37,098 nt of DNA from Saprospiraceae bacterium (GTDB lineage Bacteria > Bacteroidota > Bacteroidia > Chitinophagales > Saprospiraceae): NCBI GenBank assembly GCA_013002995.1, contig JABDLO010000449.1:1-37098 (forward strand), given 5' to 3'. The position numbers and the translations under genes were made by a program. The notes below the pieces were generated by a model. It did no database searches and was not told where the DNA came from. It worked only from the letters and a program-made list of their open reading frames with translations. This document shows, one piece after another, positions 1-37,098 of the stretch; the stretch's first letter is position 1, and every line of letters starts with the position of its first letter.

Positions 1-2
1 CT

Positions 3-596
3 TCTTATCCTTGTCCAATGATTGGACGAGGTACGCATATTCCGGAATTGCCGCTATCCAATTTTGATGGATCTACTATAAATGGGGTATGGCAACTGAT
101 TGTGGAGGACGGCTTTAGGCGAGATGGTGGTTCATTAAATTCCTGGGGGCTTGAGATATGTTTTGAACCTGACTGTAATCTAACTGTCACCAATGTTAAC
201 AATTCCGGTAGTGGAAGCCTGGTTGAAGCTATTAATTGTGCCCAACCGGGTGAAACAATAGCTTTATCCAGTGTGCTGGCCAATTCCACTATTAATTTGG
301 GTTCTAATCAAATGGTGATTGACAAAAATCTTACAATCACTGCAATAAAGTCTGATAATATAATTGTCAATTATTCCGGAGATGGATCTGCACTGGTATT
401 AAATAGTGGAATCGATTTAAATTTAATCGGATTTTCATTGACTTCCAGTTCAGGAAATGGTGAAACACTTCAGAACAATGGAAACTTAACCATCACGGAT
501 TTATCTATAGAAAACACTAATGGGAATTCTCCAATTATCAATGTAGATGGAAGCACCCTTGAGGTTTTAGGGGATTGCGTAATTATAGATAATTGA
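3..596 (+). CDS. Secreted protein fragment: P-domain plus beta-helix (3' part of gene)
   Basis: The frame is open to the window edge, so the 5' part of the gene is missing. The first ~50 residues (GRGTHIPELP, then GVWQLIVEDG and LNSWGLEICF) match the end of a proprotein-convertase P-domain, a beta-sandwich often attached to secreted proteases and adhesins. The rest (VTNVNNSGSGSLVEAI, then short NLTI/LTITDLSIE-type strands) resembles the start of a right-handed beta-helix of the 'GSLREAI' type. Such proteins are exported in Bacteroidota, and any catalytic domain would lie upstream. The protein stops at VIIDN without a recognisable T9SS C-terminal sorting domain, so it either ends naturally after a short helix or has lost its tail. 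Family assignment is by eye; the true start is not visible. Confidence 0.65.
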   Translation, partial: SYPCPMIGRGTHIPELPLSNFDGSTINGVWQLIVEDGFRRDGGSLNSWGLEICFEPDCNLTVTNVNNSGSGSLVEAINCAQPGETIALSSVLANSTINLGSNQMVIDKNLTITAIKSDNIIVNYSGDGSALVLNSGIDLNLIGFSLTSSSGNGETLQNNGNLTITDLSIENTNGNSPIINVDGSTLEVLGDCVIIDN

Positions 597-680
597 TCCT
601 ATTGGCCTTTACCATTATAACGATGATGTCTCAAAATCCTGACCCTTGTAAGCAACCAGGTTTAGTGTTATAAAATAATA

Positions 681-706
681 AGGCGACTTCTAAAAGAGGT
701 CGCCTT
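681..706 (-). terminator. Rho-independent terminator, probably bidirectional
   Basis: An 11-bp stem (681-691 with 695-705, one G-U pair) closes an AAA loop. On the minus strand it is followed by a T-rich stretch (TTATTATTTTATAA), which suits the end of the ribonucleotide reductase gene about 95 bases upstream. It lies between convergent genes and may also stop the plus-strand gene, though the plus-strand T tract is poor. Confidence 0.7.
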
Positions 707-801
707 GTGTGAACTTAAATGAATATTTTTTCCAGGAACAAGTGTGTCGTTCAACAGTAATTTAGTGACCCTTTTACCTGACCTGGTCTACCGTTACATT
801 T

Positions 802-3411
802 TTAATGGCATCTTGAGAATCCACAGTTGTTACAGATCAGGCATCCTTCACGATAACTTAATCCTCCGTGCTCACCACATCCTTCACATGTTTCCTTTAC
901 TGCAGGAGTACCATTAGGAATGAACTTTCCTAATGCACGTTTGACTCCATTGGCCCATGAATTGATTTGTTCATTTTCATAATTAAGCCTGGAAACAAGG
1001 TCAACCACATATGGTAATGGCATTCCATGTCTTAAAACCCCTGAAATAAGCTTGGCATAATTCCAGTATTCTTTTTTAAATGACCGGGACAATCCTTCAA
1101 TGGTCACCTTGTAACCATCCTTATCCTCATATTGGAAATTGTATTGAGACTTGCCATCTCCGTTTCTGGCTTTGATGACCAAGCCCTTGGTTACATACTT
1201 GGGTAATAAAAATGTTTCTTCAGCTTTACCTGTGAATATTTCATAGGGCTTATTGTGTAATAATCCGACAACTGCTATCCATTTTTCATGAAGGTTCTGA
1301 AATCTTATGATTTCCACTTCAAGTTTTTCAGGTCGTTTGGGTGAATGGTTCTCCATGAATTTAGCGGTGTTGTCCTTCTTTTCTTCATCATTTGAAATCA
1401 AAACGCCATCCCTGGAACCATCCCTATAAATCGTTATTCCTTTACACCCGGAACGCCATGCTGTGATCATCAATTCATCGACCAGTTCGACTGTAGCATC
1501 ATTGGGCAAGTTAACCGTTACACTTATAGAATGATCCACCCATTTCTGAATGGCACCCTGCATCTTAACTTTTTGCACCCAATCAATATCATTGGATGTT
1601 GATTTATGGTAAGGTGATTGTGCAATAAGTTGATCTAATTCTTTCTGGCCCATATCTCGGGCAGTATTGCTATCCATGCCTTGAGCCTCCATCCAATCCT
1701 TAAACTTGTGATGAACTACATTATATTCTTCCCAGTGATCACCATTTTTATCTACAAACGATGTTGTTGTTTTTTCATCATTGGGGTTAATCTTTTTCCT
1801 CCTCTTATAACTCACCATAAAGACGGGTTCTATTCCTGAAGAAGTCTGACTCATCAGACTTGTCGTTCCGGTAGGAGCAATGGTCAATAAAGCAATATTC
1901 CTTCTACCTGACTTTTTCATCTTTTTGTATAAGCCAGGATCTGATTCTTTAAGTCTTACGACAAATGGATTATTGGCTTCCAGAGTTGAATCATATACCG
2001 GAAACATACCCCTTTCTTCTGCCAGTTGAGTTGACATTCCGTAGCAATTCAATGCCAATGTCTGATGTACCTTAACTGAGAAATCAATGGCTTCATCAGA
2101 TCCATACCTGTAATTCAATGCTGCAAGCATATCTCCTTCAGCGGTGATCCCAATTCCTGTTCTTCTTCCTTCCACACATTTTTTACGGATCTTTTTCCAC
2201 AGATGTAGTTCTGAAGTTTTAATTTCTTCATCTTCCGGATCTTTACGGATCTTATCAATAATCCGATCGATTTTTTCAATTTCAAGATCTATGATATCAT
2301 CCATCATTCTGGTAGCATATCCTACATGATCTTCAAATAACTCAAAATTGAATGTTGCTTTTTCAGTGAAAGGATTTTCTACATAACTGAATAAATTAAT
2401 CGCCAATAACCGACAACTATCGTAAGGGCATAAAGGAATTTCACCACATGGATTGGTAGAAACGGTTCTGAAACACAGGTCGCTGTAACAGTCAGGAATG
2501 GATTCTCTTATAATGGTATCCCAGAAAAGGATACCGGGTTCTGCTGATTTCCATGCATTTTTAACCAATTTTCCCCACAATTCACGTGCTTTAATATCCC
2601 TGGATACAGAAGGATTATCCTGATTGATCGGGAAGCAAGTGGTGTATTTTTTATCCTTTACGACAGCCTCCATGAAGGCATCATCAATTTTAACAGAGAT
2701 ATTGGCTCCTGTGATTTTTCCTGCCTCTAGTTTGGCATCTACAAAGTCACCGACGTCCGGATGTTTTGAACTGATGGATAACATCAATGCTCCTCGTCTA
2801 CCATCCTGGGCAACTTCCCTTGTGCTATTTGAGAATCGTTCCATGAATGGGACAATACCTGTAGAACTGAGTGCACTATTCTTAACAGGACTGTTTTTGG
2901 GACGGATATGAGATAGATCATGTCCGACTCCACCTCGTCTTTTCATGAGTTGGGTCTGTTCTTCATCCGTCTTCATGATTCCTCCATATGAGTCTGCTTG
3001 ATTTCCGATGACGAAACAATTGGAAAGTGAGGATGCTTGAAAATTGTTTCCAATTCCTGACATGGAACCGCCTTGGGGGATGAGGTATCGAAAATCTTTA
3101 AGGAGGTTATAAATTTCCTTCTCTGAAAGGGGGTTAGGATAATTCTTTTCAACCCGGTAAATCTCTTTTGCCATCCTGAGATGCATATCATCCGGATTGC
3201 GTTCGTAGATTTTACCCTGGGAGTCTTTCAAGGCATATTTATTGATCCATACACTTGCGGCTAGTTCATCTCCATTAAAGTACTTCAATGAGCTTTTAAG
3301 TGCTTGATTGTAAGTATATGTTTTTAGTGTTTCTTTATCGAGGTCGAAAACTTCCAGGTCTGGAATTATTTCCTCTTTTGGGACTCTTTGATTGGTGGTG
3401 TCAGCATTCAT
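802..3411 (-). CDS. nrdJ: Class II (adenosylcobalamin-dependent) ribonucleoside-diphosphate reductase
   Basis: Reduces ribonucleotides to deoxyribonucleotides with a B12-generated thiyl radical, independent of oxygen; cytosolic. The 869-residue protein has the N-terminal RNR segment, a substrate-site Cys in SNCFVIGN (~130), the catalytic Asn-Cys-Glu signature NPCGEI (~320), the barrel motif APTGTTS, a TSCPD-like domain, and a C-terminal Cys cluster (CEGCGEHGG...CLICNNCG...C) typical of NrdJ zinc/redox tails. An upstream in-frame ATG at 3465 would add 18 residues (MDNCNILKIF...), but it lies upstream of the likely transcription start deduced from the promoter at 3435-3465, so I chose MNADTT at 3411. 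It is monocistronic, with a terminator at 681-706. No other RNR gene is visible here. Confidence 0.93.
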   Translation of the reverse strand: MNADTTNQRVPKEEIIPDLEVFDLDKETLKTYTYNQALKSSLKYFNGDELAASVWINKYALKDSQGKIYERNPDDMHLRMAKEIYRVEKNYPNPLSEKEIYNLLKDFRYLIPQGGSMSGIGNNFQASSLSNCFVIGNQADSYGGIMKTDEEQTQLMKRRGGVGHDLSHIRPKNSPVKNSALSSTGIVPFMERFSNSTREVAQDGRRGALMLSISSKHPDVGDFVDAKLEAGKITGANISVKIDDAFMEAVVKDKKYTTCFPINQDNPSVSRDIKARELWGKLVKNAWKSAEPGILFWDTIIRESIPDCYSDLCFRTVSTNPCGEIPLCPYDSCRLLAINLFSYVENPFTEKATFNFELFEDHVGYATRMMDDIIDLEIEKIDRIIDKIRKDPEDEEIKTSELHLWKKIRKKCVEGRRTGIGITAEGDMLAALNYRYGSDEAIDFSVKVHQTLALNCYGMSTQLAEERGMFPVYDSTLEANNPFVVRLKESDPGLYKKMKKSGRRNIALLTIAPTGTTSLMSQTSSGIEPVFMVSYKRRKKINPNDEKTTTSFVDKNGDHWEEYNVVHHKFKDWMEAQGMDSNTARDMGQKELDQLIAQSPYHKSTSNDIDWVQKVKMQGAIQKWVDHSISVTVNLPNDATVELVDELMITAWRSGCKGITIYRDGSRDGVLISNDEEKKDNTAKFMENHSPKRPEKLEVEIIRFQNLHEKWIAVVGLLHNKPYEIFTGKAEETFLLPKYVTKGLVIKARNGDGKSQYNFQYEDKDGYKVTIEGLSRSFKKEYWNYAKLISGVLRHGMPLPYVVDLVSRLNYENEQINSWANGVKRALGKFIPNGTPAVKETCEGCGEHGGLSYREGCLICNNCGFSRCH

Positions 3412-3434
3412 AGTTTTGGATTGTGAACAGATTA

Positions 3435-3465
3435 CAAATATCTTTAATATATTGCAATTATCCAA
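3435..3465 (-). promoter_or_regulatory. Bacteroidota-type promoter of nrdJ
   Basis: On the minus strand a TTGG (3465-3462) lies 19 bases before GATATTTG (3442-3435). This matches the -33 TTTG / N19 / -7 TAnnTTTG architecture with one mismatch in each box. The predicted transcript would begin near 3428, leaving a 5' leader of under 20 bases before the ATG at 3411. That is too short for a riboswitch. Confidence 0.55.
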
Positions 3466-3489
3466 TTCCAGACTTGAATATCTGGAATT
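3464..3489. promoter_or_regulatory. Inverted repeat overlapping the nrdJ -33 region
   Basis: Perfect 9-bp arms AATTCCAGA (3464-3472) and TCTGGAATT (3481-3489) are separated by 8 bases. The repeat abuts and slightly overlaps the -33 element, a usual place for an operator. It does not match the known NrdR box. It could alternatively form a DNA cruciform or a read-through hairpin. Confidence 0.5.
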
Positions 3490-3797
3490 ATTTTTATTGT
3501 ATGGAAATTAAAAGATGCAGCGATGAAAAATGCTTTATATTTTAATTCAGATCACTGAAGTATTCTTTAAATAATAAGTAAAGAGGCCACTTATAAACGT
3601 AATCTCCTTAATTTTAATCTTTACTTACATGAATGTCTAATAAAGCTGATAATTTTTGAAATGATATTGGTTTACATGGGTATGTAAAGTGATAGTGAAA
3701 ACAGTGTTTTTCTGTTATGGAATACGGTACTATTTGACTTCCGTAGAGTATATTATCATACAGTTATTTTTATTTGTAAAACTATTTTTTAATTAAA

Positions 3798-3826
3798 AAA
3801 GAGACAACCATCTAGATCATCTCTTT
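3798..3826 (-). terminator. Rho-independent terminator of the PGI/PMI gene
   Basis: On the minus strand AAAGAGA pairs with TCTCTTT (7 bp) and is followed directly by a T run (TTTTTTTAATT). It lies about 40 bases past the stop codon of the isomerase gene. Confidence 0.7.
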
Positions 3827-3865
3827 CAGTAATTAATAAATCGAATTGTTAAAGCGATCAAATTT

Positions 3866-4873
3866 TTAAGCAACCTTTGTTGCTCTTCCACTAAGAGTGT
3901 ATTGTAAACTTTCTTTTAAATAATTGATTACATCTATCTCCATGACGTCCACACCTTGTATTTCAGCGATGTAATAACTAATCCAGTCCAGTAAATGGAC
4001 GAGGTATAATGATTCACCAATTAACCCTTTGCCCTTAGGCCAAATCTCTATCTGATTTCCGGCATATTGGCTTATGATGTCTTCAGTAATATTCATTCTC
4101 ATTTGTAACCTTTTGGATTCATCTGAACTCCTGATAAATATAGCTACCAGGTTGGGGTTAAAGGAAGTCCATCCTACCAACTCATTGTGATTCATTTCAG
4201 GTAATACATGGTGCCAGGCCAGGGATTTACCATTTTCAGCAATTTGTTGTCTAAACCTTAATCCTACTGGTTCAAGGTCTGATGATGTATAAATAGCTGA
4301 TATTTTTCCTGCAATCTTGCCAGCAATAATTTGAGCCTGGTGTTGAATTTCTTCTTTCCAATAAATAATGGAGCTTACAGCATCGCGTATCTGCCTTGTC
4401 ATGTTATTTTTTAATAAGCCAAAACTTTGAATCAATCTAATCTGTGCTGTTACTGAATATCCCAATGCAGCTCTTGGAGCCGGGATATTATCAGGTAGTT
4501 GGACAAAGGCCCATTGATTCATTTTAGCTTTATTCATTAATTGTCCGCCTGATGTGATAACTGCCATGAATGCTCCAGATTTTTCTGCTTGTTCCACAGC
4601 TTCCAAGGTTTCTTCGGTATTTCCTGAGTATGAAGAAGCTATAAAAAGAGTATGTTTATTTACGAAGGCAGGAATATTATAATCCTTTACAATGTGAAGT
4701 GGGATTATACAGTCTTTCTCTATCCATTTCCTTGTAAATTCAGCTCCTATACCTGACCCTCCCATGCCGGCAATGACTATATTAGTAATTTTTGTTTCTG
4801 ACGGAGGTGTGGTCATGATGGTTGATAATCCATTTTTAAGATGAAATGGAAACTGATCGATATACTTATACAT
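3866..4873 (-). CDS. Bifunctional phosphoglucose/phosphomannose isomerase (SIS-domain)
   Basis: Interconverts glucose-6-P, fructose-6-P and mannose-6-P in the cytosol, feeding glycolysis and GDP-mannose type sugar precursors. The 335-residue protein has a first SIS domain with GMGGSGIG (residues 37-44) and the phosphosugar-binding SSYSGNTEET (80-89). PAPRAALGYS follows, and a second SIS half holds the conserved LPEMNHNELVGW. This arrangement and length fit the PGI/PMI family rather than classical Pgi. It starts 14 bases after the stop of the T9SS protein gene, so the two are probably co-transcribed. As last gene of the co-directional run below the polysaccharide locus it could supply hexose-phosphate precursors, though it may equally be housekeeping. 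Confidence 0.88.
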   Translation of the reverse strand: MYKYIDQFPFHLKNGLSTIMTTPPSETKITNIVIAGMGGSGIGAEFTRKWIEKDCIIPLHIVKDYNIPAFVNKHTLFIASSYSGNTEETLEAVEQAEKSGAFMAVITSGGQLMNKAKMNQWAFVQLPDNIPAPRAALGYSVTAQIRLIQSFGLLKNNMTRQIRDAVSSIIYWKEEIQHQAQIIAGKIAGKISAIYTSSDLEPVGLRFRQQIAENGKSLAWHHVLPEMNHNELVGWTSFNPNLVAIFIRSSDESKRLQMRMNITEDIISQYAGNQIEIWPKGKGLIGESLYLVHLLDWISYYIAEIQGVDVMEIDVINYLKESLQYTLSGRATKVA

Positions 4874-4887
4874 GATTCTACTAGTTT

Positions 4888-7134
4888 TTACTTGTTACAA
4901 TAAACTTTTTTAATTCTATTTCCTCCCTTGAGGCTTTTAATGTGAATGAAATACATTCCTTCATGAAATGTATCTGTGTTAATTTTTACTTTATTAATTC
5001 CGATTCGACCCAATCCTTTAATATACAGTACTGAGGTACCTTGAAGATTAGTAATTCCTAAATCAAAAGGCTCCTCAAATGCACTTTCAAATTGAAACTC
5101 CAGTGTATTAGAGAAGGGGTTAGGATAGGCTATTAAGCTGTTGTTCTTGATTGGACTTATTTTTTCTTTCTGAAGATCAGATGATTCAAATGATAGATCT
5201 TTTAATGATAGTTTTGTTTCAGTTTTATTGCCGTCTATACTTTTTATGGTGAAGACTACCATTACAATGTCATCTGCATTTAATGGGCCTTCGATCATAG
5301 ATGATCTGAAGTGGTGGAAAGGCAATTCAAATTCCGTTTCATCTTCAAGTAATAATACAGATGTTTTAAAATGATGGGTCCATTCTTTAATTGATTTTTT
5401 TACGATCGTTACTTCAAGGACTCCAGTACCGGAAGAAGCAAACTTTAAACTGTTATATTGGCTAACATCGGATGATTTGAAGCGAGGGTGGAGTGACCTG
5501 TATACGGATATATAATCCTCTGTTGTTGCCTCCAGGCTTATATTACGTCGAAGCTGATATCCTTTATTATTTGATTGTTCTGAAGGGGTGACGTCATGAG
5601 CAGATATATGCGTTAACAAGTCGTTATAATCCAGACCCCATTGCCCATCTGCAAAGTATACCTGATCAGCTGTTTCTCCTCCATTGGATATCTGTAACCC
5701 TAGGTCACAGAAATCTTCAATATCCAATTTCTTTGTTGTATTAATTACACCATCCATTTGAAAATCAAAATTGAACGGGTGTTCTGATTCCTGGATTTCG
5801 GTTTTAGAATATGATCCGGAAATCGTAATGGGCCTGGGGTGACCATTGCTCTGAACTTCTAGTGAAAGCCTGCCATTTTCAATCCATCCTTTTTTTATGA
5901 AAGTTTCAGGGATGCCTGAAGAGTTGATCCTGAATGTATCATTAAACGATCGTAAATTGGATAGAATCTCTGTTACCCATTGTTCCAGCATTGATTCCGT
6001 TGAAGTCCAAATCTGAATATTTGTGTAAGCTCCATCAGGAAATTGATCCAATGTCCAATGGTTTTCTACAACAACGCTTCCAGGTACAATTTGACGGGCC
6101 GAGAAGCTTACGGCATATTCAGGAACCCTACCTTTTCGGGTCAGTTTATACGTTATCAAGCTATCACCTCCGTAATTTTTTTTGTACACTTTTTCCAGTG
6201 TTGTACCCATTAACCTGTCACAGGTTGGTTTGGTATGTTCATATACTTTGCTATTTGTGGATATCATTAGAATAGAACCTACACGATCTTCTTGGTTGGA
6301 TGCATCAATTGCATAGATTCTTTTTCCGTTGGTAAGATTGTTGAGTCCTATAGGAGTTGATTCATTAATCTTTAATCCATTTAATGCATTTACTGGAATG
6401 TAGTCCGAGAAATTACCGGCAGAATGTTCATTTCTCGAGGATTTAATTGATCTTACATTTACAGGAATGTCATAAGCAGGACTTAAGAGTGGACTTCCTT
6501 TTTTGACCAATTGAAAATTTCTCAAAGACAATTTAGACCCCAATCTTCCATTACTTTCAAGGCCACCACCGCTACCTGAATCTGGTGCATCACAAAAGCT
6601 TGAACAATCATTGTCTTCACAATCGGTATATCCATCGAGATCGTTATCCAGGTTATCATCACAATATCCCGCTTCACTTGATTGTACTGGGAAATATTTA
6701 AAACTCAAATCTCTTCTTCCGGCATTACCACCATTTTTACATATGGTCATATACACTATATCCCCTTCAGGAACTTCAAAACTACTATTATTATTCACCT
6801 GGATTTCAGGAACGAAACAATCATTGATCGTACAGAATTGATCTGAAAAGTAAATAGCAAAGTTTCCGGATTCTTGTGTAGTAAATTTTAGTGCTGATGG
6901 CAATGAAGGATCATAAAGAGGATGATCAATGAGATTGATCTCCACTTTTGCACAAGCACCACTTATATCACTCCCACAACTACATTTTCTAGAGGTCATA
7001 ACTCCATCCGCAGATGATCCGTCGTCACATATATATCCGTCGCAATAAAGAATGTTACAATCCTTGCAATCCTGTGAATAGGAGATGGTTATTGTTAACA
7101 GATTTAAGAAGATCCAAATGCCAAACTTTTTCAT
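4888..7134 (-). CDS. Secreted T9SS-sorted protein of unknown function with Cys/Asp-rich Ca-binding-like motif
   Basis: 748 residues. The start has a signal peptide (KKFGIWIFLNLLTITISYSQ). A Cys-rich N-terminus follows (DCKDCNILYCDGYIC), then a beta-rich region, then a MopE/thrombospondin-3-like motif near residues 155-180 (CDDNLDNDLDGYTDC). After a Gly/Ser linker comes a long beta-rich body of ~450 residues that I do not recognise. The C-terminus (AYPNPF ... GMYFIHIKS) is a type A T9SS sorting domain, so the protein should be exported through the outer membrane and attached to the surface or released. It lies 93 bases downstream of the histidine kinase gene and 14 bases before the isomerase gene. 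Function is unknown. Confidence 0.85.
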   Translation of the reverse strand: MKKFGIWIFLNLLTITISYSQDCKDCNILYCDGYICDDGSSADGVMTSRKCSCGSDISGACAKVEINLIDHPLYDPSLPSALKFTTQESGNFAIYFSDQFCTINDCFVPEIQVNNNSSFEVPEGDIVYMTICKNGGNAGRRDLSFKYFPVQSSEAGYCDDNLDNDLDGYTDCEDNDCSSFCDAPDSGSGGGLESNGRLGSKLSLRNFQLVKKGSPLLSPAYDIPVNVRSIKSSRNEHSAGNFSDYIPVNALNGLKINESTPIGLNNLTNGKRIYAIDASNQEDRVGSILMISTNSKVYEHTKPTCDRLMGTTLEKVYKKNYGGDSLITYKLTRKGRVPEYAVSFSARQIVPGSVVVENHWTLDQFPDGAYTNIQIWTSTESMLEQWVTEILSNLRSFNDTFRINSSGIPETFIKKGWIENGRLSLEVQSNGHPRPITISGSYSKTEIQESEHPFNFDFQMDGVINTTKKLDIEDFCDLGLQISNGGETADQVYFADGQWGLDYNDLLTHISAHDVTPSEQSNNKGYQLRRNISLEATTEDYISVYRSLHPRFKSSDVSQYNSLKFASSGTGVLEVTIVKKSIKEWTHHFKTSVLLLEDETEFELPFHHFRSSMIEGPLNADDIVMVVFTIKSIDGNKTETKLSLKDLSFESSDLQKEKISPIKNNSLIAYPNPFSNTLEFQFESAFEEPFDLGITNLQGTSVLYIKGLGRIGINKVKINTDTFHEGMYFIHIKSLKGGNRIKKVYCNK

Positions 7135-7227
7135 AGATTTTTAATTATTATACTGCAAATATGGCTTCAATAGCAGCGTTAAAAATCTATTTTCGCTTAA
7201 TGGTAAGAACAGAAGGGAAAATGGTTG

Positions 7228-9993
7228 TTATTCTCCGGAGATTGGTTTTAGGCCATGTAAATTGAATAAAGAATCCAAGGCATGATCCAGGTCACTCTTT
7301 ATAGACTGATAGAGAGCATAGGCTTCAGAGTTGGAGTTATCACAGTGGTTTTCGAGGGTTGCCATCTGATCTGTTAGCTTCGGTAATCCAATCATCGAAA
7401 ACGATGGCTTAAGCTTATGGGTCATCTCCCGAGCAGTGCTCCAATTGTTATCAATTAGATGTTTTTCCAGATCGTTGAATATAGGAAGATTCGTTTCTAA
7501 AAAGATCTCAAACATATCTTTGGCTGCTTCGAGATCGTCTCCATATAATTCTTTCAGTACGGTTTCATCAAGGGTTTTAAAGTCTTGTTTTTCCTTAGTA
7601 TCGACAACATCTGAATGTCCCAGGATTTCCTGCATCTTGGTTAAGAGTTGTGGGGGCGTAAATGGCTTAGAAAGGAAGTCATTGGTTCCAGCATCCAGGG
7701 CTTTATCTATCTGAGATGCAAAGGCAGAAGCTGTTAATGCAAGAATTGGGGTATCCTTGTTTAGATTGCCTGAGGTTCTAATATTTTTTGTGGCTGTCAA
7801 CCCATCCATCTCAGGCATCCTGATATCCATAAAAATGAGATCATAAACCTTCTTGGAGCAGTTTTTTAATGCCTCCAATCCATTGAAAACATAATCAACT
7901 TCAGCATTTAATTTAGATAGGATCCGACGGACGTAATAGGTATTCATTACGTTGTCCTCTGCAACTAAAAACTTCATATTGCTGAACAGTTCTTCTTGTT
8001 CAACTTTAATTTCACGATCACTTTTAATAGTTATCTTTTCATCGGTTTTCTTAAAGTCCAGGGTAACAGAAAACTCACTTCCTTTTCCCAGGGTGGAAGC
8101 GACAGAAATTTCTCCTCCAAGAAAATCTATGATCTTTTTGGTAATGGCAAGGCCCAATCCGGTTCCTCCAAACCGCACAGATGTTTGTTTGTCCGCCTGT
8201 TTAAAGCGATCGAAGATTAATTTTTGTTTGTCTTTAGAAATTCCAATTCCGGTATCCTTGATTTTAAATTTAATGGTCCTGGAATCAGCAGTTTTATTCA
8301 ATTCGTTGGCTGAAATATCAATACTTCCTTTATCAGTAAATTTAATTGCATTACCCATAATGTTAAAAAGGATCTGATTGATCAACACTTTGTCACCGAG
8401 GAGGTAATATTCATTTTCTTCTAATCCCTTCAATCCAATGGATACAGATTTACCTTTTAGTTGGTGTGAAAATGTATTTTTTACCGTTTTCAAGAGATCA
8501 TTGAGGTCCAGCTTTTCCAGATTCAATTCCAGTTTTCCGGATTCAATCTTGGATATATCAAGTACATCGTTTATGATGCCTGCAAGGATTTCTGTAGAAC
8601 TTTTTTGAATTTCCACAAATTCACGCTGGTCATTAGATAGGTCCGTTTCCATTAAAAGGTGAAGCATTCCCGTTATGGCATTGAGAGGTGTCCTTATTTC
8701 GTGACTCATGTGAGCCAGGAACTGCATTTCAGCCTCTCTTGCGGCTTCCGCTTCTTTTCTGGCTTTAATAAGGTTTTTCTGAACCATTACTTTCTCAGTG
8801 AGGTCGCGATATTGCCACAAATGTCCCAGATATCGATCGCCGGAAAAGATAGGTGTATAATCTCGTTCAAGGATTCTCCCATCTACCATATGGAGTTCGT
8901 CTCCCAGGACGATTTTTCTGTTTTTCAATATTTCATAGATGCGATCGGTAAATTTTTTGGGATTGTCAAATAAAAGCTTGGACTCTTCTGCGGCATTGGA
9001 GCAGTCTGCTCCAACCAATGCTTTAGGAGGAGCAGATATATTAAATAGCTCGCAAAAATAAGGATTGGTTAATACGATTCTTCTTTTTTCATCTTCAACC
9101 AAGACACCGGCCTGGAGTGTTGAAATAAGATTACTCAATCTGAGTTCACTAGATTCCAGTTCCAGCTCAACCAGCTTCCTTTCAGTAATATCTTTGGCGA
9201 AAGCCCTGATTTCATAAGTGTCATTACCAGTAGTAATTCTCTGTGTATGCTGACCCACCCATAGCTGCCCACCGGTTTTGGTCTTCATAGGAAATTCAAA
9301 GTACAGCTCCTGATCATTATTTTGAACCATCTTTATAAAGTTTCCATCTACTGTGGAAACCCAATCTTCAAACACAAACTCAGAGTAATGTAAACCCAAC
9401 GCTTCAGACTTAGAGTATCCCATTTTTTTGGTTCCCACGTCATTGACAAAGGTAAGGCACCCCTTATCATCTAGCTTGTAAATAATATCACTTCCAAATT
9501 CTACCAATTCACGATACCTTCCTTCACTTTCTTCCAGTCTATCATTTAACATTTTGATATCGGCATTGGCAATATCTTTCACTTTTACAACTTGTAGAAG
9601 ATCAGTAACTGCATCGTGTAGGGCGTAATCTGTCAGACTCAGATGATGTGTCTTCAGATCATCGGGATTGGTCAGCCATGGTGAACCAATGAACAACATC
9701 TTGTTGTCATCAAGTTGAATGATCTCTCCTCGGAATTGTAAGTCGGTTTTAGAATTTATTGCTTTTAGGATAAATATCTGAGTGGTAAATTCAAGTATTG
9801 AATTAAAGTTTTTGCCTGCTGACCTGGGACGCCTGATCGTAAAGTAATCAGTAAATGGACTTCCTTCAAGGTCAGGAAAAAGCTTAAGAATGCTTTTTCC
9901 AGCTCCGACAATCATTAAATCTCTATCTATAATAAAGCTGAAAGGGAAGATTCTATTAAATAAAAACCTGTCTAATTGAAAGTGAATTCCCAT
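7228..9993 (-). CDS. Hybrid sensor histidine kinase with H-NOX-associated (HNOBA) N-terminus, 2 PAS, HisKA, HATPase, REC, HPt
   Basis: Soluble 921-residue multistep phosphorelay kinase. Domains in order: HNOBA-like domain (1-~150; FPFSFIIDRDL, then FIGSPWLTNPDDL and LTDYALHDAVTDLLQV, as in soluble guanylate cyclases and H-NOX partners); PAS (~155-270); PAS (~285-400); HisKA with phospho-His in HMSHEIRTPLN (~430); HATPase with N box GNAIKFTDKG (~545) and G boxes DTGIGIS and GGTGLGL; REC with phospho-Asp in FMDIRMPEMDG (~720); HPt with phospho-His in MTHKLKPSFS (~858). There is no transmembrane segment, so the input is expected from a cytosolic partner. The H-NOX gene ends 7 bases upstream, and HNOBA domains are known to pair with H-NOX. 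The HPt can pass phosphate to the LytTR regulator encoded two genes upstream. Confidence 0.93.
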   Translation of the reverse strand: MGIHFQLDRFLFNRIFPFSFIIDRDLMIVGAGKSILKLFPDLEGSPFTDYFTIRRPRSAGKNFNSILEFTTQIFILKAINSKTDLQFRGEIIQLDDNKMLFIGSPWLTNPDDLKTHHLSLTDYALHDAVTDLLQVVKVKDIANADIKMLNDRLEESEGRYRELVEFGSDIIYKLDDKGCLTFVNDVGTKKMGYSKSEALGLHYSEFVFEDWVSTVDGNFIKMVQNNDQELYFEFPMKTKTGGQLWVGQHTQRITTGNDTYEIRAFAKDITERKLVELELESSELRLSNLISTLQAGVLVEDEKRRIVLTNPYFCELFNISAPPKALVGADCSNAAEESKLLFDNPKKFTDRIYEILKNRKIVLGDELHMVDGRILERDYTPIFSGDRYLGHLWQYRDLTEKVMVQKNLIKARKEAEAAREAEMQFLAHMSHEIRTPLNAITGMLHLLMETDLSNDQREFVEIQKSSTEILAGIINDVLDISKIESGKLELNLEKLDLNDLLKTVKNTFSHQLKGKSVSIGLKGLEENEYYLLGDKVLINQILFNIMGNAIKFTDKGSIDISANELNKTADSRTIKFKIKDTGIGISKDKQKLIFDRFKQADKQTSVRFGGTGLGLAITKKIIDFLGGEISVASTLGKGSEFSVTLDFKKTDEKITIKSDREIKVEQEELFSNMKFLVAEDNVMNTYYVRRILSKLNAEVDYVFNGLEALKNCSKKVYDLIFMDIRMPEMDGLTATKNIRTSGNLNKDTPILALTASAFASQIDKALDAGTNDFLSKPFTPPQLLTKMQEILGHSDVVDTKEKQDFKTLDETVLKELYGDDLEAAKDMFEIFLETNLPIFNDLEKHLIDNNWSTAREMTHKLKPSFSMIGLPKLTDQMATLENHCDNSNSEAYALYQSIKSDLDHALDSLFNLHGLKPISGE

Positions 9994-10000
9994 ACCTATT

Positions 10001-10543
10001 CTACCATTTTACTTCAAAGACTTCATGATCGTGTCCATTATCACGGCTTTCTAGCAATTCAACTTCGATCTCTGTTTTATGCATTTTTGCTAATCCATGG
10101 AAAAGGCCATAAACGAAATCAGCCAATCCTGCACGATGTGAATAGTAATGGACGTACAGTGACTTCTCCTGAATGTTAGATATCTTAAATTCAGGAGGTT
10201 CAAGGTCAGGAAACATCAACATCACCCGACTATGAAAATTAGGGAGATTGATCAGGAACTCTCTGAATGAGTTTCCACCAGACTCCAATAAGCTTCCGTA
10301 ATTTTCCATTCCGGTGCGTAAAATCCAATATTCACCCAGAGTGGACAGCACTTTAGATAAAGGTATCTCTAAAACTTCAGAAGCACCGATAGCCAATTTA
10401 TAAGTTAAGGCATCATCATAAGGTTGGTTGGAAAGGAATACATCTATATCAACTCCACTTTTCTGTTTAATTTTTTCCCACGTCGCCTCTCCAAAATTTT
10501 CAAGGACCATTCCCTTGACCGCTTTATTTACAATGCCATACAT
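10001..10543 (-). CDS. H-NOX heme nitric-oxide sensor protein
   Basis: 180 residues, the usual H-NOX size, with the characteristic MYGIVNKA start. It binds b-type heme through proximal His104 (NFHSRV). The porphyrin-propionate motif Y-x-S-x-R is present (Y133, S135, R137). By eye, the position that holds the distal Tyr in oxygen-binding H-NOX proteins is not Tyr here (RAGLADF). This suggests an NO-selective sensor that excludes O2. The ATG lies 1 base after the TAA of the response regulator gene, and the gene ends 7 bases before the kinase gene, so all three are translated from one message. NO-bound H-NOX typically inhibits or modulates its cognate kinase. Confidence 0.94.
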   Translation of the reverse strand: MYGIVNKAVKGMVLENFGEATWEKIKQKSGVDIDVFLSNQPYDDALTYKLAIGASEVLEIPLSKVLSTLGEYWILRTGMENYGSLLESGGNSFREFLINLPNFHSRVMLMFPDLEPPEFKISNIQEKSLYVHYYSHRAGLADFVYGLFHGLAKMHKTEIEVELLESRDNGHDHEVFEVKW

Positions 10544-10544
10544 A

Positions 10545-11234
10545 TTATATTAGGTTTAGTCGTTCCATAAGTGGTTGTTTATTGGCTCTGCTTACAGGAA
10601 CTATGTTTTTATGAATTAAAATTGAATTTTCTTCAATATCTACAATCTTGTCAAGGTTGATGATAAATGATCTATGTACCCTCATAAACCGGTCTGAGGG
10701 CAACTTTTCTGCTAGCTTCTTCAAGGTACTGTATACTATGTGTTTTTTCTCCTCTGTGTGAAATCTGACATAATCTCCAATATTCTCAACGAATAGAATA
10801 TCATCTAAAAATATCTTTACGAAGCGGCCTTCATCTTTAATAAAAATATGGTTATCTGTTTTTTTGTGGGCTACTTCTACCTGGCTTTCAAGGACCTTCT
10901 GTACGGCTTGATTAAATCGAGGTAACTTAATTGGTTTCCTCAAATAATCAGTAACCTGGTATTGGAATGCTTCAAATGCATATTCTTCCTTGGAAGAGGT
11001 AACGATCACATGAGGAATAACAGAACATCGGTCCAGTAGATCAAATCCCGTAGCCCCAGGCATTTCAATATCAAGAAATATAAGATCTATTGATGCTGTC
11101 TCCATGAAACTTAGAGCTTCCTCAACATTTCCACATATCGAAAGAACCTCTATTTCCGTAAACTTATTACAATGGTTTTGCAGAAGCTTCTGTGACATCA
11201 GGTCATCTTCTACAATAATGCTTTTAATAGCCAT
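10545..11234 (-). CDS. LytTR-family response regulator
   Basis: 229-residue cytosolic transcription factor. The receiver domain (1-~120) has acidic residues EDD (9-11), phospho-acceptor Asp55 in FLDIEMPG, a Thr/Ser switch residue (VTSS) and a conserved Lys (LRKP). The DNA-binding LytTR domain (~135-229) shows IFIKDEGRFVKI, ILFVENIGDYVRFH, FMRVHRSFIINLDKI and VPVSR. LytTR domains bind pairs of ~9-10 bp direct repeats about 21 bp apart. Exactly such repeats lie in front of the STAS gene and the GT2 gene. It is the first gene of the H-NOX/kinase cassette and 60 bases downstream of the TPR/barrel gene, so it is probably the output of the NO phosphorelay. Confidence 0.92.
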   Translation of the reverse strand: MAIKSIIVEDDLMSQKLLQNHCNKFTEIEVLSICGNVEEALSFMETASIDLIFLDIEMPGATGFDLLDRCSVIPHVIVTSSKEEYAFEAFQYQVTDYLRKPIKLPRFNQAVQKVLESQVEVAHKKTDNHIFIKDEGRFVKIFLDDILFVENIGDYVRFHTEEKKHIVYSTLKKLAEKLPSDRFMRVHRSFIINLDKIVDIEENSILIHKNIVPVSRANKQPLMERLNLI

Positions 11235-11294
11235 TTCATCTCATTATTAATCATTTGAATAAATATAAAGTCCAGGTACTATATTTTAAAGCAA

Positions 11295-13343
11295 TTATAA
11301 AGCCAAACCATTCCCCAAATTCACCTTAATTGACATGAACACGGATTGGTAAGCATAACCGGATGCAACATCTGAAGCCGTATTGCTTCCTTTTATACCT
11401 GCCATAAAGTTAAAGTTATCAGAAATTTTATAATTCAATTGTCCCGACCATCTAAATGAATCTTGCCAGCCTATGAATGAACTTCCTTGTGTTCCATATG
11501 CTAATTCTCCTGTAACAGACCACCTCTGATTGATTTTTGCAGGACTATTGTATTGAATGAAAACTTCACCTGATTTAAATGACTCAGGGCTGAAGTATAA
11601 ATCAACATCAGTATCACCATAATTTAAATAGCTCATATTAACCCCAATTTTAAACCCTTTCAACGCAGTTAATTGATGGAAGAAAGAGAGGAATGCCCAT
11701 TGATTAGTATTATCATCCGATAACTTTGAAAAGCCGGATTGCACGTATAATCCCCATGATTGTCCTATGGAAGTGAAGTAGTTGCCTGAAAGTCTCATAA
11801 CACTTGTTTTACTCCTAACCATCTCAGAATTATAATCCAGTGAAGAGATATTTAAGTTTACTCCAATATTCTGTTGGGCATTTAATCGATATTGCAAGCC
11901 AAGATCTGTAATAAAATTATTGTTTAAGTTGGATAAAAAAGATGATGATCGTTGAAAACCAACAAGTGCCTTTCCACTGATTTTATAGTGAGGGTTCCAG
12001 TTAATACCAGCCGCCAGGTTGGTTCTTTTTGCTGCTATGGCTTCCTTGTTTTGGAAGGTGCTTTTATGATTGAATTGGATGAAGGGGCTTATATTTGTTT
12101 GTTTAGAAAATTGATATTGCAGGCTGATTTCTCTGCTTTGATTCCCTCCATTATCATTCATGTCAATGGCTGATACTTGAAAGAATGGCTTAATATCTTG
12201 TTGGATCCTTTGTTTCAATCTCCAGGCATCTACTCGATCTGCGTCCTGGGAAATGGCATGATCCAATTGGTTGATGGCATCCGTGTATTCTTTTTTTGCA
12301 AATTGTAGTTCAGCATAACTGACACGTAACTCGTAATGGTCAGGATAAACATCCATTAAATCCTTGTATATTAACGAAGACCGGTCAAAATCACCTTGCC
12401 AAAAATACAACCTGGATCGTGCCATGTCAAATACCAGGGTGTTGCCCAGCTGATCTTCCCATTGACTAATAGTTTTGTGAGCTTCAGTAAATTTTTTAGC
12501 CGCTCCCAAAGCATTGATCTTCGTTATAATGGTCCTAATAAGCAACGAGGTATCTGTACCGGTGGCTGCTTCCAATAGTGCATTCTCAGCCATTTCAATG
12601 GAAGTTGAATGATCCTGGTTAATCATACTTGTGTATGAATGGCCTAATGAAGCTTCTAATACATCAATGCTTTCTTCCAGCATGTGATGGTATACTTCCT
12701 GTGCCTGACCATATTTTTGCTCTGTAAGATAAAGCGAAGCCCTGGTCAACATCACATCCCTATCTTGAGGATTCCACAATTCAATTGAATCGAGAAATTG
12801 ATGTCCTGACTCATATTGTCCTTGCTTCCTGGCTTGATCAGTAAGACCCAGCAATATGTATTTTTTTGAGATTAGAGCCTGGTCATTGTGATTTAAGTAT
12901 AGTGCCCTATCAATCATATCTAAAGCTTCCTGGTATTTTTTTTCTATAGACAATGAATTGGCATATCCCAGGACAATTGCAAAGTTGGTTGAATCTGTCT
13001 GGTACAGGTCATTAAAAAATACAAGGGCTTCACCACTTCTATCAGCCCACAAATAAGCTTCTGCCTTATTTAATCTAATTTCAATATCTCCTGGATATTC
13101 TTTTTCCATTTGTTGGAAATGATAGATTGCTTGATTTGGTGCTCCGCTTAATCCCACAGCTCTTCCATAACATAACTGAGCTGTCTTATTGCCAGGATGA
13201 TTATCGAGGATTTCTGAAAAATATATTTCAGCTTCAGAGAATTGCCCATTCTCCAATAATTGAAACCCATTATTCATGTTGACTTGAGCAGTGCTTGTTA
13301 TGGCAAGGCTGATGATGATGACAAGTGATAAAACAACTTTCAT
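11295..13343 (-). CDS. Periplasmic TPR / outer-membrane beta-barrel protein (PgaA/YaiO-like)
   Basis: 682 residues with a signal peptide (VVLSLVIIISLAITSTAQ). Residues ~20-385 are about ten TPR-type helical repeats (e.g. LLENGQFSEAEIYFSEIL, EKKYQEALDMIDRALYL). Residues ~390-682 alternate as amphipathic beta strands with aromatic ends (REISLQYQF, ISPFIQFNH, NLAAGINWNP). The protein ends in a typical barrel strand, SVFMSIKVNLGNGLAL. The architecture matches porins such as PgaA that export polysaccharide through the outer membrane, and the YaiO family. It is divergent from the STAS-flippase-GT operon, with a 201-bp shared promoter region that carries the LytTR-like repeat. A role as outer-membrane export channel is inferred from context. 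Confidence 0.75.
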   Translation of the reverse strand: MKVVLSLVIIISLAITSTAQVNMNNGFQLLENGQFSEAEIYFSEILDNHPGNKTAQLCYGRAVGLSGAPNQAIYHFQQMEKEYPGDIEIRLNKAEAYLWADRSGEALVFFNDLYQTDSTNFAIVLGYANSLSIEKKYQEALDMIDRALYLNHNDQALISKKYILLGLTDQARKQGQYESGHQFLDSIELWNPQDRDVMLTRASLYLTEQKYGQAQEVYHHMLEESIDVLEASLGHSYTSMINQDHSTSIEMAENALLEAATGTDTSLLIRTIITKINALGAAKKFTEAHKTISQWEDQLGNTLVFDMARSRLYFWQGDFDRSSLIYKDLMDVYPDHYELRVSYAELQFAKKEYTDAINQLDHAISQDADRVDAWRLKQRIQQDIKPFFQVSAIDMNDNGGNQSREISLQYQFSKQTNISPFIQFNHKSTFQNKEAIAAKRTNLAAGINWNPHYKISGKALVGFQRSSSFLSNLNNNFITDLGLQYRLNAQQNIGVNLNISSLDYNSEMVRSKTSVMRLSGNYFTSIGQSWGLYVQSGFSKLSDDNTNQWAFLSFFHQLTALKGFKIGVNMSYLNYGDTDVDLYFSPESFKSGEVFIQYNSPAKINQRWSVTGELAYGTQGSSFIGWQDSFRWSGQLNYKISDNFNFMAGIKGSNTASDVASGYAYQSVFMSIKVNLGNGLAL

Positions 13344-13451
13344 GTGTGTTCGATTTTTAATTACTGGTACAAATAAAAGGGTTTTTTTATTGCCATGATT
13401 TGAATGAAACCCCAGTAAAACCGGTGGTTTGGGCGTTTATGGGGCTAGTCT

Positions 13452-13482
13452 TACCAAACTCTGTGTAAATCCTACCAAACTC
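13452..13482 (+). promoter_or_regulatory. LytTR-type direct repeat upstream of the STAS operon
   Basis: Two identical 10-mers TACCAAACTC start at 13452 and 13473, exactly 21 bp apart, so they fall on the same DNA face. This is the standard LytTR operator layout. The second copy begins 42 bp before the -7 box at 13515. The divergent TPR/barrel gene could share the site. Confidence 0.65.
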
Positions 13483-13514
13483 CGAATAATCGATTTTTTT
13501 TCTCCATTGAGATC

Positions 13515-13522
13515 TAAGTTTG
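13515..13522 (+). promoter_or_regulatory. -7 element of the STAS operon promoter
   Basis: TAAGTTTG fits the Bacteroidota -7 consensus TAnnTTTG exactly and lies 22 bases before the ATG. No TTTG-like -33 box is found 19 bases upstream (GATT there), as expected for an activator-dependent promoter. Confidence 0.5.
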
Positions 13523-13544
13523 TGTCATCAAATAATTCAAAAAC

Positions 13545-13892
13545 ATGGACCAAATTTCAATTCAAATTATCCCACAGACAGAAAGAGATCATTATTATTT
13601 AATGGTGGAAGGCAAGCTTTGTGGCATGGATGCTATCAGATTTAAAAATGATGCTCAAAAACGTCTTTCACAACCTTTAGATGGAATGACGATTGATCTT
13701 TCAAAGCTGAAAGATATTGATCTTACAGGCATCAACATGCTGACAATGTTACATAAGGATTTAAAGAAGTTGAATATTCCTTTCGCGATTATTGTCACTA
13801 GTAACTGTCCCTTTATGGATAAAATAAAGGAAACCAAACTTCACCGATTTCTTCCTTTTGTTTTTAAAGCTGCATCCCACAGGAATGTTTAA
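13545..13892 (+). CDS. Single-domain STAS protein (anti-sigma-factor-antagonist-like)
   Basis: 115 residues covering one STAS domain: beta strands IQIIP, YYLMVEGKL and MTIDLSKL, the signature loop, and IPFAIIV. These proteins act as phosphorylation-controlled protein-binding switches. In the signature loop the usual D-S-[ST]-G reads D59-L60-T61-G62, so the Ser normally phosphorylated appears to be Leu; the next Thr remains. No anti-sigma kinase or phosphatase is encoded nearby. It is the first gene of an operon: its last codons overlap the flippase start by 8 bases. Stand-alone STAS proteins at the head of polysaccharide loci (for example SypA in Vibrio) control biofilm output; the same role here is an inference. 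Confidence 0.8.
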   Translation: MDQISIQIIPQTERDHYYLMVEGKLCGMDAIRFKNDAQKRLSQPLDGMTIDLSKLKDIDLTGINMLTMLHKDLKKLNIPFAIIVTSNCPFMDKIKETKLHRFLPFVFKAASHRNV

Positions 13893-15171
13893 AGTATTCA
13901 TATACAAGATATTCAAGAACCATGCATTGATCCTAATGCTGGCGATTGCAGGTGTCAATGCCGGCAATTATTTGCTGAACTTATTACTAGGCAGATTTTT
14001 AGGACCTGAAGATTTTGCTGAAGCCGGTATCCTAGCTACAATGGTGATGGTATTATCTTTTATAGCTGTTGGTATACAGATGACTGCAGCTAAGTACTCA
14101 GCTGAACTGAAGGAGGAAGGATCTGAAGAAAAGCTACTTGAATTTCAATCATGGATAACTAGAAAAACATTGATCTCGAGTATCTTCCTGACATTCCTGA
14201 TTGTATTACTGATTCCAGTCGTACAATCCTACTTACACTTTCGATCACCTGTTCCTTTTATATTGATATTTATAGGTGTTCCGGTATATTTTCTGATGAG
14301 TGTACAGAGGGGTTTTTTACAGGGAGCTCAGGAATTCAAAAGATTTGCCGGGACCTACATTGCTGAAATGATTGGACGGATATCTGTAACAGTAATTGCA
14401 ATTGCCTATGTAAGATATTACGACATCAACGGTTATTCAGAAGCTGTAAGCTTAGGTTTTTTAGCTTCATTTATCTTTTCTCTGGTTTACACAGGGAGAT
14501 TGAAAATAAAGTCCCTTTCAGCTTCCAACGATTTAAGAAAATCCATCTTTTCATTCTTCATTATTATGATGTGCTATGAAGGAACTCAAATTGCTATAAG
14601 TTACAGTGATGTTATTCTGGTAAAGCACTATTTTGAAAATCACGAATCAGGCCTATATGCTGCTTTGTCACTCCTTGGAAGAATAGTTTATTTCGGTACA
14701 TGGGCTCTTGTAATGGTTTTGGTCCCCAAGGTTATCGAGAAAGCGAAGAAGGGATTATCAACTACGCAGAATCTGATTCAGGCATTGACCATCATCATCT
14801 CCTTTGGAATGAGTATGGTCATCGGTACAGCCATTTTTCCTGATTTACTGGTCAGTCAGTTATTGGGATCAGAGTATTTACCGATGAGCAGCTTTTTATG
14901 GAAGTATGCTCTTGCAACTACTCTTTTTGCAGCAGCAAATGTAATCGCATATTATTACCTGTCACTAGGTAAGTATCTACCTGTTGCTCTGTCAGCATTG
15001 GTTGGCACCCTGCAGGTAATCATGATCGTATTTAATCATCAATCAATTATAAATATTATTAACATTCAGATGATACTGATGTCTTTTCTACTTGTAGGAA
15101 TGATTATTTATCATCTGTCCAATCCAACTCAATATGAAAATCGCAATAGTATCTCCTTATCCTCCCAGTAA
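13885..15171 (+). CDS. Polysaccharide flippase (Wzx/MATE-like, MOP superfamily)
   Basis: 428-residue integral membrane protein with about 12 hydrophobic segments (e.g. ALILMLAIAGVNAGNYLLN, MVMVLSFIAVGIQM, LISSIFLTFLIVLLIPVV). The first helix and the following LLGRFLGPEDFAEAG match polysaccharide-biosynthesis/oligosaccharide flippases, which move lipid-linked glycans across the inner membrane. I start it at the ATG at 13885 (MFKVFIYKIF), overlapping the STAS stop by 8 bases with AGGA just before. A longer frame from 13858 would overlap the STAS gene by 35 bases. Its 3' end overlaps the GT4 gene by 38 bases, indicating translational coupling. The substrate is unknown. Confidence 0.85.
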   Translation: MFKVFIYKIFKNHALILMLAIAGVNAGNYLLNLLLGRFLGPEDFAEAGILATMVMVLSFIAVGIQMTAAKYSAELKEEGSEEKLLEFQSWITRKTLISSIFLTFLIVLLIPVVQSYLHFRSPVPFILIFIGVPVYFLMSVQRGFLQGAQEFKRFAGTYIAEMIGRISVTVIAIAYVRYYDINGYSEAVSLGFLASFIFSLVYTGRLKIKSLSASNDLRKSIFSFFIIMMCYEGTQIAISYSDVILVKHYFENHESGLYAALSLLGRIVYFGTWALVMVLVPKVIEKAKKGLSTTQNLIQALTIIISFGMSMVIGTAIFPDLLVSQLLGSEYLPMSSFLWKYALATTLFAAANVIAYYYLSLGKYLPVALSALVGTLQVIMIVFNHQSIINIINIQMILMSFLLVGMIIYHLSNPTQYENRNSISLSSQ

Positions 15172-16396
15172 GCTTACGCTAAATGAATATGCTCACCATC
15201 TGGTAACGCATTTTCAAGAAAAAAGAGAGATAACGGAATTAATAGTCATAACCAATGAGCTTCCTGAAGGTGAGCAATACTCCATTGACGTAGGTAACGT
15301 ACCTGTAAGATTTGAAGCGGTATGGAATTTTAACAGTTTCAAGAACCCGTTAAGCATCTTGAAAACCATCAAGCTTCACAAGCCTGATGTAGTATTTTAC
15401 AACATCCATTTTTTAACTTTTGGAGATAACAAAGTTGCCGCAGCACTGGGATTGATGACGCCCATGTTGACCAGGTTGTCTGGATTTGTCTCAGTCGTTT
15501 TGTTGCACAACATCATTGAAAGTGTTGATCTGTCATCAGCAGGATTTACCCGCAATGTATTCTTGAAGTGGATATACACGATGTTTGGAACATTTTTAAC
15601 ATTTATGTTGCTAAGAGCCAACCTTGTGGCAGTAACCATATCTAAATATGTGTCCATCCTTGAAAAAAAATACAAAGCAGACAACATAGCATTGGTTCCT
15701 CATGGAAGTTTTGAGACTCCTGACGAACCATCCTTTCAACTCCCTGCCGGCCCTAAAAAAATCATGACATTTGGAAAATTCGGGACCTACAAGAAAGTGG
15801 AAAGCATGATTGAGGCTGTAGAATTAGTCAGAAATCGTACAGGTGCCGACCTGGAAATAGTTATAGCAGGAACAGATAGTCCCAATGTACAGGGTTACCT
15901 GGACGCTGTTCAGGAAAAATATTCAGAAGTACCACAGATCACCTTTACCGGGTATGTAGAAGAAGAGGATGTACCTCGTATTTTTAAAGAAAGTGCCATG
16001 GTAGTCTTTCCCTATACCAGCACAACAGGCAGCTCAGGGGTATTGCACCAAGCAGGCAGCTATGGATGTGCGGCAATATTACCCAACATTGGAGATCTAA
16101 AAGCCTTGATAGAAGAAGAAGGATATCGTGGAAATTATTTTGAGCCGGACAATGTAGAATCATTGGCTGATGCTATTGAGGAATTGGTACTCAATGATGA
16201 AAAAAGAATCCAATTAGGTAAAGCCAATTATGTTGCAGCAGCCTCTTTGCCGATGGCAGACATCACAGACTGGTATATGCTCCACTTCAATCACTTAATA
16301 AATGAGAAAGCAGTAAATAAACAAAATTCTACTGTCGCACAGTTGATCAAATCATTGAATCGCAGAGAGACAGTAACAATCAATCCTGCTCAATAA
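15134..16396 (+). CDS. Glycosyltransferase family 4-like (GT-B fold)
   Basis: 420 residues, presumably transferring a sugar from a nucleotide donor to a lipid-linked or polymer acceptor at the cytosolic membrane face. The N-terminal GT-B half starts MKIAIVSPYPPS and holds a hydrophobic segment (~140-165) that may attach it to the membrane. The C-terminal half has IMTFGKFGTYKKVESMIEA, LEIVIAG, FTGYVEEEDVPRIF and the donor-site region TTGSSGVLHQAGSYGC. The canonical EX7E pair is degenerate (second Glu replaced by Gln), a variant seen in some GT4 enzymes, so donor type and activity are uncertain. It overlaps the flippase gene by 38 bases. Its stop is 3 bases from the stop of the convergent glycosidase gene. 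Confidence 0.85.
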   Translation: MKIAIVSPYPPSKLTLNEYAHHLVTHFQEKREITELIVITNELPEGEQYSIDVGNVPVRFEAVWNFNSFKNPLSILKTIKLHKPDVVFYNIHFLTFGDNKVAAALGLMTPMLTRLSGFVSVVLLHNIIESVDLSSAGFTRNVFLKWIYTMFGTFLTFMLLRANLVAVTISKYVSILEKKYKADNIALVPHGSFETPDEPSFQLPAGPKKIMTFGKFGTYKKVESMIEAVELVRNRTGADLEIVIAGTDSPNVQGYLDAVQEKYSEVPQITFTGYVEEEDVPRIFKESAMVVFPYTSTTGSSGVLHQAGSYGCAAILPNIGDLKALIEEEGYRGNYFEPDNVESLADAIEELVLNDEKRIQLGKANYVAAASLPMADITDWYMLHFNHLINEKAVNKQNSTVAQLIKSLNRRETVTINPAQ

Positions 16397-16399
16397 GAA

Positions 16400-17968
16400 T
16401 CAGTTATTGTAGTCTGAAATTACTATGCCAGAAGGTTTTAATGAACCGTCGGTCCTGAATAAGCCATAGTATTTCTGAACATGTTTTAACCAGGGCTTCC
16501 ACCCAAATACCTCAGAAGGCGCTTCTGAAAAGTCATAAAGCGCCCATAGACAATAGGGTGTGTTTTCATTATTGCGAAGAACGATTAATACTTCTGAGAT
16601 ATATTTAGCCTGATCATCTTCGTTCCCACCACCGGGTAAGAAAAGAAAAGAGGAGGATGGCATACCAGTTTCCTGGATCATGATTGTTTTATCAACCAGG
16701 CTGTCCTTAAGGGTTCTTATCTGACGATCCAGCAGTGATGGATCCTCATAGAAATGAAAAGATACGAAATCAAGATACTCACTGAGTAAAAGAGCATATT
16801 GAGACTTGGACCATCCAATGGTTATCAGCTGCCGGGGAGCATATTCCCTGGCACGCTGAGCCATTAAGGTCAGCCAGCTTATAACGGTTTCTTTGCCATA
16901 ATTTTCAAAATCTCTGTCCGGTTCATTCTTCAGATCCCATGCAAGGATGTTTTTGCGATTGGAATACCTGGTGAGGATGGTTTCTAATTGACGGTCGGTC
17001 GCTGCATATTGTCGCATGGAATATCCTTCCGGAAAATCAAAAAGCGTTATGATCAGTGCCATTCCATATTCTTCTGACAAGTCTATCAATTGATCCATCT
17101 TGTTTAATAGAGCATTGGAAACTTTACCTTTCCCGAATATTCCATATGGAACAAAAATCCTTGCCGTATTCAATTTTAAATCGGCCATATTCTTGAAATC
17201 CCTCTCAATGGTGTCTAAGTTGAATTCCTCCCAGAATTTTAACCAGGGAGAATGGGCCGGGTAATAATTTATTCCTTTTACCAAAAACAAACTGTCTCCC
17301 CGATAGAATTTTCCGTCACTACATTTAAAAAAAGAAGAATCACTTGGTGATGAGGATGAAGCTTTCGTGGACATCGATTGACCGGCAGATTTATGAAAGT
17401 GCCTGATCCTCCAATTACCATCTTCCAACACCATAACTACACTGAAATCAGCAATCTCAATACCATCGGCAATGATTCGACCTGTACCTTTATCCCGTAT
17501 CTTCTTTCGTATTTCTACATCTTTGTCAGTAAATGAAATCAACTTTCTATCTAAAGAAAACAAATTCACTTCCAGATGGTGACAAAGATCTATGCGATTT
17601 ATTTCCCACTTCTCCTGATTGGTCATAGATCGTTGTAAGGTCTCCTTAAGTCCTTTTGAGAAATAGTCTTGAGCGGCAATTACATTCCTCTTTTCTATAC
17701 TGGTATTAAATACATACCATGCCTGGACGTAAGCTCGTTCGATCGTTTTCTGCATTGCAGCGTCAAGCCTTTCATAGGTATTGCTCCATTCAACTTTGGG
17801 AGAGTGCTCTTCAATTGCACCTGAGGTCAGCGTTTCAATATATTGGTCTGCTCCGGAATTAAAATAGGCTATGATCTTACTCAATCCGCTTATAGTAAAT
17901 GACATCAATATTACAATGACTGTATACATCAATATTCTTCGATATGTCTTCTTTTTGATTGCCGTCAT
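16400..17968 (-). CDS. Membrane-anchored glycoside hydrolase (GH5-like, clan A) with NTF2-like domain
   Basis: 522 residues. Residues 1-30 hold one N-terminal transmembrane anchor (ILMYTVIVILMSFTISGLSK). A periplasmic NTF2-like domain follows (~50-200, ending NWRIRHFHKSAG), then a (beta/alpha)8 glycosidase (~215-520). The acid/base Glu is in LKNEPD (~349) and the nucleophile Glu in IQETGMP (~432), the clan GH-A pattern; FLVKGINYYPAHSPW and NTARIFVPYG also fit GH5-like enzymes. I use the ATG at 17968, which overlaps the lipoprotein TGA as ATGA; a GTG at 17974 is possible. It is the third gene of the GT-C/lipoprotein operon, so it probably trims or releases the polysaccharide in the periplasm. 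Substrate is unknown. Confidence 0.82.
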   Translation of the reverse strand: MTAIKKKTYRRILMYTVIVILMSFTISGLSKIIAYFNSGADQYIETLTSGAIEEHSPKVEWSNTYERLDAAMQKTIERAYVQAWYVFNTSIEKRNVIAAQDYFSKGLKETLQRSMTNQEKWEINRIDLCHHLEVNLFSLDRKLISFTDKDVEIRKKIRDKGTGRIIADGIEIADFSVVMVLEDGNWRIRHFHKSAGQSMSTKASSSSPSDSSFFKCSDGKFYRGDSLFLVKGINYYPAHSPWLKFWEEFNLDTIERDFKNMADLKLNTARIFVPYGIFGKGKVSNALLNKMDQLIDLSEEYGMALIITLFDFPEGYSMRQYAATDRQLETILTRYSNRKNILAWDLKNEPDRDFENYGKETVISWLTLMAQRAREYAPRQLITIGWSKSQYALLLSEYLDFVSFHFYEDPSLLDRQIRTLKDSLVDKTIMIQETGMPSSSFLFLPGGGNEDDQAKYISEVLIVLRNNENTPYCLWALYDFSEAPSEVFGWKPWLKHVQKYYGLFRTDGSLKPSGIVISDYNN

Positions 17969-19188
17969 TTCCACTGAATATTCAAAAGTTGAAAATGGTC
18001 ACCAACATAAATATTAATGCGGTATGCACCCGGTGAATAAAGGATATCTGATAATGATAAATGATAACTTCCGTTCTCCAACATTCCATATTTCCATACA
18101 TCATATTGATCTCCCTGAATATGGAATGCCACCCTATATCCATCCGGCAGGAACTGGTTCAATGATCCCTTCAATGGGCCTACATGAATGGCCTTGATAT
18201 CTTCAATATATTTAGCTGTGATCCCTTGAATGAATGGTTCAAAAATTACTTTTACCAGGTTGCTTCTGGCAATATTGGCGATCTGTCCCTGAATTTCTAA
18301 TTCCATTGGACGGTCAGGATGTTCAAAAAATAGTCGAGCAATACCACCGATCGTTGGAGCTTGATACAGTGCTACCATCTTATCATTGCTCATGAGGAAG
18401 AAGTTTACAATGGTTCCATCTGTGATGATATTATTAGAGGAATCTTCAATAACAGTGGTAGATACCACACTTACCGTTCTACCATCGGCATAAGGTGTTG
18501 AAAGCACGATTTTGATCTTAAAATCCATTGGGGCAGAAGGTTTTATATAAATATGCTCCTCCAGGGAATTGGATTGATCGACCGATGCTCCAAGGTACCA
18601 TTTTCCGGTTTTGTCACCACTCAGATATCTTTTCGAGGCTGTTAAGTGTTTTAATTGAATGATTTCATTGATGTTTTCATCAGCAGTGCTTAATCCAAAA
18701 TCAAGCTCATAGGTATCAGCAACATTGCCAAAGGTATCCAAAGGTATGGCTACCATCATACCTTCTTCCTGACCGCCTGCAATAATGGTTTTAGGTCCTA
18801 CATATGTTTCGAGAATACCCATTGGCTTACCAGCCTTGATGACCAGTGATCCTGAACAACAGGATTGTCCCATATAATTCAATTGATAGGTTACTACCCC
18901 ACTGTGGATAAGATCCTGTCCTTTTATTTGAAGATCACCTGATCCATTTATTAAATAGACAGGATAGATGCGGTCACCGAATGTTCCGGACCACATTAGA
19001 TGAACAGTATCATTGATTTCGGGACCACATGTTACCTTAATATTTATACCATCACCCACAGAGGGGAAAGGATTATCCAGAAGAACTTCACAGAAATTAA
19101 ATTGAATGGACTTTGGTTCATCAATACCAGGGGCTTGGCACGATGACAGTGAGAGAATTAATATTGATATGTACGATAACAATTTCAT
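17965..19188 (-). CDS. Lipoprotein of the polysaccharide operon, function unknown
   Basis: 407 residues with a lipoprotein signal peptide ending in lipobox LSSC (Cys17). The mature part is beta-rich with Ig/filamin-like segments (VGDGINIKVTCGPEIND, GVVTYQLNYMG, NNIITDGTIVNFFL, IANIARSNLVKVIFEPF). The DGTIVNF / G.ARL pattern recalls invasin/Ig-like domains. No enzyme motif is seen. It begins 3 bases after the stop of the GT-C-like gene and overlaps the glycosidase start by 4 bases (ATGA), so the three proteins probably form one envelope complex. A role in polymer assembly or anchoring is inferred only from context. Confidence 0.8.
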   Translation of the reverse strand: MKLLSYISILILSLSSCQAPGIDEPKSIQFNFCEVLLDNPFPSVGDGINIKVTCGPEINDTVHLMWSGTFGDRIYPVYLINGSGDLQIKGQDLIHSGVVTYQLNYMGQSCCSGSLVIKAGKPMGILETYVGPKTIIAGGQEEGMMVAIPLDTFGNVADTYELDFGLSTADENINEIIQLKHLTASKRYLSGDKTGKWYLGASVDQSNSLEEHIYIKPSAPMDFKIKIVLSTPYADGRTVSVVSTTVIEDSSNNIITDGTIVNFFLMSNDKMVALYQAPTIGGIARLFFEHPDRPMELEIQGQIANIARSNLVKVIFEPFIQGITAKYIEDIKAIHVGPLKGSLNQFLPDGYRVAFHIQGDQYDVWKYGMLENGSYHLSLSDILYSPGAYRINIYVGDHFQLLNIQWK

Positions 19189-19191
19189 CTG

Positions 19192-22100
19192 CTAATCTTC
19201 ATAGGCTATTGAGGTAAAACTTTCTACATTGAACCTCACTGAATAATTTAAACCATCCACTGAGATTTTAAATTTAGGAGTGGCAAGTTGTATTAATGAA
19301 TTGATGCCAGGGGTAATCCTATTAGTAAGGCCGTTAACAATGATATCACCTTCTTCCGCAATATCAATAATACTGACATCATCTATATCGGATAAAGACA
19401 ACTTCCAGGAAAGTTTTCTTTGTGGTTTTACACCAAATGGTAGGTAATTAATGTCAATCCATTTTAGAGTATCCCCTTCATACTGGCTCGTCATAACTTT
19501 AGGGATCACGACTTCTTCCGTACCGTGATTGAATAAATTAACAATGACCTGATCGGAATTGGTGACATTAGAAAACTCCAATGCGGTATTCTGATATATA
19601 TTTTCATCGGTAACGACTGAACGTATGAATAGCACAAAAGAAGATGGAATCCTTTCTTCGAAATCATTCGTATTCAGACTGCTGGTTCTCTCTTCCTGTA
19701 AATTGATTAGAAAGGAGGTGGATTCTTTGGGCATCAAACGGCAATTGATATAATCACGTGCATTGAACGATAACAATTCTTCCTGGAACTGATCATAAAT
19801 GACAGCTGAAACAGTAACGTGTGCAGGATCATTGTCCACATTGATCAGCTCACCGATTACAAAATATTGACTGTCTCTCTGGATCATTTGGGATTGAATC
19901 ACACATACTTCCGGGCGATCCACAATGTCTCTTTGAAGGGTATAATTAACCAATGCTTTTCTTCTCCCCTGGCTGTAAAAGTCAATGCTTGTTTGATTTA
20001 CCAGGACATCAGCAGGTTCAGTTGGATCGTTACTGGAAGGCTGTATATACCATCGATTATCTTTTTTCAGAACAGTATAATTTTCAATTGTTTTATACTC
20101 TTCCAATGAAGTTATCCAATTGGCTGTAGCCGATACCAATACACTATCATTTCCTATGGGCCTTTCTTCAAGGGATAAGGAATCAAGCTTGGCATAAGAA
20201 GACAGCATCCCACCTTTTATGGATTGCTGAAGTAAAAACTGTTCCAGGGAAGGGCGGGTGTCCGGATCTAAATATTCGTATGCTTTATTGAAATTCTTAA
20301 AATCTATTTCATGGTAAAAGGCTTGCAGGAGATTATCTGGATTGTGATAATCACTTGTTTCAATGGTTTGATATATATTAATGCCAATGATAAATACAAT
20401 CAGACCCAATATCCAGGTTGCCTGAATCGGCCAGAGAATGCTATGTACTCCTTTTAGGTGTTTAACAGGAATATCAATTGCAAGATTTTCCTGATTGGTT
20501 TTGAATGCTTTCAACCATATAAGATAGGAGATCAGCAAGAGGAAAAATGAAATTGGAAGGATTCCCCACATCAAGCGTTGGGTTTTCGGAATTTCTTTTT
20601 TGGGAAGGATAGCAGGCAAAGGCGGGACATCGGGTTTTTCCCAGACAACAATATCATTTTCCAGGGATTGTAGTTTTCTCCATCCGCTGTAATGCAACAA
20701 TGGATCATAAAACTGGTCATTGGAAAATATAAATTTTAAGTTGTACCGTTCAGGGACAGTCAGGAATTGTCTTAGTGCACTGATGCCATCCTCTCCACGG
20801 TACTTGGCATTTTCAAGCCTCTCAACTGCTCTGGATGTCATTTCAGGAAGCCGTCGTACAGAATGGTAATTTCCATCGACACTGAGGGCATCCGTATTGG
20901 CAGCAAGCCATGCCATCTGATCTCCAAATCCAAGTGTGAGATACCTCCACCGGTCGTGGTAGTCCTTTTCAAGAAACTTGGTAATGGGTTCAATATCGAT
21001 GCGTTCAGGTTGGAGCGTCCTGAAAAAACTGATGTTTACAACCAGAACAAAGGAAACTACGATACCCCCAAGGATAAGAAATCTGAAAGCCCTGTAAGTC
21101 CATGACCCTGCCCGGGTAGTGAGTAATTCTTTAAACCTCCCCTGAAACAATTCAATAATAAATAGACCCCAGAATGGTAGACCAATCAATGTACCCCAGT
21201 AAGTAAAGCGATCAAGCGTGAGGATCTCAAAGGCCGTGTCACCCAGCATCATTCGTGGGATGGGAGTAGTTCCCCCAGTTCCTAATACAAACAATAATGA
21301 CACCGAAAGAAACAGAAAAATGTACCGCTTACGGAAAAGCCTGGTAAAAAGAAAAGGAAGAAATAACAACATCATACCCCATGGTATCAGAAAAAACACC
21401 AATCCAGAAGACGTAACGTCGATGAATGAATCCCTGGAACCATGAGGGATCGGCACCTGGGTTATAGGATCAGATTTGGACCAATACCAATAAGGAAAAA
21501 TAACTGTAATTGTAATGGCAATAACAGTCATTCCAAAAGCCATTAACCTGGGTATCAGACGCCATGCTTCTTGAAAGAAATATCTGAATGTAACCTCTTC
21601 ATCACCTAATTTTTCCTGTACCCGATCAAATACAGCAACACCTAAAACCGGCATGACAAAAAACACCATCCCAAAAATGGTGGTAACATGATGAGCTGTA
21701 GAAATAACTGCAAAAAAAAGCAATGAAAGGACCAGCCTTGATCGGCTGTCATTTCTCAACCATCGGTATATTTCAGGACAAGCATTCAGCAGCAGTGCGG
21801 ATCCGGTAAGGCTCGGCATCTGACCGAATATGTGTAAAGCCTCAGCTATGGAAGTTGAAAATACAGCCATTAAAGCAGCCATTAAAGCAGCTTTCTGCCC
21901 TACCCAGATCAATGAAAAATGATATACCCCTCGTATAATTAAAAATACCACCAGGCAAGACCACAGGATAATTCCAAGCTCTAATCCAACTATTTTAGAA
22001 ATTAAGGCTACACAGTGATGCACCAGGGGTGGATAACTCGTAACCGTAAAACCAGTATACCACCGGTAATCCCATGTATCGAACCAGCTCTTTTCATAGT

Positions 22101-22233
22101 GGTCAGCGAAGAAAATATGTACAAAGATATCATAGGTGTCATCGTATGTAAAGAACATTAACGAAGTATGGATAACCACCCCAAGTAAGATGACCAGGTA
22201 GTAATACTTTTTATGGTTTGTGTTCAATGACAT
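19192..22233 (-). CDS. Large multi-spanning membrane protein, GT-C / PTPS-related-like, with extracytoplasmic C-terminus
   Basis: 1013 residues. The N-terminal ~430 residues are hydrophobic with about ten membrane helices. The first extracytoplasmic loop carries DDTYD (31-35), and FTVTSYPPLVHH follows, as in GT-C glycosyltransferases and the '6-pyruvoyl-tetrahydropterin synthase-related' membrane family. These use a loop Asp with lipid-linked sugars outside the inner membrane. Two more helices lie at ~551-571 and ~598-622. After them come an NTF2-like domain (~640-740, ending NRWYIQPS) and a beta-rich tail (~750-1013). It leads an operon with the lipoprotein (3-base gap) and glycosidase. Glycan transfer or polymerisation is inferred. 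Confidence 0.72.
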   Translation of the reverse strand: MSLNTNHKKYYYLVILLGVVIHTSLMFFTYDDTYDIFVHIFFADHYEKSWFDTWDYRWYTGFTVTSYPPLVHHCVALISKIVGLELGIILWSCLVVFLIIRGVYHFSLIWVGQKAALMAALMAVFSTSIAEALHIFGQMPSLTGSALLLNACPEIYRWLRNDSRSRLVLSLLFFAVISTAHHVTTIFGMVFFVMPVLGVAVFDRVQEKLGDEEVTFRYFFQEAWRLIPRLMAFGMTVIAITITVIFPYWYWSKSDPITQVPIPHGSRDSFIDVTSSGLVFFLIPWGMMLLFLPFLFTRLFRKRYIFLFLSVSLLFVLGTGGTTPIPRMMLGDTAFEILTLDRFTYWGTLIGLPFWGLFIIELFQGRFKELLTTRAGSWTYRAFRFLILGGIVVSFVLVVNISFFRTLQPERIDIEPITKFLEKDYHDRWRYLTLGFGDQMAWLAANTDALSVDGNYHSVRRLPEMTSRAVERLENAKYRGEDGISALRQFLTVPERYNLKFIFSNDQFYDPLLHYSGWRKLQSLENDIVVWEKPDVPPLPAILPKKEIPKTQRLMWGILPISFFLLLISYLIWLKAFKTNQENLAIDIPVKHLKGVHSILWPIQATWILGLIVFIIGINIYQTIETSDYHNPDNLLQAFYHEIDFKNFNKAYEYLDPDTRPSLEQFLLQQSIKGGMLSSYAKLDSLSLEERPIGNDSVLVSATANWITSLEEYKTIENYTVLKKDNRWYIQPSSNDPTEPADVLVNQTSIDFYSQGRRKALVNYTLQRDIVDRPEVCVIQSQMIQRDSQYFVIGELINVDNDPAHVTVSAVIYDQFQEELLSFNARDYINCRLMPKESTSFLINLQEERTSSLNTNDFEERIPSSFVLFIRSVVTDENIYQNTALEFSNVTNSDQVIVNLFNHGTEEVVIPKVMTSQYEGDTLKWIDINYLPFGVKPQRKLSWKLSLSDIDDVSIIDIAEEGDIIVNGLTNRITPGINSLIQLATPKFKISVDGLNYSVRFNVESFTSIAYED

Positions 22234-22302
22234 CTACTGTTAAAAATCTATCTCGGGGAAAGATACAATCCTAAACCCATTTTCTGAAAACTGGGGAATA
22301 TC

Positions 22303-22333
22303 TACCATTCTCAAGGTAGAATTTACCGCTCAT
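22303..22333 (+). promoter_or_regulatory. LytTR-type direct repeat upstream of the GT2 gene
   Basis: TACCATTCTC (22303) and TACCGCTCAT (22324) are exactly 21 bp apart. The first copy matches 8 of 10 bases of the TACCAAACTC repeats before the STAS gene. The second copy begins 42 bp before the -7-like box at 22366, the same offset as at the STAS promoter. It could also serve the divergent GT-C operon. Confidence 0.55.
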
Positions 22334-22365
22334 CGAGTAATCTCTAAGTGCCTGATTCTTAGGCT

Positions 22366-22373
22366 CATATTTG
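22366..22373 (+). promoter_or_regulatory. -7-like element of the GT2 promoter
   Basis: CATATTTG matches TAnnTTTG with one mismatch, 34 bases before the ATG. The expected -33 position lacks TTG, consistent with an activator-dependent promoter. Confidence 0.4.
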
Positions 22374-22406
22374 AGGTATAATTCAAACAAATAAAACTAA
22401 AATAGA

Positions 22407-23216
22407 ATGAAATCTGGAATAATTATACCCTGTTACAATGAAGCCAATCGATTACAATTTCAAGAATTCGATCAATTCCTTAAAGACGACCGAGATACGG
22501 TTTTGTGTTTTGTGAATGACGGCAGCAAAGATGCAACCCTTGAATTGTTGAATCAATTCCAACAAAGTCACCTTGAAAGAGTACATGTATACGATATGCC
22601 ACAAAACCAGGGGAAAGCGGAAGCTGTGCGTGCAGGTATCAACTACATGCTAGAATTAGGTACTTGTGATAATCTGGGATTTATGGATGCCGATCTCTCA
22701 ACCAGCTTCGAGGAATACCTGGGATTGGTCGATAACCTTAAGTGTGAATCCAGGAATTTACAGCTGGTTTTTGGCTCCAGGAAAGGGGAAGCTTCATCAA
22801 ATACTGAAAGAGGTTTTTTTAGAAAATTGATGTCAACCATAATCGGTAGTATGATCAGGATCCTTTTACAGCTTCCAATCAATGATACTCAATGTGGTGC
22901 CAAGGTATTTTCACTGGATGCTGCCAGATATTGCTTTAGCAGACCATTTGTATCGAGGTGGTTATTCGATGTAGAAATATTTATAAGGATGAGAACACGA
23001 CATTCCAGAAAACAAGTGATGCAAATTCTGGCAGAAATTCCATTAAAAAAGTGGGTAGCGGTAGGAGATAGCAAGATCACCATGAGTGAATCGGTTAAGA
23101 TCCCGGCACAACTTTTAAAAATTGCTGGCACCTATTATCTCAAGCCACAATTTGCTGAAGGAGTGAGAGCGGCTTCCATATTGTTCTTAAGTCTCATGCC
23201 ATTTCTCAGATCATAG
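22407..23216 (+). CDS. Glycosyltransferase family 2 (dolichyl/polyprenyl-phosphate glycosyltransferase-like)
   Basis: 269 residues with a GT-A fold: IIIPCYNEANRL at the start, FVNDGSKDAT, NQGKAEAVRAGI, the DXD-like FMDADLSTS, LVFGSRKGEAS, a membrane-proximal amphipathic stretch (KLMSTIIGSMIRILLQLP), NDTQCGAKVF and WLFDVEIFIR. These match enzymes of the Alg5/GtrB kind that load glucose or a similar sugar onto polyprenyl phosphate on the cytosolic side. Such lipid-linked sugars are the donors for GT-C enzymes, so it may supply the GT-C-like protein encoded divergently 173 bases away. The gene is monocistronic, with a terminator at 23298-23333. Confidence 0.87.
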   Translation: MKSGIIIPCYNEANRLQFQEFDQFLKDDRDTVLCFVNDGSKDATLELLNQFQQSHLERVHVYDMPQNQGKAEAVRAGINYMLELGTCDNLGFMDADLSTSFEEYLGLVDNLKCESRNLQLVFGSRKGEASSNTERGFFRKLMSTIIGSMIRILLQLPINDTQCGAKVFSLDAARYCFSRPFVSRWLFDVEIFIRMRTRHSRKQVMQILAEIPLKKWVAVGDSKITMSESVKIPAQLLKIAGTYYLKPQFAEGVRAASILFLSLMPFLRS

Positions 23217-23297
23217 TACCTGGTAAACCAGGCAAATATATCGTGCTTAATAAAAATTAATTCTCATATTCAAGGCAAGCATGGATACCTTGCCATT

Positions 23298-23333
23298 AAG
23301 GAGGTTGTTGTAAGTAACAGCTTCCTTTTTTTT
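23298..23333 (+). terminator. Rho-independent terminator of the GT2 gene
   Basis: A 12-bp stem (23298-23309 with 23316-23327, two G-U pairs) closes a 6-base loop. It runs into an eight-T tract at 23326-23333. On the minus strand the same region offers only a weaker 6-bp hairpin (23274-23294) for the convergent TPR gene. Confidence 0.7.
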
Positions 23334-23430
23334 GTCCATTAGGAATGGACAAGATCAAGGACTTGCTTTTCCTTTATTGTTAAAATCAATAGCCTTTAAT
23401 CAACATTCATTGTTATGATCAGGGTCCGTA

Positions 23431-25881
23431 TCACTCAATGCCAAGAATTTCTTTTAATTTACTGTTGGCTTTATGGATGATTCCTTCTGACTCCAGAGCT
23501 ACCAGATCTTCTATAAAATAAGTCTTCAATGCATCCCCTTGATATTGATCATTAAGAAATTTCTCATATACTTTCATGGCTTGTTTGGTTTTACCCTGGT
23601 AAGCAAGTGCCAGCGCAAGATAGCTGTTGATCCAGGTTTCTTCAGGGTCATAATGTAATCCTCTTAATGCTGATTTTTCGGCTATGGAAAATTGCTGATT
23701 ATAAATCTGATATATGGACATGTTTCCATAGCTCTCGGATAATTTGAGATTTAATCTGTTATTATCAGGGAAGGTCTTTTTTATTGACTGTAAGGTATCT
23801 ATGATCTGTTTATAAAGAGAGACAATAACATTCAGATCTGACTCCATTTCGATACGATTTTCAATAGGTATAAGTTTGTCAATCTCTGTCTGAACCATTA
23901 GGTCTTCTAAGGTTACATCTACAAAATATCCTTTGAATTGATTTGCATCTCCACTATATCGTTTTACCCAGGGTAAGTTGTCATCATATGGCTCTAGGAT
24001 GGATTCAACTTTTTGCAGGATTTCCAGAGCTTGATCGATTTGAGTCATATCGTAGTTTGTATATAAAATCCGCTTTTTCAGAAAAGCGATATTTAAAAGT
24101 ACATGACATAAAGGAGGGTCAAATCTTTGAGGATCTTCTTCAGCCAACCTTTTTCTGATGGATAAAGACTCAGCATAGGCTTGTTCTGAATCATTGAATT
24201 GTTCCAGGGTTGAGTATAAACCTCCAAGGTTAAGTAATGTCTTAGCCATGGCTGGCTCATATCTTCTTGGATTTTCAGTAATTAATCTTTTATAGGTGTT
24301 GATGGTTTTTTTATAACCCTCCTCTGACCTTTTGTACTCACCCCAGTAGTAACACATCACGGAGGAGGACATTTGTGCTGATGCCAATTGTGGTTCATAT
24401 TGAAATGGATTGTCCTCAGCCAATCTTTCCAGGATGGAAATGGCTTCTGCAAATGAACCATCTGCTTTTTCAAAAGCTTCGCTCCTTGCCATCATTATAG
24501 CCGAAGCAAGATGAGTTGAGGCTATCTTTTCCTGAACAAAGTTGTTTTCATTTTCTTCTAAGCCCTTAAAAATTTCTAAAGCCTCGGTTAATGATTGATT
24601 GGCTTTCTCAAAGTCCTTCATCCTGGAATAAAGGTCTCCCATAGACACGAGAACATCGGCTAATCCCGGATTGTGCTTGGCCGGATCTATGGTCGCCAAT
24701 TTCCTGAACAAGCCAATGGACTGCAAATAGTATGCTTCCCCATTGGCATCATTATTCAGTTCAATATGCATGCGCCCAAGTGCAAGCCCTATATCTGCAA
24801 GAAGTTGTCCATAATATCCCTCATTTTCTCCAAATAGGATCTCCGCTATTCTATATGCCTCCATATATGCCTCCTCCGCTTCTGGGTAATTGTTATTGTA
24901 CGAAAACTGATGACCCAGTTTTAAAAGAATACCCGCTTCCAGGGGGGTTGAAGTTGTGTTCTGAAGAGCCTGGTGATAGTACCTGATGGCTTCTTCTTGC
25001 CTATTGAGGTCATCGTAAAAATCACCGATTTCAATAAGATTTTTAACATTAGTACTATCTGCTTCATAAGCCCTCAGGTAGTTTTCAAGAGCCTTATCAT
25101 ATTGCCGATCGGAACTGCAAAACCTTGCTTTGATCATGAAATTCTCAATGCTTTGGGACAATGCATTTTGAGATGCTTTTAATTTTTGCTTAAGTTTTAA
25201 TTGTTCTTCTTTGGCTTCTTTGTAGTTTTTATCCAGGATTTCATCACTGAGCACCAATAAAGCACCTTTAATATTTCCGTTATTGAATTCATCATAAGCA
25301 TCCCTGGCAATAGATGATGCCTGGTCCAGATCGACAGTAGCCAATTGTTTAGCCAGTTCTTCAGCCCGATTTAAAAGAGTTTCTTTTTCCTTTTGTAATG
25401 CTTCGATCTGTTGTCTAAGAGCTTGCCTGCTTTTATCATCTTCATCCAGGGCATCCAATCGAGAATGAATGTTGCTTAATTGCTTGTCGTAATTGTTGTT
25501 GGTTTTCTCAACGATGATGTCATAATAGGCAAGTGCTTGCTTATTTCTCTCTCCTTGCCTGGCCATTACTACAAGGATCAGATCATCCGGATCCTGCCTG
25601 ATGACACAATGCTCCAGTTCCTTTTCATTGATCAATTCATAACCATCTTTTTGGATAAACACACTGACAGGTGATCCTGGTTTCTTACCCTGGAATGCCA
25701 TCTCAAACATCCCATTGTCATTGGTAAAGATGGACCCAGCTCCAAAAGCACTTAATTTTACTCCTGATAAAGGTTGAGAGCCACTGCTCTGAAGCTTCAC
25801 CACTCCTCTTAAGATATTATTCTGAGTATGAACCGATGGAATCCAAACTGCCATTGCAATAATGACCAGGAATTTTTTCAT
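23431..25881 (-). CDS. Secreted or periplasmic protein: carboxypeptidase-regulatory-like domain, coiled coil, TPR array
   Basis: 816 residues with a signal peptide (FLVIIAMAVWIPSVHTQ). A CarboxypepD_reg-like beta-sandwich follows (~20-105; ILRGVVKLQSSGSQPLSGVK, FTNDNGMFEMAF), then a coiled coil (~120-175; LRQQIEALQKEKETLLNRAEELAKQL), then TPR repeats (~240-640 and near the C-terminus; DKALENYLRAYEAD, QEEAIRYYHQAL). It is a scaffold, with no enzyme motif. Its ATG shares one base with the stop of the cyclase gene (TAATG), so the two are translationally coupled and likely work together. The beta domain resembles those in the cyclase C-terminus and in the adaptor membrane protein at 29088-32132. 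A sensing or assembly role in a conflict module is inferred. Confidence 0.82.
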   Translation of the reverse strand: MKKFLVIIAMAVWIPSVHTQNNILRGVVKLQSSGSQPLSGVKLSAFGAGSIFTNDNGMFEMAFQGKKPGSPVSVFIQKDGYELINEKELEHCVIRQDPDDLILVVMARQGERNKQALAYYDIIVEKTNNNYDKQLSNIHSRLDALDEDDKSRQALRQQIEALQKEKETLLNRAEELAKQLATVDLDQASSIARDAYDEFNNGNIKGALLVLSDEILDKNYKEAKEEQLKLKQKLKASQNALSQSIENFMIKARFCSSDRQYDKALENYLRAYEADSTNVKNLIEIGDFYDDLNRQEEAIRYYHQALQNTTSTPLEAGILLKLGHQFSYNNNYPEAEEAYMEAYRIAEILFGENEGYYGQLLADIGLALGRMHIELNNDANGEAYYLQSIGLFRKLATIDPAKHNPGLADVLVSMGDLYSRMKDFEKANQSLTEALEIFKGLEENENNFVQEKIASTHLASAIMMARSEAFEKADGSFAEAISILERLAEDNPFQYEPQLASAQMSSSVMCYYWGEYKRSEEGYKKTINTYKRLITENPRRYEPAMAKTLLNLGGLYSTLEQFNDSEQAYAESLSIRKRLAEEDPQRFDPPLCHVLLNIAFLKKRILYTNYDMTQIDQALEILQKVESILEPYDDNLPWVKRYSGDANQFKGYFVDVTLEDLMVQTEIDKLIPIENRIEMESDLNVIVSLYKQIIDTLQSIKKTFPDNNRLNLKLSESYGNMSIYQIYNQQFSIAEKSALRGLHYDPEETWINSYLALALAYQGKTKQAMKVYEKFLNDQYQGDALKTYFIEDLVALESEGIIHKANSKLKEILGIE

Positions 25882-27197
25882 TACTTAACTTCTTTTTTTA
25901 ATCGAAACTCTTTGGAAGAATTGGGGTAGTAATATTCAGAGACCGGTCGATATCCTGCTTTCAGTATTGAAATATCGTACTTATCTTTTATTCGATTATT
26001 TTCTATCACAAGACTAAATTTACCCAGGTTGTCTGTCACCGTGGTGAATTCATTGTCAATGATAACCCTGGCATTGTCGAGTAACTCTGATCCATCCATA
26101 CTTTTTACAATTCCAGTGATTTTACCCAACGATTTATCGGGGACCATGGGAACATAAATAGAATTTTCATTCCACTCATACAGTATTTCAGGGTCGGATT
26201 CTTCGAAGCCTTCAGAGCTTACTAAAATATGTAACGGTTGACCGATGAATTTTTCGGGAATTTCAGTAAAAACAGACCTTCCCTGATCCCCTATCACTGT
26301 GGTTCTCCTATCTCCATCAAAATCAATCACCACTTCACCTTCATTTTCAAGAATGATGTCCTGCGGGCCTTCGGGACCATGCACATATACGGTCAACTGG
26401 GTAGAGGAAGAAACAGAAGCAGAGCTAAAGAAATTATCTTTGATGATATTTATGGTTGCAGTAAGACTTCCGATGATACCAATGATGACGGCTGCAGAAG
26501 TAATGTAAGTCCAGGTTTTTTTCTTTTTTGAAACCTCTACCTGGTTGGTTCCGCCTCCACTAGGTCCAGTGATTGTAATTTTTCTGTGACCTTCTTCCTG
26601 ATCCAGAGATTCAATTTTTTCTGATGAAGTCGAATCTTGTTCTTTATATGGCTTTACTTTTTCTGAAATCTGATCTGGGCTGGGTATTTTCAACCCTTTA
26701 TTAGAAACGGCAAATATTTCCATAGGATGATCGACATTCTTCATTTCGTAAAATCCCATAGACTTCCATTGTATGTCTTTTTGGTTGTAAAGCTCTTTCT
26801 GGACGATATCCGAAATTAGAATGCTTCCGGCAATCGCAAGGGATTCGATTCTTGATGCAACATTTACAGCATCACCGATAACTTCTTCTTGTGTAGTGAT
26901 GATATCTCCGATATGGATACCGACTCTCAGAGGAACAACCGGCTTCCTTGAGAACTCTCGTTGCATTTCTATCCCACATTTAGTGGCAGCCACTACACTA
27001 TCAAAAGTGCTTAAAGTACCATCACCGTAATATTGGAGAATGGTGCCACCATGTTTTATCGTTAATGAATTAAACACCTCCCGGTGTCTTTCTCTCATAG
27101 CTACCCCTTTCTTTTCATCATGTTGCATCAGAGCAGTATACCCTTGAATATCGGTAAACATGATGGCTGCTAGTTTTCGATTGGGAGTGCTATTCAT
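25881..27197 (-). CDS. Membrane-anchored class III nucleotidyl cyclase with carboxypeptidase-regulatory-like C-terminus
   Basis: 438 residues. The catalytic domain (1-~165) has metal-binding Asp16 (FTDIQGYT) and Asp59 (YYGDGTLSTF), GIHIGD, and Asn112/Arg116 in GDAVNVASRIES. At the two base-specifying positions I read Gln55 and Glu105 instead of the Lys and Asp typical of adenylate cyclases, so the nucleotide is uncertain. A charged linker (~170-228) leads to one transmembrane segment (~229-252; ITSAAVIIGIIGSLTATINII). The far side has two beta domains, the last (~350-438) CarboxypepD_reg-like (GITGIVKS-type). It is first in an operon with the TPR gene and divergent from the nuclease/protease operon. 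A signal-generating role is inferred. It resembles stand-alone bacterial cyclases more than the described Pycsar enzymes. Confidence 0.85.
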   Translation of the reverse strand: MNSTPNRKLAAIMFTDIQGYTALMQHDEKKGVAMRERHREVFNSLTIKHGGTILQYYGDGTLSTFDSVVAATKCGIEMQREFSRKPVVPLRVGIHIGDIITTQEEVIGDAVNVASRIESLAIAGSILISDIVQKELYNQKDIQWKSMGFYEMKNVDHPMEIFAVSNKGLKIPSPDQISEKVKPYKEQDSTSSEKIESLDQEEGHRKITITGPSGGGTNQVEVSKKKKTWTYITSAAVIIGIIGSLTATINIIKDNFFSSASVSSSTQLTVYVHGPEGPQDIILENEGEVVIDFDGDRRTTVIGDQGRSVFTEIPEKFIGQPLHILVSSEGFEESDPEILYEWNENSIYVPMVPDKSLGKITGIVKSMDGSELLDNARVIIDNEFTTVTDNLGKFSLVIENNRIKDKYDISILKAGYRPVSEYYYPNSSKEFRLKKEVK

Positions 27198-27209
27198 CTT
27201 AAGGTTAAG

Positions 27210-27224
27210 ATCATTAATAATGAT
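27210..27224. promoter_or_regulatory. 15-bp palindrome before the cyclase gene
   Basis: ATCATTA-A-TAATGAT is a perfect inverted repeat 13 bases upstream of the cyclase ATG. It could be an operator or an mRNA leader hairpin. Its AT richness makes chance occurrence possible. Confidence 0.35.
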
Positions 27225-27301
27225 GCTTTAAAATAGGAATTCTTTTTTTACTCTACAGGTGATTTTACATCTTAACATATAGGAATACCAATGAAGTATA
27301 A

Positions 27302-27340
27302 TTGATTAAGAATCTACCCTGGATAATCAATAGTTGATTA
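27302..27340. promoter_or_regulatory. Cluster of three TTGATTA half-sites before the endonuclease gene
   Basis: TTGATTA occurs at 27302-27308 and 27334-27340 on the plus strand, and as its complement TAATCAA at 27324-27330. The last two form a perfect 7-bp inverted repeat with a 3-base spacer, ending 20 bases before the ATG. It is a candidate repressor site for a potentially toxic nuclease operon. No clear TAnnTTTG box was found next to it. Confidence 0.4.
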
Positions 27341-27360
27341 ACTTAGACAAATCATATATT

Positions 27361-28260
27361 ATGAGAGGATATCAGAGTGATTTTTTAAGTGATTCACACC
27401 AGGTTCCATTGCCAGATGACATCATCAAGAAGGGTGTTGTCCTTGAATACCTTCATTACAGTGTGGTGATGGACCTTGAGAGGGGATTCCCATTGCTTAC
27501 GGCAACCAATATTGATGGATCTAGGTTTTTATCTATTCCCAGAAATGAGCTGTTCTCTGGAGGTGGTGATAAATGGAAGAAGGATGATCGCATTGAAAGA
27601 GATCATCAGTGGGGAATGGAATTGTATCGTGCGCCCAAGAGTGATTTTGACAGGGGACATATGACCAAGCGGGAGGATGTACAGTGGGGAGTAACACTTG
27701 AAGAAGCAGCAGAAGCAGCAAGGTCAACTTTTTATTTTACTAATGCTGTGCCTCAACATCCTCGAGTCAATCAATCTGTATGGAGAAGTATTGAGGATTA
27801 TGTATTAAAATCAGAATCTGTAAAAGGAGCTTTGAAGGTCAGCGTTTTTACCGGTCCTGTGATGAATGAAAATGATCCTGATTTTGTCACTGAAATTTCC
27901 GGAAAAAAAGTCCAGCTTCCATTGCTGTTCTGGAAGATTATATACTACATCAATGAAGATGAAGTATTAAGTAGGGTAGCATTTTTGGTTGGACAAAAAT
28001 ACTTGCTGGAAAAAGAAGGTATGATACGGAGACGTTACCAACCCAAGGTGAAAAGATTGCGGTTTATGAATTTCAAGAAGGCAGATACTTTTCAGGTTGA
28101 GGTACCCGCTGTTGAGGAATTGACAGAAATATCATTTGTAAAAGCACATGATCCGATGACATCTGAAAAACCGATTAAGTTAGTAACAGAGCAAGTCAAT
28201 GTAAGAGGAGGCAATGCTGAAATTAGAAAGGGAATACTCATCAAAGGACTGAAATTATAG
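27361..28260 (+). CDS. DNA/RNA non-specific endonuclease (NUC1 / beta-beta-alpha metal fold), intracellular
   Basis: 299 residues from the ATG at 27361; a TTG at 27334 would add 9 residues. The catalytic DRGH motif (97-100, His100 as general base) and the metal-ligand helix PRVNQSVWRSIEDY are intact. Asn137 and Glu145 keep the 8-residue spacing known from Serratia nuclease. TNAVPQHP precedes them as usual. A C-terminal ~80-residue extension (after YQPKVKRLRF) is not part of the core. There is no signal peptide, unlike the secreted nutritional nucleases of this family, so it would act on nucleic acid inside the cell. The next gene, a caspase-like protease with an adaptor domain, starts 2 bases after its stop. 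The pair suggests an effector and its activator in a conflict or cell-death system. Confidence 0.9.
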   Translation: MRGYQSDFLSDSHQVPLPDDIIKKGVVLEYLHYSVVMDLERGFPLLTATNIDGSRFLSIPRNELFSGGGDKWKKDDRIERDHQWGMELYRAPKSDFDRGHMTKREDVQWGVTLEEAAEAARSTFYFTNAVPQHPRVNQSVWRSIEDYVLKSESVKGALKVSVFTGPVMNENDPDFVTEISGKKVQLPLLFWKIIYYINEDEVLSRVAFLVGQKYLLEKEGMIRRRYQPKVKRLRFMNFKKADTFQVEVPAVEELTEISFVKAHDPMTSEKPIKLVTEQVNVRGGNAEIRKGILIKGLKL

Positions 28261-28262
28261 AA

Positions 28263-29087
28263 ATGGAGAAACAACAGATTTTATCACTCATTGCCAGCGG
28301 AGAAATGGCAGATGCCTTAGATCAGCTCCTTTCAGTGGCTCAAACCCAAAGCCATTCATTGAAAGATGACTTACTCTTGTTGTCTGGTCAATATGCATCG
28401 TTGAATAAGGATCGCAATCGTGGATTTATTACGAGGGATGAATATCAGCCCATTTTTCAACAGATTCAACACACTGCTATTTCAATGTGTAATGAGTTAT
28501 TCGAAGTGGATAAAAAAAAGCGAACCATTTTGTTCCTGGGAGCCAGCCCGCGGGATCTTGATGTGTTGAGAACCAGTGAGGAAAGCCAGAAGATCAAAGA
28601 TGGTTTGGGTTCAGCAACATACAGGGATTTATTCGAATTTGAAATGGAACCTGCCGTTCAGATCCCTACCATTACCAAGTCATTTATAAAGTTAAAACCC
28701 AATGTTGTTCACTTCTCCGGACACGGTGTCGGTGTAGAAGGTATTTCTGTTGAAAATGCGGTGGGTGAAGAAGTAGTGTTTCCTACATCAGGCCTGGAAA
28801 GATTATTCAGAATGGGTGAAGATTATATTGAGTGTGTCGTCTTCAATGCTTGTTATGCCAGTGCCCAGGCAGAAGTGATAAGCAGGCTTGGAATATACGT
28901 CGTAGGTATGAATGAGGCCATTGAAGATGATGCTTCCATTCAATTTGCCATTGGGTTTTATCAGGGTTTGGGTGAAGGCTCAAGCTATGAAGAAGCATTT
29001 GATATTGGGATGATACATGTGTCTCCTTACCTGGATAGTGCAGAAGTCCCGGAGCTTTGGTTGGATGGGAAAGTGATTAAACAGTAA
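28263..29087 (+). CDS. EAD-CHAT protein: caspase-like protease with N-terminal effector-associated domain
   Basis: 274 residues. Residues 1-82 are a helical bundle resembling effector-associated (death-like adaptor) domains: ILSLIASGEMADALDQLL, LLLLSGQYASLN..RGFI, then QIQHTAISMCNELFEV. Residues 88-270 are a CHAT (caspase HetF-associated with TPRs) domain: TILFLGASPRDLDVLRT, His154 in VVHFSGHG, Cys197 in VFNACYASAQAE, VVGMNEAIEDDASIQFA, FYQGLGEGSSYEEAF. The His/Cys dyad is intact. EADs link effectors to partners carrying the same domain; the membrane protein encoded convergently right after this gene has one. It follows the NUC1 gene by 2 bases. Proteolytic activation or release of the nuclease is a hypothesis. 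Confidence 0.87.
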   Translation: MEKQQILSLIASGEMADALDQLLSVAQTQSHSLKDDLLLLSGQYASLNKDRNRGFITRDEYQPIFQQIQHTAISMCNELFEVDKKKRTILFLGASPRDLDVLRTSEESQKIKDGLGSATYRDLFEFEMEPAVQIPTITKSFIKLKPNVVHFSGHGVGVEGISVENAVGEEVVFPTSGLERLFRMGEDYIECVVFNACYASAQAEVISRLGIYVVGMNEAIEDDASIQFAIGFYQGLGEGSSYEEAFDIGMIHVSPYLDSAEVPELWLDGKVIKQ

Positions 29088-32000
29088 TCATCCTACCGGT
29101 TTCAGGTCAAATTTCACTATCTGAGCATTGTGCGTGAATTTAACTGTTTTTGTCATTCCTGGTAATCCTTTATAGACCACTCTGATTTGGAAAGACTGAT
29201 TTACCTTACCTGTCAAGTTTATAGAAAGTCTACCGTCTTTCTGAATGGTGCCAATTTTTTTACCATCTAAATATACTTGAGCACCTATCGCCCAACCCTG
29301 ATTGAATGGTCTGGTTGCTTCAACATATAAGTTTTGTTGCATTACCGCCATCACCCTGGTGTCCAGGACATGACCTATAATGGACGGATTGGTGGTAAGT
29401 TCAATCCTGTAGATTGTTGTAATAGGAACTGTTGCGTTCTGAAATCCGCTTTTACTGACTTGAACATTTTCAGGGAATTTAAATCCATCGGGCACACTGA
29501 AAGCAAAATCTCCTTCTCTATTTGAGGTCTGACTTCTTAAGCCTTTTACATTGATTGTTGCTCCAGCGATGGGTTTGTTGTTGCTGACGATCTTTCCATT
29601 CAGATTCAAGGGGGTCAATTCAATGTTGTTGTATCCAATTCTTGAAAGGTTTAATGATATAGACTTAGAGTGAAACCCATTTTTTGAGAACTTAACAGTA
29701 ACGGAGGATTCATTTACTCCAACTGTGAAATCATGGGTATATTCTCCTTTCATGCCGGTTCTGCCTACCAGATTATTATTGATGTGAATTCCTGTACCTT
29801 GAAGAGCTTGGTTATTCAGAGCATTGAAAACCCTTCCTCTTATTTGATAATTGGCTACATCTTTTTTAAGGGTGTGAGTTACAGACAACTTATTTTCCTG
29901 GATCAATCCTCTTACAGATTGGTATCCTTCGGCTGAAATTGAATAGCTTCTACCTTCCAGGTTTTCGCAAGGAACAGAAGCAGTGTTAAAATAACCGTTT
30001 CGATTGGTTGTTATAAACGGTTGTCCGGTTACATCGATGGTTGCATTGTATATGGCGTTACCTGCCTGATCATAGACATTCCCACTGAATGTACACATGG
30101 AAATTTCCGGTTCTAAGGTAATGGTAGATTGATTATCTCGAATTTTGGAACTGTACGTTTCATATCCATCTGCATACACATAAAATGTTCTTCCTAAAAA
30201 ATCATCACAAGGAATATTGTTTATTTTAAATACTCCATTATAATTGGAGGATTCATTCTTAATACCATAAACACTTACTATTGCACCATTAATATTGACC
30301 CCTTTGTCATTCTTTATGGTACCCCTGAAAGTGCATAATTCTGGCTCTGTGGGTTTTTCTGGAACCATTTTGTACATCATTTCCATATGACTGATCTCAG
30401 AATTATATAGTTCATATCCATTGGCGACAATGGTGAAACTCCTTCCTTCAAGTTCAGCACAAGTTAATCTTGCTGTATTAAACCTTCCTTCTCTATCCGT
30501 ACGCAACCTCGGTAATCCATCGATAGTAACTGTTGCTGAAAATAAAGGCTCTCCATTTTCATCCACAACCTCTCCTCTGAAAATACACATCTGTACTTCT
30601 GGGGGCTTCTCCTCAAGGGTTATAACCATTCTATCATTTGTTATCTGTGATCGATATGGTAGAAAGCCATCTTTAATGACAGTAAAAACTTGCCCATTTA
30701 ATTCTTCACAAGGGACATTGTTAAGTTCTGCCATACCAAGGTAATTGGTGGAGTTTTGCACTTGTCCCTGGATGTTGATCACTGCACTTGCTACATTCTT
30801 ACCAGCTTCACTCTTAATCTGGAATACATAATCGCATTTTTCAACACCTGGTCCAGGTTGTGGATCAGGTGTCACCGGATCAATTACTCCCAGATTTTGA
30901 TCTTTGATTTTTATTAATTCCTGTACCATTCTCTGAGCAGACATGAACTGATCATTAGGAATATTTCCTCGCAATAGGTCTAGATCTTCTATGGCAACAT
31001 CAATGAAATCACCATATCGGTTTTGCCATCCTGAAGTAGTGACCAGGTTGTAAACAGAAGCCAACCTTTTAAGCCTGACATTGTGATTTTCTGGCTTCTT
31101 TTTCAGATAGGTGGAATAGTCCTTATATGCCGGTTCATATTTTTTCTGGTCGTCCCTGACTTTACCCCTCATGGCAAATACTTTGATACCCCCTTTAAGT
31201 CCATCTATTAACCTAGTAAGTAGATTTTCTGCTTGTAACAGTTCTCCTCTTTTAAATTCAATAAGTGCCAGAATTGTGATGTAATCAATTTCTACCCCAG
31301 GATTTACATTTTTGATCATCTCAGTTAGCTCAACAGGAGTCATGGGACAATCTGGACATTCTAAACAGATTAGTGAATACATCATGGCTTTGAATTCTGA
31401 TTCTTTGACAAATTTTTCCGGATCCCTGACCATTGAGAATAATGTATCATGAACCTCATTCACCAAATCTGATAACAGTGTATCTTTTTTATAGTATTGA
31501 ACTAATATTTCAGTTCCAGAATCGACTTTACCTGCTTTTCCATGTATGGCGAAAGTAGCCCTACATTGATCTACTTTATCTCTTACTTCATCAATTGATG
31601 CATTTTCAATAACTGGATCAATTTCTGCATCAACATAAGAATAAAACTCTTCATTTGATTGCAATTCATTAAGAATGAATTTGGCAACATTTCCTGGAGC
31701 ATCGTCTCGTATAAAATCAAAAACCAGCAGATTACAATCGCTGTTTCCAAATGAAGGACATTCTTTACTTTTATCAAACCACTGTTGGATCAAAATTCCC
31801 AGAACGGTGATTATTAATGCAGTTATAATTCCTTTAATCCAAATAAGAAACTTCCGATCCCTGGTCTCCTTCAATTCCACAATCTCATTATTGATATCCA
31901 GCACAGCGGATCTTATCTTACTCCGTTCCCGGTCAAAGGTTGCATAGTCTAATACCCCGCTCTTGGAGTCTTGTTCAATCTGAATGAATTTGGATTCCAG

Positions 32001-32132
32001 CTCATTTAGGGTGTTGAATGTCTGTTGATGGTCCGCCTTGTCTTTGGTGAAGCGTTGGAGTTTGCGTATGGCGGCTAATATACGTCCTCGTTTGATCAGA
32101 GACTCCACACGGCTCTTAATTGAGAATCTCAT
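29088..32132 (-). CDS. EAD-like adaptor membrane protein with TPR region and carboxypeptidase-regulatory-like repeats
   Basis: 1014 residues from the ATG at 32132. An ATG at 32207 would add 25 residues before the adaptor domain. Residues 5-88 are an EAD-like helical domain (RVESLIKRGRILAAIRKL...NTLNELESKF...SGVLDYATFDRE...VLDINNEIVEL) that aligns along its length with the N-terminus of the adjacent CHAT protein. A transmembrane helix follows (~95-118; FLIWIKGIITALIITVLGILI), then a ~140-residue alpha/beta domain and a TPR-like region (~265-390). From ~430 to ~900 there are about six CarboxypepD_reg-like beta repeats. Four of them share a paired-Cys pattern (C-x-F-x-G ... PC-x-x-L-x-G-R). Its stop directly abuts the CHAT stop. 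A surface sensor that signals through the adaptor domain is inferred. Confidence 0.8.
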   Translation of the reverse strand: MRFSIKSRVESLIKRGRILAAIRKLQRFTKDKADHQQTFNTLNELESKFIQIEQDSKSGVLDYATFDRERSKIRSAVLDINNEIVELKETRDRKFLIWIKGIITALIITVLGILIQQWFDKSKECPSFGNSDCNLLVFDFIRDDAPGNVAKFILNELQSNEEFYSYVDAEIDPVIENASIDEVRDKVDQCRATFAIHGKAGKVDSGTEILVQYYKKDTLLSDLVNEVHDTLFSMVRDPEKFVKESEFKAMMYSLICLECPDCPMTPVELTEMIKNVNPGVEIDYITILALIEFKRGELLQAENLLTRLIDGLKGGIKVFAMRGKVRDDQKKYEPAYKDYSTYLKKKPENHNVRLKRLASVYNLVTTSGWQNRYGDFIDVAIEDLDLLRGNIPNDQFMSAQRMVQELIKIKDQNLGVIDPVTPDPQPGPGVEKCDYVFQIKSEAGKNVASAVINIQGQVQNSTNYLGMAELNNVPCEELNGQVFTVIKDGFLPYRSQITNDRMVITLEEKPPEVQMCIFRGEVVDENGEPLFSATVTIDGLPRLRTDREGRFNTARLTCAELEGRSFTIVANGYELYNSEISHMEMMYKMVPEKPTEPELCTFRGTIKNDKGVNINGAIVSVYGIKNESSNYNGVFKINNIPCDDFLGRTFYVYADGYETYSSKIRDNQSTITLEPEISMCTFSGNVYDQAGNAIYNATIDVTGQPFITTNRNGYFNTASVPCENLEGRSYSISAEGYQSVRGLIQENKLSVTHTLKKDVANYQIRGRVFNALNNQALQGTGIHINNNLVGRTGMKGEYTHDFTVGVNESSVTVKFSKNGFHSKSISLNLSRIGYNNIELTPLNLNGKIVSNNKPIAGATINVKGLRSQTSNREGDFAFSVPDGFKFPENVQVSKSGFQNATVPITTIYRIELTTNPSIIGHVLDTRVMAVMQQNLYVEATRPFNQGWAIGAQVYLDGKKIGTIQKDGRLSINLTGKVNQSFQIRVVYKGLPGMTKTVKFTHNAQIVKFDLKPVG
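29870..30840 (-). repeat. Four tandem Cys-paired beta repeats inside the adaptor membrane protein
   Basis: Units of roughly 80 codons each begin with CDYVF, CIFRG, CTFRG or CTFSG. Each contains a GxF/GMAEL-type turn, PCEEL / TCAEL / PCDDF / PCENL followed by G-R/Q, and then a GY/GF motif. The regular Cys pair suggests one disulfide per unit in the periplasm. Boundaries are approximate. Confidence 0.65.
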
Positions 32133-32337
32133 GGGTAAGGGTTTAAGGATTATAATATACTGATTTTCAGTATAAAAATCCAGTTTTAATATATTATGGC
32201 CTTTCAATTCAGTGCCTGGAAGAATGGGTTCACTACCAGTTGTTGATATAATCTACCACTTATCATCGCTAGTGACCCTGATAATAAATTGTAGGGCCTT
32301 TATAAAATTATTTCAGAACACACTTCTTTAAGTGTAA

Positions 32338-35300
32338 TTATTCATTGATTAAAATGAATTTCCTGGTTGCCCATTGATCATTCATTTGGATATGGATAAA
32401 ATATATTCCTCCTGGAAGATGGCTCAGGTTGATATTAAATGAATGATCTATTGAAGCAAATGGCTTTGATCTTTTATGCATCAATTTCGTGCCTATTGCA
32501 TTGGTAATGGACCATTGTTGTATTCTTTGATTCTGGTCAATATCTATATTCAGTGAACCATAACATGGATTGGGAAATATGTTGATGGCGTTATCCGGAA
32601 TGAATTGATCTTCGGTGCTGGTTGATATAAAAGTTTCAGCATCCCAGGACGACGGAGCTTCTTCTAAATTTCCCACGAAATCATGTGCAATACTATAAAA
32701 CTGATAAGAAGTATTTTCTTCACCATAAAATGTCGCTAGTGTATCAGTTGTATGGTACAACCATAATTGAAAAGTATCCTGATCTATCGAAAAATATATA
32801 TCATAATAATCGATTCCAGAATCATCATCATGCCCTCCCCAACTCACATCAAATTGTGTGGTATTAACCTTGTCTGTTAATGGATTCACTGAGCTCTCTG
32901 GAGCTATCTGATCAAGGGTCATTTTGTATTCATTGGTGATCAAGGGTTGGTTAGCATCGAAGATGATACTAGCATCATTTTCTATTTCATCTCCATGGAT
33001 CAAGTCTTCGTAGACATTTACACTAAACGATATCATCCCTTCACCTTCAGGAGAGATTTTATTGGGTGGAAGGAAACCGATGTCAGGGTCTTCAATGTCT
33101 GTGAGTGTCTCCGGATCAAGGCTTCTAATCTCCCAATAAATTTTACCTGTAATTATATCAAGTTTCCCATAGACTCTTGCTACAACCTCATGTTCAGCTA
33201 AAAAATAATCACCGAAAAACTCCTTTAATCCCGGCTCTGGATACCATGTACTATCAGCTATGGTAAATCGTCCAAAAGAGAAAGTATTAAGATCATATTT
33301 TGAAAGATCTAATTGGTCCGTTATTTTGAGAACATGAACAGGGGCTGTTGCAAAGTCTTTATTTTCATAGTAAACCTGGAATGGAATATTTCCAGCTTCC
33401 CGGAAATAATTCTGTTCTCGAAATCCTATAGGTCCTACTTTTTCATTAGGATCTAAATTAAAGGTTGCCTTGATTCTCTTTCCTGATAGGTTCTTAGCTT
33501 CACATTCTTTATTACATTCTGATTGGTCATTTTCACTATGGTCCAAATTCAATCTTGCAATACTTGAATTATTTGTCCGATTTTCCAAATTGGCAATGTG
33601 ATAAAGCGTTACGTATAGGTAGGCAGTAAGTTTAGCTAATGCCTCTCTCTCTTCCTTATTACCTATACTTCCACACTCTTTATGAACTGTTGAAAATACT
33701 TTTATGATATTTCTTGGATTGATGCTATAAGGTTTATTTGAATCTCTGTTCTCATCAACAATGGATGAAATTTCTGCAACAAAATAGGATTGAAGATATC
33801 CTATGGCACATTCAAATGGAGTTATTTCATATATCATTTCAGCTGCTTTTGTAGCAACGTTTGCAATGCACTCAGTTTTTATTAGGTTTAGTGGAGAACT
33901 AAACATCGGTTTTTCGGCCCAGGTTATAATTTCCAGATCCTTGTCAGTTTTGATTTTTATAGGGAATGATATGTTATTTCCATGTGGAATTATTGGGAAA
34001 ATAAATGAATATACACGTGCATTAAACGGCAATCCATCAGTAGTATCAAGGGTAATATATGGAACTTCTCCATTTCCAAATTGCTCTTCAAAATCATGTG
34101 CAAAGAGTAATGAATCTGTAAATTCAACATTCAGACTATCTGTCGCCTCAATCAATATCCAACCGGGCACAAATAATGCGTCAACATTTCCATAGTTCCC
34201 TAATTCAATACTATATCTTGAAGGTGTATTGAAAAGAATTCTGTCTCGACCTATCACTCGAATCCAGGGATCTGCAACTATACCTTCAACTACCTCAAAT
34301 CCATCCTCGATTGTAAAAGAAGGCCCGCCTTCTTTGTCAACCACAACATCGTAAATTCCAAGGTTTACGCCACTTAAATCAATCATTCCTGAGATATTAT
34401 TCCTTCCGGTTTTAGCTGTTCTTTCTGTTGAACTGACAATGCCTCCATTGTCTGTTAATTTGATTGTGAAAAATGAATCTAATCCTCCACCATAAGCAGT
34501 AATGAATATTTCTCCAATGTCGCCTCCAAATGTTGGGGTTATACCTGACAACCCATAGATGATAATTGTTTGACACATACTGTCCATCCCCGCCTCATTA
34601 TTTGCAGTAAGGCACACATCATAAACACCCGGCTCTGGATATTCATAAAGTGGATTTACTTCATCACGCTGGTTTCCATCACCGAATTCCCATAGATATT
34701 CACTGCCATGGAGTGATGTGTTCTCGAATAATACTGAATTATTAACCTGGGTAAAACTGAAACCCGCCTCAGGTTTAGGAAGAAAAGTCGGGTGAATAAG
34801 ATATTCCAGGTCCTGATTTGGGGATGCTACCTGGATGAAATATCTGCCAGGATTCAAGAACTTTTTTATCCGCTCCGTAAATATATCGTAAAACACCCGT
34901 TTCTGACTGATGACCGGATTACCTTCCTGCCCCGGATCTCTCAGATAGACCCAGAAAATACCGTCATTATGCTCTTTAAAAATGTCCAGGGTCAACAACC
35001 CTTCTTCCACCACCTCAAATTCATACCAATCAGCCAGATCATAGCCGGTCCCGGCCTCGTAATAATATAAATTACCGGTTATTGAATCTGATAATGATAT
35101 CATAGTGGCATTCAAGGTATCATTATTAGGTTCTACATCTTCAGGCCAATAAGGAGATGAAAAATTGGATATGATTTGATAATTATTGGGAGCAGAGGCA
35201 TTGGTCACCTGAACATAAAAAGTGCCTTCCAGGAAATGATTTCTCATATAAAGTAGTCCATCTGAATGAAATAGTCTTTTTTGGTTAAGTAAAAAGAGTG

Positions 35301-36702
35301 GGTCTTTTTCTCCGTCATACAGATAAACTGAAATTTCCGTGCCCTCTATAATCTCTTTTTGAATTTCAAGTTCTAAAAAGCCCACCTGGTCTATAACCAA
35401 TTGATACCAATCTTTTGTATCTCCTCCTTTTCCAGCCTGATAATATGCTATATTGCCAGTAATGGTATCATTGGGTTCCAAAGTCAAAGCTGTTGCTACC
35501 TCATCATTGGGTTCTTCATCTTCTTGCCATTGCGGAAGAGTAAAGGTAGACACAATTTGATAGTTATTGGGTGAACTGGCACCGGTCACCTGGACATAAT
35601 ATGTGCCTTCCAGCAAGTAATTTCTTATGTAAAGTAGCCCTTCGGATTGGAATAATCTTTTTTGGTTGATAACCAAAAAGGGGTCTTTTTCACCATCATA
35701 TAGGTATACAGTAAATTCTGTTCCTACTAAGAATTCTTTCTGGATTTCAATCTCCAAATATCCAGCCGTGTCAATGACCAATTGATACCAATCTTTTGTA
35801 TCACGTCCCAGTCCTGCCTTATAGTAACCTATATTTCCAGTTATAGTGTCAGTAGGATGCATGGTTAATGCAGTTTCTACATCATCGTTGGGTTCAGTAT
35901 CTTCTTCCCACACAGGAGGAGTAAATGTTGTCCTTAATCGATATGTATTAGGGTGAAAAGGTGAACCGATCTGGATATAGTATTTTCCTTCCAGTAAATA
36001 TTGCATCATGGTATGTAAGGAGTCAGTAAGAAACAGGCGATACTGTTTAATGATAGGAGACCCTTCTTTCTCACCGTCTCTCAGATACATGGTAAATTCT
36101 GAATTTAGCAGAACAGATTTTTGAATTTCTAATTCCATTAATCCACTTTCTTTCAGATCAAGCACATACCAATCTTGTGGATCATTGCCGACACCCGCTT
36201 CATAATATAAGATGTTTCCGGTAACTTCATCATTGGGAAGAATCTGGATAGCTGTGGATTCATCATTATTGGGTTCGATATCATCGGGCCAATTGTTAAC
36301 AATTAATCTGAGTGTCAAGGAATAAGGAATTAAGGTGGTAGCGGTCCCAATACGGATGTAATAGGTTCCTTCTAACAGATGATGTTTCAGTGTCAGCAAG
36401 GTGTCAGTATTAAACATCCTCAATTGCTGGATGATAGGTTCTCCTGCTATCTCTCCGTCGTGTAGGTACACCCAGAAAATGATGTTGCCTTCCGCTTTTC
36501 TGATATCTAACTCAAATAATCCCCCTTCCTCCAGTTCAAATTGATACCAATCATTGGCATCGGTGGTTGATATATCTCCCTGTATAGTCGAATCAAATAG
36601 TAGAACATCCGCTTGCTCAGGGGAGTCGTTGGGTTCGTTTTCCTGGGCGTATAATAGTTGAAATAAACAAGTAATAAAGATGAGCGTAAGGACTTTTTTC
36701 AT
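32338..36702 (-). CDS. Large secreted T9SS protein with five PPC-like repeats, PKD domain and fibronectin-like domain
   Basis: 1454 residues with a signal peptide (VLTLIFITCLFQLLYAQ). Five ~126-residue bacterial pre-peptidase C-terminal-like domains begin EPND/EPNN at about residues 21, 142, 270, 397 and 522 (typical NDWYQFEL and LLEGTYYIRIG motifs). A PKD domain follows (~645-713; YLWEFGDGN, PGVYDVCL), then a long beta-rich region with DUF11-like traits (FREAGNIPFQVYYEN). Near the end are a fibronectin-III-like domain (VSWGGHDDDSGIDYY) and a T9SS type A sorting domain (IFPNPCYGSLNID ... GGIYFIHIQ). There is no catalytic motif, so it is probably a cell-surface or released adhesin. It lies 205 bases upstream of the adaptor-protein gene in the same direction. 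Confidence 0.85.
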   Translation of the reverse strand: MKKVLTLIFITCLFQLLYAQENEPNDSPEQADVLLFDSTIQGDISTTDANDWYQFELEEGGLFELDIRKAEGNIIFWVYLHDGEIAGEPIIQQLRMFNTDTLLTLKHHLLEGTYYIRIGTATTLIPYSLTLRLIVNNWPDDIEPNNDESTAIQILPNDEVTGNILYYEAGVGNDPQDWYVLDLKESGLMELEIQKSVLLNSEFTMYLRDGEKEGSPIIKQYRLFLTDSLHTMMQYLLEGKYYIQIGSPFHPNTYRLRTTFTPPVWEEDTEPNDDVETALTMHPTDTITGNIGYYKAGLGRDTKDWYQLVIDTAGYLEIEIQKEFLVGTEFTVYLYDGEKDPFLVINQKRLFQSEGLLYIRNYLLEGTYYVQVTGASSPNNYQIVSTFTLPQWQEDEEPNDEVATALTLEPNDTITGNIAYYQAGKGGDTKDWYQLVIDQVGFLELEIQKEIIEGTEISVYLYDGEKDPLFLLNQKRLFHSDGLLYMRNHFLEGTFYVQVTNASAPNNYQIISNFSSPYWPEDVEPNNDTLNATMISLSDSITGNLYYYEAGTGYDLADWYEFEVVEEGLLTLDIFKEHNDGIFWVYLRDPGQEGNPVISQKRVFYDIFTERIKKFLNPGRYFIQVASPNQDLEYLIHPTFLPKPEAGFSFTQVNNSVLFENTSLHGSEYLWEFGDGNQRDEVNPLYEYPEPGVYDVCLTANNEAGMDSMCQTIIIYGLSGITPTFGGDIGEIFITAYGGGLDSFFTIKLTDNGGIVSSTERTAKTGRNNISGMIDLSGVNLGIYDVVVDKEGGPSFTIEDGFEVVEGIVADPWIRVIGRDRILFNTPSRYSIELGNYGNVDALFVPGWILIEATDSLNVEFTDSLLFAHDFEEQFGNGEVPYITLDTTDGLPFNARVYSFIFPIIPHGNNISFPIKIKTDKDLEIITWAEKPMFSSPLNLIKTECIANVATKAAEMIYEITPFECAIGYLQSYFVAEISSIVDENRDSNKPYSINPRNIIKVFSTVHKECGSIGNKEEREALAKLTAYLYVTLYHIANLENRTNNSSIARLNLDHSENDQSECNKECEAKNLSGKRIKATFNLDPNEKVGPIGFREQNYFREAGNIPFQVYYENKDFATAPVHVLKITDQLDLSKYDLNTFSFGRFTIADSTWYPEPGLKEFFGDYFLAEHEVVARVYGKLDIITGKIYWEIRSLDPETLTDIEDPDIGFLPPNKISPEGEGMISFSVNVYEDLIHGDEIENDASIIFDANQPLITNEYKMTLDQIAPESSVNPLTDKVNTTQFDVSWGGHDDDSGIDYYDIYFSIDQDTFQLWLYHTTDTLATFYGEENTSYQFYSIAHDFVGNLEEAPSSWDAETFISTSTEDQFIPDNAINIFPNPCYGSLNIDIDQNQRIQQWSITNAIGTKLMHKRSKPFASIDHSFNINLSHLPGGIYFIHIQMNDQWATRKFILINE
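35080..36645 (-). repeat. Tandem PPC-domain repeats of about 380 bp
   Basis: Five head-to-tail coding repeats. Units 3 and 4 are the most alike: the matching segment TACCAATCTTTTGTATC recurs 381 bp apart (35405 and 35786), and most of the surrounding codons agree. This points to recent internal duplication by unequal recombination. Units 1, 2 and 5 are more diverged. Confidence 0.7.
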
Positions 36703-36783
36703 GACATAGGTTTACATGTTGACGAAAAAAGTCAAGGAAACAAGAATGGAAGTTACATTATAAAGCTATTGTCAGTCAAATTC

Positions 36784-36827
36784 ATTGATATCAATCAGAC
36801 ATGTTGTTGATATGAGTCAAGCTTGAC
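36784..36827. promoter_or_regulatory. Two 12-bp palindromes upstream of the PPC-repeat protein gene
   Basis: ATTGATATCAAT (36784-36795) and GTCAAGCTTGAC (36816-36827) are each perfectly palindromic and 32 bp apart start to start, about 80-125 bases before the ATG at 36702. A dimeric regulator site is possible; no clear promoter boxes were located. Confidence 0.35.
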
Positions 36828-36828
36828 A

Positions 36829-36858
36829 CAAAAAATTATTGTCCCGCCCTTGGGCAGG
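36829..36858 (-). terminator. Probable terminator of the small gene at the window end
   Basis: On the minus strand CCTGCC-CAAG-GGCGGG forms a GC-rich 6-bp stem (36858-36843, one G-U pair). It is followed after a few bases by a run of six T, about 40 bases past the stop at 36898. Confidence 0.5.
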
Positions 36859-36897
36859 TAAGATACTTATTGAATATATGTAAGGCTGGATACTTAG

Positions 36898-37083
36898 TTA
36901 ATGCTCATCACACAACCCTACAATCCCATGAAAGACATCATGTAAGGCATAAATGGCTTTTTTGAGATCATCATCAGAGCCTCCACCTTTAACCAATTCA
37001 CCTAAGATTGAAGAATCGACAAATAGTTTTTCCAGTTTTTCTGATAACAATTTTCCATCTAAAGTTTCAGGTATGGAAGTCAT
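36898..37083 (-). CDS. Small hypothetical protein (possibly partial)
   Basis: 61 residues from the ATG at 37083, predicted mostly helical (LLSEKLEKLF, LKKAIYALHDVFHGIVGL), acidic, ending CDEH. The frame stays open to the window edge, so the gene may begin further upstream. I do not recognise a family. Support for it being real is the helical composition and the terminator-like hairpin just after the stop. Confidence 0.5.
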   Translation of the reverse strand: MTSIPETLDGKLLSEKLEKLFVDSSILGELVKGGGSDDDLKKAIYALHDVFHGIVGLCDEH

Positions 37084-37098
37084 CTTCCAGGTTTTAGA

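Follow-up and report, generated by a model that had tools for sequence, protein, structure and literature searches.

Paired direct repeats at two polysaccharide promoters of a Saprospiraceae bacterium: a probable tandem operator for an H-NOX-linked LytTR regulator

Do the paired repeats upstream of two polysaccharide transcription units mark the binding sites of a single regulator, and which protein would that regulator be? The question is raised by a stretch of 37,098 nucleotides from a Saprospiraceae bacterium (contig JABDLO010000449.1; hereafter the window), in which the GT2 glycosyltransferase gene and the STAS-flippase-GT4 unit are each preceded by two direct half-sites and a TAnnTTTG-like box (Table 1). 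The original prediction placed the half-sites 21 bp apart and the second of them 42 bp from the box at both promoters, and on direct reading both spacings are exact at both sites. The repeats most likely form a tandem LytTR operator, probably that of the H-NOX-linked response regulator encoded at 10545-11234 and serving both polysaccharide units; a probability of about 0.82 is assigned to this reading, which is drawn from sequence comparison.

Repeat geometry at the GT2 and STAS promoters

Table 1. Features of the window, with positions counted from its first letter.
Feature	Position	Strand	Sequence or basis
GT2 distal half-site, putative operator	22303..22312	+	TACCATTCTC; direct sequence reading; resembles Flavobacteriaceae/AlgR-type half-site ACCATTCGTC
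GT2 proximal half-site, putative operator	22324..22333	+	TACCGCTCAT; direct sequence reading; 21 bp downstream of distal
GT2 -7 box	22366..22373	+	CATATTTG; 1 mismatch to TAnnTTTG; 42 bp from proximal half-site
STAS distal half-site, putative operator	13452..13461	+	TACCAAACTC; direct sequence reading
STAS proximal half-site, putative operator	13473..13482	+	TACCAAACTC; direct sequence reading
STAS -7 box	13515..13522	+	TAAGTTTG; exact TAnnTTTG; 42 bp after second half-site
GT2 glycosyltransferase gene, downstream of GT2 promoter	22407..23216	+	Pfam PF00535
STAS-domain gene, first of STAS-flippase-GT4 unit	13545..13892	+	PF01740
Polysaccharide flippase (Wzx-like)	13858..15171	+	PF01943
GT4 glycosyltransferase	15134..16396	+	PF13692/PF00534; 54-67% identical in relatives
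LytTR response regulator (REC + LytTR), proposed repeat binder	10545..11234	-	PF00072 + PF04397; tree
H-NOX, predicted haem gas sensor	10001..10543	-	PF07700; proximal His104 and YxSxR motif present
Hybrid histidine kinase HNOBA-PAS-PAS-HisKA-HATPase-REC-Hpt	7228..9993	-	domain search
TPR / outer-membrane-type protein, first gene of the regulator operon, divergent from STAS	11295..13343	-	
Large membrane protein, 1013 aa (GT-C in the original prediction), divergent from GT2	19192..22233	-	

Both promoters have short leaders. The repeats are imperfect and direct, about 9-10 bp long with a gap of about 12 bp (a period of about 21 bp), and their placement 5′ of the core promoter is constant, 42/43 or 63/64 bp from the -7 box when the window and its relatives are taken together. 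Two imperfect repeats about 12 bp apart are a trait of the LytTR family (review, PMC4064291), and the Escherichia coli YpdB site, GGCATTTCAT-N11-GGCATTTCAT, has the same 21-bp period (PMC4847170). Since a 21-bp period between repeats in the same direction is a hallmark of LytTR proteins, a regulator of this family is the candidate binder.

At the two window promoters the proximal half-site ends about 32 bp upstream of the -7 box, and neither promoter has an evident TTTG-like -33 element, which makes activation beside RNA polymerase the simplest reading. Position alone would also be compatible with repression, and the repeats might instead serve a repressor or an unrelated direct-repeat regulator from outside the LytTR family. 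This is improbable, as the sites lie upstream of the -7 box and not over it, relatives included, their period and half-site are like those of known LytTR activator sites, and the gene cluster described below showed no further conserved gene for a DNA-binding protein.

The divergent GT-C operon, which the original prediction added as a further possible target, has a candidate -7 box of its own (TATCTTTC, 22265-22258, minus strand) 24 bp before the GT-C start codon, but the repeats at the GT2 promoter are oriented towards GT2. In many loci (at 22258-22265 in the window, and in the GTC-GT2 gaps of named Flavobacteriaceae) a short GTAAAGATA-like word directly precedes the GT-C gene; its complement looks like a -7 box that would serve the divergent operon. 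Elsewhere in the window, five TACCAATC words spaced by 378-381 bp lie at 35024-36552 inside a gene for a 1454-aa protein on the other strand, and their regular spacing is explained by the internal repeats of that protein.

The whole genome (5.35 Mb in 548 contigs, with assembly contamination estimated at 5.7%) was searched with the pattern TACCN3C-N13-TACCN3C-N34-TAnnTTTG, with the reversed pattern as control. The STAS site matches with 0 mismatches and the GT2 site with 1, and no other place in the genome has one mismatch or fewer; the only further matches are three with 2 mismatches each (10 for the reversed control). Such places average 0.0045 in first-order Markov versions of the window (maximum 1 in 2000), compared with the 2 observed. 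When the box is disregarded, TACCN3C pairs at 21 bp show no enrichment (7 in the genome, 28 in the control), and the remaining 5 of these lie over stop-to-stop open frames. Such box-less pairs are not rare, and the evidence is therefore the combined geometry, as the original prediction had argued in holding that chance could hardly account for both shared distances. That the two promoters are alike by chance is accordingly very improbable: the lack of enrichment of the bare pairs could be taken in its favour, but the two distances together are unique in the genome, and a chance origin was rejected on the conservation of the geometry in relatives. With up to 3 mismatches, the AAA-type pattern gave 117 matches in the same genome compared with 127 for its control, which is background, and neither this search nor that for TACC pairs returned members of a regulon in this genome beyond the GT2 and STAS sites.

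Conservation of the repeats and the gene cluster

Two query proteins, H-NOX and the 1013-aa GT-C protein, were used to find loci in 199 family genomes; the GT-C protein was matched in 33 of the 199 and has no family in a Pfam search. In most of the complete loci of these Saprospiraceae-type relatives the H-NOX, kinase and LytTR genes adjoin genes for the TPR protein, STAS, flippase, GT4, GH5, a 407-aa protein, GT-C and GT2. Direct repeats of the form TACCAAAAATC, again with a 21-bp period, recur before the relatives' STAS, GT2, TPR682 and T9SS-type protein genes, with three copies at some promoters, and before STAS, GT2 and TPR their distance to the -7 box is 42/43 or 63/64 bp; the TPR gene carries its own repeats in several relatives. 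The half-sites of the window (TACCAAACTC, TACCATTCTC) differ from this form, and the family pattern with up to 3 mismatches has no match in the window itself.

Spacing was counted with gene starts inferred from homology. Among 86 upstream regions, window excluded, ACC pairs peak at a spacing of 21 (12 pairs), the next value being 7 pairs at a spacing of 24, and the distance to an nAnnTTTG box is 42, 43, 63 or 64 in 11 of 13 cases, again with the window excluded; 63 and 64 are 42 and 43 plus one further period. Consensus pairs at spacing 21 occur in 20 of 170 upstream regions and in at most 8 for any other spacing, and the leading combinations of spacing and box distance are (21,64), (21,63) and (21,43). 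These counts are not independent probabilities, since some of the same loci supplied the consensus and the genomes share ancestry. Under strict thresholds, a site with a fixed box distance is found in only 13 of 28 cluster loci.

The original prediction proposed a genome-wide scan in which a small set of envelope-gene hits would support a regulon, and this is the outcome obtained, with few matches elsewhere in the genome itself and a small set of such genes in a scan of 398 family genomes. That scan, which used the relatives' form of pair and box with up to 3 mismatches, gave 47 matches, most of them close to envelope, glycan or H-NOX genes, and the control gave 9; in the genomes that were also searched for H-NOX, 10 of 27 matches lie on the H-NOX contig. 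Directly downstream, as named from a reading of the translations, there are among others TPR682 homologues, surface proteins, GlmS (twice), NDP-sugar epimerases (three), a GT4, an acyltransferase, a hexapeptide transferase, an H-NOX gene and a CheY-like receiver. Some of the other 3-mismatch matches look like background. That one regulator governs both polysaccharide units, as had been proposed from the window, is strongly supported by conservation in relatives, and the regulator's class would be that of the window-encoded LytTR protein.

Two genomes from a single genus (L229, about 1505-1550; L230, about 1376-1532) also have arrays of TACCAAAAATC ahead of genes for single-domain CheY-like receivers. 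These receivers are possibly a phosphate sink or a feedback component of the same system.

Named genomes were scanned with a GT4 alignment, and the whole or partial cluster was found in Lewinella, Runella, Lutibacter, Maribacter, Mesonia, Winogradskyella, Polaribacter, Aquimarina and others; synteny across H-NOX, kinase, LytTR, TPR, STAS, flippase, GT4, GH5, GTC and GT2 extends to Runella, Maribacter, Lutibacter and others. The TACCAAAAATC consensus was set aside for the Flavobacteriaceae, since it describes most of their loci poorly (the AAA form is absent from most of them) and a ACCATTCGTC form was found on reading the gaps. Their GTC-GT2 gaps contain AlgR-like half-sites of the TACCATTCGTC type at a matching distance from the box. 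In this named set, which is dominated by Flavobacteriaceae, 1.5 Mb contain 72 ACCnTTCrYC half-sites, of which 27 fall within GTC-GT2 gaps that add up to 18 kb, and most of the forward ones in the gaps stand 63/64 bp before the box. Of the sequence around these half-sites, that exactly 21 bp upstream is the most like the half-site, with a mean identity of 0.46 compared with a background of about 0.26. In the GTC-GT2 gap of five Aquimarina loci (L179, L187, L200, L221, L222) an inverted copy (GACGAATGGT...ACCATTCGCCG) lies beside the direct half-site.

The linked LytTR protein and its exchange for an NtrC-type regulator

The TPR, LytTR, H-NOX and kinase genes of the window follow one another head to tail, separated by 60 bp or less, and diverge from STAS. 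The LytTR gene, 2.3 kb from the first repeat site (STAS), shares this gene run with H-NOX and an HNOBA-type hybrid kinase. Receiver (PF00072) and DNA-binding (PF04397) domains both score above curated cut-offs in the LytTR protein. Its best NCBIfam match is BtsR (6.5e-29), at 101 bits under a curated cut-off of 246, and it is best described as BtsR-like but probably outside the BtsR equivalog family. The H-NOX protein has an HNOB domain with the proximal haem His and the YxSxR motif, and is predicted to be a haem gas sensor; every row of the comparison conserves the His, Ser and Arg.

The window H-NOX is only about 25-30% identical to most of the cluster-linked H-NOX proteins (L119-L130), placing it in a different subfamily, and the gene order is LytTR-HNOX-kinase in the window versus HNOX-kinase-LytTR in L119-L130. 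Subfamily and gene order suggest a replacement of the sensor.

In a tree of 49 proteins, the window regulator groups with cluster-linked LytTR proteins of other genera. The cluster-linked group forms one side of a branch with support of 98/97, and 22 LytTR paralogues from the same genome fall outside it.

Four loci (L073, L076, L077 and L078) have the H-NOX and kinase genes near GT2 with a receiver/sigma-54-activator protein in place of LytTR; this NtrC-type protein was checked by Pfam in L073 and L076, and in L077 and L078 it was inferred from the matching arrangement. A -24/-12 sigma-54 element, TGGCATN5TTG, lies upstream of GT2 in all four (L073:17044, L076:6907 and their counterparts in L077 and L078), and their GT2 upstream regions have no comparable repeats. 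The same element is present in 1 of 170 upstream regions of other loci. The types of regulator and promoter thus switch in step, and this speaks for an action of the linked regulator on these promoters; the pattern is consistent with a joint exchange of LytTR and sigma-A repeats for an NtrC-type protein and sigma-54.

ACC-type half-sites can be common to members of the LytTR family. It might then be another LytTR protein of the same genome that binds the repeats, the nearness of the H-NOX-linked one being incidental: there are 33 LytTR domains in the genome, 32 of them further candidates, and half-sites of the ACC type can be shared in the family, with the AlgR motif as an example (PMC4064291). 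This is unlikely, if marginally less so than repression or a non-LytTR binder, given that this LytTR subfamily stays linked to polysaccharide genes from genus to genus and that the genomes with an NtrC-type regulator have sigma-54 elements and no repeats.

Proposed mechanism and relation to known systems

With the H-NOX-linked LytTR protein as the preferred binder, the two half-sites, on the same helix face and two turns (21 bp) apart, would dock the regulator next to a putative Bacteroidota sigma-A promoter, on its upstream side; the -7 box of this promoter is a good one. Binding of a diatomic gas (NO or O2) to H-NOX may alter the kinase, and a phosphorelay would then phosphorylate the LytTR regulator, which on the repeats would activate, rather than repress, the STAS-flippase-GT4 unit and GT2. 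Joint activation would coordinate the making of one surface polysaccharide. On a wider scale, the balance tips slightly towards a Bacteroidota-wide regulon in which H-NOX and a hybrid kinase control a conserved surface-polysaccharide cluster through LytTR, some lineages having swapped regulator and promoter type while keeping the sensor and the sugar genes.

Tandem LytTR sites as such are known; the wiring of H-NOX, LytTR and polysaccharide genes is apparently undescribed. A search of the open-access literature found neither an H-NOX/LytTR link nor LytTR sites combined with TAnnTTTG described, nor the spread of this wiring in Bacteroidota, the fixed offset to the -7 box or the LytTR-NtrC exchange. 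The half-site, 21-bp period and 42-bp offset provide a testable cis-code for a large class of regulators whose targets in Bacteroidota are little known, and they would connect gas sensing by haem with the synthesis of surface polysaccharide in many environmental bacteria. The use of LytTR and sigma-A versus NtrC and sigma-54 at homologous clusters offers a natural experiment in which wiring is rebuilt with input and output kept.

Among known systems, E. coli YpdB and BtsR likewise use two direct half-sites with a 21-bp period. The motif of BtsR (YehT) is ACC[GA]CT[CT]A-N13, present twice, and TACCGCTCAT would presumably fit it. YpdB and BtsR differ in serving pyruvate sensing with transporters as targets, whereas the present system has an H-NOX-linked cytosolic hybrid kinase, polysaccharide genes and a Bacteroidota-type promoter. 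Peptide quorum sensing is the input of Staphylococcus aureus AgrA. As in the arrangement proposed here, AgrA promoters combine a LytTR protein with paired direct repeats about 12 bp apart, a trait of the family (PMC4064291), but the half-site and the targets are different. In Vibrio fischeri, H-NOX acts via an adjacent histidine kinase (HahK) on exopolysaccharide gene expression at the syp locus (PMC8738867); the pairing of H-NOX with a histidine kinase and the exopolysaccharide output are alike, but the V. fischeri output runs via SypF and the syp regulon and not through LytTR. Pseudomonas aeruginosa AlgR, which acts on alginate genes, is likewise an exopolysaccharide regulator of the LytTR family, and its half-site, CCGTTCGTC (PMC4064291), is almost the same as the Flavobacteriaceae ACCATTCGTC; most AlgR sites stand singly and at wide distances from each other, whereas those described here are in tandem at a fixed 21 bp, with a different kinase and sensor.
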